A DNA stretch of 64,000 nucleotides from Clostridiales bacterium (GTDB lineage Bacteria > Bacillota > Clostridia > Oscillospirales > Oscillospiraceae): assembly GCA_022786995.1 (NCBI GenBank), contig JALFUW010000071.1:27032-91031 (forward strand). Reading direction: 5' to 3'. Under the pieces are notes generated by a model. That model saw only the letters and a list, made by a program, of their open reading frames with translations, did not search any database and had not been told where the DNA came from. Shown one piece after another: positions 1-64,000 of the stretch. The position numbers were made by a program, and so were the translations under genes. Numbering within the stretch: the stretch's first letter is position 1; each line of letters starts with the position of its first letter.

Positions 1-303
1 GCTGCCGTCATCGTAGCGGGTCAGCACCGCGTGGTTGCGGGAGATGGTGGAAAAGTCGATGGTCACGTCGCAGTTCTTGCTGCGGCCGATCACGTTCTCC
101 CAGTGGGTAATGGGGATCTGGGTGCCGTCGGTCAGGTTCAGCCATGCCCAGATCTCCGGCTCCCGGCGGAAGGTCAGCAGGGGCCAGACGCAGCGAAGCA
201 GCAGTAAAAATGTCAGCACCGGTACGGCATAGCGAAGAAACCCAATATACTGGGTCGTGAGCAGCGCCGGGTCAACCGCTAGCGTGTGAAGGTATTCTTC
301 CAA
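1..303 (-). CDS. N-terminal part of FHA-domain membrane protein (possibly FHA-FtsW/RodA type), truncated by window edge, TTG start
   Basis: Minus-strand translation LEEYLHTL...FLRYAVPVLTFLLLLRCVWPLL...PITHWENVIGRSKNCDVTIDFSTISRNHAVLTRYDDGS shows a TM segment and FHA signature (GRSxxxD..SxxH-like); AAGGAGGGGAG upstream of TTG. Confidence 0.7.
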   Translation of the reverse strand, partial: MEEYLHTLAVDPALLTTQYIGFLRYAVPVLTFLLLLRCVWPLLTFRREPEIWAWLNLTDGTQIPITHWENVIGRSKNCDVTIDFSTISRNHAVLTRYDDGS

Positions 304-390
304 GATTCTCCCCTCCTTCCGTGAATGGGATACGAATTTCTTTTATTATAAAATGACATATTCCGCTGGATATGTCAAATGAACTTTTTC

Positions 391-1218
391 TTAAGACTCC
401 AGCGACCGCAGCAGCGCGATCTCCGCCTGATAGCCGGGCAGCTCGTTGGGGGTTTCCAGAATCATGGGCTTGTCCCGAAGCTGCGGGTGGTTGACGATCC
501 GCGCAAAGGTGGACACCCCCAGCGACCCCTGTCCAAGGCATTCGTGTCGGTCCTTGTGGCTGGCAAAGGGATTTTTGGAATCGTTCAGGTGCAGGGCTTT
601 CAGCTTGTCCAGCCCGATGATTCTGTCGAATTCCCCCAGAACCCCGTCCAGATCCTTCACGATATCATAGCCTGCGTCGTAGACGTGGCAGGTGTCAAGG
701 CACACGCCCACATCGGGGCTTCCCACGGCATCGATGATCGCTTTCAGTTCTTCAAAACGTCCGCCCACCTCGCTTCCCTTGCCTGCCATGGTTTCCAGCA
801 GCACCGTCACCGGGTAGCCGTGGCCCAAGGCGTTTTTCAGAGCGGCGGCAATGTAGTCAATCCCCGCTTCCGTCCCCTGCCCCACATGACTGCCGGGGTG
901 AAAATTGTAGAAGTTGCCGGGCAGCGCCGCCATCCGGCGCAGATCATCCTCCAGCACCTCCGCCGCGAAGGCCCGGGCCTCGGGGTCGGCGGTGCACAGA
1001 TTCATGGTGTAGGCCCCGTGGGCCACCAGCTTTCCGAAGTTTTCACTTTGCAGCATTTGCACAGCTTTCGCCGCATCGGCGGCATCCTCTTTTTTCGCCT
1101 TGCTGCCCCGGGGATTCCGGGTGAAGAAGGCGAAGGTATCGGCCCCAATGGACATGGCGGTCTTCACCATAGCCACATTCCCGCCGCTGGCAGACAGATG
1201 ACATCCAAAATAACCCAT
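391..1218 (-). CDS. nfo: Deoxyribonuclease IV (AP endonuclease family 2)
   Basis: MGYFGCHLSASGGNVAMVK...GVCLDTCHVYDAGYD...LHLNDSKNPFASHKDRHECLGQG...ILETP motifs. Confidence 0.93.
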   Translation of the reverse strand: MGYFGCHLSASGGNVAMVKTAMSIGADTFAFFTRNPRGSKAKKEDAADAAKAVQMLQSENFGKLVAHGAYTMNLCTADPEARAFAAEVLEDDLRRMAALPGNFYNFHPGSHVGQGTEAGIDYIAAALKNALGHGYPVTVLLETMAGKGSEVGGRFEELKAIIDAVGSPDVGVCLDTCHVYDAGYDIVKDLDGVLGEFDRIIGLDKLKALHLNDSKNPFASHKDRHECLGQGSLGVSTFARIVNHPQLRDKPMILETPNELPGYQAEIALLRSLES

Positions 1219-1320
1219 GATTGTCCCTCCTTTTGGCGCATTATAGCACATTCCCGGAGAAAATGCAAATTGACCCTTGCTCAACGATAGGGTTGTGGTA
1301 TAATATATTGCATCTATGAG

Positions 1321-1400
1321 TCGAGTTGACAGTGAACAGTTGACAGTGGACAGTTAATGATCCATAACTATCAACTGTCAACTATCAACTGTCAACTATC
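1321..1400. repeat. Heptamer-arm inverted repeat, AGTTGAC word family
   Basis: AGTTGAC/AGTGAAC/AGTTGAC/AGTGGAC/AGTTAAT - GATCCAT - AACTATC/AACTGTC/AACTATC/AACTGTC/AACTATC: strict 7-bp phasing, complementary arms. Confidence 0.9.
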
Positions 1401-1414
1401 CCGGGGGGATTTAA

Positions 1415-2392
1415 TTGCCAAAATCTGACAACCAGAAGCTGAAAATCTTCTACATCCTCGACTATCTGCAAAAAAACTCCCACCGGGAGCACCCGGTGAG
1501 AGCGTCGGAGCTGCAAAGTATGTTAGCGCAGCAGCACGATATCGAATGCGACCGCAAGACCGTTTACTCGGATATCGCGGCTTTGCAGGACTACGGCGTA
1601 GACATCGTGTCCCTGCCGGGCAAGGGCGGCGGGTATTACATTGCCTCCCGGAACTTTGAGCTGCCGGAATTAAAGCTGCTCATCGACGCGGTGCAGTCCA
1701 GCCGATTTCTCACAGAAAAGAAATCCCGGGAGCTGATTGAGAAGCTGTGCAGCCAGTGCAGCGTCTACGACGCCCGGCTCATGCGCCGGGATGTGGTGGT
1801 GTCCGGCCGGGTCAAGAGCATGAATGAGACCATCTATTATAATGTGGACACCATTCAGGACGCCATTGCCGAGAACCGGCAGATTGCCTTCCGCTACTTT
1901 GACTTTGACTTAAGCCGCCAGCGGGTCTACCGCGACCGGGACTATCAGGCCAGCCCCTACGGCCTGTGCCAGGACAACGAAAACTGCTACCTGCTGGCCC
2001 TGTCCCCCCGCCACGGCGTCACCTCCTACCGTGTCGACCGCATGAGCGACATCCGGCTGCTGGAGGAAGTAAGAGTTTCCTGCCCGGCGCTTTCCGGCAA
2101 GGCCCTGGTGGAGCACGCCAACCGGCTGTTTCAGATGTACTCAGGCCAGACCGCCGATGTAAAGCTCCGCTTCCACCGCAGTCTCATCAACGTGGTCATC
2201 GACCGCTTCGGCAAGGATATTCTGCTGATTCCCGACGGGGAGGAGCACTTTGTCTGCACCGTCAACGTGGCAGTGTCCCCCATGTTTTTAAGCTGGGTCA
2301 TTGGCTTTGGCGGCAAGGCGAAAATCCTGTATCCCCAGAGCGTCATCGACGCCTGCAAAGCCATGTGCCAGGAGGCGCTGGCGCAGTATTAG
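1415..2392 (+). CDS. HTH/WYL-domain transcriptional regulator
   Basis: N-terminal winged HTH (RASELQSMLAQQHDIECDRKTVYSDIAAL) and WYL-like C-terminal region (ASPYGLCQDNENCYLLALSPRHGVTSYRVDRM); TTG start after GGGGGG. Confidence 0.85.
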   Translation: MPKSDNQKLKIFYILDYLQKNSHREHPVRASELQSMLAQQHDIECDRKTVYSDIAALQDYGVDIVSLPGKGGGYYIASRNFELPELKLLIDAVQSSRFLTEKKSRELIEKLCSQCSVYDARLMRRDVVVSGRVKSMNETIYYNVDTIQDAIAENRQIAFRYFDFDLSRQRVYRDRDYQASPYGLCQDNENCYLLALSPRHGVTSYRVDRMSDIRLLEEVRVSCPALSGKALVEHANRLFQMYSGQTADVKLRFHRSLINVVIDRFGKDILLIPDGEEHFVCTVNVAVSPMFLSWVIGFGGKAKILYPQSVIDACKAMCQEALAQY

Positions 2393-2394
2393 TC

Positions 2395-2478
2395 TGTCAT
2401 CCTGAGCGAAGTCGAAGGATCTTTCCGCTATCGAAACAAAGTAGATCCTTCGACTCGCTTTGCTCGCTCAGGATGACA
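2395..2478. repeat. Intergenic palindromic repeat, TGTCATCCTGAGCGAAGTCGAAGGATC family, copy 1
   Basis: TGTCATCCTGAGCGAAGTCGAAGGATC ... GATCCTTCGACTCGCTTTGCTCGCTCAGGATGACA; two further copies in window. Confidence 0.93.
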
Positions 2479-2968
2479 AAGAAAAGGACGAAAATACGTC
2501 GCTCCACACCACCTGAGATTTTTTCTGATTCTCTGCGTCCCGGAGGACGGACATGCAGTAGTGATAGCTGCCGTCATCCAGCACCACCGCCCGGCCCAGC
2601 CGGTCGCCTTCTTCCCCCGCGGAGGCCCAGACGAACTCGTAGCGGTCGGCGTTTTCCTGCTTCGTGTGCATGACGGTGAGCTGTTCCGGGTCAAAGCCGG
2701 TTAAGGCGGTGATGGTGCCTCCAATGTCGCCGGAAGATCGGGTCTCGATGGCGATTTCGTAATCCTCACACAGATAGACCTGCTCAGTATCGCTTTCCAG
2801 CACCGGGGACACCGCGTTATCCGGCAGGCGGACGCTGATTTGGGCCGGTTCCGCCAGCACCGGCTGCAAGGGGATGTCATCGGCTACGGTCTCCAGTGTC
2901 TCCTTTGCCCCGCAGCCGGACAGCAACAGGGACATCATCAGCATCACAATGATCTTCTTCACAATCAT
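2468..2968 (-). CDS. Putative lipoprotein of unknown function
   Basis: MIVKKIIVMLMMSLLLSGCGAKE lipobox; 166 aa; last residues SFSLSS overlap the adjacent repeat. Confidence 0.7.
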   Translation of the reverse strand: MIVKKIIVMLMMSLLLSGCGAKETLETVADDIPLQPVLAEPAQISVRLPDNAVSPVLESDTEQVYLCEDYEIAIETRSSGDIGGTITALTGFDPEQLTVMHTKQENADRYEFVWASAGEEGDRLGRAVVLDDGSYHYCMSVLRDAENQKKSQVVWSDVFSSFSLSS

Positions 2969-2989
2969 CCCTCCCGAAAGGAAAGTCAC

Positions 2990-3262
2990 ATGAAACTGCT
3001 TTTATACTACCTGCTTATAATCAATGCGGCGGGGTTCCTGCTTATGCTCGTGGACAAGTGGAAGGCTAAGAAAAACCGCTGGCGCGTCCGGGAGTCCACC
3101 CTGCTGCTGGTAGCGGCTCTGGGCGGCAGCGTGGGAAGCCTTGCGGGAATGTACCTGTTCCGGCACAAGACCCAGCACCTGAAATTCACCCTGGGCATTC
3201 CTCTGATTCTGGCTGCGCAGTGCTTTGTGGTCGTGCTGGTCATGGCGCTGGGGGCAAAATAA
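2990..3262 (+). CDS. DUF1294-family small membrane protein
   Basis: INAAGFLLMLVDKWKAKKNRWRVRESTLLLVAALGGSVGSLAGMYLFRHKTQHLKF typical of DUF1294. Confidence 0.88.
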   Translation: MKLLLYYLLIINAAGFLLMLVDKWKAKKNRWRVRESTLLLVAALGGSVGSLAGMYLFRHKTQHLKFTLGIPLILAAQCFVVVLVMALGAK

Positions 3263-3378
3263 TGATAAATGCAAAATGCAGAATGCAAAATGATGGTATC
3301 CGCTGCGCGGATGATTCTAAATCTTCTCCGAAGGAGAAACCACTATTTTGCATTCTGCATTTATCATTTTGCATTTAG
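3254..3378. repeat. Heptamer-arm inverted repeat, AATGCAA word family, with two-hairpin core
   Basis: AATGATA/AATGCAA/AATGCAG/AATGCAA/AATGATG, core GGTATCCGCTGCGCGGATGATTCTAAATCTTCTCCGAAGGAGAAACCA, right arm CTATTTT/GCATTCT/GCATTTA/TCATTTT/GCATTTA. Confidence 0.92.
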
Positions 3379-4935
3379 GATTGCTTCCGCCGTCATCATA
3401 CCGTCAATGGCGGCGGACATGATGCCCCCGGCGTAGCCCGCGCCCTCGCCGGTGGGGTACAGGCCCCGGATTTTGGACTGGCGGGTTTCATCCCGGAGGA
3501 TGCGGACGGGAGAAGAACTACGGGTTTCGGGGGCCGTCAGCACCGCATCCGGGGCCGCAAAGCCCGAAAGCTTTCTGTCCAGCTTCGGCAGGGCCTGCTC
3601 CATGGCAGCGGTCAGCTTTTCCGGCAGAACATCGTGCAGATCACACCAGGTCACGCCGGGGCGGTAGGTGGGGCTGACGCTCCCCGCGCCCGTGCTTGGC
3701 TGGTGGGCCAGGAAGTCTCCCACCTTCTGCGCCGGGGCGCGGTAGCTGCCGCTGATCTGATAAGCACGCTCCTCAATTTCCCGCTGCCAGCGCATTCCGC
3801 CTAACGTCCCCTCGTAGGGAAAATCGGCGGGGTTCACCGTGACGAGGAGCGCCGCGTTGGCGTTCTCCCCTTCCCGGTCGGCATTGCTCATGCCGTTGGT
3901 GACGATGCGGCCATGTTCACTTGCCGCCGCCACTACATGCCCGCCGGGGCACATGCAGAAGGTGTAAACGGTGGAATCGTCCAAATGCTCTGCCAATTTG
4001 TAGTCCGCCGGGGGCAGGGCCGGATTTTCCCCGCCGTACTGGGCACGGTTGATGACACTCTGCTTCTGCTCAATCCGCGCGCCCATGGCAAAGGGCTTGG
4101 GTTCCATGGGAATTCCCGCCCCTTCCAGCATTTCAAAGGTGTCCCGGGCGCTGTGGCCGATGGCGAGAACCGCCGCGTCACAGGGAATGCTCTCCCCGGA
4201 ATCGGTTTTCAGGCCCGTTAATTGTCCATTTTCGACGCAAAGCCCGGTGACCTGGGTGTTGAAGCGAACCTCACCGCCGAGAGAAATGATCCGTTTGCGC
4301 AGGTTTTGCACCACAGTGAGCAAAACATCCGTGCCCACATGGGGCTTGGCGTCATAGAGGATGTCCTCCCGGGCACCGGCCTTCACAAACTGTTCCAGCA
4401 CCCAGCCGATGCGGGGATTATTCACCCCGGTGTTCAGCTTGCCGTCGGAAAAGGTACCCGCGCCGCCTTCACCGAACTGGACGTTGCTTTTTTCATCCAG
4501 GACCCCGGTCGCAAAGAAGGCTTCCACCTTTTCATGGCGGGTCTGTGCGTCCTCGCCCCGCTCCAAAACCAGCGGTTTCCAGCCCGCCAGGGCCAGAATC
4601 AGGGCGGCGAACATCCCCGCCGGGCCGAAGCCCACCACCACGGGCCGCTTTTCCGGGGCGGGCAGGTTTTTCGGCGCTTGATAGAAGGATGTGGGCGCGA
4701 TGGATGCCTTTTTGCAGCCGCTCATGCGGAGAATTTTCTGTTCGTTTCCCTCCACCGCCACGTCCACGGTGTAGATGATTTTCACATCCGGCTTCTTTCT
4801 CGCATCCACGCTGCGGCGGACGATGGAAAGCGTTCGGATTTTGGAATTGTTCAGCCGGAGAAGCCGCGCCGCCTCAAACTGAAGCTGGTGGGCATTGTGC
4901 TCCGGGGGCAGGCTGATGTCCCGCAGTCTGATCAT
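3364..4935 (-). CDS. FAD-dependent oxidoreductase (NAD(P)/FAD-dependent)
   Basis: VVVGFGPAGMFAALILALAGWKPLVLERG, FGEGGAGTFSDGKLNTG, GLYPTGEGAGYAGGIMSAAIDG. Confidence 0.9.
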   Translation of the reverse strand: MIRLRDISLPPEHNAHQLQFEAARLLRLNNSKIRTLSIVRRSVDARKKPDVKIIYTVDVAVEGNEQKILRMSGCKKASIAPTSFYQAPKNLPAPEKRPVVVGFGPAGMFAALILALAGWKPLVLERGEDAQTRHEKVEAFFATGVLDEKSNVQFGEGGAGTFSDGKLNTGVNNPRIGWVLEQFVKAGAREDILYDAKPHVGTDVLLTVVQNLRKRIISLGGEVRFNTQVTGLCVENGQLTGLKTDSGESIPCDAAVLAIGHSARDTFEMLEGAGIPMEPKPFAMGARIEQKQSVINRAQYGGENPALPPADYKLAEHLDDSTVYTFCMCPGGHVVAAASEHGRIVTNGMSNADREGENANAALLVTVNPADFPYEGTLGGMRWQREIEERAYQISGSYRAPAQKVGDFLAHQPSTGAGSVSPTYRPGVTWCDLHDVLPEKLTAAMEQALPKLDRKLSGFAAPDAVLTAPETRSSSPVRILRDETRQSKIRGLYPTGEGAGYAGGIMSAAIDGMMTAEAILNAK

Positions 4936-6143
4936 AGTATCCCTCCCGCGTGAAGGCCCGCCAGTCGGCCAGAGCTCCACGCCCATTGCAAATTATAGCC
5001 GCCGCAGTCGCCGTCGATGTCCAGCACCTCGCCGCAGGCATAAAGGCCGGGAATCAGGCGGCTTTCCATGGTTTTTTCGTCAAATTCTGCCGTCACAATG
5101 CCCCCGGCGGTGACCTGCGCACTGTCCATGCCCATAGGCTCTGTCAGGGAAACCTCCAAAGCCTTGACCGCCTCCACAGCCTGCCCGATCTCCCAGTCGG
5201 ACAAGTCTTTTACAGAAGCGTTGGGAGTCAATCCCGCGCTCTGGGTCAGCACCCGGCCCAGACGATTGTGCAGGATGCCCGTCAGCAGCTCGGACACGGG
5301 AAGACTGGTTTCCCGCCGCCGTTCCAGCTCCCGGCGAAGCTCCTCGTTTGACAGTTCCGGCAGGAAATCCATCCGGCATGCCCAGCTTCCCCCGCCCTGA
5401 CACACATCCCGGGAAATCTCGAAAATCACCGGGCCGGACAGTCCGTACTCCGTAAACTGGAGCTGCCCGGTGCTCTGGGCGGTGACGACCCCATTATGGA
5501 GGATTTCCGCCCGGCAGTTCGCCCGGACGCCCTTGAGGGACGGACACCCGGCCCAGCCGGACTTGATCTGCACCAGCGTGGGCCGGAGCTTCGTGCAGCT
5601 GTGGCCCAGCGACCTCAGCAGCTTATAGCCGGACATGGAGCCGCCCAGCTTCGTGCCCGCAAGGCCGCCGCAGGCAATGATGAGCCTGTCACATTCCACC
5701 GGCGCCCCCTTGGCTTCCACACGGAAGCCATTGGGGGTTTTCTTCACTTTTTCCACCTCAATGCCCAGTTTTACCTGAATATTTGGCTGTTCCAACGCGA
5801 AACGCAGCACATCTACAACAGAATTGGCCTGATCGGAGTAGGGATACACCCGCCCCGAATCCTCCGCAACAGTCAGAAGCCCCAGGCCGTGAAACCAGTT
5901 TCGCGCCGCTTCCGGCGGGAACTGAGACAGGGCGTACTGGGCAAAGACCGGGTTGTTTCCATGGTAGCCGCCTTCCCCCGCGTGAAGGTTTGTTAAATTG
6001 CACCGTCCGTTTCCTGTGGACAGCAGCTTCCGGCCCACCCGGGTCTGGCGCTCCATGAGAATAACCTGTGCTTGCCTGTTCTCCGCCGCGGCCAGCGCCG
6101 CCGCCATGCCCGACGCTCCGCCTCCGATAATTCCGATTACCAT
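4932..6143 (-). CDS. HI0933/BaiN-family flavoprotein
   Basis: MVIGIIGGGASGMAAALAAAE...GRKLLSTGNGRCNLTN...GLYACGEVLDIDGDCGGYNLQWAWSSGRLAG; ATGA overlap with the next gene. Confidence 0.92.
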   Translation of the reverse strand: MVIGIIGGGASGMAAALAAAENRQAQVILMERQTRVGRKLLSTGNGRCNLTNLHAGEGGYHGNNPVFAQYALSQFPPEAARNWFHGLGLLTVAEDSGRVYPYSDQANSVVDVLRFALEQPNIQVKLGIEVEKVKKTPNGFRVEAKGAPVECDRLIIACGGLAGTKLGGSMSGYKLLRSLGHSCTKLRPTLVQIKSGWAGCPSLKGVRANCRAEILHNGVVTAQSTGQLQFTEYGLSGPVIFEISRDVCQGGGSWACRMDFLPELSNEELRRELERRRETSLPVSELLTGILHNRLGRVLTQSAGLTPNASVKDLSDWEIGQAVEAVKALEVSLTEPMGMDSAQVTAGGIVTAEFDEKTMESRLIPGLYACGEVLDIDGDCGGYNLQWAWSSGRLAGLHAGGIL

Positions 6144-6318
6144 ATCGTTTCCTTTCCTGAAGATACCCACCGCAGGGATAGAACAAGTTATCCGCGTCGT
6201 CCGTCATCCCCAGCCAGCAAAGTACGCCGACTCGCAATGCCATGCTTGCCCGGAGACTCCCGTTCCGTTTCCGCCGAAAAAAGACGCGAATGAATCGTAT
6301 GGGCCTATGGATGCCCGC

Positions 6319-8205
6319 CTATTTTCTGCCCCGTCCGCCCTTCTTTTTTGATGGGACGCTTCGATTGCGTGGTACAGAGGATACCCCTGGTGTTCTTGAC
6401 ACATCCGGCCGCTTGGGGGGTACTGCCCGAATCAGGCACTTGGGCCCGGAGCCGATCAGGTCTTCCCGGTGGGCTTTCAGCAGGGCCTCTTTCACCAGAT
6501 AGTAGTTCTTGGGGTTGCGGTACTGGATCAGCGCCCGCTGCATTTCCTTCTCATGAGGGTCTGTAGGGACGTAGACCCGCTCCATCGTCCTGGGATCAAG
6601 GCCGGTATAGTACATCACTGTGGACAATGTGGAGGGGGTGGGGTAGAAATCCTGCACCTGCTCCGGGTTGTAGCCCATGTCCCGGATGTACTCCGCCAGC
6701 TCCACAGCTTCCTTCATGGTGGAGCCGGGATGGCTGGACATGAGGTAAGGAACCAAATACTGATTCATACCGTACTGTTTATTCAGGGCGAAATACTTGT
6801 CCACAAACCTGTTGTAAACCGCGTTTCTGGGCTTGCCCATCCGGGAAAGCACCGGGTCTGCAACGTGCTCCGGGGCCACCTTCAGCTGCCCGGAGATGTG
6901 ATACTGCACCAGTTCCTTGAAGAAGGTATCCTTTTTGTCCGCCAGAAGGTAGTCAAAGCGAATACCGCTGCGCACGAATACCTTCTTCACCCCGGGGATT
7001 TTGCGCAGCTTGCGAAGCAGGGCGATGTAGTCACTGTGGTCGGCATTCATATTCTTGCAGGGAGTCGGGTACAGGCACTGCCGCCCGCCGCAGGCCCCCT
7101 TCGTCAGCTGTTTTTCGCAGGCCGGGTGCCGGAAGTTGGCGGTGGGGCCGCCCACATCGTGGATGTAACCCTTGAAATCCTTGTCCTTCACCATGATTTC
7201 CGCTTCCCTGAGAATGGATTCATGGCTCCGAACCTGCACGATTCTGCCCTGATGAAAGGTCAGCGCGCAGAAGGAGCAGGCCCCGAAGCAGCCCCGGTTA
7301 CTTACAAGGCTGAATTTGACCTCCTCGATGGCGGGCACGCCGCCCAATTTTGCGTAGCTGGGGTGCCAGGTGCGCTCATAGGGCAGGTCGTAGACGGCGT
7401 CCATCTCCTCCATGGTCAGGGGCTTCTGAGGCGGGTTCTGCACCACGAATTCCTTGCCGTAGGCTTCCGCCAGACGCTTGGCGGTGAAGGGATCACAGTT
7501 GCCATACTGGATTTTGAAGGACTCGGCGTATTTTTTCTTATTGGCTTTCAGTTCCTCAAAAGAAGGAAGAACGATGGTGGGCAGGCTCTCGTCCAGCTCG
7601 CTGGCCCTAAACACGGTGCCGTCGATGTAGGTGATGTCCCGGACGTTCATACCGGCATTCAGCGCCTCCGCAATCTCCACGATGCTCTTTTCCCCCATGC
7701 CGTACATGAGAAGGTCGGCTTGGCTGTCCAGCAGTATGGAGCGCTTCATGCTCTCCGACCAGTAGTCGTAGTGCCCTAGCCTTCGCAGGCTTGCTTCAAT
7801 GCCGCCGATTAAAATGGGCACATCCTTGTAGGTCTGGCGGATGAGGTTACAGTAGACGATGGTAGCGTAATCCGGGCGCTTGCCCATGAACCCGCCGGGG
7901 GTGAAGGCATCGGTTTTCCGCTTATGCTTGGTGACGGAATAGTGGTTCACCATGGAGTCCATATTGCCCCCGGACACCAGAAACCCCAGCCGGGGCCGTC
8001 CGAACACGTCGATGGACTTGGGATTCTTCCAATCCGGCTGGGAGATGATGCCGACACTGTAGCCGTTCTTTTCCAGCACCCGGCTGATGATGGCGTGACC
8101 GAAGGAGGGGTGATCGACGTAGGCGTCGCCGATGACATAGACAAAGTCGCAGGTTTCCCAGCCCCGCTCCAACATTTCTTTCTTGCTAATGGGCAGAAAT
8201 GCCAT
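6319..8205 (-). CDS. ygiQ: YgiQ-family radical SAM protein
   Basis: [57 protein letters not shown] Cx3Cx2C. Confidence 0.95.
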
Positions 8206-8217
8206 GGAATCCCTCCT

Positions 8218-8421
8218 TTACTTGCGTTCCAATTTTTTCTTGGTGCCGTCGGGGCCGACGATGTAGGTGTTTTCCAGCTGACCAACAAGGTTCGCCTTGA
8301 CGGAATCAATATAAATTCTTCTCAGCTTATCCCGCTCGGCTACCTCCTCGTCAGTCAGGCCCTCGGTTTTCGCTTTCTTCGCCAGAACGTTGATTCTGGT
8401 AATCACTTCACTCATATTCAT
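8218..8421 (-). CDS. DUF896 (YnzC-like) protein
   Basis: MNMSEVITRINVLAKKAKTEGLTDEEVAERDKLRRIYIDSVKANL. Confidence 0.92.
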   Translation of the reverse strand: MNMSEVITRINVLAKKAKTEGLTDEEVAERDKLRRIYIDSVKANLVGQLENTYIVGPDGTKKKLERK

Positions 8422-8431
8422 AGCGTTTTCC

Positions 8432-9217
8432 TCACACATAGCGGTGGATCACCACCGAAATTCGATCTTTTCTGGTTTTCCCGTTGACTTTTTGCAGTTG
8501 TATCTTTCCAAGGCCCCGGACGGAGATTTTGGCCCCCTCGGGAACCGGCTTGTCCGGCTTCTCGCAAGGCAGACCGTCGATGGCAGCTTTCCCCGTGGTG
8601 ACGTATTGGGCCGCCAGACTCCGCCCCACACGAAAGCCGGAGGAAATCACGCTGTCCAGGCGCAGGGAGGCAAGGGTGTCCTTGATTTCCTTGGTTTCCG
8701 GCACCGGGATGGAAGCTTCCGTCAGGGGAATCCGCTCCAAATGGAGTTTGGTACGCCCGGCGGAGGCGAAATTCTGCAAAAGGTAGGGAGCAATTTCCGC
8801 CGTGACGAAGAAATCACAGGTTCCCGTTCCCACGCAGATATCTCCCACGGTCTCCCGCCCGATGCCGGCGCCCATCAGCGCCCCCAGAAAGTCCCGGTGG
8901 CTGGGGCTGTCCCCCTGATAGAAGGTGGCTCTCAGACAGGCGCAGGGAGAATCCTCCTCAAAGAAAGCAGCTTCTTCCAGATAGTCAGGAAGAAAAATCA
9001 GCATTTTCCGCTCGGCACCCCCATAGCCGCCAAAAAAGTGAAGCCCTTCGGGGCAGCCAAAGAGGTATTTTGCCATTTCCTGCTCCCGCGCAGACAGGAA
9101 ACAGGTGGAAGCCGGGATGTTCTTGCGAATACCGGCGTTTATTTTGTCCCAGAGTTTGGCAAGAAGCACCTTATCTTCCGCCGATTGGGCGATTTTTTCA
9201 ATGTTGGTACGATCCAT
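8432..9217 (-). CDS. YlmH-like RNA-binding protein with C-terminal S4 domain
   Basis: FFGGYGGAERKMLIFLPDY; LGALMGAGIGRETVGDI; S4 region LRLDSVISSGFRVGRSLAAQYVTTGKAAIDG. Confidence 0.9.
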   Translation of the reverse strand: MDRTNIEKIAQSAEDKVLLAKLWDKINAGIRKNIPASTCFLSAREQEMAKYLFGCPEGLHFFGGYGGAERKMLIFLPDYLEEAAFFEEDSPCACLRATFYQGDSPSHRDFLGALMGAGIGRETVGDICVGTGTCDFFVTAEIAPYLLQNFASAGRTKLHLERIPLTEASIPVPETKEIKDTLASLRLDSVISSGFRVGRSLAAQYVTTGKAAIDGLPCEKPDKPVPEGAKISVRGLGKIQLQKVNGKTRKDRISVVIHRYV

Positions 9218-9365
9218 GATATCACCAATGGGGATTATACCATACGATTCCGCTTTGTGTAAAGACAGTTTATCGAGTATGGCAAAATTACCACCGGCTG
9301 AAACCGAGGGGCAGCCATAGTATCCAGGCAGGGGCATTCTTCTGCCGTTTTCGCGCCGAAAGCAA

Positions 9366-9398
9366 AAAGCCGCCGCAGCTTCCCGCTGCAGCGGCTTG
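9366..9398. terminator. Stem-loop downstream of the 9412-9819 gene
   Basis: AAGCCGCCGCAGCTTCCCGCTGCAGCGGCTT. Confidence 0.6.
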
Positions 9399-9411
9399 GG
9401 ATGTACTTATC

Positions 9412-9819
9412 TTACAGATACTGCTTCATGCCATCGCTGGCCTTGGCGGGATCCTCGGAGATGGTAATGGTGATCTCCATGCTGTTATCAGCGGCAAACT
9501 TGGCGCACCATGCCACAAAGTCCTCAGCGGCTGCCAGATCGGCACCGATGGTCTTGTACAGGTTGTCGATAAAGACGTTGGTGATGTCAAAGTTACCGGC
9601 GTGCAGGCCGCTCAGGAAGCCCTTGAGCATCTCGCTGCTGCAAATGCCGTACTCCTTGGAGTCCACAAGACGAACCTTATAAGAAAGATCGTAGGTCAGC
9701 TTTCTGCCGTACTCGATGCAGACCACATCGCCGTGAGCCTCAGCCACCGCGCCGTTGATGGCGTCGATCATCTTCTTTGTTTTGCCGGAGCCCTTCAGGC
9801 CCATAATAACATGAATCAT
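9412..9819 (-). CDS. Small P-loop NTPase-like protein of unknown function
   Basis: MIHVIMGLKGSGKTKKMIDAIN Walker A; 135 aa. Confidence 0.75.
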   Translation of the reverse strand: MIHVIMGLKGSGKTKKMIDAINGAVAEAHGDVVCIEYGRKLTYDLSYKVRLVDSKEYGICSSEMLKGFLSGLHAGNFDITNVFIDNLYKTIGADLAAAEDFVAWCAKFAADNSMEITITISEDPAKASDGMKQYL

Positions 9820-9917
9820 AGGAATGTCCTCCTTGCCTTTATTTTTGGCTTATGCACATTCTACCAGTAAACGGAGAAATTTGCAACTACTATTTTACAT
9901 TTTTCCCAAGAGAATTC

Positions 9918-9945
9918 CGGGGAGGACGTTGCGTCCTCCCCAGAT
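9918..9945. terminator. Rho-independent terminator-like hairpin after pgi
   Basis: GGGGAGGACGTTGCGTCCTCCCC. Confidence 0.65.
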
Positions 9946-9950
9946 GATAT

Positions 9951-11255
9951 TTATTTCTCGTAACCGGGCTTGCCCAGCAGCTGGAACATATTGCGCTTGT
10001 ACAGCTCCACACCGGGCTGGTTGAAGGGATTCACACCCAGAACGTAGGCGGACACACCGCAGCACAGCTCCAGGAAGTAGAACAGTTCGCCCACCTTCCG
10101 GGCGTCCAGCTCGCCGCAGTCCATGGTGATGACGGGCACACCGCCGTCCACATGGGCAGCCAGAGTGCCGAGGTAGGCCTTCTCGTCCACGAAGTCAAGG
10201 GTCTTGCCCTCCAGATAGTTCAGGCCGTCCAGATTCTTCCAGTCGCCGCCGATGGTGTACTTGGCCTCGGGAGCGTCGAAGCGAACCATGGTCTCAAAAA
10301 TGTTCCGCTCGCCGGCCTGAATCATCTGGCCCAGGGAGTGCAGATCGGCGGTGAACTCGGCGGTGACGGGGAAGATGCCCTTGCCGTCCTTGCCCTCGGA
10401 CTCGCCGAAAAGCTGCTGCCACCAGCCGCCGAACATTTTGAAGCCCGGCTCAAAGGACTCAAAAATCTCCATGGCCTTGCCGTTGCGGTACAGCAGGTTA
10501 CGAACAGCGGCGTACTGCCAGACGGGGTTTTCGAAGGAGCGCAGGTCGTAGCTTTCCTTGGCGTCCATAGCGCCGTTCATCAGCTCCATGATGTCGATCC
10601 CGGCCACAGCCAGAGGCAGCAGACCCACGGGGGTCAGCACGGAGAAGCGGCCACCCACATTGGGGGGGATCACGAAGGTCTCCCAACCCTCCTCAGTGGC
10701 CATCTGGCGCAGAGCACCCTTGCAGGGGTCGGTGATGGCGAAAATCCGATCCTTGGCGCCGTCGGTGCCGTACTTGCGCTCCAGCATCCAGCGCAGGGCA
10801 CGGGTGGCGATGGCAGGTTCGGTGGTGGTGCCGGACTTACTGATGATGGCGATGGAGAAGTCCTTGTCCTCCAGCAGACGGCACAGCTCGTTCCAGTGAC
10901 GGGTGCTCAGGCCGTTGCCGGCGAAGAAGATCTGGGGATCGCCCTTGCCCTTGCCGATGTTGTGGTTGGGGCCCTGCAGCAGCTCGATGGCAGCCCGGGG
11001 ACCAAGGTAGGAGCCGCCGATGCCGATGACCACAAATACATCGGAATTTTCCCGAATCTTCTTGGCGGCAGCCTGAATGCGGGTGATCTCGTCGGTGGCT
11101 TCCCGGACGGGCAGGTTCAGCCAGCCCAGGAAATCATTGCCCTCGCCGGTGCCGTCAGCCAGGGTGGCGTGGGCGTCGGCAACTTCCTTTTCCATTGCCA
11201 GCAGGTCGGCCAGTGTCAGCTGACCCCAGACATTGGAGATATCAACTTTAATCAT
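9951..11255 (-). CDS. pgi: Glucose-6-phosphate isomerase
   Basis: MIKVDISNVWGQLTLADLL...VIGIGGSYLGPRAAIELL...SKSGTTTEPAIATRALRWMLE...NPFNQPGVELYK. Confidence 0.96.
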   Translation of the reverse strand: MIKVDISNVWGQLTLADLLAMEKEVADAHATLADGTGEGNDFLGWLNLPVREATDEITRIQAAAKKIRENSDVFVVIGIGGSYLGPRAAIELLQGPNHNIGKGKGDPQIFFAGNGLSTRHWNELCRLLEDKDFSIAIISKSGTTTEPAIATRALRWMLERKYGTDGAKDRIFAITDPCKGALRQMATEEGWETFVIPPNVGGRFSVLTPVGLLPLAVAGIDIMELMNGAMDAKESYDLRSFENPVWQYAAVRNLLYRNGKAMEIFESFEPGFKMFGGWWQQLFGESEGKDGKGIFPVTAEFTADLHSLGQMIQAGERNIFETMVRFDAPEAKYTIGGDWKNLDGLNYLEGKTLDFVDEKAYLGTLAAHVDGGVPVITMDCGELDARKVGELFYFLELCCGVSAYVLGVNPFNQPGVELYKRNMFQLLGKPGYEK

Positions 11256-11462
11256 GTAATGGAACACGTCCTTTCTGTAAGTACATCTATATGTTACCGC
11301 AAAACCGGCGTAAACGCAAGCCCTTTCGCGAAAAAAACACCTGTCCCCTGCCGCCCCGCCGCTCTGCTCCCCGATCACGCATTTTTTTCGTCAAAGGGCT
11401 GGCAATTTTGATCAGAATATGTATAATAGAGGTATCAAAAACAGATCAGGAGGCTTCACCCT

Positions 11463-12413
11463 ATGAAATACGGCTTTGGCATTGATCTGGGCGGCACCAC
11501 CGTCAAGATCGCTTACTTCGACGAAACCGGCAAAATGCTTGATAAGTGGGAGATTCCCACCGTCACCGCCAATGGCGGCAGCCAGATTCTGCCGGACATC
11601 GCCGCGTCCGTCAAGGGCTATCTGGCCCAGCACAGCATCCTCGACAGCGACATTCTGGGTCTCGGCATCGGTGTGCCCGGCCCCGTCAACGCCAAGGGCA
11701 TCGTGAATAAGTGCATCAACCTGGGCTGGGGCGTGTTCAACATCTCCGAGACTCTGTCCTCCCTCACCGGCTTCCCCGTGAAGGCGGGCAACGATGCCAA
11801 CGTGGCCGCCCTGGGTGAATTCTGGAAGGGCGGCGGTCAGGGCTGCGACAACATGGTCTTTGTCACCCTGGGCACCGGCGTGGGCGGCGGCATCGTGGTG
11901 GAAGGGAACCTGCTCCACGGCGCCCACGGCTCCGGCGCGGAAATCGGTCATCTGGTGCTGAACCGGGACGAGACCGTGCCCTGCAACTGCGGCAAATACG
12001 GCTGCGTGGAGCAGTACTGCTCCGCCACCGGCATCGTCCGGCTGGCAAAGCTCCATCTGGAGGGCACAGACGCCCCCAGCGCCCTGCGGGGTGTGGAAAA
12101 GCTGACCTGCAAGGATATCTTCGATGCCGCCAAGGACGGCGACAAGGAGGCCCTTGCCATTCTGGATCAGGTCTACCGCTATATGGGCGAGTTCCTTGGC
12201 AACGTCTGCTCCGTGGTGAACCCCGAGGTGGTGGTCATCGGCGGCGGTGTCAGCAAGGCAGGACAGGTGCTCATCGACGGCGTGGTGCCCTACTTTAAGA
12301 AGTACGTCTTCCACGCCGCCTCCGAGGCCCGGTTCACCCTGGCTTCGCTGGGCAACGATGCCGGCGCCTACGGCGCCTTCAAGCTGGCGCTGGATGCCTT
12401 TGCCGGTAAGTAA
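11463..12413 (+). CDS. glcK: ROK-family glucokinase
   Basis: MKYGFGIDLGGTTVKIAYFD; TLGTGVGGGIVVEGNLLHGAHGSGAEIGHL; CNCGKYGCVEQYCSATGIVR zinc motif. Confidence 0.95.
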   Translation: MKYGFGIDLGGTTVKIAYFDETGKMLDKWEIPTVTANGGSQILPDIAASVKGYLAQHSILDSDILGLGIGVPGPVNAKGIVNKCINLGWGVFNISETLSSLTGFPVKAGNDANVAALGEFWKGGGQGCDNMVFVTLGTGVGGGIVVEGNLLHGAHGSGAEIGHLVLNRDETVPCNCGKYGCVEQYCSATGIVRLAKLHLEGTDAPSALRGVEKLTCKDIFDAAKDGDKEALAILDQVYRYMGEFLGNVCSVVNPEVVVIGGGVSKAGQVLIDGVVPYFKKYVFHAASEARFTLASLGNDAGAYGAFKLALDAFAGK

Positions 12414-12428
12414 TTCTACATACGCGAA

Positions 12429-12461
12429 AGCCCGGGAAGCAGCCGCTTCCCGGGTTTCTTA
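12429..12461. terminator. Terminator between convergent glcK and the minus-strand operon
   Basis: AGCCCGGGAAGCAGCCGCTTCCCGGGTTTCTT. Confidence 0.75.
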
Positions 12462-12566
12462 TTTGGCAAAGCGTTCCAGAAACGCCGGGGACTTCCACCA
12501 GTACTGGCTGCCCCTCCCCAGCAGGCGCAGCACCTGATAGATTTTTCCGTTAACCGCCAGTTCCAT
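12459..12566 (-). CDS. 35-aa microprotein overlapping the end of the Lgt-like gene
   Basis: MELAVNGKIYQVLRLLGRGSQYWWKSPAFLERFAK; ATG lies inside the 3' end of the upstream CDS (ATGGAACTGGCGGTTAA). Confidence 0.5.
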   Translation of the reverse strand: MELAVNGKIYQVLRLLGRGSQYWWKSPAFLERFAK

Positions 12567-13548
12567 GATACTTCCTCTCCACACCCACCGCAAGGCTGCG
12601 AATCAGCAGGGTCAGCGCAATCACCACCGCCAGACAGCCGCTCATGACGCTGTAGGCAAACAGTGCCTCGTTGCCCCGGCGCTGGACGTAGTATTCCATG
12701 TACCCCGCCCCGGCAATGGCAATGGCTATCAGCAGCCACAGGAAGATCTGCCACGCCCGGAACCCCCGGGCCTTTACCATCCGCCGGGAGAACAGAATCA
12801 TCGCCAGCACCAGTGCCAGCGCCCCCAGCACCTGCACCACACTGACAAAGCCGTTGCTGCGGAAGAACAGGGAGTCATACCGGGTGCTGTCCAGCACCAC
12901 CTGAGACGCGCCGTAGAGGAGCAGAAATACCAGGCAGGTGTCCCCGTCCCGGAGCTTTCCGCCCTTCTGCCCTCTCACATAGAACACCGTCAGCCCAATC
13001 AGCAGGGCCAGCGCAACCATGGATTGCAGGGCGAAGGTTGCCAGCCGGTACTCCACCGCCCCGGACACCGCGTTGTTGATGGGGCTGGCGATGGGCAGGC
13101 TGCGGAAGGAAACCAGCACCTGCCCCCGGTCGGAGGCATTGAACAGGGCGCTGAGCCGTCCCACCGTCATCCCGGCGCAGGCCGCAAGGGACATGGCGTC
13201 CAGCATCTCCGGCAGATTGCGGTGCAGGCAGAGGGTTCTGGTGATCACCGCCGCCAGCAGGCAGCCTAAGAATACGCCCATGAGGGCATAGCCGCCCTCG
13301 GCAAAGTTGGTCATGGCGGCGGAAAAGCCGGTATAGCTGTCGCTCTGGCAATACCAGTGGAAGAACCGGGCGCACACCAGACCCAGCACAATGGCAAGCG
13401 GTACCACCGCGAAGCCCGCCGCCCCGTTGCCGCTTTTCCCTAAGTAGAAGGCCAGAAAGAAGCAGATGGCGGTGGCTGCCGCCAAAGTCAGGATGAGGGA
13501 ATTCCAGTAGATCGGCAGGCTGCCGCTGTAGAACGCGATTTTATCCAT
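12550..13548 (-). CDS. Prolipoprotein diacylglyceryl transferase-like (Lgt-fold) membrane protein
   Basis: Multi-TM; ARFFHWY..., MTVGRLSALFNASDRGQ resembling a degenerate Lgt signature. Confidence 0.6.
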   Translation of the reverse strand: MDKIAFYSGSLPIYWNSLILTLAAATAICFFLAFYLGKSGNGAAGFAVVPLAIVLGLVCARFFHWYCQSDSYTGFSAAMTNFAEGGYALMGVFLGCLLAAVITRTLCLHRNLPEMLDAMSLAACAGMTVGRLSALFNASDRGQVLVSFRSLPIASPINNAVSGAVEYRLATFALQSMVALALLIGLTVFYVRGQKGGKLRDGDTCLVFLLLYGASQVVLDSTRYDSLFFRSNGFVSVVQVLGALALVLAMILFSRRMVKARGFRAWQIFLWLLIAIAIAGAGYMEYYVQRRGNEALFAYSVMSGCLAVVIALTLLIRSLAVGVERKYHGTGG

Positions 13549-14848
13549 TGTCCGACCCTCCCTCCGGCACTGCCGTGGCAAAATAGATGATGTCGCTGAT
13601 TTTCCGCTGCTGACCGTACACCGGGCGGTTTACAAGATCATTGTTCATGACGATGGAAGCGGTCTGACCGCCGTCCAGGCAATAGGCCATGCGGCAGCCG
13701 GTGGCAGCAATATTATTCGCGAACTGCGCCACCGTGGGAATGGATTGGTGAGGGCCGGTTGTATTGGCGGTCACCACAATGTAATGAAGCTCATCCATCT
13801 GGCACAGGGCCGCCCGGGCGTAGCCTTCCGTGATCTCGCCCACGCCATACCAGGTGTGCTCCACAAGCTCGTAATTATCCACCAGAATCGGGCCGAAGGC
13901 AAGGCTGAAATTGATGTCATTGGCATCCACAAAGTCCTGCACCGCCTGGGTGGTCAGCACCTCGCCGCCCCGGGTGAAGTGCATATCGCCGCTGCGGTCA
14001 ATGTAGCAGGTCTCGGCGTAGGTGCCCTCCACCCGCTTGGCCTGCCCCTGATAGACCACCGCGCCAAAATTGCGGAAGCGGTAGAAATCACCGGCGGAGG
14101 CCACCACCGCGTTGACGGTTTCCGCCATCTCCGTGGTCAGGTACTGGGTATCGGAGCCGTAGGTGCCGTCCGCCAGATGGCGGCGGAACTGGGAGGCGTC
14201 CTCCACCTTGATCTCGGAGAAGGTGTACACGGAATCGTCGTGCACCTCCTGCCAGGTCACGGCAAAGATGCTGCTGTCCAGATAGTAGCGAATCCAGCTG
14301 TCGGAATAGATCTGCTGGGTAGGCTGGAAGTAGGTCTTCTGCCCGTCCAGAATCCACTTGGCTTTCTTGAGAATCGGCTCCATCTCCGCGGGGCTGTCTA
14401 CCTTGCCGAAGCAGGACTGATCCGGCTTGGGCGCCACCAGCGCGTCCTCGGGGATGGTGTAGTGCTCGTGAACAGGCTCTGTCTCCTCCACCGTCGGCTC
14501 CGGCAGCTCTGTTAGGCCCAGATGGGCCAGGGTCAGGCCGCTGTCCGCCTGCGACATCCGTTTCTCAACATAGGCGTCAAAGTCGTCTAAAATCGCCTTG
14601 TCCTTGACTTTCGCCACCGTGGCAGCCTTGGGTCTTCCCACGGTTTCCACCATATTCATCAGCAGCTTCACCGTGGCAAAGCCGCACAGCGGCACCAGAA
14701 TTACCGTCAGAACGATCCGGGCAATCCGGGCGGCACGACTCTGCTCTTTTGGGGGCGGGGCAGCCGGCTTCTTCGGTTCCGGCTTTGTGCGAATAATGTC
14801 AGGTTCCCGCTTTCTGGAGCCGGCAGCGTATTTCGGTTTGTATCCCAT
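13541..14848 (-). CDS. Phosphodiester glycosidase (NAGPA-domain) exported protein
   Basis: TM anchor; FTRGGEVLTTQAVQDFVDANDINFSLAFGPILVDN; CRMAYCLDGGQTASIVMNNDLVNRP typical of NAGPA domain. Confidence 0.85.
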   Translation of the reverse strand: MGYKPKYAAGSRKREPDIIRTKPEPKKPAAPPPKEQSRAARIARIVLTVILVPLCGFATVKLLMNMVETVGRPKAATVAKVKDKAILDDFDAYVEKRMSQADSGLTLAHLGLTELPEPTVEETEPVHEHYTIPEDALVAPKPDQSCFGKVDSPAEMEPILKKAKWILDGQKTYFQPTQQIYSDSWIRYYLDSSIFAVTWQEVHDDSVYTFSEIKVEDASQFRRHLADGTYGSDTQYLTTEMAETVNAVVASAGDFYRFRNFGAVVYQGQAKRVEGTYAETCYIDRSGDMHFTRGGEVLTTQAVQDFVDANDINFSLAFGPILVDNYELVEHTWYGVGEITEGYARAALCQMDELHYIVVTANTTGPHQSIPTVAQFANNIAATGCRMAYCLDGGQTASIVMNNDLVNRPVYGQQRKISDIIYFATAVPEGGSDNG

Positions 14849-14861
14849 GGCTGTCCCCTCC

Positions 14862-15494
14862 TTACTTTACTGCGCCGGACAGAACGTCCAGCATGGCCTG
14901 ATCCGGCAGCACCCACCACTGACCGTCCTGTTCCATGAGCTGGAAGGTGATCTGAGTGGTCACGGTCTTCGCGTCGGCCAGCACCTGCGTCAATGCCTGT
15001 GCGCAAAGCTCGTCTTTCAGGGTCTGAGGCACATCCCCGCCTTCATCCAGCAGCACGGCGGGATCCTCCGCCGCGTCTATTTTTTGCTTCAGCAGCTCTC
15101 CTGCCCCCTTGTCCCATTGGGACAGGGTTCCCGTAATATCCATAGCCGTCACTTTTGCGGTCTGGTAAATATTCGTTCCCTCGCCGTAGCAATACCCGTC
15201 CGTAGTGACCGTGATGCTGTCCCGGTAGGCGTTCCAGATCTGTTTCCCCTCTGCCGTGGCAGGCTCCCGTTCAAGGCCCAGCGTGGGCTTTCCATAGAAA
15301 TATTCCTCCACTTTGGAAAGGTCGCCATCATCCAGTGCCCTGATTACCGACTGGGCGCACGCATTTGCTTCCTGCGTCGGCTTCACAGCCTTTGCAGGTC
15401 TGCTCAGCGCCGCAAAGCTCATAACGACAGAACCCACCAGCAGCACGGTTCCCGCTGCGAAAAACATCGCTGACGCCAGCTTTGAAATCTTCAT
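14862..15494 (-). CDS. Secreted/membrane-anchored protein of unknown function
   Basis: MKISKLASAMFFAAGTVLLVGSVVMSFAAL signal/TM; 210 aa. Confidence 0.65.
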   Translation of the reverse strand: MKISKLASAMFFAAGTVLLVGSVVMSFAALSRPAKAVKPTQEANACAQSVIRALDDGDLSKVEEYFYGKPTLGLEREPATAEGKQIWNAYRDSITVTTDGYCYGEGTNIYQTAKVTAMDITGTLSQWDKGAGELLKQKIDAAEDPAVLLDEGGDVPQTLKDELCAQALTQVLADAKTVTTQITFQLMEQDGQWWVLPDQAMLDVLSGAVK

Positions 15495-15674
15495 TTCGCC
15501 ACCTCTTTCTCCGCTTCCTTTTCATTGGGTTCCATTATATCAGGCAAGCCCCAAAATAACAACCGTTTTCTACGATATCTTTTCCTCCGGGAACTTTTCC
15601 GGCAAAGCCGATTGCTTTTTTTGCCGGTTCATGATACGATAATTTTGTAAATTAACCCCAAAGGAGAGTTTTCT

Positions 15675-16802
15675 ATGTTCTATAAAAACGCCAGAATTTT
15701 TACCTCTGATTTCCACTTTGTCAGCGGTGCGTTCGAAGTGAAGGACGGCCGGTTCGGCGCGGTGCTGCCCGAGACGGTTCCCGCGGATGCCATCGACCTG
15801 AAGGGCGCCACCGTCATCCCCGGTCTGGTGGATGTCCACAGTCACGGCAACTCCGGCGCGGATTTCTCCGACGGCGACTACGAGGGCCTGAAAAAAATGG
15901 CTGCCTATTACGCAAAAAATGGCGTAACCTCCTTCGCCCCCGCCTCCATGACGCTGCCCTACGACGTGCTGGAGAAGGCCTTCGCCACGGCAAAGCAGCT
16001 GAAGGCCGAAGCCCCTGCGGGACACGCCCGGCTCATGGGCATCCAGATGGAAGGCCCCTACTTCTCCTACAAAAAGCGGGGCGCCCAGAACCCCGACTAC
16101 CTGAAGGAGCCGGATTTTGAGGGCTTCAAGACCCTCTTCGAGGGCTGCGACGGTCTGGTGCGCATTGTGGACATCGCTCCCGAGCTGCCCGGCGCGGCCC
16201 AGTTCGTGGAAAAGGCCAGCAAGCTGTGCACCGTGTCCATCGCCCACACCGATTCCGACTACGACCATGCCAAGGCCGCTGTGGACGCCGGCGTGACCCA
16301 TCTGACTCACCTGTACAACGCCATGCCCGGCATTCACCACCGCAACCCCGGTGTCATCCCCGCCGCCGTGGAAAATCCCAAGGTGCAGGCGGAGATCATC
16401 TGCGACGGCTACCACATCCACCCCGCCTCCGTCCGGCTGGCCTTCACCATGTTCAAAAACCGCATGATTCTGGTCTCCGACTCTGGACGCTGCGCCGGTC
16501 TGCCCGAGGGCAGCAAGTTTGAGCTGGGTGGTCAGGACGCCTGGCTCCGGGACGGCGTTGCCCGCTTAGCCGACGGCACCATCGCCTGCTCCGCCGCCAA
16601 CCTCTGGCAGTGTCTAACCAACGTCCTCAGCTGGAACATTCCCGAGGAGGAAGCCGTCCGGGCCGCGACTTACAACCCCGCCAAGGCCCTGGGCGTGCTG
16701 GATCAGATCGGCTCCATCGAGGAGGGCAAGCTGGCAGACTTCATCATCTGCGCCCCCGACTACTCCGAAAAGCGGGTCTTCATCGGCGGCAAAGAAATCT
16801 GA
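15675..16802 (+). CDS. nagA: N-acetylglucosamine-6-phosphate deacetylase
   Basis: VIPGLVDVHSHGNSGADFSDGDYEGL; MEGPYFSYKKRGAQNP; THLYNAMPGIHHRNPG; NPAKALG. Confidence 0.95.
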   Translation: MFYKNARIFTSDFHFVSGAFEVKDGRFGAVLPETVPADAIDLKGATVIPGLVDVHSHGNSGADFSDGDYEGLKKMAAYYAKNGVTSFAPASMTLPYDVLEKAFATAKQLKAEAPAGHARLMGIQMEGPYFSYKKRGAQNPDYLKEPDFEGFKTLFEGCDGLVRIVDIAPELPGAAQFVEKASKLCTVSIAHTDSDYDHAKAAVDAGVTHLTHLYNAMPGIHHRNPGVIPAAVENPKVQAEIICDGYHIHPASVRLAFTMFKNRMILVSDSGRCAGLPEGSKFELGGQDAWLRDGVARLADGTIACSAANLWQCLTNVLSWNIPEEEAVRAATYNPAKALGVLDQIGSIEEGKLADFIICAPDYSEKRVFIGGKEI

Positions 16803-16805
16803 TTC

Positions 16806-17266
16806 AGAGTGGAGTGTGCAGAGTAGAGAGTGCAGATTTTGGAGAAGAACGTACAGCACGGTATAAGAGTAAACGCTTTGCCATTCGTGTTGTGCACCTG
16901 TATCAGCACCTGTGCAGAGAGAAAAACGAGTACACTTTGTCAAAACAGTTCCTGCGCAGTGGAACCAGTATCGGAGCGAATCTGGCAAAAAGTGAATGCG
17001 CCATGAGCAAGAAGGATTTTCTTGCTAAAGTCTATATAGCATTAAAAGAATGCAACGAAACACTATACTGGCTGGAACTGTTGTATGACACCGACTATCT
17101 TCACCCGGAAGAATACAAATCCATGTACGCAGACTGTAAGGAACTGCAAAAAATGCTCTCAGCCACAACCAGAACGCTGCAAACTCAACTTGTCAGCAAA
17201 AAATAATGGTCAGGAGAAAGAGTGGAGATTGTCTCTCCACTCTTCACTCTTCACTCTCCACACTAA
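16806..17266. repeat. Heptamer-arm inverted-repeat element enclosing the four-helix-bundle gene
   Basis: Left arm AGAGTGG/AGTGTGC/AGAGTAG/AGAGTGC/AGATTTT; right arm TCTCCAC/TCTTCAC/TCTTCAC/TCTCCAC/AC. Confidence 0.75.
16814..17206 (+). CDS. Four helix bundle protein (23S rRNA intervening-sequence/S23 type)
   Basis: KSKRFAIRVVHLYQHLCREKNEYTLSKQFLRSGTSIGANLAKSECAMSKKDFLAKVYIALKECNETLYWLELLYDTDYL; start uncertain (GTG at 16814 within the repeat arm is the best candidate). Confidence 0.85.
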   Translation: MCRVESADFGEERTARYKSKRFAIRVVHLYQHLCREKNEYTLSKQFLRSGTSIGANLAKSECAMSKKDFLAKVYIALKECNETLYWLELLYDTDYLHPEEYKSMYADCKELQKMLSATTRTLQTQLVSKK

Positions 17267-17277
17267 AGGAGTATCCT

Positions 17278-18660
17278 ATGTTCCAACGTTACATCGGCAA
17301 CAAGGCGTTTTACCGCCGTGTTCTTGGGATTGCCGTGCCCATTATCGTTCAGAACGGCATCACGAACTTTGTATCCCTGCTTGACAACATTATGGTCGGT
17401 CAGGTGGGCACCATACCCATGAGCGGCGTGTCCATCGTCAACGGCCTGATTTTTGTCTTTAACCTGTGCATCTTTGGCGCCACCTCCGGTGCCGGAATTT
17501 TTACCGCCCAGTTCCATGGTTCCGCCGACACCGAAGGCGTGCGCTACACCTTTCGGTTCAAATTTCTGATCTGCCTGCTTCTCGGCCTGCTGGGAGGCAC
17601 TGTATTCGCCCTGAAGGGCGGCAGCCTGATCGGACTGTACCTGACCGGCGACGGCGATGCCGCCATGGCGGCAGGCGCCCTGGATTACGGCTTAAAGTAT
17701 CTTGCCATCATGCTCTGGGGCTTCCTGCCCTTTGCCATTGCCACCGCCTATGCCAGCACCCTGAAGGAATGCGGCAACACCTTCCTACCCATGCTGGCCG
17801 GAATCGTCGCGGTGCTGGTAAACCTGTGTCTCAACTATGTGCTGATTTTCGGCCACTTCGGCGCGCCGAAAATGGGTGTCGAAGGCGCGGCCCTCGCCAC
17901 TGTCATCTCCCGGTATGTGGAGCTGGCGATCCTCGCCGGATGGGTACACCGCAACCCCCAGCGCAATGGCTTCATCGTGGGTGCCTACCGCAGCCCGTAT
18001 CTGCCGGGAACGCTGCTGAAAAGCATCATCGTCAAGGGAATGCCGCTGCTTGTCAACGAGGCTCTCTGGTCCAGCGGCATGGCCTTTATGAACCAGTGCT
18101 ATTCTACCTGTGGACTTGACGTGGTACCCGCCATGAACATTACCAGCACCCTGTTCAATCTGGCAAGCGTGGTATTCCTGTCTCTGGGCAACGCTGTGGG
18201 CATCATCATGGGCCAGATGCTGGGCGCGGGCCGGACGGAAGCGGAGGTGCGAGATTCCAACCGAAAGCTGCTGACCCTGTCTGTCAGCTCCGGCATTGTC
18301 TTCGGTCTGCTGATGGCTTCGGTTTCCGGGCTGTTCCCTATGATCTACAACACCACCGATGCTGTACGCAGTCTCGCAGCCGTCCTGATCTGCATCGACG
18401 CCCTGTTCATGCCCTTCGACGCCTACGTCAACGCCACCTACTTCACTCTGCGTTCCGGCGGTCAGACCCTGGTGACCTTCCTGTTTGACAGCTGTTTTGT
18501 GTGGATCTGCTGCGTGCCGCTGGCCTTCTGTCTGAGCCGGTTCACGGATCTTTCTATCATTCCCCTGTTTGCCATCTGCCTGTCCGCCAATCTGCTCAAA
18601 TGTGCCATCGGCGCCTTCATGCTGAAGCAGGGCAAGTGGATTCAGAATCTGACCGTATAA
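17278..18660 (+). CDS. MATE family efflux transporter
   Basis: VLGIAVPIIVQNGITNFVSLLDNIMVGQVGTIPMSGVSIVNGL; 12-TM profile. Confidence 0.93.
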   Translation: MFQRYIGNKAFYRRVLGIAVPIIVQNGITNFVSLLDNIMVGQVGTIPMSGVSIVNGLIFVFNLCIFGATSGAGIFTAQFHGSADTEGVRYTFRFKFLICLLLGLLGGTVFALKGGSLIGLYLTGDGDAAMAAGALDYGLKYLAIMLWGFLPFAIATAYASTLKECGNTFLPMLAGIVAVLVNLCLNYVLIFGHFGAPKMGVEGAALATVISRYVELAILAGWVHRNPQRNGFIVGAYRSPYLPGTLLKSIIVKGMPLLVNEALWSSGMAFMNQCYSTCGLDVVPAMNITSTLFNLASVVFLSLGNAVGIIMGQMLGAGRTEAEVRDSNRKLLTLSVSSGIVFGLLMASVSGLFPMIYNTTDAVRSLAAVLICIDALFMPFDAYVNATYFTLRSGGQTLVTFLFDSCFVWICCVPLAFCLSRFTDLSIIPLFAICLSANLLKCAIGAFMLKQGKWIQNLTV

Positions 18661-18665
18661 TGAAA

Positions 18666-18766
18666 AACTGTCATTGCGAACCAGTGACCGATGTCACTGG
18701 TGTGGCAATCTCCTTCGATTTAGGGGATTCCCACGCCAGTGTGATCACTGTCTCGGAATGACAGTT
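18666..18766. repeat. Intergenic palindromic repeat, GTCATTGCGAA...GGCAATCTCC family
   Basis: AACTGTCATTGCGAACCAGTGA...CACTGGTGTGGCAATCTCC / GGGGATTCCCACGCCAGTGTGATCACTGTCTCGGAATGACAGTT between convergent genes. Confidence 0.88.
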
Positions 18767-18785
18767 CATTTTATTTCCTTTTCTG

Positions 18786-19769
18786 TTACAGTGTTGCCGC
18801 CATGACGGCTTTGATTGTGTGCATCCGATTCTCCGCCTCGTCAAAGACGATGGAACGATCACTTTCGAACACCTCGTCGGTAACCTCCATACAGTCGATA
18901 CCGAATTTATCGTAGATTTCCGCGCCGATGGTGGTTTTCAGGTCGTGGAAAGCGGGCAGGCAGTGCATGAAGCGGCACTGTTCTCCCGCGGCGTTCATCA
19001 GCTCCATGGTAACCCGGTAGGGGGTCAGCGCGTCAATGCGCTCCTGCCAGACGCTGTCCGGCTCACCCATGGACACCCACACGTCGGTGTAGATCACGTC
19101 CGCGCCCTGGACGGCGGTCATGGGATCGGTGATCAGCTCGATGGTGGCGCCGGTTTCCGCCGCGATTTCCCGGCAGGTATTCACCAGCTCGGCGTTGGGG
19201 AAGTAGCTTTCCGGGGCGCAGGCGACGAAGTGCATGCCCATTTTGGCACAGCCCACCATGAGAGAATTGCCCATATTGTACCGGGCATCTCCCATGTACA
19301 CCAGCTTCTTTCCCTTGAGGCTGCCAAAATGCTCGGAAATGGTGAGAAAATCCGCCAGAATCTGGGTGGGATGGAACTCATTGGTCAGGCCGTTCCACAC
19401 GGGAACCCCGGAGAATTTCGCCAAATCCTCTACGATGGTCTGCGCAAAGCCGCGATACTCGATGCCGTCAAACATTCTGCCCAGCACCCGGGCGGTATCC
19501 GCGATGGACTCCTTCTTGCCCATCTGCGAGCCGGAGGCGCCGATGTAGGTCACGCCCATACCCAGATCGTGGCCCGCCACCTCAAAGGCGCAGCGGGTGC
19601 GGGTGGAGTCCTTGGCAAACAGCAGGACGATGTTTTTGCCTTCACACAGCCGATGGGGTACGCCGGCCTTTTTTTCTGCCTTCAGCTTTGCCGCCAGCTC
19701 CAGCAGCCCCCCGATCTCCTCCGGGGTCAGATCCAGCAGCTTCAAAAAGCTTTTGCCTTTCAAATTCAT
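18786..19769 (-). CDS. argF: Ornithine carbamoyltransferase
   Basis: [15 protein letters not shown] (STRTR), [17 protein letters not shown]. Confidence 0.96.
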
Positions 19770-19790
19770 ATTGATTCCTCCAAACCAGCG

Positions 19791-21221
19791 TTACGCCATG
19801 GCCTGATACCGCCATGCGTAGTAATAATACCAGCCTGTAAACAGGCCCTCCGTGACCAGTTCTTTTCGGTAACCGGGAATATCCTGCGGCTGTCCTGTCG
19901 TCTCCCGGAAATACCAGATCTCGGTATAAGAAGTATCCGCATCCTCGATGATCCAGTTGGTACGCTCCGGGATATCCGGGAAATAATAGCGGAAATCCGC
20001 CATGCCCTCCATATAGAAAACCGCGTTATCGCCGGGGCGAACCTTCTCGAGAAACTCCGCCGTACACATATCCTGATATTTATAGTCGTCCCGGATATGC
20101 AGATAACCAGGCCACAGGTACACAACCAGCACTGCCGTAAGAACAAAGCAAAGCACCTTTGTTCTGTCCAGGCGCGACAGGCAGAAGCCCAGCATCAGGA
20201 ACATCACCGGGGTCAGCGGGTACAGATACCGAATGACAAAAAACGGTCTCACCGCGTAGGACAGGAGCAGGCCAACCGCCACGGTTCCCACCATAGACCC
20301 AAGGCCCGCCAGTATCCACAGCACATCGGGCGACACCGGCATCTTCGGTTTTTCCTCTGTATCCGGCCTCTTTCGCTTGACGCTGACAAACAGAAAAACC
20401 GCCACAGTCAAAGCAAACAGCCCCGCCAAATACCAGGACCCAAAGAAATATACAAAGCATTCCCGGGCCTTCGGGATCTCCTGCAGCCACCAATCCCCGG
20501 AGGTTGACACAAAGGATTTTACCAATACGCCAAGCCACGGCAGGTAACCCAGCACGGCAACCGCCCAGGTAACGGCAGTCCGACGCAGGAATCCCCGGTC
20601 ACGCAGGGATGGAATGACTAAAATCAGATAGAAAAACGCCACACTGATCAGGGCATAATAGTGGGTGTAGGCCGCGCCCAGCGAGGCCAGCGAGAAAACC
20701 ACCCACTCCGGCAGACGGTTCCGGGTCAGGATCCTCCTCAGAGCCAGAAAGGCCGCCAAAACCAGGAAAGCCCCCAGAGAGTACATCCGCACTTCCACGT
20801 TGTAGTACAGCGGTTCCGGCATCAAAGACATCATCGTCACCAGCAGGAATGCCGGGCCAAGGCCAAACTCCCGCCGAACCTCCGTGCAGGCAAGAAACAG
20901 AATTCCTGCATAAGGAAGCAACGCCGACAGATGGTACGCGGGGCCGTTGTCCCCCAGCAGGCGGTTCATCGCCATGGCCAGCATGTAAAATAGGGGTGGG
21001 TGCATATCCGTCGCCGTTTTTTTGACCATATCGGGCAGGGACATTCTGGCCAGCCGGATAGACCAGGTTTCATCCACCCAGAAGGTGTTGTCGTAGATCC
21101 GCCAATAGTTCAGCCGCAGCAGCGCCAGCGTCCACAGGGTCACCGCCAGAAATCCGGCCCAGCGCAGCAGTTTTTGTGCGTTTTTTCCTTGAAGTGTCTG
21201 CGAAAAGTGTCGTTTGTTCAC
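19791..21221 (-). CDS. Glycosyltransferase family 39-like membrane protein
   Basis: WVDETWSIRLARMSLPDMVKKTATDMHPPLFYMLAMAMNRLLGDNGPAYHLSALLPY; multi-TM; GTG start with GTGA overlap of argD stop. Confidence 0.85.
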   Translation of the reverse strand: MNKRHFSQTLQGKNAQKLLRWAGFLAVTLWTLALLRLNYWRIYDNTFWVDETWSIRLARMSLPDMVKKTATDMHPPLFYMLAMAMNRLLGDNGPAYHLSALLPYAGILFLACTEVRREFGLGPAFLLVTMMSLMPEPLYYNVEVRMYSLGAFLVLAAFLALRRILTRNRLPEWVVFSLASLGAAYTHYYALISVAFFYLILVIPSLRDRGFLRRTAVTWAVAVLGYLPWLGVLVKSFVSTSGDWWLQEIPKARECFVYFFGSWYLAGLFALTVAVFLFVSVKRKRPDTEEKPKMPVSPDVLWILAGLGSMVGTVAVGLLLSYAVRPFFVIRYLYPLTPVMFLMLGFCLSRLDRTKVLCFVLTAVLVVYLWPGYLHIRDDYKYQDMCTAEFLEKVRPGDNAVFYMEGMADFRYYFPDIPERTNWIIEDADTSYTEIWYFRETTGQPQDIPGYRKELVTEGLFTGWYYYYAWRYQAMA

Positions 21222-22387
21222 GCAAGTTCCTCCGCAGCGGCTTTCAGGGTCTCTACGGCAAATTTCAGATCCTCCATGGGAATATTCAGGGCGGGCAGCA
21301 GACGCACCTTATTCTTGGCCGTCAGGCACAGTACGCCTCTTTCCATGCAGGCTTTCACCACATCCCCGGCAGGAGCCACGGTCTTTACGCCGATCATCAG
21401 GCCCAGCCCGGAGACAGATTCCACACCGGGAGCGTCCTTCAGCGCAGTAAAAATATAGTCGCTCTTCTGCTTCACTTCAGCCAGCAGTTCCTCCGTCAGC
21501 CGCTCCACCACGCTGACCGCGCCGGCGCAGCACACGGGGTTGCCGCCATAGGTGGAGCCATGGTCACCGAAGCCCAGCACGTTCTGAACCTTCTGCCCCA
21601 GCAGCGTAGCACCGATGGGCAGGCCGCCGCCCAGTCCCTTGGCGGTGGAGACGATATCCGGCTGGATGGGGTAATTCATGTAGCTGTAGAGCTTGCCGGA
21701 GCGTCCGTTTCCAGTCTGCACCTCGTCAATCATAAAGGGAATGTCACGCTCGTGGGCCAGCTGATCTGCTGCCACAAGGTATTCTTTGTTGAGGGGCAGC
21801 ACGCCGCCCTCGCCCTGGACGACCTCCATGAGGATACCGGCCACATGGAATTCATCAACGCACTTCTTGAGCTCCGCGATATCATTCGCGGGCACATGGA
21901 CAAAGCCGGGCGTCAGGGGCTGGAACAGCTGATGAAAGTGCTCCTGTCCCGTAGCCGCCAGGGTTGTCAGGGTGCGGCCATGGAAGCTGTTTCGGAGCGT
22001 CACGATGGTGTAGCAGTCCATGCCTTTTTTCTCGGCGGAATACTTTCTCGCCACTTTTATGGCACACTCGTTGGCCTCCGCGCCGGAGTTGGAGAAGAAC
22101 ACCTTCTTCATCCCGGTTTTATCGCACAGGAGCTTGGCAAGTTTCGCGCAAGGCTCGGTGTAATACAGGTTGGAGGTGTGCTGCACCTTTCCCAACTGGG
22201 CGGTGACTGCCGCCATCCATTCCTCATCCGCAAAACCAAAGGCGGTAACGCCGATGCCGGAGCCCATGTCCACATAGCTTTTGCCGTTTACGTCCACCAC
22301 ACGGCTGCCCTTGCCGGAGACGATCTCCACCGGGAAGCGCTTATAGGTGCCCGCAACGTATTCCTGATCTGTTTCAATAATGCTCAT
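21218..22387 (-). CDS. argD: Acetylornithine aminotransferase
   Basis: SNSGAEANECAIKVARKY, DEVQTGNGRSGKLYSY, STAKGLGGGLPIGATL. Confidence 0.96.
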   Translation of the reverse strand: MSIIETDQEYVAGTYKRFPVEIVSGKGSRVVDVNGKSYVDMGSGIGVTAFGFADEEWMAAVTAQLGKVQHTSNLYYTEPCAKLAKLLCDKTGMKKVFFSNSGAEANECAIKVARKYSAEKKGMDCYTIVTLRNSFHGRTLTTLAATGQEHFHQLFQPLTPGFVHVPANDIAELKKCVDEFHVAGILMEVVQGEGGVLPLNKEYLVAADQLAHERDIPFMIDEVQTGNGRSGKLYSYMNYPIQPDIVSTAKGLGGGLPIGATLLGQKVQNVLGFGDHGSTYGGNPVCCAGAVSVVERLTEELLAEVKQKSDYIFTALKDAPGVESVSGLGLMIGVKTVAPAGDVVKACMERGVLCLTAKNKVRLLPALNIPMEDLKFAVETLKAAAEELA

Positions 22388-22388
22388 G

Positions 22389-23252
22389 TCAGTCTCCCAT
22401 AACCATGGTGCCCGCGCCCTCGTCGGTAAGAAGCTCCATCAGAATGGAGTGGGGCACCCGTCCGTCCATAATTACCACATGCTTCACGCCCTTGCCGATG
22501 GCCTCGATGCAGCAGTCCACCTTGGGAATCATGCCGCCGGAGATCACGCCCTCGTCAAAGAGCTTCTTTGCTTCCTTCACCGTCAGGGCGGGAATCAGGG
22601 TGCCGGGATCATCCTTATCCCGCAGAATCCCGGCAATATCCGTCATCATAATTAAGCGCTCCGCGTTCAGGGCGCCGGCAATGTAGGCGGCGGCGGTGTC
22701 GCCGTTGATGTTGTAGGTATTGCCCTGACGGTCGCTGGCGACGGTGGAAATCACGGGGATGTAGTTCTTTTCCAGCAGGTCGGTAATAGGCTGGGTGCGG
22801 ATGCGGGTGATTTTTCCCACATAGCCCAAAGCTTCGTCCTTCATGGTGGCCTCGATGATGCCGCCGTCGATGCCGGAAAGCCCCACGGCGTGACCGCCCT
22901 TCATTTGCAGCAGGTTTACCAGCGTCTTGTTGACCTTGCCCGCCAGCACCATCTGCACGATGTCCACGGTCTCCTTGTCCGTGACCCGCAGACCGTTCAC
23001 AAACTGGGCCTGCTTGCCAAGGCGCTTCATGGTTTCGCTGATCTCCGGGCCGCCGCCGTGAACCAGCACCACCTTCACGCCAATGAGCCACAGCAGGGCG
23101 ATGTCCTCCATCACCTGCTGCTTAAGCTGCTCGTTGATCATGGCGTTGCCGCCGTACTTGATGACCACGATCTTGCCGCTGTATTTCTTAATGTAGGGCA
23201 GGGCCTGGGTCAGCACCTCGGCCCGTTCCATATTTGTCAGTTCGTTTTCCAT
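22389..23252 (-). CDS. argB: Acetylglutamate kinase
   Basis: VVIKYGGNAM, VLVHGGGPEIS, NINGDTAAAYIAGALNAERLIMMTDIAGIL. Confidence 0.96.
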   Translation of the reverse strand: MENELTNMERAEVLTQALPYIKKYSGKIVVIKYGGNAMINEQLKQQVMEDIALLWLIGVKVVLVHGGGPEISETMKRLGKQAQFVNGLRVTDKETVDIVQMVLAGKVNKTLVNLLQMKGGHAVGLSGIDGGIIEATMKDEALGYVGKITRIRTQPITDLLEKNYIPVISTVASDRQGNTYNINGDTAAAYIAGALNAERLIMMTDIAGILRDKDDPGTLIPALTVKEAKKLFDEGVISGGMIPKVDCCIEAIGKGVKHVVIMDGRVPHSILMELLTDEGAGTMVMGD

Positions 23253-23268
23253 GTCCTTCACCGCCGTG

Positions 23269-24483
23269 TTACGTTCTGTAGTCGCCGTTGATTTTGACGT
23301 AGTCGTAGGTCAGGTCGCAGCCCCAGGCGGTAGAGGAAGCGTCGCCGCTGTTCAGCTCCACCAGAATCTCAATTTCCTTTTCCAGCAAAACTTTTTTCGC
23401 GATTTCCTCAGAAAAGTCAAGACCCGCGCCGTCCTTGCAGACCGGGATGGTGCCCGCCGCGCTGCGGAAGGCCACGTCCACCTTGTCAACATCCACCTGG
23501 GCGCCGCTGTAGCCGATGGCACACAGCACCCGGCCCCAGTTGGCGTCCGCGCCGAACATGGCGGCTTTCAAAAGGCTGGAGCAGATGACGCTCTTGGCAA
23601 CCGTCTTGGCGGTAGGCAGGTCAGCCGCGCCGCTCACCTTGCACTCAAGCAGCTTCGTCGCGCCTTCGCCGTCACCGGCAATCTTCCGACACAGGGCAAT
23701 GGTCACGGAGTTCAGTGCCTGCATAAAGGCGGTAAAGTCCTCGCCCTCGGCCTCCACCACGGGGTTCCCTGCCAGGCCGTTGGCAAGCACCGTCACCATG
23801 TCGTTGGTGGAGGTGTCGCCGTCGATGGACAGCATGTTGAAGGTATTGGCGATGTCCCCGGACAGGGCCTTCTGGAGCATGGCGGGAGAAATCGCCGCGT
23901 CGGTGGTCAGGAACACCAGCATGGTTGCCATGTTGGGGTGAATCATACCGCTGCCCTTGGCAATGCCGCCCAAATGGCAGGTCTTGCCGCCCAGAGTAAA
24001 CTCCACGGCAACCTCCTTCATGACGGTGTCGGTGGTCATGATGCCCTCAGCCGCCGCCTTGCCGCCCGCGGGGGACAGCCCTGCAACCAGCTCCGGCAGA
24101 CCCGCGGCGATGGGGTCAATGGACAGGGGCTGACCGATGACGCCGGTGGAGGCGACGATCATGTCGTCAGGAGAAATGCCCAGGGCTTTGGCTGCCAGGG
24201 CGCTCATTTCCTCGGCAATCTCGATGCCGTTTGCGTTGCAGGTATTGGCGTTGCCGCTGTTGCAGATCACCGCCTGGGCCACGCCATTAGACAGATGCTT
24301 TTTCGTCACGGTCAGGGGCGCGCCCTTCACCAGATTCGTGGTATATACAGCGGCGGCGCTTGCCGGCACGCTGCTGAAAATCAGAGACAGATCCTTTTTC
24401 GTATGGTTTTTCCGAATGCCGCAGTGGACACCGTTTGCGGAAAAACCCTTCGCGGCGCAGACGCCGCCTTCAATCACTTTCAT
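23269..24483 (-). CDS. argJ: Bifunctional glutamate N-acetyltransferase/amino-acid acetyltransferase
   Basis: ICNSGNANTCNANG; KGSGMIHPNMATMLVFLTTDA autoproteolysis site. Confidence 0.97.
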   Translation of the reverse strand: MKVIEGGVCAAKGFSANGVHCGIRKNHTKKDLSLIFSSVPASAAAVYTTNLVKGAPLTVTKKHLSNGVAQAVICNSGNANTCNANGIEIAEEMSALAAKALGISPDDMIVASTGVIGQPLSIDPIAAGLPELVAGLSPAGGKAAAEGIMTTDTVMKEVAVEFTLGGKTCHLGGIAKGSGMIHPNMATMLVFLTTDAAISPAMLQKALSGDIANTFNMLSIDGDTSTNDMVTVLANGLAGNPVVEAEGEDFTAFMQALNSVTIALCRKIAGDGEGATKLLECKVSGAADLPTAKTVAKSVICSSLLKAAMFGADANWGRVLCAIGYSGAQVDVDKVDVAFRSAAGTIPVCKDGAGLDFSEEIAKKVLLEKEIEILVELNSGDASSTAWGCDLTYDYVKINGDYRT

Positions 24484-24499
24484 CGCTCTCTCCTCTTTC

Positions 24500-25417
24500 T
24501 CACAGGGACAGTCCGGTGGTCTCGTCGAGGCCCAGCAGCAGATTCATGTTCTGAATCGCCGCGCCGGAGGCTCCCTTGCCTAAGTTATCAAAAATCGCCG
24601 TGACCATGCACTGATCGTCTTGTCCGCTGACCTGAACGCGCATGGTGTCCTTTCCGGCATAGGTGCTGGCGTAGACCACTGCCTCGTCTCCGCCCAGCGG
24701 GGCAACGCTGACCAATTTCTGCCCCGCATAGTGGTCGCTTAATGCTTCCCACGCGGTTTTCGCGTCGATGCCGGGAAGCAGGACGGATGTCGCCATGCCT
24801 GCGTAAAAGTCGCCCAGGATGGGAGAAAACACCGGCTTTTGCGCCAAACCGCAGATTTTCTGCATTTCCGGCAGGTGCTTGTGGGTCAGTGTGGTGCCGT
24901 AGATGCGGTGGCTTTCGTGGCGTACATCTCGGTTTTCGTCCTCATATTCCGCGATCAGCTTCTTGCCGCCGCCGGAGTAGCCGGTTAGAGAGTAGGCCGT
25001 AAGGGGGAAATCGGCAGGAATCACGCCGTGCTTGACCAGCGGGTACACCCCGGCAATAAAGCCGCTGGCGTGGCAGCCGGGGTTGGCCACCCGCTTGGAC
25101 GTCACGATTGCCTTTCGGTGGGCATCGGACAGCTCCGCAAAGCCGTAGGCCCAGTCCGGGTTCACCCGGTGGGCGGTGGAGGTATCGATCACTGCCGTCT
25201 GGTCGCTTTCAATCAGGGATACCGCTTCCACAGCTGCTGCGTCGGGCAGACACAGAAAGGCGATGTCCGCCCCGTTCAGCATATCCTTCCGGGCGCTGGG
25301 GTCCTTGCGCAGCTCCTCGCTCAGGGTCAAAAGCTCCAGATCCTTCCGCCCGGCAAGACGCTCCCGGATCCGCAGGCCGGTGGTGCCGGCGCTGCCGTCA
25401 ATAAATACCTTGGTCAT
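24500..25417 (-). CDS. argC: N-acetyl-gamma-glutamyl-phosphate reductase
   Basis: VFIDGSAGTTGLRIRERL; NPGCHASGFIAGVYPLV. Confidence 0.95.
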   Translation of the reverse strand: MTKVFIDGSAGTTGLRIRERLAGRKDLELLTLSEELRKDPSARKDMLNGADIAFLCLPDAAAVEAVSLIESDQTAVIDTSTAHRVNPDWAYGFAELSDAHRKAIVTSKRVANPGCHASGFIAGVYPLVKHGVIPADFPLTAYSLTGYSGGGKKLIAEYEDENRDVRHESHRIYGTTLTHKHLPEMQKICGLAQKPVFSPILGDFYAGMATSVLLPGIDAKTAWEALSDHYAGQKLVSVAPLGGDEAVVYASTYAGKDTMRVQVSGQDDQCMVTAIFDNLGKGASGAAIQNMNLLLGLDETTGLSL

Positions 25418-26787
25418 GCCAGCTGCTCCTTTACATAGGCGATCTGGGCCTCCACGGACTGCACGGAGGTGCCGCCCTCGGAGATCCGCTTCTGAACGCA
25501 GGTCAGCAGGTCAATGTCCTGATACAGATCTTCGTCAAAGAGGTCGGAATACTGTTTATAGGTTTCCAGCGGCAGGGTCTCCAGCACACAGCCCTCGGCA
25601 ATACACTTGGCCACCAGCTGGCCGGAAATCTTGTAGGCGCTGCGGAAGGGCATGCCCTTCTTAACCAGGTAATCGGCCAGGTCGGTGGCGTTGATGAAGC
25701 CGCCCTGGGCCGCTTTCTTCATGTTGTCGGGCCGGGTGGTCATGGTGGCAAGCATGGGGGCAAAGACCTTCAGGCACATCTTCACGGTGTCCACCGCGTC
25801 GAACACCGCCTCCTTGTCCTCCTGCATGTCCTTGTTGTAGGCCAGGGGCAGGCCCTTCAGAGTGGTGAGCATGGCCATCAGGTCGCCGTAGACCCGGCCG
25901 GTCTTGCCCCGCACCAGCTCTGCCATGTCCGGGTTCTTCTTCTGGGGCATGATGGAGGAGCCGGTGGTATAGGCGTCCGACAGCTCCACAAACTTGAATT
26001 CCCAGCTGGCCCAGAGGATGATCTCCTCGGAAAAGCGACTTAGGTGCATCATCAGGGTGGACAATGCGCTCATCAGCTCCACGCAGAAGTCCCGGTCGGA
26101 CACGCCGTCGATGGAGTTGAGCGCAATGCCGTCAAAGCCCAGTTTTTCCGCTTCAAACCGGCGGTCGGTATCGTATGTCGTACCGGCAAGGGCACAGGAG
26201 CCAATGGGAGATACATTCATCCGCTTCCGGCAGTCGGCAAGGCGGCCCAAATCCCGCAGCATCATCATGGCGTAGGCCATCAGGTGATGGGAAAAGAGAA
26301 TGGGCTGGGCCCGCTGCAAGTGGGTGTAGCCAGGGAGAATCACTTCTTTATTGGCTTCCGCCTGCAAAACCACGGCTTCCAGCACAGACTTTACGAGGGC
26401 AGAAATCTCGTCGATTTCCTCCCGCAGGTACATCCGCAGGTCGAGAGCCACCTGATCGTTTCGGCTTCTGGCGGTGTGGAGCTTCTTGCCCACGTCGCCC
26501 AGCCGCTGGGTCAGCACCTGCTCCACAAACATGTGGATATCCTCGCAGCTCATGTCAAATTCCAGCGCGCCGGAATCCAGATCGGTTAAGATTTCCTGCA
26601 AGCCGTCGATCAGCTGGTCGGCTTCCTTTTGGGCGATGATTCCTTGCGCCCCCAGCATGGCAGCATGGGCCATGGAGCCGGTGATATCCTGCCGGTACAT
26701 ACGGCAGTCGAAGCGAATGGAAGAATTAAAATCATCCGCAATGCTGTCTGTCGCGCCGGAAGTCCGCCCGGCCCACATCTTTGCCAT
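25414..26787 (-). CDS. argH: Argininosuccinate lyase
   Basis: GSSIMPQKKNPDMAELVRGKTGRVYGDL signature. Confidence 0.97.
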   Translation of the reverse strand: MAKMWAGRTSGATDSIADDFNSSIRFDCRMYRQDITGSMAHAAMLGAQGIIAQKEADQLIDGLQEILTDLDSGALEFDMSCEDIHMFVEQVLTQRLGDVGKKLHTARSRNDQVALDLRMYLREEIDEISALVKSVLEAVVLQAEANKEVILPGYTHLQRAQPILFSHHLMAYAMMMLRDLGRLADCRKRMNVSPIGSCALAGTTYDTDRRFEAEKLGFDGIALNSIDGVSDRDFCVELMSALSTLMMHLSRFSEEIILWASWEFKFVELSDAYTTGSSIMPQKKNPDMAELVRGKTGRVYGDLMAMLTTLKGLPLAYNKDMQEDKEAVFDAVDTVKMCLKVFAPMLATMTTRPDNMKKAAQGGFINATDLADYLVKKGMPFRSAYKISGQLVAKCIAEGCVLETLPLETYKQYSDLFDEDLYQDIDLLTCVQKRISEGGTSVQSVEAQIAYVKEQLA

Positions 26788-26813
26788 AATCGTATCCTCT
26801 TTTTCCTCAGTGT

Positions 26814-26890
26814 AATGCGAAATGCTAAATGCAAGGAAGCGGCTCAGAGGAGCAGCATTTTGCATTCAGCATTCTGCATTTTGCATTTAT
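26814..26890. repeat. Heptamer-arm inverted repeat, AATGCAA word, in argG-argH spacer
   Basis: AATGCGA/AATGCTA/AATGCAA ... GCATTTT/GCATTCA/GCATTCT/GCATTTT/GCATTTA. Confidence 0.9.
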
Positions 26891-28113
26891 TACAGTTTTC
26901 CTTGCTCCCGCAGCGCCTGAACCTTGGTGGGCAGGCCCCACAGATTGATGAAGCCGGCAGCCTGATTCTGGTCGTAGTCGCTCTCGCCGAAGGTCACCAG
27001 ATTCTCGGAGTACAGGGAGTAGGGAGAAGTGGTGCCGGCGGGGATGATGTTGCCCTTGTAGAGCTTCAGCTTCACGGAGCCGGTGACGTACTTGTTGCTC
27101 TCGTTGGCAAAGGCGGTGAGAGCCTCCTGCAGGGGGGAGTACCACTTGCCGTTGTAGATGAGGTCGGCGTAGTCCACAGCTAATCTTTGCTTGACATGGA
27201 GAGTGTCCTTATCCACGGTCAGCATTTCCAGCTGCTCATGGGCAAAGTACAGGATGGTGCCGCCGGGGGTCTCGTACACGCCCCGATCCTTCATGCCAAC
27301 CAGCCGGTTCTCCACGATGTCGATGATGCCGATGCCGTTGGCGCCGCCCAGCTGATTCAGCTTCTCAATGATCTTGGAAGCCTTCATCTTCTCGCCGTCG
27401 ATGGCAACGGGAGCGCCGGCCTCGAAGTCGATGGTCACATAGGTGGGTTCGTCGGGGGCCATCATGGGAGACACGCCCATTTCCAGGAAGCCGGGCTTGT
27501 CATAGTCAGGCTCGTTGGCGGGGTCTTCCAGATCCAGGCCCTCGTGGCTCAGATGCCACAGGTTCTTATCCTTGGAATAGTTGGTCTCCCGGCTGATTTT
27601 CAGGGGCACCTTATGGGCCTCGGCGTAGTCGATCTCCTCGTCCCGGGACTTGATGTCCCACTCCCGCCAGGGAGCGATGATCTTCATGTTGGGAGCGAAC
27701 CGCTTGATGGCCAGCTCGAAGCGCACCTGATCGTTGCCCTTGCCGGTAGCGCCGTGGGCAATGGCGTCCGCACCCTCTGCCAGGGCGATTTCAGCCAGTT
27801 TCTTACCGATGACGGGCCGGGCAAAGGCGGTGCCCAGCAGATAGGTCTCGTACTTGGCATCCATTTTCAGGCTGGGGATGATGACCTCGTCCACCATCTC
27901 GTCCACCAGGTCGGCAACAATCAGCTTGCTTGCGCCGGTGGCGATGGCCTTGGCCTCCAGACCCTCCAGCTCGTCCGCCTGGCCTACATTGCCGGCCACA
28001 GCGATGATCTCGGGGTTATTGTAGTTCTCCTTCAGCCAGGGAATGATGATGGAAGTATCCAAGCCGCCGGAATACGCCAGAACAATTTTCTTAATGGAAT
28101 CCTTGTTATTCAT
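26890..28113 (-). CDS. argG: Argininosuccinate synthase
   Basis: [38 protein letters not shown]. Confidence 0.97.
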
Positions 28114-28127
28114 GTATACAGCCTCCG

Positions 28128-28166
28128 TATGAATAATATTCACGTCTTTGTGAGTAATAATACAGG
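28128..28166 (-). promoter_or_regulatory. Two tandem ARG boxes (ArgR/AhrC operators)
   Basis: TATGAATAATATTCACG and TGTGAGTAATAATACAGG, centres about 21 bp apart, just downstream of the argG promoter. Confidence 0.8.
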
Positions 28167-28167
28167 G

Positions 28168-28196
28168 ATTATACTCCCGGCGCAGACATTTGTCAA
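28168..28196 (-). promoter_or_regulatory. Consensus sigma-A promoter of the arg operon
   Basis: Minus strand TTGACA-17 bp-TATAAT (both hexamers exact). Confidence 0.9.
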
Positions 28197-28369
28197 CGCC
28201 ATATTCCCACTTTTTTCCCCATCCGAATCTTTTCGGAACTATGCCGGGATTTGCCCCCGCAGGGCCCTCGGTTTACAGGTAAAATACACAAAGCATTTCG
28301 CCTACCGATTGCGCGGTTAACTATTTTCATCGCCAGATATGTATAATTATACAGTAAACACGGATAAAA

Positions 28370-28400
28370 ATAACACCACAGGTTTCCCTGTGGTGTTATT
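28370..28400 (-). terminator. Terminator of the SH3-repeat protein gene
   Basis: AATAACACCACAGGTTTCCCTGTGGTGTTATT. Confidence 0.8.
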
Positions 28401-28410
28401 GGAGCACTGC

Positions 28411-31400
28411 TTACAGCAGGTTGTCGGTGTTGATCCAGCCCAGATCGGTCTTGGCCATCTTGCCGACGATCTCATAGATATCGACAACAGCCATTCTCTG
28501 ATAGGTGCCGGTAGCGGTGGTGCAGTTGACATCAGAGTAGGCCACGGTGTTCTCATTGGCGACCACACGGGCATCCACAGCGCCTGCCACGCAGGGAGTC
28601 AGATCCACATAGTACAGGTAGACCCAGCCAGCGTCGCAGCGGCCCCAGGCCATGTTCTCGGCAATGGTGGTTTCATAGATGACCAGAGAAGCGCCGTTCT
28701 TCAGAGTGGTGGTCTTCTTGGCGGTGGTGGAAGCGGTAGCACGGACATTGAGTTCGTTTGCGCGGATGACCTTGCCGGTGTATCTGTAACCGCTGGCGTT
28801 GGTCACGAAGCCGCCGGAGTTGCCGCCAGCACCGATGATGGGCTCAGAGGGAGCCGTGGTGGCAGGAGGCGTGGTGGTCTCTTCGACGTAGTAAGCACCC
28901 TCGGACATGTAGTCCATGCGGATCCAGCCTGTGCCTTCCTCGGTCTCGATACGGCCCCAGACCTTGTCGTTCTCGATCTGCAGCGCAGTGACCTTAACCT
29001 GATCGCCCTTCTTCAGGGTATCGATCTTGGCAGTATCCTGAGACGCACCCTCGCGAACCTTCAGGGTATCGTTGCCGGTTACGGTGTGCACCTTTTCATC
29101 CAGAGCGGTCAGCTCCAGATTCTCCTCAGGATTGATAATCCAGCCATCGTTCACACGCGCCCAGTAGGTGGTGGTGGTGATGGTGGTAACGGTATTGCTG
29201 TCGCCCAGGGGATCCTTATCAGACTTAACCTTCTGGGTCACGGCAGCCAGCTCATGGATGGTCACATTGTCGCCAATGGACAGGCTGCGAACCAGATTTG
29301 CATCGTACTTGGCATCCACGACGGCATCAGCCTCGGAATCGCCCGTATACTGGCTTTCAAAATCGATGGGCTCACGTAAGATGTCGCAGTCCATCGCCAC
29401 CTTACCGGTGTAAACAGCGGTGGTAGTGGTCTTCTCCAGGCTGTCCAGAGAATCCACCAGAGTACCCTTGGTGGGATCCTCCTTGGGCTTCTCGGGCGCC
29501 ACAGGATTGTACTTGACCATGGAGATGTAGTCCATGCAGACCCAGCCCTTATCGGTACGGCCCCACTTGGCGGCGCCGCTGGTCTTGACCTCCAGAATCT
29601 GAACCTGGGTACCGGGCAGCAGCTTGCCAACAGCGGCGTAACCAATGCCCGCGCCCTGACGGACGTTCACGCCGGAATAGGTGTTGGCAACGATGCCGGT
29701 GCCGGAGCCGTCCGTGGTAATGGTGTTGCCGGCAGCATCGGTAACCTTGTTGGGATCATCCAGAGCGCCCTTGCGGACATTCAGATACTTGGCGGAGACC
29801 CAGCCGTCTCCATCGTAATCATAGGTTCCGTTCTGGTTGGTATCCAGCTTGTACCACTCGTCCTTCTTGGATTCCCAGACACGGACGGTGGTGCCGCGCT
29901 TCAGGGAGCCGATCACCGCGCCGTAGAGAGCGCCGGTCTTACGCACACGAACGCTGTCGGTATCAATGACCGTGGCGATCAGGCCGGTTTCGTGATCGTC
30001 TTTCTTCTCCTCCTCCGGCAGAGTAATCTCATTGGTACGCTTGACATACTTGCTTGCCAGATTGATCCAGCCGGTCTTCTCGCCGACATCGCCGGTAGAG
30101 ACAGCGGTATAAGAAGTAATCTTGCCCCAGATGTTCTCGTCCACCAGGCGAATTTCGCTGATTTCAACTTCCACGCCCTTGTTCAGGGAGAAAGCCAATT
30201 CAGAAGCGTCGCCCGCGTTCTTTCTGACATTGGTGCTCTCGGCAACCACGGTATACATCACGGGATCCAGCTCAACATTGTAATCGGGCTCGTCGGTCTT
30301 GGCAATGCCCGTACCGGCGATGGGCAGCCACGCGGTTCTGGTAACGGAGACAGGCTTGCTGTCCTTGTCCAGCTCCCAGTTGGTCCAGTTCACCTTCGCC
30401 CAGGTGGCGCTGTCGCCGAAGAAGGGAGCGACCGTCAGAGCGGACATCTTAATCGCGGTTCCAGAGGGGATATCGAAATAATCCGCGCCGGAGGCATCCG
30501 TAAAGTGAATGGTGCCAGAGTTATCACCGGCAGCCACATAGGCCTCCACGTCGTCGGTTACCTTGCCGCTAAAGGCAAAGGAAGCAGCACTGGTATCGTT
30601 CGCGGTCTTTCCATCCAGCATGGTCACGGAGGTGTAGGTCAGGCAGATCCAGCCGCCGTCATAGCGGCCCCAGCGGTGGCCATTCACCGTCTTGATTTCA
30701 TAAAGCTTGACCGTATCGTTCCGGGACAGAGCGCCGACGATCTTTGCATCCGTACCGGCATCCTTACGGACATTCAGATACCCGTTGTAGGTAACCGTAG
30801 CAGTGGCAATGACGTTCGCGGCGGGAATGTCTTCAATGGTCTTGCCAATCTTCACCCAGCCAAACTGATCAGTCTCGTACTCCAGATAGCCCCATCTGTT
30901 GCCGTTGCCATCAAGGAAGTCCTGCAGAATCGTGATCGTTCCAGAGACGACCGCAGTGTTACCATTGCTGAGCTTTGCAGCCTCAGAGCCATCCTCAGGT
31001 CTGACAAAGACAGTGGTGGAAACCAGCTGGCTGGTATGCATCGGGTACTGGACGGCAACGCCGTGGTCCTCGTCCTCCTGCCAGTAGGCGTACAGGACTT
31101 TGTCAGGGTTGTGCTCCTCAGAGACGCAGGCAGCGTCCAGCTTGGGCATCCATTTACCGTCGATAGGCTCAGTGTACCAACCCAGGAACTTGTACCCGGG
31201 GCAGGAAGCGGTAATATGGCTGACAATCTGCGTGGTGTCGAAATACATGGTGTAGGTATCCTCGTCACACACGGAGAGTCTGGCGTCTGCGCCGACAGGA
31301 GAATTCACATCGTAGGTCACTGCCTGATAGCGGTCAGGAGCGGTGTTGGAGTAGACACCATGGATATACATATCCACAATAACCTGATTGCGCTCGCTGT

Positions 31401-31896
31401 TTCCATCCAGATTATCCAAAACATTCAGCAGCTCCGTCGCGCCGGCCTTGCTGACGATAGCGCTCTTCAGGGTGCCGGTGCCGCTAAGCCACGCAGTTCC
31501 GGCAACATGGCTGTAAACCACCAGCGCATCGTGCTGGCTCTGGGACAAAGTAAGGCCATTGCTGGAAGCGAAGCTGTTTACCTTCTTATCCAGTTCGGTC
31601 AGGTAAGTACGCAGCGCGGTATCCGCCTTCTTCTCGGAAATGGTGTGCTTGTTGTCATCGGTAGCCTTGGGCCTACCATTGACATCAAAATGGTGCTTCT
31701 CACTGCACACCGTGCCATATCCGACGCGGTACTCAGAACCGCTCACATAATAGCAGGTAGCCTTAAACTGCTTCAGCTGCTTCAAAACCGTAATTGCGCT
31801 TTCGCTGATCTTGTTCTCAGCGGCAGAGGCGGTGACGGGCACCAAGCCAACCAGCAGAACGAGAGCCAGCAACGCGCATACAAATCTCTTCTTCAT
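28411..31896 (-). CDS. Giant secreted multi-SH3b protein with N-terminal GH24 lysozyme-like domain and InlB/flg_new-type segment
   Basis: Signal peptide; ISEKKADTALRTYLTELDKKVNSFASSNGLTLSQSQHDALVVYSHVAG lysozyme-like; CPGYKFLGWYTEPIDGKW; many VRKxAGxxxxxxGxLxxGxxVxVxExK...WGR...GWI/V repeats. Confidence 0.9.
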   Translation of the reverse strand: MKKRFVCALLALVLLVGLVPVTASAAENKISESAITVLKQLKQFKATCYYVSGSEYRVGYGTVCSEKHHFDVNGRPKATDDNKHTISEKKADTALRTYLTELDKKVNSFASSNGLTLSQSQHDALVVYSHVAGTAWLSGTGTLKSAIVSKAGATELLNVLDNLDGNSERNQVIVDMYIHGVYSNTAPDRYQAVTYDVNSPVGADARLSVCDEDTYTMYFDTTQIVSHITASCPGYKFLGWYTEPIDGKWMPKLDAACVSEEHNPDKVLYAYWQEDEDHGVAVQYPMHTSQLVSTTVFVRPEDGSEAAKLSNGNTAVVSGTITILQDFLDGNGNRWGYLEYETDQFGWVKIGKTIEDIPAANVIATATVTYNGYLNVRKDAGTDAKIVGALSRNDTVKLYEIKTVNGHRWGRYDGGWICLTYTSVTMLDGKTANDTSAASFAFSGKVTDDVEAYVAAGDNSGTIHFTDASGADYFDIPSGTAIKMSALTVAPFFGDSATWAKVNWTNWELDKDSKPVSVTRTAWLPIAGTGIAKTDEPDYNVELDPVMYTVVAESTNVRKNAGDASELAFSLNKGVEVEISEIRLVDENIWGKITSYTAVSTGDVGEKTGWINLASKYVKRTNEITLPEEEKKDDHETGLIATVIDTDSVRVRKTGALYGAVIGSLKRGTTVRVWESKKDEWYKLDTNQNGTYDYDGDGWVSAKYLNVRKGALDDPNKVTDAAGNTITTDGSGTGIVANTYSGVNVRQGAGIGYAAVGKLLPGTQVQILEVKTSGAAKWGRTDKGWVCMDYISMVKYNPVAPEKPKEDPTKGTLVDSLDSLEKTTTTAVYTGKVAMDCDILREPIDFESQYTGDSEADAVVDAKYDANLVRSLSIGDNVTIHELAAVTQKVKSDKDPLGDSNTVTTITTTTYWARVNDGWIINPEENLELTALDEKVHTVTGNDTLKVREGASQDTAKIDTLKKGDQVKVTALQIENDKVWGRIETEEGTGWIRMDYMSEGAYYVEETTTPPATTAPSEPIIGAGGNSGGFVTNASGYRYTGKVIRANELNVRATASTTAKKTTTLKNGASLVIYETTIAENMAWGRCDAGWVYLYYVDLTPCVAGAVDARVVANENTVAYSDVNCTTATGTYQRMAVVDIYEIVGKMAKTDLGWINTDNLL

Positions 31897-32126
31897 AAGC
31901 TCTTACTCCTTTTTTTCTTATGTAAGTAACGGTATTATAACAGACCCGTTTACAAATTGCAATACCTTTTTTGAAAATAATTACATTTTTGTTACAATAT
32001 TTTTCCTTGTACTGTAACCGCTTCCAGTGTACCACCGAAAAGCCGCGAATTTTGTCATAATCCCGAAGAATCCCTCAAAATCAGAAAAAAGATTGTAACC
32101 GTTCGGTCAGCGTGAAACGTGGCGTT

Positions 32127-32286
32127 TGGAGTACGGCGAGTGGAGTGTGGAGTGTGAAGTGTGGAGTGTGGAGTGTGGAGTGTGGAGTGATGGTATCGCC
32201 TTCGGCGATGAATAATAAGATTCGAATATCTCCACTCCCAACTCCGCGCTCCCCACTCCTAACTCCTAACTTCTAACTCCCCACTA
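32127..32286. repeat. Heptamer-arm inverted repeat, TGTGGAG word family, with conserved core hairpin
   Basis: TTTGGAG/TACGGCG/AGTGGAG/TGTGGAG/TGTGAAG/TGTGGAG x4, core TGATGGTATCGCCTTCGGCGATGAAT, right arm CTCCACT/CCCAACT/CCGCGCT/CCCCACT/CCTAACT/CCTAACT/TCTAACT/CCCCACT. Confidence 0.94.
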
Positions 32287-32351
32287 ACCTCGGCTTGACT
32301 TTCATTTTCGGTACTGCTATACTCAAGAAAACTCGTCAGGAGGAAGATCCC

Positions 32352-33413
32352 ATGGAAAACAAAAAGGCCCTTGTGGGCATGAGCGGCGGTGTGGACAGCT
32401 CCGTGGCGGCGTATCTGATGCTGCGGCAAGGCTACGACTGCACCGGCGTCACCATGCGGCTCTATGATAACCCCACCGAAGAGAGCACCTGCTGTTCTCT
32501 GGACGATGTGGAGGATGCCCGGGCCGTGGCCGCCCGGCTGGGGATCCGGCACTATACCTTTAATTTTAAGGATGATTTTGACCGTCAGGTGGTTCAGAAA
32601 TTCGTATCCAGCTATGAGCGGGGCCTGACTCCCAATCCCTGCATCGACTGCAACCGCTATCTGAAATTTGACCGGCTCCTCCGCCGGGCACAGGAGCTGG
32701 GCTGTCATTGGGTCGTTTCCGGGCATTACGCCAGGATTCGGCAGGAAAACGGAAGGTATCTATTGTATAAAGCCGCCGATGCTGCCAAGGATCAGACTTA
32801 CTTTCTGGCCTGCCTCAATCAGGAGCAGCTGTCCCATATCCAGTTTCCGCTGGGTGATCTGACAAAAACGCAGGTTCGGGAAATTGCTGAGGAAAATGGT
32901 TTTGTCAACGCCCGGAAACGGGACAGTCAGGATATCTGCTTTGTCCCCGATGGGGACTACGGCGCGTTTTTGCAGCGCTATACCGGGAAAACCTACCCGG
33001 AGGGCGATTTTCTGAACCTGCAGGGCCAGGTTGTTGGCCGTCACCGGGGGGCAGCCTGCTACACAAAGGGACAGCGCAAAGGATTGGGCCTTGCCATGGG
33101 AGAGCCGGTGTATGTCTGCGCCAAGGATATGGCGGCAAACACCGTCACCGTCGGCCCGAATTCAGCCCTCTACTCCCCCTCCCTGCGGGCCAACGACTGG
33201 AACTGGTATCCTTTTGAGGAGCTGACCCAGCCTATGCGTGTCACTGCCAAGACCCGGCACAGCCAGTTTGAGCAGGCGGCAACGGTGTACCCGGAGGAAA
33301 ACGGTTTTGCAAGGGTGGAATTTGACGAGCCCCAGCGGGCCGTCACCCCCGGTCAGGCCGTAGTGCTGTATGACGGCGACATGGTGGTCGGCGGTGGAAC
33401 CATCGTCGAATAA
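32352..33413 (+). CDS. mnmA: tRNA 2-thiouridine(34) synthase
   Basis: VGMSGGVDSSVAAYLMLRQGY; LTPNPCIDCNRYLKFD; ARKRDSQDICFVPDGDYGAF. Confidence 0.96.
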   Translation: MENKKALVGMSGGVDSSVAAYLMLRQGYDCTGVTMRLYDNPTEESTCCSLDDVEDARAVAARLGIRHYTFNFKDDFDRQVVQKFVSSYERGLTPNPCIDCNRYLKFDRLLRRAQELGCHWVVSGHYARIRQENGRYLLYKAADAAKDQTYFLACLNQEQLSHIQFPLGDLTKTQVREIAEENGFVNARKRDSQDICFVPDGDYGAFLQRYTGKTYPEGDFLNLQGQVVGRHRGAACYTKGQRKGLGLAMGEPVYVCAKDMAANTVTVGPNSALYSPSLRANDWNWYPFEELTQPMRVTAKTRHSQFEQAATVYPEENGFARVEFDEPQRAVTPGQAVVLYDGDMVVGGGTIVE

Positions 33414-33414
33414 A

Positions 33415-33549
33415 AAACGTCTGTCATCCTGAGTAAGCTTAGCGAGTCGAAGGATCTTCGCACAAATTGACCACAAACGTGTGGTAACGTGCGCAGATCC
33501 TTCGACTTCGCGGCATGAAATGCCGCTCCGCTCAGGATGACAGACGTTT
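33415..33549. repeat. CCTGAGCGAAG-family palindromic repeat, copy 2
   Basis: AAACGTCTGTCATCCTGAG ... CTCAGGATGACAGACGTTT between convergent mnmA and glpK. Confidence 0.93.
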
Positions 33550-33550
33550 A

Positions 33551-35089
<1,539 letters not shown>

Positions 35090-35105
35090 CTACGGGAAAT
35101 ACAAG

Positions 35106-35190
35106 TTTGGAGTGTGAAGTGTGGAGTGTGGAATTGTGGTATCGCCTTCGGCGATAGATTAAAACTAACTCCTAACTCCTCACTCCAAAC
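35106..35190. repeat. Heptamer-arm inverted repeat, TGTGGAG word, short copy with conserved core
   Basis: TTTGGAG/TGTGAAG/TGTGGAG/TGTGGAA, core TTGTGGTATCGCCTTCGGCGATAGATTAAAACT, AACTCCT/AACTCCT/CACTCCA. Confidence 0.93.
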
Positions 35191-35191
35191 T

Positions 35192-35222
35192 GAAAAAGAG
35201 CGGGGCAACCCGCTCTTTTTCT
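35192..35222. terminator. Bidirectional terminator
   Basis: AAAAAGAGCGGGGCAACCCGCTCTTTTTCTT. Confidence 0.85.
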
Positions 35223-37141
35223 TATAGATTCTTGACAAACAGCGCCCGGATGGCGTTGAGGACTGCCAAAATCATGACGCCCACATCCGCCAGAATCGCC
35301 AGCCACATATTGCCCAGACCCAACGCGCCCAGAATCAGACAGACAGCCTTCACCCCGATGGCGAACACGATATTCTGCTTGACAATGGCCAGGCATTTCC
35401 GGGAGATCTTGATGGCTTTCGCGATTTTCAGAGGGTTGTCGTCCATCAGCACCACGTCCGCCGCTTCGATGGCGGCGTCGGAGCCAATGGCGCCCATGGC
35501 AATGCCGATATCCGCCCGGGCCAGCACCGGGGCATCATTGATGCCGTCGCCCACAAAGGCCAACTTTTCCTTCTCGCCTTTGGCGGCCAGGATTTCTTCC
35601 ACCTTGGCAACCTTGTCTCCGGGCAGCAGCTCGCTGTATACTTCGTCGATGCCCAGTTCCTTCGCGACCGCTTTCGCCACAGGCGCGGCATCGCCGGTGA
35701 GCATCACCGTCTTCTTCACACCGGCCCTTTTCAGGGCGGCAACCGCCTGTTTCGCGGTATCCTTCACGGTGTCGGACACCACGATATATCCGGCATAGGC
35801 TCCGTTCAGCGCCAGGTGCACCACAGTGCCCACCGCGTTCACCGGCTCTGCCGGGATATGCAGAGACTTCATCAGCTTCTCGTTGCCCGCCGCGACCATT
35901 ACGCCGTTCACCTTTGCCGTGATGCCGTGACCGCTCAATTCCTGAATTTCCGTCACCCGCCCCGGCTCCAGAGGCTGTCCGTAAGCCGTCAGAATGCTTC
36001 TGGCGATTGGGTGGGAGGAGGCGCTTTCGGCGTAGGCCGCGTATTCCAGCAGCTTTTCACGGGAATCCTCCACACTGTAAATTTCGCTGACCGCAAACAC
36101 GCCCTTCGTCAGGGTGCCGGTCTTGTCAAATACCACGCAGGTGGTCTGGGACAGGGTTTCTAAGTAGTTGCTGCCTTTGACTAAGATTCCCTGATTGCTG
36201 GCCCCGCCGATGCCCGCGAAAAAGCTCAGAGGGATGCTGATGACCAGGGCGCAGGGGCAGCTGATGACGAGGAAGGTCAGAGCACGGTACAGCCAGTCGG
36301 TAACAAGCCCCAGCACGGGGCCGCTGTAGCCCAGCAGCAGCTGCGCAATGGGCGGCAGGACTGCCAGCGCCAGCGCGCCGCCGCAGACCGCCGGGGTATA
36401 GACCCGGGCGAATTTGCTGATAAAGTCCTCGGACTTACTCTTCCGGGAGCTGGCGTTCTCCACAAGCTCCAGAATTTTCGACACGGTAGACTGACCAAAT
36501 TCCGTAGTGGTGCGGATTTTCAGCACGCCGGTGAGGTTGATGCAGCCGCTGATGACGCTGTCCCCCACCCCGATTTCCCGGGGCATACTCTCGCCGGTGA
36601 GGGCGCTGGTGTTCAGGCTGGATCGGCCCTCCTCCACCAGACCGTCAATGGGCACCTTCTCGCCGGGGCGAACCACGATGACGGTTCCGACCTCCACTTC
36701 CTCGGGATCGACCTGTGTAAGCTTGCCGTCCACTTCCACATTGGCGTAGTCCGGGCGGATGTCCATGAGCTGACTGATATTTTTTCGGCTTTTGCCCACG
36801 GCGTAGCTCTCAAACAGCTCGCCGGTCTGGAAGAACAGCATGACGGCGACCGCCTCGGCAAATTCCCCGCTTTGTTCCATCAGGGCGATGGCAAAGGCGC
36901 CCACCGTGGCAATGGCCATCAGAAAGCACTCGTCCAGCACCCGCCCGTTGCGGATGCCCCGCCAGGCCTTGGCCAGAATGTCGTGGCCTACTATATAATA
37001 AGGTATCAGGTACAGCGCAAACAGCACCGCAGTCCGGGCAGGCTCCCCGAAGGGAAGCAAATTCTTTCCCAGCCCCAGCAACACCAGCAGCGCCGCCGCC
37101 GTGATGATCCGCCAGAGCAGCTTTTTCTGTTTATTACTCAT
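35222..37141 (-). CDS. Heavy-metal translocating P1B-type ATPase (Zn/Cd/Pb type likely)
   Basis: ISCPCALVISIPLSFFAGIGGASNQGILVKGSNYLE; VFDKTGTLTKG; GDGINDAPVLARADIGIAMG; lacks an N-terminal HMA domain. Confidence 0.93.
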   Translation of the reverse strand: MSNKQKKLLWRIITAAALLVLLGLGKNLLPFGEPARTAVLFALYLIPYYIVGHDILAKAWRGIRNGRVLDECFLMAIATVGAFAIALMEQSGEFAEAVAVMLFFQTGELFESYAVGKSRKNISQLMDIRPDYANVEVDGKLTQVDPEEVEVGTVIVVRPGEKVPIDGLVEEGRSSLNTSALTGESMPREIGVGDSVISGCINLTGVLKIRTTTEFGQSTVSKILELVENASSRKSKSEDFISKFARVYTPAVCGGALALAVLPPIAQLLLGYSGPVLGLVTDWLYRALTFLVISCPCALVISIPLSFFAGIGGASNQGILVKGSNYLETLSQTTCVVFDKTGTLTKGVFAVSEIYSVEDSREKLLEYAAYAESASSHPIARSILTAYGQPLEPGRVTEIQELSGHGITAKVNGVMVAAGNEKLMKSLHIPAEPVNAVGTVVHLALNGAYAGYIVVSDTVKDTAKQAVAALKRAGVKKTVMLTGDAAPVAKAVAKELGIDEVYSELLPGDKVAKVEEILAAKGEKEKLAFVGDGINDAPVLARADIGIAMGAIGSDAAIEAADVVLMDDNPLKIAKAIKISRKCLAIVKQNIVFAIGVKAVCLILGALGLGNMWLAILADVGVMILAVLNAIRALFVKNL

Positions 37142-37163
37142 ATCGACCAATCCTCGCACAATC

Positions 37164-37302
37164 CGTAGGGCGGGGTTATGACCCCGCCGACGCACCGATT
37201 TCATCGCAACGCGCCGTGTTCTTCGGGAACACCCCACATTGCGCTATTTCCAGTCTGGAAGAATATCCCACCGTATCGGCGGGGTCATGACCCCGCCCTA
37301 CG
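37164..37302. repeat. CGTAGGGCGGGGTCATGACCCCGCC palindromic repeat
   Basis: CGTAGGGCGGGGTTATGACCCCGCCG ... CGGCGGGGTCATGACCCCGCCCTACG. Confidence 0.88.
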
Positions 37303-37303
37303 A

Positions 37304-37522
37304 TTAGAACGCAATCTCGCAGTCCGGCTCCACCTTGCGGCAGGCCTTCAGCACGTTGGGCATCACTTCGGCAGGATTCGCGCCCTCGGAAAAGGTGACG
37401 ATCATTTTCAGGGCCATATAGTTCACCGTGCAGTCGGCTACTCCCGCGACTTTCTTCGCGGCCTGCTCCATGAGGTTTGCGCAGTTGGCGCAGTCAACTT
37501 CGATTTTGTAGGTCTTTTTCAT
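37304..37522 (-). CDS. HMA-domain metal-binding protein (72 aa)
   Basis: MKKTYKIEVDCANCANLMEQAAKKVAGVADCTVNYMALKMIVTF, CxxC motif. Confidence 0.88.
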   Translation of the reverse strand: MKKTYKIEVDCANCANLMEQAAKKVAGVADCTVNYMALKMIVTFSEGANPAEVMPNVLKACRKVEPDCEIAF

Positions 37523-37552
37523 GAGGAATACCCCTTTCATTTTTCTGTACAT

Positions 37553-37605
37553 ATGAGCACTTGTTCATCTGTTATAGGTATATCATAGATTGATGCCGTT
37601 GTCAA
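37553..37605 (-). promoter_or_regulatory. Promoter and ArsR/SmtB-type operator candidate upstream of the HMA gene
   Basis: Minus strand TTGACA-17-TATACC followed by ATGAACAAGTGCTCAT imperfect palindrome. Confidence 0.6.
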
Positions 37606-37622
37606 GAGGTTTGCCAAAAAAA

Positions 37623-37648
37623 GAAGGAGCGGATTCCTCCGCTCCTTC
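37623..37648. terminator. Strong hairpin
   Basis: GAAGGAGCGGATTCCTCCGCTCCTTC. Confidence 0.6.
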
Positions 37649-37716
37649 GGGTGTAATGACATAGTGGTAACGACACCGAGCCACCCATCCAATGGTGCTG
37701 GTCAATAGACCCGGTT

Positions 37717-37960
37717 CGTAACGCATAGGTTGGAGGCCCTGCCGCCCGCAATTTCAGCGTCAATTATCGCAACACCGCCGTTACCGAGCAGCGCCCAATG
37801 GTGTTTCGACTACCACCCGTGTCCGTAACGCATAGGTTGGCGGCCCTGCCGGCCGCAATTTCAGCGTCAATTATCACAACACCGCCGTTACCGAGCAGCG
37901 CCCAATGGTGTTTCGACTACCACCCGTGTCCGTAACGCATTGGCTGGCGGCCCTGCCGCC
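37717..37960. repeat. 107-bp tandem direct repeat (2 full copies plus partials)
   Basis: CGTAACGCAT at 37717, 37824 and 37931 (spacing 107 and 107); unit near-identical over its length. Confidence 0.92.
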
Positions 37961-39859
37961 TTAGTCCAATTCAAAAGCGCCGGTATACAGTCGGTAGTAG
38001 GTGCCCTTCTGGGCAATCAGCTCGTCGTGGCTGCCCCGCTCGATGATGCGGCCGTGATCGAGCACCATGATGCAATCGGAATTGCGAATGGTGCTCAGGC
38101 GGTGGGCAATGACGAACACGGTTCTGCCGTGCATCAGGGCATCCATGCCGTCCTGTACCAGTTTTTCGGTACGGGTATCGATGGAGGAGGTGGCCTCGTC
38201 CAGAATCATCACGGGAGGATCGGCTACCGCCGCCCGGGCAATGGCAATCAGCTGCCGCTGACCCTGGGACAGGCTGGCGCCGTTGCCGGTGAGCACCGTC
38301 TGGTAGCCCTGAGGCAGACGGGTGATAAAGTCGTGGGCATTTGCCAGCTTCGCCGCCTTGACGCACTCGTCATCGGTGGCGTCCAGCTTGCCGTAGCGGA
38401 TGTTGTCCATCACCGTGCCGGTGAACAGGTTGGTCTCCTGCAAGACCACACCCAGAGAACGGCGCAGATCGGGCTTGGCGATCTTGTTAATGTTGATGTT
38501 GTCGTAGCGGATCTTGCCGTCGGCAATGTCATAAAAGCGGTTAATCAGGTTCGTAATGGTGGTCTTGCCCGCTCCGGTGGCACCCACGAAGGCAATCTTC
38601 TCGCCGGGATGGGCGTACAGGGTCACATCATGCAGCACGGTTTTCTCCGGCACATAGCCGAAGTCCACTTCCGTCATGGTGATGTCGCCCTTCAGCTCGG
38701 TGTAGGTCACGGTGCCGTCCGCCTGATGGGGATGCTTCCATGCCCAGCGGCCGGTGCGCTTGTCGGTCTCGGTAATATTGCCTTTTTCGTCAATTTCCGC
38801 ATTGACCAGCCGGACATAGCCCTGATCCTGCTCCGGCTCCTCGTCCATCAGCTCAAAGATCCGCTCGGCACCGGCAAGAGCCATGACAATGGAATTGATC
38901 TGGTTGGACACCTGAGAAATGGGCATATTGAAGGAACGGGACAGGGTCAGGAAGCTGATGAGCTTGCCAACCGTCAATAGCTTTCCGCCGGAGAATACCG
39001 TGAGCAGGCCGCCCACGATGGCGAGAATCGCGTACTGGGCGTAGCCCAGATTGTTGTTGAGGGGGCCCATGGCGTTGGAGTAGGCGCCGGCAAGGTAGGC
39101 ATCACCCCGCAGCTTTTCGTTCAGCACGTCAAACTCTTTCTTGCAGGTATCCTCATGGGTGAAGACCTTCACCACCCGCTGACCGTTGATCATTTCCTCC
39201 ACATAGCCGTTGACCGCGCCCAGAGAGCGCTGCTGGCCGATGAAGAATTTGGCGGATTTTCCCGCAATGATTTTGGTTGCGAAGACGATGACCAGCACGG
39301 TAAGCAGCTGCAAAACCGTCAGAATGGGAGAAGTAATCAGCATGGTCACCAGCACCACCGCCAGCGTCACCACGGAAGACGCGCACTGGGGGATAGCCTG
39401 GGAGATCATCTGCCGCAGAGTGTCGATATCGCTGGTGTAGCGGCTCATGATATCGCCGGCGGTATGGGTGTCAAAGTAGCGGATGGGGAGGGTCTGCATA
39501 TGGGTGAACATCTGATCCCGAATGGTCTTCTGGGTGCCCTGGCTGACCTTCACCATCAGGTAGTTCATCAGAAACGCCGACACCATACCAACCAGATAAA
39601 TACAGGCCATCATAGTCAGGAACCGAAGAAGGGGCCCGAAATCGGGATTGACCTGCCCCAGCATGGGAGTGATGTAGTCGTCCACCAGCGTGCCCAGAGA
39701 GGCGGAACTGGCTGCCTGGGCCACGGCGCTGAACACCACGCACAGGGCTACCACCATCAGGGTACCCTTGTATTTCAGCATATACGACAGCAGCCGGGAA
39801 AGGGTCTGCTTTGGCTTTTTCGCCATGCGGCCGTCGCCGCGCATTTTCACAGGAGGCAT
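37961..39859 (-). CDS. ABC transporter ATP-binding/permease protein
   Basis: VGATGAGKTTITNLINRFYD Walker A; LSQGQRQLIAIARA signature; ILDEATSSID Walker B. Confidence 0.94.
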   Translation of the reverse strand: MPPVKMRGDGRMAKKPKQTLSRLLSYMLKYKGTLMVVALCVVFSAVAQAASSASLGTLVDDYITPMLGQVNPDFGPLLRFLTMMACIYLVGMVSAFLMNYLMVKVSQGTQKTIRDQMFTHMQTLPIRYFDTHTAGDIMSRYTSDIDTLRQMISQAIPQCASSVVTLAVVLVTMLITSPILTVLQLLTVLVIVFATKIIAGKSAKFFIGQQRSLGAVNGYVEEMINGQRVVKVFTHEDTCKKEFDVLNEKLRGDAYLAGAYSNAMGPLNNNLGYAQYAILAIVGGLLTVFSGGKLLTVGKLISFLTLSRSFNMPISQVSNQINSIVMALAGAERIFELMDEEPEQDQGYVRLVNAEIDEKGNITETDKRTGRWAWKHPHQADGTVTYTELKGDITMTEVDFGYVPEKTVLHDVTLYAHPGEKIAFVGATGAGKTTITNLINRFYDIADGKIRYDNININKIAKPDLRRSLGVVLQETNLFTGTVMDNIRYGKLDATDDECVKAAKLANAHDFITRLPQGYQTVLTGNGASLSQGQRQLIAIARAAVADPPVMILDEATSSIDTRTEKLVQDGMDALMHGRTVFVIAHRLSTIRNSDCIMVLDHGRIIERGSHDELIAQKGTYYRLYTGAFELD

Positions 39860-41605
39860 TTATTCCATCACTCCTTTCGTCTGGGATTCGTAGACCTCGC
39901 GGTAGATATCGCTGGTTTTCAGCAGCTCGTCATGCTTGCCCTGGGCCACGATCCTGCCGCCGTCCATAACCAGAATCAGGTCGCACGACTGCACGGAGGC
40001 AATCCGTTGGGCAATGATAATTTTGGTGGTTTCGGGAATCTCCCCCACCAGCGCCTGCCGGATGGACGCGTCGGTGCGGGTATCCACGGCGGAGGTGGAG
40101 TCGTCCAGAATCAGAATCTTCGGCTTTTTCAGCAGCGCCCGGGCAATGCACAGCCGCTGCTTCTGACCGCCGGAGACATTGGTGCCCCCCTGCTCGATAT
40201 GGGTATCGTACCCATCGGGGAAGGAGCGGATGAATTCATCGGCGCAGGCGATGCGGCAGGCGTGAACCATTTCCTCATCGGTAGCATCCGGGTTGCCCCA
40301 GCGCAGATTCTCCCGAATGGTGCCGGAGAACAGCACATTTTTCTGCAAAACCATGGACACCGCGTCCCGCAGCGCTTTCACATCATAGTCCCGGACATCC
40401 ACGCCGCCCACCTTGATGCTGCCCTCGGTGACATCGTACAGTCTGGGAATCAGCTGCACCAGCGTAGATTTGCTGGAGCCGGTGCCGCCTAAGATTCCCA
40501 CGGTCATGCCGGAGGCGATGTGCAGATCGATATTCTCCAGCGCCGCCCGGTCGGCGGTCTTGGAATAGCGGAAGGAAACATTGTCAAAGTCCACAGAGCC
40601 GTCCACCACGGTTTCCACAGGGTTTTCGTGGTTTTTCAGCTCAGGCTTCTCCGCCAGAATCTCAGTCGTCCGGCGCATGGGGGCCCGGGACATGGTGACC
40701 ATGACGAACACCATGGACAGCATCATAAGGGAGCTTAAAATCTGAATGGTGAAGGTGAACATGGAGGTCAGCTGGCCGGTGGTCAGGCCCATGGCAGCGT
40801 CGTTGCCGGAGGCCACCACCATGGCCGCGCCCAGATAGGAAATCACCAGAATGCAGGTGTACACCGAAAACTGCATCAGAGGATTGTTGAAGGCCAGTGT
40901 TTGCTCCGCTTTACAGAAATCCTGATAGATACTCTCGGACACGGAAGTGAATTTGTCAGTCTCCCGGCTCTCCCGGACGAAGGACTTGACCACCCGGATA
41001 CCGTGGACATTCTCCTGCACCACGTTGTTAAGCTTATCGTAGGTTCTGAATACCCGGTCAAAGATGGGGAAGACAATGCGGATCAGGATAAACAGCCCCA
41101 GGCCCATCAGCGGCAGCACCACGCAGTACACAAGGCACAGCCGGGGGCTGACGGAGAAGGCATTGGCCGTTGCCAGAATCAGCATCATGGGGCAGCGGAT
41201 GGCCATGCGGATCATCATTTGGAAGGTCATTTGAATGTTCGCCACGTCCGAGGTCAGGCGGGTGACGATGGACGCGGTGGAAAATTTGTCGATGTTGGCA
41301 AAGTCAAACTCCTGCACCTTATAATACATATCGTGGCGTAGGTTCCGGGCAAAGCCGGTGGCGGCGTAGGATGCCAGCACCGCCGAGGCGATGCCGAACA
41401 TAAGGGAAATCAAAGCGTAGAGCACCAGCAGGCCGCCGTTTCCCACAACGGCACCCATGCTGCCTACGCTGACGCCCTCGTCCACCACCTTCGCCAGTAC
41501 CAGCGGGATTTTCGTCTCCATGTACACCTCGCCGATCATGCAGACCGGGGCCAGGATGGCGGGCCATTTGTATTCCCGGATACACCGGGCAAGGGGTTTT
41601 ATCAT
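39860..41605 (-). CDS. ABC transporter ATP-binding/permease protein (heterodimer partner)
   Basis: LGGTGSSKSTLVQLIPRLYD; VSGGQKQRLCIARALLKKPKILILDDSTSAVD. Confidence 0.94.
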   Translation of the reverse strand: MIKPLARCIREYKWPAILAPVCMIGEVYMETKIPLVLAKVVDEGVSVGSMGAVVGNGGLLVLYALISLMFGIASAVLASYAATGFARNLRHDMYYKVQEFDFANIDKFSTASIVTRLTSDVANIQMTFQMMIRMAIRCPMMLILATANAFSVSPRLCLVYCVVLPLMGLGLFILIRIVFPIFDRVFRTYDKLNNVVQENVHGIRVVKSFVRESRETDKFTSVSESIYQDFCKAEQTLAFNNPLMQFSVYTCILVISYLGAAMVVASGNDAAMGLTTGQLTSMFTFTIQILSSLMMLSMVFVMVTMSRAPMRRTTEILAEKPELKNHENPVETVVDGSVDFDNVSFRYSKTADRAALENIDLHIASGMTVGILGGTGSSKSTLVQLIPRLYDVTEGSIKVGGVDVRDYDVKALRDAVSMVLQKNVLFSGTIRENLRWGNPDATDEEMVHACRIACADEFIRSFPDGYDTHIEQGGTNVSGGQKQRLCIARALLKKPKILILDDSTSAVDTRTDASIRQALVGEIPETTKIIIAQRIASVQSCDLILVMDGGRIVAQGKHDELLKTSDIYREVYESQTKGVME

Positions 41606-42060
41606 GCTTTGGTTTCCTCCTTTTTTGATTGCCCATTTTCCGGGCAGACATTGTCGATGGCGCGCTGCAAAAACTGGGCGAACTGCGCCTTTTCTTCCTC
41701 CGAAAAGCCCTGAACGATACGGCTTTCGTTTTCCAGAATAACCGCGTGCATCCGCTCGTGGCAGGCAAGGCCCTTTTCCGAGATAAGGATTCGCTTGCTG
41801 CGGCGGTCTTTGGGGTCGGTTTTCAGTTCCACAAAGCCCTTCTGCTCCAGCCGGGACAGGAGGCCCGACACCGTCGGATGGGTCAGGTGCAGCTCCGCTT
41901 CCACATCCCGGGCGTAGGTAGGCAACTGGCCTCGATGCGCCACAAAAGCCATGAGCCGCCCCTGAGACGCGGTCAGATCCAGTTTGTCCAGTGCTTCCGT
42001 CATGGTCTGATCACAGCACCAGTGCAGAATCCGCACCAGATGTCCGTAATGCACATGCAA
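41602..42060 (-). CDS. MarR-family transcriptional regulator
   Basis: LTASQGRLMAFVAHRGQLPTYARDVEAELHLTHPTVSGLLSRLEQKGFVELKTDPKDRRSKRILIS. Confidence 0.93.
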   Translation of the reverse strand: MHVHYGHLVRILHWCCDQTMTEALDKLDLTASQGRLMAFVAHRGQLPTYARDVEAELHLTHPTVSGLLSRLEQKGFVELKTDPKDRRSKRILISEKGLACHERMHAVILENESRIVQGFSEEEKAQFAQFLQRAIDNVCPENGQSKKEETKA

Positions 42061-42080
42061 TTCATCACCCCCGCATAGAT

Positions 42081-42096
42081 ATGTAGCAGGCTACAT
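42081..42096. promoter_or_regulatory. Putative MarR operator (perfect 7-2-7 palindrome)
   Basis: ATGTAGCAGGCTACAT immediately upstream of the marR start. Confidence 0.7.
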
Positions 42097-42363
42097 AATA
42101 GCAGGTTTTATGAAATTCTTCAAGTGGTTTTGTAAAATGTTTACAATTACTTCCCATTTGCATGAGCGGACAGAACCGCGCATATACTACTTTCGAGGTG
42201 ACGCAAGATGAAAGAGGACGAAAAAAAGCCGCTTTCCTGGGAAGCGGCAGACCCCAAGCCCCCGGTGATCCACTCCGGGCGGATGGAGAATCGGACGAGA
42301 AATGAAAAAAGCTGATTGGCTTAACGCGGCAGATAGATATAGGGGAACTTTCCTGCTTTAGCA

Positions 42364-42480
42364 TGTCGTCCTGAGCGAGCGTAAGCGAGTCGAAGGATCT
42401 ACGCACAAACACTTCTGAATCAGGTCAAATCGGCGCCAAGATCCTTCGACTACGCGCTTCGCGCTCCGCTCAGGATGACA
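42364..42480. repeat. CCTGAGCGAAG-family palindromic repeat, copy 3
   Basis: TGTCGTCCTGAGCGAGCGTAAGCGAGTCGAAGGATC ... GATCCTTCGACTACGCGCTTCGCGCTCCGCTCAGGATGACA. Confidence 0.93.
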
Positions 42481-42601
42481 CGGTTTTCTTAATCAGATAA
42501 AACACAATTTACCTAAGCAATACCGGTCGAGGGGCCCAGAGGATATATGATAACCACTCGGGTGCGTAACGCATTGTCAGCGGCGACTCGCCGCAAAAAA
42601 C

Positions 42602-42627
42602 AACAGGGTCGGAAAACCGACCCTGTT
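42602..42627 (-). terminator. Terminator hairpin of the zinc-ribbon gene
   Basis: AACAGGGTCGGAAAACCGACCCTGTT. Confidence 0.75.
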
Positions 42628-42649
42628 ATTTATCATTACATTTTCAGGC

Positions 42650-42928
42650 TTAGCCGTTGGCACGCATCTGAGCGAAGCACTCGCTGCAGAACACGGGGCG
42701 GTCAGTCTTGGGCTGGAAGGGCACCTTGGCCTCACCGCCGCAGCGGGCGCAGGTAGCGGTGAAGAACTCACGGGGAGCACGGGTGGCGTTCTTGCGAGCG
42801 TCACGGCAAGCCTTGCAGCGCTGGGGCTCGTTCTGGAAACCGCGCTCTGCGTAGAACTCCTGCTCACCGGCGGTGAACACGAACTCGTTGCCGCACTCTT
42901 TGCAAACTAAAGTCTTGTCTTCGTACAT
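42650..42928 (-). CDS. Zinc-ribbon domain protein (92 aa)
   Basis: MYEDKTLVCKECGNEFVFTAGEQEFYAERGFQNEPQRCKACRDARK...CARCGGEAKVPFQPKTDRPVFCSECF; multiple CxxC. Confidence 0.9.
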   Translation of the reverse strand: MYEDKTLVCKECGNEFVFTAGEQEFYAERGFQNEPQRCKACRDARKNATRAPREFFTATCARCGGEAKVPFQPKTDRPVFCSECFAQMRANG

Positions 42929-43124
42929 GAAAAATACCTCTCTTCGGTTTGTTGTTGCCCCGTGAAATCCCACCTGAAAAATGATATAACGCAGGGTCGA
43001 AATTATGAATGGCAAACTCTGCCACAAGAGGGATTATACACACATGGTGTCCTTTTGTCAATCCTTAATAAAAAATTTTCCCCGTTTTTTTCAGTTTTAT
43101 GCAACTTTCATCGTCAGTTCCCGG

Positions 43125-44162
43125 CTAAATGGAAAACTGTGTCTGCCCCTCGTAGGGAATATGCAGGTGGTCGTAGGCCAGCGCCGTGACACAGCGGCCC
43201 CGGGGCGTCCGGGTCAGAAAGCCCAGCTGCATGAGGTACGGCTCGTACACATCCTCCAGCGTCACCGCCTCCTCGCCGATGGTGGCAGCCAGGGTTTCCA
43301 GTCCCACCGGGCCGCCGCCGTAGTTCTGGATGATGGCGGTGAGCATCCGGCGGTCGATGTTGTCAAGACCCAGCCCATCTACCTCCAGCCGCTTCAGGGC
43401 CAGATCGGCAGCTTCCTTGGTAATCACGCCGTCGCCCATGACCTCGGCAAAATCCCGCACCCGCCGCAGAAAGCGGTTGGCGATTCGGGGTGTGCCCCGG
43501 CTTCGGGAGGCAATCTCCATGGCACCGGCTTCCTCGATGGGCATGCCCAATATGGTTGCCGAACGGGTGACAATTTTTGCCAGCTCCTGTGGGGTGTACA
43601 GCTCCAGCCGCAGGTTCACGCCGAACCGATCCCGCAACGGTGCGGACAGCTGGCCCGCCCGTGTGGTGGCTCCCACCAGCGTGAATTTTGGCAGATCCAG
43701 GCGGATGGAGTTGGCGCTGGGGCCCTTGCCCACGATGATGTCGATGGCAAAGTCCTCCATGGCGGGGTACAAAATCTCCTCCACCACCCGGTTTAAGCGG
43801 TGGATTTCGTCGATAAACAGAATATCGCCGGGATTTAGATTGGTCAGCAGCGCCGCTAAGTCCCCGGGCTTTTCGATGGCGGGGCCGGAGGTGACCCGGA
43901 TGCCTGCCCCCATTTCGTTGGCGATGACCCCCGCCAGCGTGGTTTTGCCCAGACCCGGCGGGCCGTAGAGCAGGGTGTGATCCAGCGGCTCATTGCGGCG
44001 GCGGGCGGCTTCAATATAGACGGACAGGTTGCTTTTCGCCTTCTCCTGCCCTGTATAGTCCGCCAGCAGCTTTGGCCGTAGACCGATCTCCCCCGCGTCC
44101 TGGGGCGCGAAGGTGGGCGAAATGATGGGGCTGTCCAGTTCCTGAGAGAATTCTAAACTCAT
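43125..44162 (-). CDS. ruvB: Holliday junction branch migration helicase RuvB
   Basis: [46 protein letters not shown]. Confidence 0.97.
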
Positions 44163-44171
44163 AATACACCT

Positions 44172-44275
44172 CGGCGTAAGATACAAGATACGAGATACAA
44201 GCTACAAGATAGAAAGCACCAATTCAGAACAGCGAGTATTATCTTCTATCTTGTATCTTAATATCTTGTATCTAT
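44172..44275. repeat. Heptamer-arm inverted repeat, AAGATAC word, ruvB-ruvA spacer
   Basis: AAGATAC/AAGATAC/GAGATAC/AAGCTAC/AAGATAG ... TTATC/TTCTATC/TTGTATC/TTAATATC/TTGTATC. Confidence 0.92.
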
Positions 44276-44874
44276 TTCATGACCATGGCCCGCAAAGCGT
44301 GGCGCACCATCTCTTCCGTGGACGCGTTGGGGTCTACGCCCTTGAGGGCCGCGCTGATCTCCGCGGGGGAATAGCCCAGCTCCTGCAAGGCCGCGTGGGC
44401 CAGAGCCGCGCTGCTCCCCTGCTGCACCGGCGCAGACGCGGCGGTTCCGGCGGAGAAGTCCAGCTCCATGCCACCGCCGCCGATTTTGTCCTTCAATTCC
44501 AGAATAATCCGCTGGGCGATCTTCTTGCCAATGCCCTGGGCGGCGGTGAGCATTTTTTCGTCGCCGGTCATCACCGCCAGCGTAAAATTCTGGGGTCCGC
44601 CGGCGGACAGAATCGCCATAGCGGCCTTGGGGCCGACACCGTTGACGGAAGTCAGCAGCTCATAGCACCGCTGCTCCTCCCGGCTGGAAAAGCCGTACAG
44701 GTCAAAAGCGTCCTCCCGGATGGACTCGGTAATATAGAGCCTGGCGCTCTGGTTCAGCTTCAGCTGGCCTGCGGTATAGGCGGTGATCCGGCAGCCGTAG
44801 CCCACGCCACCGCAGTCGATCACCGCCAGTCCCGGCTCTAAAACCGTCACTGGCCCGGAAACATAGTATAGCAT
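44272..44874 (-). CDS. ruvA: Holliday junction branch migration protein RuvA
   Basis: MLYYVSGPVTVLEPGLAVIDCGGVGYGCRI; LLTSVNGVGPKAAMAILS; GIGKKIAQRIILELKDK. Confidence 0.96.
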   Translation of the reverse strand: MLYYVSGPVTVLEPGLAVIDCGGVGYGCRITAYTAGQLKLNQSARLYITESIREDAFDLYGFSSREEQRCYELLTSVNGVGPKAAMAILSAGGPQNFTLAVMTGDEKMLTAAQGIGKKIAQRIILELKDKIGGGGMELDFSAGTAASAPVQQGSSAALAHAALQELGYSPAEISAALKGVDPNASTEEMVRHALRAMVMK

Positions 44875-44897
44875 TTTGAAAACCTCCAAACACGGAA

Positions 44898-45003
44898 TGA
44901 GATACAAGATACAAGATACTAGATACAAGATATGGAGCAAGGGCTCAGATACAATGCAATATCTTGTATCTTCTATCTTGTATCTTGTATCTTACATCTT
45001 GCT
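44898..45003. repeat. Heptamer-arm inverted repeat, AAGATAC word, ruvA-ruvC spacer
   Basis: GAGATAC/AAGATAC/AAGATAC/TAGATAC/AAGATAT ... ATC/TTGTATC/TTCTATC/TTGTATC/TTGTATC/TTACATC/TTGC. Confidence 0.93.
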
Positions 45004-45491
45004 TCCGCTTGTGCAAGCAAAGACGTGCTGGATCGGGCGTGGCACAGAGCGATGGCCACGGCATCCGCCGCGTCGTCGGGCTTGGGGACGGTACTCAGAT
45101 GCAACAGACGCTTCGTCATATCCTGCATCTGATGCTTGGTGGCGTTTCCGTAGCCCACCACCGCCTGCTTGACCTGCATGGGCTTGTACTCGAAAATGGG
45201 CACCCCGGCCTGCCGCACCGCCAGCAGGATGACCCCCCGGCTCTGGGCCACGTTGATGCCCGTGGTCACATTCTGCCCGAAAAACAGTTCTTCAATGGCC
45301 ACCGCCTCCGGCTGGGACACCCGCAGCAGCTCCGTCATGTCGTTATAGATCACTTCCAGCCGCCACGGGAAGTCTGTGTTCGGCGGCGTGGTGATGGCAC
45401 CGCAGTTGAGAAGCCGATACTGCCCCCGCTGGGCCTCGATCACTCCGAAGCCGGTGATCCCATAGCCCGGGTCAATTCCCAATATCCGCAT
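44973..45491 (-). CDS. ruvC: Crossover junction endodeoxyribonuclease RuvC
   Basis: MRILGIDPGYGITGFGVIEA; AIEELFFGQNVTTGINVAQSRG; C-terminus KIQDTR encoded by the repeat. Confidence 0.96.
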   Translation of the reverse strand: MRILGIDPGYGITGFGVIEAQRGQYRLLNCGAITTPPNTDFPWRLEVIYNDMTELLRVSQPEAVAIEELFFGQNVTTGINVAQSRGVILLAVRQAGVPIFEYKPMQVKQAVVGYGNATKHQMQDMTKRLLHLSTVPKPDDAADAVAIALCHARSSTSLLAQAEARCKIQDTR

Positions 45492-45634
45492 TACAGGCCA
45501 CCTCTGGCAATGCTCCAAATCTGCCAGATAACAAACAGGATAAACAGCACAAGGCCGATCCGCGCGCCCCATACCTGCCACGCGGGCCGGGGTTCATAGC
45601 CCTCCTGCCGCTCCAATTCTTCCTTTTCCTCCAT
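45491..45634 (-). CDS. 47-aa single-TM microprotein upstream of ruvC
   Basis: MEEKEELERQEGYEPRPAWQVWGARIGLVLFILFVIWQIWSIARGGL; stop overlaps ruvC ATG (TAATG). Confidence 0.6.
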   Translation of the reverse strand: MEEKEELERQEGYEPRPAWQVWGARIGLVLFILFVIWQIWSIARGGL

Positions 45635-45699
45635 GGATTTCACTCCTTTCTGCTATCATAGCACATTTGTTTCAAAATTCCTAGATGGTTTTTGAAAAA

Positions 45700-45815
45700 A
45701 ACAGTTGACAATTGACAGTTGACAGTTGACAATGAAGGAGTCCCTGTGGGACAATTTGAATCTATCCCGAAGGGATACCAAAAAATGTCAATTTTCAATT
45801 GTCCATTGTCAATTC
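45700..45815. repeat. Heptamer-arm inverted repeat, ACAGTTG word, with conserved two-hairpin core
   Basis: ACAGTTG/ACAATTG/ACAGTTG/ACAGTTG/ACAATGA; core (reverse complement) TTGGTATCCCTTCGGGATAGATTCAAATTGTCCCACAGGGAC. Confidence 0.93.
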
Positions 45816-45830
45816 AAAGGAGACTCGAAA

Positions 45831-46499
45831 ATGCTGACCCAATACAAAGAGAAGGCCCCCGTCCGGGGCGTGTTATTCGACGTAGACGGCGTGATTCTGG
45901 ACACAGAGTGCCTGTACTCCCGGTTCTGGATGGAGGCCTGCCACTATTTTGGCTTTCCCATGACGAAAGAGCAATCCCTGCAAATGCGCAGCCTCAACAA
46001 GACCGCCGGGCAGGAAAAATTTCACGCCCTGTTCGGCCCTGCCGCCGACTATGCCACCATCCGTCAAAAGCGTATTGAGCTGATGGATGCCTTTGTGGAA
46101 AAAGAGGGCGTGGCGGCAAAGCCCGGAATTTACGCTCTGCTGGACGCGCTGGACGAAAAGGGCATCCCCTGCGCCATCACCAGCTCCTCTCCCTACCAGC
46201 GGCTTGAGCGCTACTTAACCCCTCTGAAGCTGTTCCACCGCTTCCAAAAGGTCATCACCGGCTATGACGTGCCAAAGGGCAAGCCGGAGCCGGATATCTA
46301 CCTGCGGGGCGCGGCGGATCTGGAGATTGCGCCGAATGGGTGTCTCGCTCTCGAGGACTCCCCCGCCGGGATTCTGTCCGCTTACCGGGCTGGCTGTCTT
46401 CCTGTTCTGATTCCCGATCAGGACTGCCCCGGCGAGGATACCCTGTCCCTGCTGTACGCCAAAGCCGATACTCTGACGGATGTCATTGCCTTACTATAA
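45831..46499 (+). CDS. HAD-family hydrolase (beta-phosphoglucomutase-like)
   Basis: VRGVLFDVDGVILDTE; ITSSSPYQRLERYL; GKPEPDIYLRGA; LALEDSPAGILSAYRAG. Confidence 0.93.
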   Translation: MLTQYKEKAPVRGVLFDVDGVILDTECLYSRFWMEACHYFGFPMTKEQSLQMRSLNKTAGQEKFHALFGPAADYATIRQKRIELMDAFVEKEGVAAKPGIYALLDALDEKGIPCAITSSSPYQRLERYLTPLKLFHRFQKVITGYDVPKGKPEPDIYLRGAADLEIAPNGCLALEDSPAGILSAYRAGCLPVLIPDQDCPGEDTLSLLYAKADTLTDVIALL

Positions 46500-46519
46500 A
46501 TAGAAAAGAGAGGAACACC

Positions 46520-48190
46520 ATGGATATTCAATCTTGTTTTGCACTGTGGAAGGAAAAAGCAGTCGATGACCCGGATCTGGTCAGCGAACTGTCCGGCTTG
46601 AACGACGAAAAGGAGATTTTTGAGCGGTTTTACCGGGATTTGGAGTTCGGTACCGGCGGCCTGCGGGGCGTCATCGGGGCGGGCACCAACCGAATGAACA
46701 TCTACGTCATCCGCCGGGCAACACAGGGGCTGTGCAACTATCTGAAAGGCACCGATCTGCCCCAGTCCGTCGCCATCGGCTATGACAGCCGCATCAAGAG
46801 CGACCTTTTCGCCATGGAGGCCGCCCGGGTCATCGCCGCCAACGGCATCACCGCCTGCATCTACCCCCGGTTGGAGCCCACCCCCGCTCTGAGCTGGGCT
46901 GTGCGGTACTTAGGCTGCGGCGCAGGCATCTGCGTCACCGCCAGCCACAACCCCGCCAAATATAACGGCTACAAGGTCTATGGCTCCGACGGCTGCCAGA
47001 TCACCCTGGACGTGGCCGCGGCTGTTCTGAAAGAAATCAACGCGCTGGACATGTTCGATGCTGTGAATCTTGTCACCGAGGAGGAAGGCCGGGCCGCCGG
47101 AAAGATCGTCACCATCGGTGAAGACTGTCTGCAAAGCTTTCTGGATGCCGTCCAGCAGCGGAGTCTGTCCGGCGGGGAGAAGCTGGATTTGAAGGTGGTC
47201 TATACGCCCCTGAACGGCGCGGGTCTGGAGTGCGTCAAGAAAATTCTGACCCGTATCGGCATCACGGATGTCACCGTGGTTCCCGAGCAGGAGCATCCCG
47301 ACGGGCGCTTCCCCACCTGTCCCTACCCCAATCCCGAAATTCGGGAGGCTATGGAAAAAGGTCTCGCCCTGTGCCGCAAGGTGAAGCCCGATCTGCTGCT
47401 TGGCACCGACCCGGACTGCGACCGCATGGGCGTTGCCGTTCCCGAGGGGGACGACTACCGGCTGATCTCCGGCAACGAAATGGGCGTTCTGCTTCTCGAT
47501 TACATCTGCCGGAAGCGGCTGGAAAACGGAAAAATGCCCGAAAAGCCCGTGGCAGTGACCACCATTGTCTCCACCGATATGGCGAACGCTGTCGCCGCCG
47601 ACTACGGCGTGGAGCTGCGCCGGGTTCTGACGGGCTTCAAGTTCATCGGCGAACAGATCGCCCTGCTGGAAGCCGCCGGCGAAATTGACCGCTACATCTT
47701 CGGCTTTGAGGAGAGCTACGGCTACCTGTCCGGCGGCCATGTCCGGGACAAGGACGCCGTCAACGCCTCCATGCTCTGCTGCGAAATGACCGCATGGTAC
47801 AAGGCCAAGGGTATGACACTGGCTCAGGCCATGGATGCCCTGTACGAAAAATACGGCTACTACCGCAACGATCTTGCCAGCTTTACCTTCGAGGGCGCCG
47901 AGGGGATGCAGAAAATGGCCTCCATCATGGAGAATCTGCGCGCCAATCCCCCCAAGACACTGGACGGGAAGGCTGTTGTCAAAGTCGTAGACTATCAGAC
48001 TGGCGTGAATGGGCTGCCCAAGAGCAACGTTTTGGAATTCCAGACCGATGCCACCAAGGTGCTGGTGCGGCCCTCCGGCACAGAGCCGAAGGTCAAGGTC
48101 TACCTGTCCGCCCGAGCCGCCAATATGGCGGCTGCCGTGAAGCGGAATCAGCAAATTCTGGAAGAGCTGACCGGCAAGTATTTGAAATAG
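46520..48190 (+). CDS. Phosphoglucomutase/phosphomannomutase family protein
   Basis: FGTGGLRGVIGAGTNRMN; CVTASHNPAKYNGYKVYGSDG; GTDPDCDRMGVAV; VRPSGTEPKVKVY. Confidence 0.95.
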   Translation: MDIQSCFALWKEKAVDDPDLVSELSGLNDEKEIFERFYRDLEFGTGGLRGVIGAGTNRMNIYVIRRATQGLCNYLKGTDLPQSVAIGYDSRIKSDLFAMEAARVIAANGITACIYPRLEPTPALSWAVRYLGCGAGICVTASHNPAKYNGYKVYGSDGCQITLDVAAAVLKEINALDMFDAVNLVTEEEGRAAGKIVTIGEDCLQSFLDAVQQRSLSGGEKLDLKVVYTPLNGAGLECVKKILTRIGITDVTVVPEQEHPDGRFPTCPYPNPEIREAMEKGLALCRKVKPDLLLGTDPDCDRMGVAVPEGDDYRLISGNEMGVLLLDYICRKRLENGKMPEKPVAVTTIVSTDMANAVAADYGVELRRVLTGFKFIGEQIALLEAAGEIDRYIFGFEESYGYLSGGHVRDKDAVNASMLCCEMTAWYKAKGMTLAQAMDALYEKYGYYRNDLASFTFEGAEGMQKMASIMENLRANPPKTLDGKAVVKVVDYQTGVNGLPKSNVLEFQTDATKVLVRPSGTEPKVKVYLSARAANMAAAVKRNQQILEELTGKYLK

Positions 48191-48194
48191 TAAT

Positions 48195-48232
48195 ACAGGG
48201 GAACCGCGCGGCGCGGTTCCCCATTTTTTATC
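48195..48232 (+). terminator. Rho-independent terminator
   Basis: GGGGAACCGCGCGGCGCGGTTCCCCATTTTTT. Confidence 0.85.
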
Positions 48233-48402
48233 TATGGCATCAACCAGAACGCAGCCGAATGCTACCAAAGTGCCCAAACAGCGGCTCTTTTTCCCCCACT
48301 GTTTTTCCGTGCAATACACCCAGTATTCCTGCGAAAAAACAGCTTGCACTGAGAAAAATCCCTCGCAGTTGGTCACTTCACAACAGAGGTTCCCCAGGTA
48401 TG

Positions 48403-50370
48403 CTACGTTCCATTCCCCCGCAGCTCGATAATCTGGTCACGAAGCACAGCGGCGTACTCGTACTCCATCATCCTTGCCGCTTCCTTCATCTGCTTTTCCA
48501 GACGGGCAATTTCCTTTTCCTTCTCCGCCTTGGTCATCTTCACGCCGGTGCGGCCCTTCCGCTCGGCGGTGGGGGAGGAAATTTCAATGAGATCCCGGAC
48601 GGACTTGATGACCGTCTTGGGCACGATACCATGTTTTTTATTGTAGGCATCCTGAATTTCCCGCCGCCGGGCAGTTTCATCCATGGCGGTGCGCATGGAG
48701 GGTGTTACTGTATCGGCATACAGAATGACCTTGCCGTCGGCGTTTCGGGCGGCACGGCCGATGGTCTGAATCAGGCTGGTCTCGCTTCTGAGGAAGCCCT
48801 CCTTGTCCGCGTCCAGAATGGCCACCAGACTGACCTCCGGCAGGTCAAGGCCCTCGCGAAGGAGGTTGATACCGATGAGTACGTCAAATTTCGCCATCCG
48901 CAGATCCCGAATGATCTCCATCCGCTCCATGGCCCCGATGTCCGAGTGCATATAGCGCACCTTGATGCCCGCCTTTTGCAGGTAAACCGTCAGATCCTCC
49001 GCCATTTTTTTCGTCAGCGTGGTCACCAGCACCCGCTCATTTCTGGCGGAGCGGGCGTTGATTTCGCCGATCAGATCGTCAATCTGCCCGTCGATGGGCC
49101 GCACCTCCACCTCCGGGTCTAACAAGCCCGTAGGACGGATGACCTGCTCCACGGTCTGGCCGGAGCGGGTTCGCTCATACTCGGCCGGAGTGGCCGAGAC
49201 GTAGATCACCTGATTGATTTTCTGCTCAAACTCCGTGAAGTTCAGAGGACGGTTGTCATAGGCCGAGGGCAGGCGGAAGCCGTAGTTCACCAGCGCGTCC
49301 TTGCGGCTTCGGTCGCCGGCGTACATGGCCCGGCACTGGGGCAGGGTCACATGGCTCTCGTCGATGAACATGAGGAAATCCTTGGGGAAATAGTCCAGCA
49401 GTGTGGTGGGCGGCGTGCCGGGGGCACGGCCCTGAATCACCCGGGAATAGTTCTCAATGCCGCTGCAAAAGCCGATTTCCGTCAGCATTTCCAGATCATA
49501 GGCTGTCCGCTGGGCAATGCGCTGGGCCTCAATCAGCTTGTCATGGGCACGGAAATACGCCACCTGCTCATCGCACTCCCGCTGGATTTCCAGCATAGCC
49601 CGGTGAAGCTTCTCCTTGGAGGCAACGTAGTGGCTGGCAGGATAGATGGCGACGTGCTCCACAAAGCGCTCAGCGATGCCGGATACCGCGTTGATTTCGC
49701 TGATACGGTCGATTTCATCCCCGAAAAACTCCACCCGGATGGCCCGGCCCGACCAGTAGGCGGGATAGATTTCCAGCGTATCCCCCCGGAGCCGAAACTT
49801 GTTTCGGGAGAAGTCCAAATCGTTGCGCTCATAGCGGATTTCCGTCAGCTTTTTCAGCACCTCGTCCAGGGGGTACTCCTGCCCCACCCGCAGGGAGATC
49901 ACCATGTTCTTATAATCGATGGGGTCGCCCAGACCGTACAGGCAGCTGACCGAGCTGACCACAATTACGTCCCGCCGCTCAAAGAGTGCCGAGGTGGCAC
50001 TGTGGCGCAGGCGGTCGATCTCCTCGTTGACGGAGGAATCCTTTTCAATATAGGTATCCGTGTGGGCAATATAGGCCTCCGGCTGGTAGTAATCATAGTA
50101 GGAAATAAAGTATTCCACGGCATTTTCCGGGAAAAACTCCCGGAATTCGCTGCAAAGCTGGGCCGCCAGCGTCTTGTTGTGAGCCAGCACCAGCGTGGGC
50201 CGGTTCAGCTTTTCAATCACCGACGCCATGGTGAAGGTCTTGCCGGAGCCGGTGACACCCAGCAGGGTCTGCTCGTGCAGTCCCCAGTTCACGCCATTGA
50301 CCAGCGCTTCGATGGCCTCGGGCTGGTCGCCGGAGGGCTTATAATCCGATACCAGTTTGAAATGATCCAT
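48403..50370 (-). CDS. uvrB: Excinuclease ABC subunit B
   Basis: [53 protein letters not shown]. Confidence 0.97.
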
Positions 50371-50381
50371 TTTTGTCTCCT

Positions 50382-51083
50382 TTACGGCAGAAGGTATTCG
50401 TCAAAACGATACCCGGACTGAATCATGGAAATGAAATCTCCCTCCGCCACCACAATGTGGTCGATGAGGCTCACCTCCACCGCGCTTAAGGCCGCGGCAA
50501 TCCGGCGGGTAGTCTGCACGTCGTCTGCCGACGGAAGGGCCACGCCGCTGGGGTGGTTGTGGGCCAGCACCACAGAGGTGGCGCCCGTGCTGAGGGCCGT
50601 CTCCACCACCTTCCGAACGGAGATGCTGGCGGCATTCACGCTGCCCTCACCGATCTCCCGGCAGCAGAGCACCTTGCACTTGGCATCCAGGCACAAAAGG
50701 AACACCGTTTCCACCTTGCGGCCAAAAAACCGAGGCACCAGATAGGCACCGCAGGCATCTAATGAAGTAAGCACCTGCGTGCGCTGGGCACTGTCTACCT
50801 GATAGAACCGGCCCAGCTCCGTGACCAGCCGCAGCAGGGTTGCCGCATGGTCGCTGATGTTCGGTACCTTTTTGAGTTCCTCGACATCCGCGTCCAAAAC
50901 CCGCGACAGGCTTCCGAATCGGTTCAGCAGGGCGTGGGCAATGGGGTTGGTATCCTTCTGTGGGATGGCATAGAAAAGCAGCAGTTCCAGGGCCTGTACG
51001 TCCGTAAAGGAGTCCAGACCCGACTCCTGAAACCTCGCTTTCAGCCGCTGGCGGTGTCCTTTGTGCAGCGATGGATTGGCCAT
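50382..51083 (-). CDS. radC: RadC-family JAB-domain protein
   Basis: [65 protein letters not shown] motif. Confidence 0.94.
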
Positions 51084-51197
51084 AAAAATTCCCCTTGCTA
51101 TTTTTATCGATTCCCGCTAGAATAATCATAACGTCGAAACTCGCCGGGTAAGTTTCCGTCATTTTTGCGCAAACTATTGGTGGGTTGGGAGGGCATC

Positions 51198-52244
51198 ATG
51201 GAAGAACTGAAAGGTGCGCCGGACTTGCTTAACCTGATGGTTCAGCCCGGTTTTTATGTAGAAAACTTCAAAATTGTACAGCTAAACGCCGCCGCGGAGG
51301 GTCTCCTGCTGTGCCCGGGTATGGATATCCGTCCTCTTATTGATTCTGGCCTCGAAGAATACGCCTCTTTTCAGGGCGGTTGTCTTTACCTTCGGCTGAG
51401 ATTAACGCAAACTGCCATCGGGGCCAGTATTGTCAAGCAGAATGGCATGGATGTCTTTCTTCTGGATACTCAGGAGTGTGACAGTGCGCTGCAGGCGCTG
51501 AGTCTTGCCGCTCGGGAGCTTCGGGGGCCGCTGGCAGCGATTACCGCAAGCGCCGATGCTCTGCAGGGAGAGGACGCACAGCTGGCACTCCTGAATCGGG
51601 GCATCCACCAGCTGCTGCGCATCCTCGGCAATATGTCCGACGCCGGACGCAGACCTTCTGCCGCCCAGCAGGAAACAACAGAAATAAACGCTCTGCTCTC
51701 GGAGGTTTTGGAAAAAGCCGCCATCCTCGCTGAGGCCGCCGGTGTGACGATCCGTTATCAGGGACTGGAACAGCCGGTATGGTGCCTTGCTGACCGGGAG
51801 CAGCTGGAACGGGCAGTGCTGAATCTCATTTCCAATGCTCTGAAGTTTTCGCCGTCCGGCGGAAGTGTCGATGTCAGTCTGACAAGAAGCGGCAAAATGC
51901 TCCGTTTTAGCATACGGGATAACGGCCCCGGCTTCGCCCAGAATCTGCTGGGCAGCGTGTTCAATCGCTATCTGCGCCAGCCCTGCATTGAGGAAGGCCG
52001 GTATGGACTGGGGCTTGGCATGGTGCTGGTACGCACCGCCGCTGCCTGTCATGGCGGAGCCGTTCTGATCGACCAGCCGGACGGCAGCGGGGCACGGGTC
52101 ACCATGACCATGGCAATCCGGCAGAATACCTCCGGCATGCTGCGCTCCCCTGTTCTTCGGGTGGATTATGCCGGCGAACAGGATCATACGCTGGTGGAGC
52201 TGTCGGACTGTCTGCCTGCCGATTTGTACAAGAAAGAAACCTGA
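51198..52244 (+). CDS. Histidine-kinase-like protein (orphan HATPase protein)
   Basis: LERAVLNLISNALKFSPSGG (N box), RDNGPGF, GRYGLGLGMVLVRTAA (G boxes); H-box region reads AARELRGPL. Confidence 0.85.
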   Translation: MEELKGAPDLLNLMVQPGFYVENFKIVQLNAAAEGLLLCPGMDIRPLIDSGLEEYASFQGGCLYLRLRLTQTAIGASIVKQNGMDVFLLDTQECDSALQALSLAARELRGPLAAITASADALQGEDAQLALLNRGIHQLLRILGNMSDAGRRPSAAQQETTEINALLSEVLEKAAILAEAAGVTIRYQGLEQPVWCLADREQLERAVLNLISNALKFSPSGGSVDVSLTRSGKMLRFSIRDNGPGFAQNLLGSVFNRYLRQPCIEEGRYGLGLGMVLVRTAAACHGGAVLIDQPDGSGARVTMTMAIRQNTSGMLRSPVLRVDYAGEQDHTLVELSDCLPADLYKKET

Positions 52245-52275
52245 AACCCTTCCCGGCCCGATTGGGGTCGGGAAT

Positions 52276-52337
52276 TTTCAATTCGTCCCGAAGGGACACC
52301 GTCATTGTCAACTGTCAACTGTCAATTGTCAACTATC
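52276..52337. repeat. Partial heptamer-arm element (core hairpin plus one arm) at uvrA 3' end
   Basis: CGTCCCGAAGGGACACCGT; CATTGTC/AACTGTC/AACTGTC/AATTGTC/AACTATC. Confidence 0.88.
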
Positions 52338-55159
52338 TCAAGATACTTCTTCAAATATTGCCCCGTATAGCTTTCCTCCACCTTTGCCACTTCCTCCGGG
52401 GTGCCGGTGGCCACAATATAGCCGCCGCCGTCGCCGCCCTCGGGGCCAAGGTCTATGATATGGTCGGCGGTTTTGATCACGTCCAGATTGTGCTCGATGA
52501 CCAGCACGGTGTTGCCCGCGTCCACCAATTTTTGCAGCACCTCGATGAGCTTTTGAACATCCGCCGAGTGCAGGCCGGTGGTGGGCTCGTCCAGAATATA
52601 GATGGTCTTTCCTGTGGCGACTCTGGCAAGCTCCGTTGCCAGCTTCACCCGCTGGGCTTCGCCGCCGGACAGAGTGGTGCTGGACTGGCCCAGCTTCACA
52701 TAGCCAAGGCCAACCTCCACCAGCGTCTGGGCTTTTCTGCGGATTTTCGGCAGATTTTCGAAGAAATCCACCGCTTCCTCGGCGGTCATGTCCAGAACCT
52801 GAGCGATATTTTTGCCTTTGTAGAGGACTTCCAGCGTCTCCCGGTTATATCTTGCGCCATGGCAGACCTCGCAGGGCACATACACGTCCGCAAGGAAGTG
52901 CATCTCAATCTTCACCAGGCCGTCGCCGGAGCAGGCCTCGCACCGGCCGCCCTTGACGTTGAAGCTGAACCGACCGGGGCCGTAGCCGCGGATTTTGGCA
53001 TCGTTTGTGGAGGCAAACAGATCCCGGATGTCGTTGAACAGGCCGGTGTAGGTGGCCGGATTGGAGCGGGGGGTTCTGCCAATGGGGCTTTGGTCGATGT
53101 CGATGACCTTGTCCAAGTGTTCGATGCCCTCCACACACCGGCAGGCGCCGGGGCGGGTGCGGGCGTGGTTCAGCCTGCCCAGCAGGGTCTTATTCAGCAC
53201 TTCATTCACAAGGCTGGACTTGCCGGAGCCGGACACGCCGGTGACACAGGTCAGGGTTCCCAGCGGAATCTCCACATCCACGTTTTTCAGGTTGTTCTCC
53301 GTGGCCCCACAGATTTTGAGGGATTTTCCGTTCCCAGCCCGGCGGGTGGCGGGCACGGGAATTTTTTTCGCCCCGGACAGGTACTGGCCGGTAATGGAAG
53401 CCGGGTTAGCGATAATTTCGTCCACCGTTCCCGCGGCAACGATCTGGCCGCCGTGGCTGCCCGCGCCGGGGCCTACGTCCACAATGAAGTCCGCCGCACG
53501 CATGGTGTCCTCGTCGTGCTCCACCACGATCAGGGTGTTGCCGATATCCCGCAGATGCTTGAGGGTTCCCAGGAGCTTATCGTTGTCCCGCTGGTGCAGA
53601 CCGATGGAAGGCTCGTCCAGAATGTAGAGCACCCCCATAAGGGAGGAGCCGATCTGGGTTGCCAGCCGGATGCGCTGGCTTTCGCCGCCGGACAGGGTGC
53701 CGGAGGCACGGGACAGGGTCAGATAGCTCAGGCCCACGTCCGACAAAAATTGCAGCCTGGAGCGGATTTCCTTCACAATCTGCTCGGCAATCACCGCCAT
53801 ATTCCCTTCCAAACGGAGGTTTTTCATAAATTCCAGCTCGTCCCGGATGCTCATGCGGCAGAAGTCCATAATACCGATGCCGCCCACGGTCACGGCCCGG
53901 GCAATCTCGGAAAGTCGGTCGCCGCCGCACTGGGGACAGGGGGCGCTGGACATGCACTCCTCCAGCTCCTTCCGGGCCGCGTCGGACTGAGTCTCCCGGA
54001 ATCGGCGGGAGATGTTGTTGAGGATGCCCTCAAAGGGCTGCTCCAGCACGCCCATACCGTTTCCCCGGTTGTAGGTCATCCGCAGCTTTTCGCCCTTGGT
54101 GCCGTAGAGGATGATATCCATCACATCCCGGGGAAGCTCCTTGACCGGCACGGTCAGGGAGAAGTGGTATTTCTGAGCCAGGGCTTCAAAATACATGCGA
54201 AAAATGGAGTCCGTCCGGGCGCTCTGCCAGCCGGAGGCCTGAATGGCCCCGTCCAGAATGGATTTTTCCTTGTCGGGAATCACTAAGTCTTCGTCTGCCA
54301 CCAACTGGAAGCCCAGACCCATACAGCTGGGACAGGCACCGCTGGGGTTGTTGAAGGAGAACATCCTCGGTTCCAGTTCCGACAGGCTCACCCCGCAGTA
54401 CTCGCAGGCGTAGTTCTGGGAAAAGCTCAGCTCTTCCCCTGTTTTGGGCAACTCGATGGTGACAAGACCCCCCGAGTGTGAACAGGCCGTCTCGATGGAG
54501 TCCGTCAGCCGGCGGCGCAGGCCCTCCTTCAGGACAAGGCGGTCAACAACCAATTCGATGGTATGCTTCTTATTCTTTTCACAGGCGATTTCTTCCGTCA
54601 GATCGTACTGAATGCCGTCCACCCGAACCCGGGCGAAGCCGGACTTTTTGGCATCCTCAAAGACCTTCTTATGCTCGCCCTTTTTCCCCCGGATAATGGG
54701 CGACAGCACCAGAAACCGGGTGCCCTCCCCCAGGGCTTCCACCCGGTCAACGATCTGGTCGATGGTCTGGCGGCGAATCTCCTTGCCGCACTTCGGGCAG
54801 TGGGGCACGCCCACTCTGGCCCACAGCAGACGAAGATAATCGTAGATTTCCGTCACCGTGCCTACGGTGGAGCGGGGATTCTTGGAGGTAGTCTTCTGGT
54901 CGATGGAGATGGCGGGAGACAGGCCGTCGATGGCGTCCACGTCGGGCTTGTCCATCTGGCCTAAAAACTGGCGGGCGTAGGAAGAAAGGCTCTCCACATA
55001 CCGCCGCTGGCCCTCGGCATAGATTGTATCAAAGGCAAGGCTGGACTTGCCGGAGCCGGACAGGCCGGTGAACACCACCAGCTTGTCCCTGGGGATGGTA
55101 AGATTCACATTTTTCAGGTTGTTCTCTCTGGCGCCCTGAATCCGAATGGTATCGTTCAT
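52322..55159 (-). CDS. uvrA: Excinuclease ABC subunit A
   Basis: [69 protein letters not shown]. Confidence 0.98.
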
Positions 55160-55345
55160 AGGGTTCTCCTTGGTCATAATAGCTTTCCTGTTAGTATACC
55201 ACATTTTTCGCAAACACTCAAGATGTTTTTCAAACAAAATTTCGTTTTACAGACAGAAAGTCCGCCTATTTAGCGGGGTGTTCGTAAGACAGTTAAATTC
55301 CAAAATCTGAAAACCACTGGTTTTCGAGGGACGGCGTGGCTTCGG

Positions 55346-57064
55346 TCACGCCGTTTCTTCTTTCAGAAGTTCGTCCAGAGGGATGAATCCGATGCCGTCA
55401 TACTGGATATGGATGTGCTGGGTGCGCTTGCCGTTGATTTTGACCGGGGCATCCACATAGATTGCCTTTACCAGCTCTCTCAGAGCATAGGGGTCAAGCT
55501 CCTCGATGCCCACATACTTGTGCGCTTTCTGGATGAACTTCTCAATATTTTCATTCTGTCGCTGCTGTACTTCCAAATCCTTCCGGAGCGTGATGACTTC
55601 CGTTTCCAGCTGCTTCTGTTCGGCTTCGTAGGTCTGACTCATCATGTCAAAGCGTTCGTCACTCAGCTTGCCCTTGGCATTGTCCTCGTAAATCTTAATG
55701 AACAGCCGTTTCAGTTCGGAAATCCGCTTTTCAATCCGCTCCAACTGCTTCCGGGCGATTTTCATTTTCTCAGAGGATTCTACCCGCAGGTGCTGCTCCA
55801 TGACGGAGATAAAGTGCTGCTGATGCCGCAGAATATAGCCGGTGACCAGCTGAATGTGCCGCAGAACCAGATGGTTCAGAACCTTTTCCCGGATGAAGTG
55901 GGCACTGCACTTTTCCTTGTGCTTCCAATGCAGAGAACACTCGAAGAAGGCGCCTTCCGGCTTGTAATTGTTGGTTGCGCCGTAGTAGAGCTTTTCCCCA
56001 CAGTCAGAACAGAATACCAAGCCGGAGAACATACTGGTTCTGCCGGTTTTTGTTTTGCGGTGCCGCTGTTCCCGAATCTGCTGAACCTTCTTGAACACTT
56101 CTTCTGAAACAATGGCTTCGTGGGTATCATAGAAAATAGCCATGTCCTCTTCAGAATTGTGCCGCTTCTTTTTGTCCCAGATGGAATTGGTGTAGGTCTT
56201 AAAATTAACCGTACACCCGGTGTATTCCCTCCGCTCCAAAAGATGAACCACGGTGCTGCTGTGCCATCCGCATGGATCTTCCGGTACAGCGTTGGTTGGA
56301 TTTCTGCCATGACTTTTCTGGTATACAGTGGGAGTCGGCACCTTTTCCGCTTTCAACTGGTTGGCAATCTGCGAAGGTCCTCGCCCTTCCATGCACAAGT
56401 CAAAGATGTGCTTCACAACCTTGGCGGCTTCCGGGTCAATGATCCAGTGCTTCGGATTCTCAGGGTCCTTCACATAACCATAGGGAACATTGGTCGTCAA
56501 TGGAACGCCCCGTTCGCCCTTTGCCTTGTTGACTGCCCGGATTTTTCGGCTGGTGTCACGGGCATAGAACTCGTTGAACCAGTTCTTGATTCCGGCGAAG
56601 TCATTGTTGACGCTGTTAGGATCGGCGGAATCGAAATCGTCGTTGATGGCAATGAAGCGAACGTCGTTCTGGGGGAAGGTGAAGTTGGTGTACAGTCCGG
56701 TCAGCGCAGAGTTTCTGCCCAGTCTGGAAAGGTCTTTGCAGAGGATAATCCCCACCTTGCCGGATTCCACCTGTTCCAGCATACTCTGAAAGCCGGGGCG
56801 GTCATAATTCGTACCGCTGAAACCGTCATCCACGAAGAATACCGGGTTCGGGAAATGATGCTCTTTGGCATACTGCAAAAGAATGGATTTCTGATTTTCG
56901 ATGGACAGAGATTCGCCCATCCGCTCGTCCTCCTGAGACAGCCTGCAATAAAGGGCGGTGATTTTTTCGGTTGCTCCTAACATTTCTGTTTCCTCCTTCG
57001 ATGGAGCAACTGTCAGTACAGGATTGGTTGGCTCTATTGTATCAAAATTCGTGGTATTTGTCAT
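55346..57064 (-). CDS. Large serine recombinase (TnpX/TndX-like)
   Basis: ALYCRLSQEDERMGESLSIENQK catalytic Ser; KDLSRLGRN; zinc-ribbon CSDCGEKLYYG...C..H; coiled-coil C-terminus. Confidence 0.95.
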   Translation of the reverse strand: MTNTTNFDTIEPTNPVLTVAPSKEETEMLGATEKITALYCRLSQEDERMGESLSIENQKSILLQYAKEHHFPNPVFFVDDGFSGTNYDRPGFQSMLEQVESGKVGIILCKDLSRLGRNSALTGLYTNFTFPQNDVRFIAINDDFDSADPNSVNNDFAGIKNWFNEFYARDTSRKIRAVNKAKGERGVPLTTNVPYGYVKDPENPKHWIIDPEAAKVVKHIFDLCMEGRGPSQIANQLKAEKVPTPTVYQKSHGRNPTNAVPEDPCGWHSSTVVHLLERREYTGCTVNFKTYTNSIWDKKKRHNSEEDMAIFYDTHEAIVSEEVFKKVQQIREQRHRKTKTGRTSMFSGLVFCSDCGEKLYYGATNNYKPEGAFFECSLHWKHKEKCSAHFIREKVLNHLVLRHIQLVTGYILRHQQHFISVMEQHLRVESSEKMKIARKQLERIEKRISELKRLFIKIYEDNAKGKLSDERFDMMSQTYEAEQKQLETEVITLRKDLEVQQRQNENIEKFIQKAHKYVGIEELDPYALRELVKAIYVDAPVKINGKRTQHIHIQYDGIGFIPLDELLKEETA

Positions 57065-57360
57065 TGGGTATCCTCCACTTTTTCTGTAAACTTTTTGGCG
57101 GCGATGCGTTCCAGCTTGCGGGTTAGGCTTTCCGTTCCCTCAAAGCTGCCGGTGACGGTGTAAACTGTCCCGGAAATTTCTTCCGTGATGGTAAGCTGGG
57201 GAATCCAGTAGGCGGAGAGATTTTTCACATGGATTCGACCGTTCTCATCGAACCAGTAATTTCCACACCGCTGTTTTTCGGATTGGTGGGAGAAACGGTA
57301 TTCGGGAGCAGCGTTCTCTGCTTTCGTCAATGATGTGACTTCTGATTTTTGCTCTTTCAT
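57061..57360 (-). CDS. TnpW-like transposon protein
   Basis: ITEEISGTVYTVTGSFEGTESLTRKLERIAAKKF; ATGA overlap with recombinase gene. Confidence 0.7.
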   Translation of the reverse strand: MKEQKSEVTSLTKAENAAPEYRFSHQSEKQRCGNYWFDENGRIHVKNLSAYWIPQLTITEEISGTVYTVTGSFEGTESLTRKLERIAAKKFTEKVEDTQ

Positions 57361-57398
57361 AAAATGCGTCCTTTCTTTTGATTGACAGAATGAAGGAA

Positions 57399-58871
57399 TC
57401 AGATTTCCTGTTCCTGCTGATGGTTTCGATTTTGTGCCTGCTCAATATCCTTGCGGACGGAATCAATGTGGGATTTGATTTTCCAAAGCTGCTGGGAATC
57501 CGCCCGGATGGATTTGAACTGGGCATAGGTTTCGGCATGCTCCTGTTCCAATCTGGCATACTCTGCATCCAGCTTCTGACGGTCAAATTTGCCGTCCGGG
57601 AATTGGGCGGACAGTTTGCGGCGAGCTTGGTAGAACTGTTTCAGCTCAGAGGCGTGGTCTGCTTTGTACTTTTCCCTGGAGCGGGTGAACTTGATTTTTT
57701 GCAAACCGTCGTACACAGGCTTCATCTCATGGTAGGTGGTTAGATAGTCCGGCAGCTTACGGATTTCTTTCATGCGGGCAGTCTGGCTGTCCAGCGTTTC
57801 CTTCAAAGCGTCGGAGGATTCCCGAAGCGTGTTCACCCGATCTTCCAGCGTGTCCAGATCGTGAATCCCGTTTTCCATGAGGTAGTTGAACAGAGTGTTC
57901 ATTTCCTTCAGGTTGTTAATTCGGGCTTTCTGGGAATAAGCTCCGGCATTGCGCCGATCAAAATAAGCTTGCAGCAGAGAAATCAAATCCGGAGATTTCG
58001 GTTTGGACAGTTCTGCCTTTGCCTCTTTGAGCCATTCAACCAGAGCGGCAATCTTCCTTCGGATATCCCGGATGGCAGCGTTGGTTGCTCTAATCCAGCG
58101 GTTGAAATCGCCCTTCTCAGTAGAGATGCCTTTGCGTTCCATTGCCCGGACAGTGGGCCCTTCGTGAACGGTGGGCAAGAGATCAATACCCTGCCGCTCA
58201 TAGCTGCGGTGGTCGATGCGGTTGGGCAGTTCCTTTTCCGCAAACTTGGCGTTGCACAATTCCGCCCAAGTTTGCCGCCAGTGTTCCAGGGTTTCGGGAC
58301 TGCCCCAGTCGGTGGTGGGAACTGCATTGAACACATAGTCCCCGTTTCCGTCCGGGATGCGCTCTCCGTTTTCGTCCAGAACATATTCCCGCCGCTGCTT
58401 GTTGCCCCACTTGCCGTTTGGCTCCATGGGGCGGATGGGGCACATCACATGGAAGTGGGGATTGGAGATGCCGCCCTCTTTATCCGGGGAATGTACAGCG
58501 AAGTCCACGATTATGCCCCGGCTCACAAACTGCTCCAACAAAAACTGCCTTGCAAGTGCGATGTTCTCCTCCATGGAGAACTCGTTCTGCAAGGCAATAT
58601 CAAAGCTGTATGCAAGCTGGGCTTTCTTTCCACGCTCCGTTTTTTCCACGGCGTTCCAGAGCGTTTCCCGGTCAGTGTATTCCGGCGGGGCGTGGGCGGG
58701 CAGCAGGATTTCCGAACATATCACGCCGCACTTGCGGGTGTAGTCGCTGTCCTCGCCGTAGTATTCACTGTGGAGCTTTTCGCCGGAACGGTAGGCGGCT
58801 GCCGCAACGGCGGACTGTCCGGCGCTACGTTTGATTTGAGTGACATGAAAATGAAACAGTGCGATGTTCAA
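57399..58871 (-). CDS. MobA/MobL family relaxase
   Basis: ALFHFHVTQIKRSAGQSAVAAAAYRSGEKLHSEYYGEDSDYTRK; NPHFHVMCPIRPM. Confidence 0.96.
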   Translation of the reverse strand: MNIALFHFHVTQIKRSAGQSAVAAAAYRSGEKLHSEYYGEDSDYTRKCGVICSEILLPAHAPPEYTDRETLWNAVEKTERGKKAQLAYSFDIALQNEFSMEENIALARQFLLEQFVSRGIIVDFAVHSPDKEGGISNPHFHVMCPIRPMEPNGKWGNKQRREYVLDENGERIPDGNGDYVFNAVPTTDWGSPETLEHWRQTWAELCNAKFAEKELPNRIDHRSYERQGIDLLPTVHEGPTVRAMERKGISTEKGDFNRWIRATNAAIRDIRRKIAALVEWLKEAKAELSKPKSPDLISLLQAYFDRRNAGAYSQKARINNLKEMNTLFNYLMENGIHDLDTLEDRVNTLRESSDALKETLDSQTARMKEIRKLPDYLTTYHEMKPVYDGLQKIKFTRSREKYKADHASELKQFYQARRKLSAQFPDGKFDRQKLDAEYARLEQEHAETYAQFKSIRADSQQLWKIKSHIDSVRKDIEQAQNRNHQQEQEI

Positions 58872-59221
58872 ACCCTCCTCTGATCATGAGCATGGATTGC
58901 TTCCGCAAGCATAGTCTGAACCTCCGGCAGAGCGAAGATGGATTCCACAAAAGCGTAGAACTCCACCTCGGTAAGAACCTTCACCGTGGGAGCCACGCTT
59001 TCCACAGCAGCGCCGCGAGTGATGAGCCGATGGGTGCGCTTTCGCCGTTCACCTTTTTCACAGTAGGCAATCCGATTTTCGTACTGCTGCACTTTGTGTT
59101 GAAGCTGGGCAAGCTGCTGCTCACAGGCGGCCCGTTCGGCTTCCAGTTGGGATAGGGATTTTTGTTTTGGCAATTTTTCAATGACCTCCTTAAAGAGTTG
59201 GATAAAAATGACCGCCAGCAT
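58868..59221 (-). CDS. DUF3847-like mobile-element protein
   Basis: LEAERAACEQQLAQLQHKVQQYENRIAYCEKGERRKRTHRLITRGAAVES. Confidence 0.85.
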   Translation of the reverse strand: MLAVIFIQLFKEVIEKLPKQKSLSQLEAERAACEQQLAQLQHKVQQYENRIAYCEKGERRKRTHRLITRGAAVESVAPTVKVLTEVEFYAFVESIFALPEVQTMLAEAIHAHDQRRV

Positions 59222-59424
59222 TTACTGACGGTCAGATTCACGATATAAAAACTTGGTCAGCGGGAATGGTTTGCAAAACTGTTTCCGCTGACCAAGTCTG
59301 CAAGGATAGCCGCATAGCGGCGCAAGGGAGCGCAGCCCCTTGTTCGGAACGCAGTGACGCAAGACAGCCCGGACATTCATGTGTCAGGCTGTTCGCTCCG
59401 CAGGACGCACATACGGGGATTACC

Positions 59425-59460
59425 CTGTATAGAAGTGCGCCCTTAGTTCCTAAGGGAGTG
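59425..59460. other. Putative oriT/nic region (MOBQ type)
   Basis: AGAAGTGCGCCCTTAGTTCCTAAGGG: AAGTGCGCCCT nic-like core plus CCCTTAG-TTC-CTAAGGG inverted repeat upstream of the relaxase operon. Confidence 0.65.
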
Positions 59461-59656
59461 TTCCACTGCTCAACGCTGGTTTGTTTGCATAAGATTAGTA
59501 CAATAACACAGTAGAAATAGAAACTGCGCTATGATATAATAATGCTGTTAATACTGCTTGTTTGAAATAATTTGTGTGTCATGAAATCGGCTTTATGAAT
59601 AGCCACAAGTGTTATGGACTGGTTATAATGGATAAGAAAGGCAGAAAGAGGCGGCA

Positions 59657-61924
59657 ATGATGAATAGAACGAAAGATTTCATTGAAGTAAAATCATATGG
59701 CGATATTTTTCCCAAGAAAGGCACAAACACCAGAATCCCATATGAACATCAAAAAAATGCCATGGTAGCGCTGGATAAGATGAATCAGGAATCATCTTTC
59801 AGCACCTTGGTTGTTCTGCCTACTGGTGGTGGTAAGACATATACTGCTTCCATGTGGCTCTTAAAAAATGCCATTGACAAGAAAAAGAAAATTCTTTGGA
59901 TTGCCCATCGCCAGATGTTGCTGGATCAGGCTGCGGAATCGTTTCAAAAGTTTGCTTATACGGAAGTGGTTCCTCACATTTCTTCTTTCTGTTTCAGAAT
60001 TGTATCCGGTTCATCCAGCCACGACCGAACAAGTGACATTCGTTCAAGTGACAATTTGCTGATCGTCAGTAAGGATAGCATCGGAAGAAATCTTGAGCGA
60101 TTGGATCAGTGGCTCAACGGCGAAAAAGAGCTGTATCTGATTGTTGATGAGGCGCATCATGCAACAGCAAAAACCTACAGAAAAGTTATTGATTACGTAA
60201 AAGCAAAGATTCCAAACTTAAAGCTTATTGGTTTGACTGCAACTCCATTCCGTACTGCCGAGGAAGAACAGGGGCTGTTGGCCAAAATCTTCACCGACGG
60301 AATCAACAATGGACGTGTTGTTCATGGTGATATCGGAATTACATACCAAATTGGTCTAAAGGAACTGATCAACAGGCAGATTCTTGCAAAACCTATTTTT
60401 GAAAGCTATTATACGGATGAAGAATACGGAGACTCTCTTGGTGTCGATGCATGGGAGAGCATTCAGCACTTGGATGTTATTCCAGATGAAGTTGCACAGC
60501 AGATGGCGGACAGTGCCGCCCGTAATAAACTGATTGTCGAAACCTATAGGGCAAAACAGAATGAATATGGTCAGACCATCTTGTTTGCTGTTAATGTAGT
60601 CCATGCAATTCAGTTGACTACTCTTTTCAAAAAAGCCGGCATCAAAGCGGATTTCATCGTATCTTCCGTCAAAGATTCCATTACAGGTATAACAATCAGC
60701 CGAGAAGATAATGAAAGAAAGCTGGATGATTACCGAAATGGAAAGCTGCAGGTTTTGATCAATGTCAATATTTTGACAGAAGGTGTTGACCTGCCAAAAA
60801 CGAAGACCGTCTTTTTAGCAAGGCCTACTGTTTCCTCCATCCTGATGACGCAGATGGTTGGCCGTGCATTGCGTGGTACTTCAGCCGGTGGTACTGCCAG
60901 TGCATACATTGTTTCGTTCGTGGACCATTGGAATGAGCACATTGCATGGGTGAATCCGGAAAGCTTGTTCGACGGAAACAATGATTATCAGGATAATGAC
61001 TCTGAACGTGCAAAACGAGATTTGCGCATGATTTCCATTTCCAAGATCGAGGAATTTGCTTCCATTTTGGATGATGCAGTAGATACTACTGCTTTGGAAA
61101 AAATTCCTTTTGAGCAAAGAATCCCTGTCGGAATGTATGCCTTTACATATCTCGAAGAAAACGGCATGGATCATGCCTACCAGGTAATGGTATATGACAG
61201 CACTCAGGATTCCTACAAAAATCTTATGGCTGCGCTTCCTTCCCTCTTCAAGTCTTTTGATGCAACCGAAGAATACTTAACAGAAACACTGCTCGATGAA
61301 ATGGAAGCACAGTGCAGAGACTCGTTCTTCTGTGGAGAAATGACTCCTCCATATGAAAGAAGGGATGTTCTGAACATTCTGAAGTATTATGCACAGTACG
61401 AAGCAGTTCCTCAGTTCTATACCTTCGCCGAGATCGATAGAAGCAAACTTGATGTAGGCAAGATTGCGCAGCATATTTGGGATGAAGACATGGGCGAACG
61501 CAAAAGAACAGCGTATATTGACTCCCTCTGGGAATCCAGCGATGATAATATGCTTCGACTGTTCTTTGGCAGAAAGCTGTACTTTCTCCGCCAGCTAAAC
61601 ATCGAATTGATGAAGCTGTCTCATCCAGATATTTATGATGACGAAAACAACATAAAGTACGGAACCAGAGCACTGGAAGATATGCCCTTGCATGAAATTG
61701 GAAAAATCAACCCTACTTTGGAAAAGGAACTGAGAGATCAGGCCTTTGAAAAAGCAAAAGATTCGAACGGAAATTACCATTGCGCTTGCTGCGGTGTTAC
61801 AGATAAGTCGCGTATCTACTTCCAAGTCGATCATATCATTCCGATGAACAACGGCGGTAAAAGTGTTGCAGAGAATTTACAGATTCTCTGTCGCCAGTGC
61901 AACGGAACGAAAGGCGATCAATAA
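59657..61924 (+). CDS. DEAD/DEAH-box SF2 helicase with C-terminal HNH nuclease domain
   Basis: VVLPTGGGKTYTASMWLL (Walker A), LIVDEAHHATAKTYRKV (DEAH), ILTEGVDLPKTKTVFLARPT, QMVGRALRG (motif VI), CACCGVTDKSRIYFQVDHIIPMNNGGKSVAENLQILCRQCNGTKGDQ (HNH). Confidence 0.93.
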   Translation: MMNRTKDFIEVKSYGDIFPKKGTNTRIPYEHQKNAMVALDKMNQESSFSTLVVLPTGGGKTYTASMWLLKNAIDKKKKILWIAHRQMLLDQAAESFQKFAYTEVVPHISSFCFRIVSGSSSHDRTSDIRSSDNLLIVSKDSIGRNLERLDQWLNGEKELYLIVDEAHHATAKTYRKVIDYVKAKIPNLKLIGLTATPFRTAEEEQGLLAKIFTDGINNGRVVHGDIGITYQIGLKELINRQILAKPIFESYYTDEEYGDSLGVDAWESIQHLDVIPDEVAQQMADSAARNKLIVETYRAKQNEYGQTILFAVNVVHAIQLTTLFKKAGIKADFIVSSVKDSITGITISREDNERKLDDYRNGKLQVLINVNILTEGVDLPKTKTVFLARPTVSSILMTQMVGRALRGTSAGGTASAYIVSFVDHWNEHIAWVNPESLFDGNNDYQDNDSERAKRDLRMISISKIEEFASILDDAVDTTALEKIPFEQRIPVGMYAFTYLEENGMDHAYQVMVYDSTQDSYKNLMAALPSLFKSFDATEEYLTETLLDEMEAQCRDSFFCGEMTPPYERRDVLNILKYYAQYEAVPQFYTFAEIDRSKLDVGKIAQHIWDEDMGERKRTAYIDSLWESSDDNMLRLFFGRKLYFLRQLNIELMKLSHPDIYDDENNIKYGTRALEDMPLHEIGKINPTLEKELRDQAFEKAKDSNGNYHCACCGVTDKSRIYFQVDHIIPMNNGGKSVAENLQILCRQCNGTKGDQ

Positions 61925-62457
61925 TGCAAGAGCTATGCTATTCTGCGCTTGATGTTGCTGCAATTGTTAGTAGTATGCAACTCGGCTGCCGAGATGAAAG
62001 CAAAATACTTGACTTAATTTGGGAGGGTGAGACAGAATTTCTTCCCCTCCCATATAGAACAAATCAGCGGAAATTCATTCTAGATGTAAATCATTGGATA
62101 CAATACTTCTACGATAAACCTGTCATTGATAAAGAGTTTCCTGCAATACAAAAAGATTTGGCGTATTCAAAAAGAGATTTGCAAGCAGACCAGTTGACCA
62201 GTGACTTCTCGAATTTGGATTTGTTTTTCAAAAGCATACGGATTCGAATTCTATATGGAAACGGGAATGTTTATGTGAGAATGAAACTGAGAACACTCCT
62301 TAAACAATATGGCTATAAACGAAGGTCAAAGATATTGCTTCAACACATAAATCGGTGTATGTCATTCTATCGACTGGAAGCTACGCTACGGGGTGGTATG
62401 CAGTGCTCTATTGAAAATGTTGATCAGGATCAAATGCTGATATTTCGTGTGATATGA
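61924..62457 (+). CDS. 177-aa protein of unknown function, translationally coupled to helicase-HNH
   Basis: ATG overlaps the helicase stop (TAATG); MQELCYSALDVAAIVSSMQLGCRDESKILDLIWEG...IRIRILYGNGNVYVRMKLRTLLKQYGYKRRSKILLQHINRCMSFYRLEATLRGG. Confidence 0.85.
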   Translation: MQELCYSALDVAAIVSSMQLGCRDESKILDLIWEGETEFLPLPYRTNQRKFILDVNHWIQYFYDKPVIDKEFPAIQKDLAYSKRDLQADQLTSDFSNLDLFFKSIRIRILYGNGNVYVRMKLRTLLKQYGYKRRSKILLQHINRCMSFYRLEATLRGGMQCSIENVDQDQMLIFRVI

Positions 62458-62495
62458 TGTATAAGTTTGTATATTGGTGTTGGAGGCCTGACTCT

Positions 62496-62795
62496 TTAAT
62501 CCTGAGCTACTTTCAGATTCCCCGTATTCTTCTTTGCAGCCTCACTTGCTGCTTTCTTCCGCTCCTCGGTGTACGGCGCTGTCAGCCGAAAACTCAAGCG
62601 ACCCTTGCGAACTTCATAAGTCACACAACCATTTCCATCGTCATCCAACGGGCGGCATTCGGAGGGATATTTCCCTGCGAATGCCGCCAGCCGTTTTTTC
62701 AAATCCGTGTTGTAGGTGCAGACTTCGATCAGATCGTCCGCTTCGGTAAAATAGATGTTTGTTATCTTCTGTTTCTTGGTAAGTCCTGTTCTCAT
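62496..62795 (-). CDS. Mobile-element-associated protein of unknown function (99 aa)
   Basis: MRTGLTKKQKITNIYFTEADDLIEVCTYNTDLKKRLAAFAGKYPSECRPL; intact ORF in mobile-element context. Confidence 0.75.
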   Translation of the reverse strand: MRTGLTKKQKITNIYFTEADDLIEVCTYNTDLKKRLAAFAGKYPSECRPLDDDGNGCVTYEVRKGRLSFRLTAPYTEERKKAASEAAKKNTGNLKVAQD

Positions 62796-62943
62796 AATAA
62801 CCTCCGCATTTAGAGAGTTTTTCCCAGCTCTTGAGCCGGAAAAGTAGGCTGTTTTCAGACTGGAATTGCTCTGGACGATGCAGGATATGTTCTGGCTCCC
62901 GCTATCGTCAATTTTTCGTTTTTCCCAGCTCTTGACCGTGATT

Positions 62944-63144
62944 TTACCCCTTTCTATTGGTGTGACTCCGCAGCCATTCCAGTAACTCCTGTTTCATCAC
63001 CAGCTTTCGCCCGCCAATCCGCAAAGTAGGAAAATCCGGGCTGTTCAGCAGGTTGTATGCCCCGGCTTTGGAAATGCGAAGCACCTCCGCAAGCTGTTTG
63101 GCATCCATTACATCGGGCATGGTTTCCAATGGTTCTCTGCTCAT
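62944..63144 (-). CDS. Helix-turn-helix (excisionase-like) DNA-binding protein
   Basis: MSREPLETMPDVMDAKQLAEVLRISKAGAYNLLNSPDFPTLRIGGRKLVMKQELLEWLRSHT. Confidence 0.9.
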   Translation of the reverse strand: MSREPLETMPDVMDAKQLAEVLRISKAGAYNLLNSPDFPTLRIGGRKLVMKQELLEWLRSHTNRKG

Positions 63145-63208
63145 AAATCTCCTTTCCGGCATCAAAAAAGCAGCCACGAAAACTCGTGACTGCCTAAAGT
63201 GCCTTGTG

Positions 63209-64000
63209 TTAAGTTGTGTGCTTGTCCAAAAAAACGCTGTATTCCCCGGAAACGAAATCTTCATACGCCCCAGCCAGCTTTTCAATGCGCTTGCTGACGG
63301 CGCTGGGAGTTTTGAATCCAGCTTTCTCGGCAATCTCCTTCAAAGAGCAACCCTCATAGCGCAGCTGCAAAATCATTCTGTCCTGCTCGGTCAGTTTGTC
63401 CTTGAATTGCTCCATGCTCTGCTCGGTAAGTACCGTGGATTCAAACTCGCCACGGGGATCGGCAATATCATAAAGCTGCTCGCCGTTGATGCTTGTGCCG
63501 TTTTCCAGCACATCCTCCAGGGAAATGTGCTCTGCGGTACGGCTGTGGCTCCATGATCGCATAAAATCCCGCTTGTTGATGTTCTTTCCGGTGTAATCCG
63601 CAACCTGACGGTTGTTCCAGATTTCGTCAATCATCGGCTGCCAGTTCTGTTCCTCCACGATCATATCGGTCAGATTGCCAACCAGATTTCCGAAGTGCTG
63701 ATAGCTGAGCCATGGCAGCTCCGAATCCTTGTCCATCAGGAACAGCCGCTGGAAGCTCCATTCCATCTCTGTTTCGAACTTCAGCCGGAAATATTTGATG
63801 ATTTCATAGGACAGCCGCCAGAGCGGAAAGTCGCCGGAGTAGTTTGACCAGTTACCGGGGATGTCGTGTTTTACGCCACCCTTGCCTGGCACCTGGAAGA
63901 ATTGCCATGCTGACCAGGCATAGCAGTCCCAGACCAGTTCCAGAAAGGCTTCCGACTCAATCAGCTTGCGATGTTCCTCGGAATGTAAAAGTTGGTGAAT
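63209..64000 (-). CDS. Sigma-70-region-4-like protein of a mobile element, N-terminus outside window
   Basis: LTEQDRMILQLRYEGCSLKEIAEKAGFKTPSAVSKRIEKLAGAYEDF; frame remains open to the window edge (IHQLLHSEEHRKLIESEAFLELVWDCYAW...). Confidence 0.75.
   Translation of the reverse strand: MHQLLHSEEHRKLIESEAFLELVWDCYAWSAWQFFQVPGKGGVKHDIPGNWSNYSGDFPLWRLSYEIIKYFRLKFETEMEWSFQRLFLMDKDSELPWLSYQHFGNLVGNLTDMIVEEQNWQPMIDEIWNNRQVADYTGKNINKRDFMRSWSHSRTAEHISLEDVLENGTSINGEQLYDIADPRGEFESTVLTEQSMEQFKDKLTEQDRMILQLRYEGCSLKEIAEKAGFKTPSAVSKRIEKLAGAYEDFVSGEYSVFLDKHTT

Follow-up and report, generated by a model that had tools for sequence, protein, structure and literature searches.

In 2008, in Genome Research (18:1484, a study cited in PMC4390886 and PMC3116915), Elhai et al. 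reportedly described small dispersed repeats (SDR4-6) situated inside tandem heptamers in Nostoc and its relatives. These SDRs are said to be short hairpins with compensatory changes and little sequence in common between families, and to be thought mobile. The elements analysed here resemble the SDRs in that the GGTATC core, too, is a short, dispersed hairpin that shows compensatory changes and often lies among tandem heptamers. By description they differ from the SDRs in phylum and in core sequence, and in that the heptamers are the two inverted arms of an element and also carry a PF05635 gene.

Intervening sequences (IVSs) of 23S rRNA with an S23/IVP open reading frame (ORF) are known in Coxiella and Leptospira, and in the Coxiella IVS tandem heptamers precede the ORF (PMC4990558). 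Heptameric repeats are also found as GGGAATC in Xanthomonas, with 70-75 convergent inverted pairs per genome (PMC4692102), and as TAACTGA in Beggiatoaceae (PMC4679880). The arrays described below share with these, and with the cyanobacterial STRR, a period of 7 and a dispersed, intergenic distribution, but those reports mention neither a flanked gene nor a covarying core; the comparison is by description, save for the cyanobacterial plasmids. SDRs in heptamers, REPINs and 23S IVSs are each already known, and the new part is the link between them. A literature search that covered few subscription journals found no paper tying heptameric repeats, SDR-like hairpins and IVP/23S IVSs together.

Inverted heptamer arms in the window

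The window, the whole 64,000-nucleotide stretch of DNA that was analysed (contig JALFUW010000071.1 of a Clostridiales bacterium, positions 27,032 to 91,031), contains five GGTATC cores, and all five were found where the original prediction had placed them, at 3291 (element B), 32188 (E), 35135 (F), 45760 (I) and 52280 (J). Most intergenic tandem repeats in the window are period-7 arrays, and each of these except that at 52306-52334 has a nearby partner of near reverse-complement word (Table 1). In 400 kb of this genome there are 39 period-7 arrays and 11 inverted pairs within 1.5 kb, with only 0-1 inverted pairs for each of the periods 5, 6, 8, 9, 10 and 11.

The arm words vary within the window (GTGGAGT, TTGACAA, AATGCAA, AAGATAC) and the architecture is constant. 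Even the arms of one element can differ, as do GTGGAGT on the left and ACTCCTA on the right of element E, and the units within arms vary in a way that resembles slippage products. A single arm-word consensus, fitted to the genus by eye, failed on plasmid loci and was discarded.

Elements A, D, G and H have such arms without a GGTATC core, and in element C (16805-17261) a protein gene lies between them; similar arms also enclose other cores and a PF05635 gene in genomes and phyla in which the GGTATC core either did not turn up or was not sought. It is the pair of inverted period-7 arms that stays constant in the family, and the GGTATC core is one cargo among several. The word swappable, as had been proposed, describes the arms aptly, but they are a piece of the element and not of its surroundings.

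The five cores very probably represent a family of very small mobile inserts of the form (7-base word)n - cargo - (reverse complement)n. These inserts are lodged mostly between genes. The cargo is either a PF05635 gene or a non-coding core, and the two-hairpin arrangement GGT-hp1-linker-hp2-ACC is one common non-coding core here.

Table 1. Armed elements of the window and their parts, in window coordinates.
Feature	Position	Strand	Basis
Element E left arm, ~7 copies of GTGGAGT	32140..32189	+	TRF period 7, 95% matches
Element E hairpin 1, GGT-ATCGCC-TTC-GGCGAT	32192..32209	+	Sequence; genus-wide stem covariation
Element E linker, rich in A/T, with hairpin 2 weak or missing	32210..32233	+	Core fold vs shuffles
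Element E right arm, ACTCCTA-like heptamers complementary to left arm	32234..32285	+	TRF period 7
Element F left arm (AGTGTGG)	35104..35132	+	TRF period 7
Element F hairpin 1, GGTATCGCCTTCGGCGAT	35138..35155	+	Sequence
Element F right arm (CTAACTC)	35165..35191	+	TRF period 7
Element B left arm (AAATGCA)	3267..3292	+	TRF period 7
Element B two-hairpin core, GGTATCCGCTGCGCGGAT...TTCTCCGAAGGAGAA-ACC	3295..3341	+	
Element B right arm (reverse complement of AATGCAA words)	3345..3382	+	TRF; inverted repeat I2
Element I left arm (TTGACAA words on minus strand)	45786..45814	-	TRF period 7
Element I two-hairpin core, GGTATCCCTTCGGGAT...GTCCCACAGGGAC-TCC	45737..45779	-	
Element I right arm	45701..45731	-	TRF period 7
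Element J left arm (TTGACAG words), without right arm	52306..52334	-	TRF period 7
Element J hairpin 1, GGTGTCCCTTCGGGAC	52285..52300	-	
Element C left heptamer arm, imperfect, GAGTGTG-type	16805..16836	+	TRF period 14
Element C gene of family PF05635 (23S rRNA IVP, four-helix bundle), from domain start to stop codon	16862..17206	+	Pfam E = 3.1e-29
Element C right heptamer arm (CTCTCCA)	17233..17261	+	TRF period 7
Element A inverted TTGACAG/CAACTGT arms, almost no core	1324..1400	.	TRF
Element D inverted AATGC-type arms, core without GGTATC	26814..26888	.	TRF
Element G at the ruvA/ruvB junction, inverted AAGATAC arms around a core lacking GGTATC	44178..44273	.	TRF
Element H at the ruvC/ruvA junction, inverted AAGATAC arms around a core lacking GGTATC	44900..45001	.	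TRF

Structure and covariation of the hairpin core

Within the window the pairs of stem 1 change jointly, as predicted (ATCGC/GCGAT, ATCCC/GGGAT, ATCCGC/GCGGAT and GTCCC/GGGAC), and the compensatory change extends across the genus. A search of 61 genomes from the window's genus used the pattern GGTATCNNCTTCGNNGAT, in which two of the stem pairs are free to vary. Among the 150 matches listed, both free pairs are Watson-Crick in 140, where about 6% would be expected, with G-U pairs in 2 and broken pairs in 8; the Watson-Crick matches span 8 pair combinations, and we therefore conclude that stem 1 covaries. The reversed control pattern gave 0 matches in the same 61 genomes. Copy number of the core ranges from 0 to 28 per genome in this set, and 100 armed hairpins from the genus carry 27 left-arm consensus words, so that the cores recur with many arm words and not with one.

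The full core has the layout GGT-hairpin1-AT linker-hairpin2-ACC. The second hairpin, which the original prediction made part of the shared core, is a proper one in elements B and I, is weak or absent in E and F, and is absent in J, where the next hairpin looks like a terminator. Genus-wide the second hairpin is real. From the 100 armed hairpins it was possible to parse 76 cores that are no longer than 130 nt and have a located right arm, with hairpin 2 counted by structure and a few long symmetrical cores read from both ends; hairpin 2 followed directly by NCC (ACC, TCC or GCC) is present in 45 of the 76, and in 1.3% of shuffled cores. Among the genus cores there are 17 sequence types of stem 1 and 16 of stem 2. 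First hairpins have a TTC loop in 91/100 cases and second hairpins a GAA loop in 32/45, and the two hairpins thus look like inverted copies.

The two-hairpin cores give better folds than their shuffles, also when folded as DNA. The core of element E alone does not fold clearly better than its shuffles; element E entire folds at -76.6 kcal/mol (z = -9.75). A comparison with Rfam 15 gave no match at gathering score in the window, and only sub-threshold matches in nine loci. Outside the genus the core is rare, yet present with arms. Since the core is kept by compensatory change and is common to many arm words, its fold matters. The proposal that the core is the recognised unit holds in so far as the core is structured, changes in a compensatory manner and occurs with many words, but the core alone is not the constant part of the family.

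The core, with its two inverted hairpins (45/76 cores) and conserved tips, is REPIN-like (PMC3116915), and like REPINs the elements are small, intergenic and probably non-autonomous mobile units. On this basis the GGTATC hairpins could be REPs that a Y1 (HUH) tyrosine transposase mobilises in inverted pairs via single-stranded DNA, the heptamers being incidental, and RAYT-like Y1 genes are indeed present in 33 of the 61 genus genomes, many of which have cores. The Y1 genes examined, however, are mostly flanked by GTAG-tagged REPs and not by GGTATC hairpins, no Y1 match was found in the core-rich genomes G002 and G032, and the arms around PF05635 genes and other cores are left unexplained. The elements differ from REPINs in their heptamer arms and in having neither a RAYT link nor a GTAG tag. 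We consider a REPIN/RAYT origin unlikely, and RAYT/Y1 was rejected as the mobiliser because the Y1 flanks mostly carry GTAG REPs and G002 and G032 are without a Y1 match.

PF05635 genes between heptamer arms

All three PF05635 genes of this genome (G000) are armed, with three different words, and sit between protein genes and not in the 23S rRNA gene. The three words recur in other elements of the same genome; they are common in the genus, and so this recurrence was not counted as evidence. Solved relatives of the IVP protein are 2rld and 2gsc.

A set of 61 PF05635 loci was drawn from the genus and phylum. Strict period-7 arrays are present on both sides in 34/61, whereas each of the other periods from 4 to 12 gave at most one locus with arrays on both sides. 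A locus's own arms are complementary in 39/61 cases, versus 3.1% of mismatched pairs, and moving the test positions by 700-1000 bp left a period-7 signal in 0, 0, 0 and 1 of about 55 loci. The arms lie close to the gene, at a median distance of 12 nt from the start codon and 5 nt from the stop codon. Cross-phylum data come from plasmids (PLSDB) and add Spirochaetota, Bacteroidota, Cyanobacteriota and Chloroflexota to Clostridia; in all 14 fetched plasmid loci period 7 was the best on at least one side, and in 13 on both sides, with further words.

In a tree of 72 IVP proteins from genus, phylum and plasmids, 58 of the genes are armed by a combined rule, and the armed ones occur in both deep subfamilies. 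The other 14 have no recognised arms (two of these have period 11), and one supported genus clade is armless; its members are perhaps settled or acting in trans. This clade (SGTSIGANIREA.YAH) is found at L047, L053, L057-L060, L224, L225, L233, L245 and L257. At L075 and L077 the complementary arrays flanking the IVP gene have period 11 (ACGATAGTTAA), not 7.

As in the 23S IVSs, the PF05635 ORF is enclosed by terminal inverted repeats (element C and the 58/72 armed loci) and would lie in the loop of a long terminal stem, and three armed loci (L071, L076, L085) carry the 23S rRNA marker and lie within that gene. Unlike the 23S IVSs, most loci here are between protein genes and not in rRNA, and the elements have non-coding hairpin cargo and many arm words. 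At one locus (L052) the stretch from the IVP stop codon to the right arm holds hairpin 2 and ACC from the core, which means that an IVP gene can occur together with part of the core in a single element; this is the only IVP element that carries part of the core.

Several plasmid IVP elements (L187, L192, L195-L199) are located between genes of defence operons, namely hsdS/hsdR, cas1/cas2, DUF1156/HEPN and DISARM drmD/methylase.

Presence and absence at orthologous sites

Orthologous sites were compared in relatives whose flanks show 74-94% identity. At site H, G030 and G052 have no insert, and G011 has an element with AATTAGG arms. At site E there is again no insert in G030, and there is one in G009, with a repeat number different from that in G000. 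The armed element of site F is absent in both G030 and G009, site I is altered in the same two genomes, and at site D a diverged armed insert is found at the same place in G009. Site G, the ruvA/ruvB junction, contains different-word elements in G038 and G011. Sites that are empty or filled by other-word elements, between flanks of this identity, indicate that the inserts are mobile; because the flanks are only 74-94% identical, loss is indistinguishable from gain. A further insert of about 670 bp, at the ruvC/ruvA junction of site H in G038 (L165, contig C20), ends in AAAGTTG-type heptamers.

In Nostoc plasmids a CAATTCG-word IVP element replaces about 315 nt of a cytosine methyltransferase gene (L191, L204, L205), and the gene is intact, without the element, in three other plasmids (L201-L203). 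At the left breakpoint the intact gene reads CAATTCG, and at the right one there is no match; this 7-nt match between arm and target is a single case and may be due to chance. A MITE of a DDE transposon would have a target-site duplication and fixed terminal inverted repeats. No target duplication was seen at site H or at the Nostoc site, both with divergent flanks, and the arms vary in word.

The variable repeat number at site E (G000 versus G009) and the slippage-like variation of arm units would be expected if the arrays were ordinary simple repeats, formed by slippage around pre-existing hairpins or genes and paired in inverted orientation by gene conversion, with no mobile element involved. 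Slippage, however, does not predict period 7 only, with dozens of words in five phyla, nor does such an origin predict complementary partner arms, whole inserts that are present or absent, or the tie to one gene family, and we regard it as highly improbable. It is also very unlikely that the inserts are terminators, attenuators or RNA-stability stems kept for the benefit of the host. Their strong RNA folds and their location in intergenic regions and operon junctions would suit such a function, but neither position nor word is conserved among close relatives, some elements occupy junctions like ruvC/ruvA/ruvB, where termination would hurt, and core copy number runs from 0 to 28 within one genus.

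The IVP is described as having the same fold as Avd, the accessory protein of DGRs. This likeness would fit a retroelement in which a resident reverse transcriptase copies the folded RNA, the IVP acts like Avd and telomerase-like slippage writes the heptamers, and primed copying would be in line with the 7-nt match of arm word to target that was seen at a single junction. Against this, no RVT_1 match was found in G000, G009, G038 or G056 (85-90% complete), each of which has several cores. A resident reverse transcriptase is on these grounds not supported as a requirement, and a retroelement of this kind is quite unlikely.

A model for the armed inserts

The explanation that we favour on balance, with moderate confidence in it as a whole, combines a family of armed inserts with arm pairing, passenger cores and IVP-aided copying. 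The arms would pair into a long stem in a putative transcript, by analogy with the 23S intervening sequences, which are cut by RNase III; if so, this pairing would allow an insert in an operon junction to be tolerated. The hairpin cores may be non-autonomous REPIN- or MITE-like passengers. The IVP, a small bundle resembling nucleic-acid-binding proteins, could help to copy the stems to new sites via an RNA or single-strand route, and slippage or template switching would keep the heptamers uniform.

That the IVP drives the movement of the inserts is a tentative proposal that could well prove wrong. It is put forward as the helper since it is the only protein tied to the arms. In two core-rich genomes, G002 (98% complete) and G009, all IVPs found belong to the armless clade, which is the main weakness of the IVP-driven model, and the role of mobiliser is for this reason inferred and not a result. 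No full IVP was found in G005 and G032 (genomes 78-81% complete). Speculative, and likewise doubtful, is the idea that PF05635 with two heptamer arms forms a complete selfish element of about 400 bp, whose own mechanism lays 7-nt repeats of almost any word; such an element would be the source of the cyanobacterial, Xanthomonas and other heptamers, which have been known for decades, with GGTATC-type cores as its non-autonomous parasites. If true, few autonomous mobile elements would be smaller.

Neither the heptameric intergenic repeats nor the small PF05635 protein has had a settled explanation, and the finding that the same kind of ends flank the 23S rRNA IVP gene in five phyla joins two puzzles that are usually treated apart. 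That the gene occurs within heptamers in five phyla, whether inside rRNA or elsewhere, suggests a shared cause and singles out a protein for testing. As a compact, covarying passenger, the GGTATC core can be used for tracking movement, and specialists can now address directly the question of why, for any word, the unit has seven bases.

Other repeats

GTAG-tagged REPs, which flank the RAYT-like Y1 transposase genes in this genus, form a separate system (CGTAGGGCGGGGTTATGACCCCGCC) that is present at 37164-37302 of the window and also at L169 (G000:C103, about 22545-23027). One 93-kb contig of the same assembly (G000:C34, L009-L013) is without any period-7 array, reflecting either an uneven distribution or a contig of another origin. 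At 37709-37960 of the window lies a tandem repeat of 107 bp, with (G/T)TCGTAACGCATTGG in its unit; sequence related to it occurs at 42534-42576 and also adjoins armed elements in L016 and L028. A dispersed repeat family, AGATCCTTCGACTCGCTTTGCTCGCTCAGGATGACA, is found at 2443-2478, 33422-33457 and 42349-42380 of the window, and also inside site F of G009.
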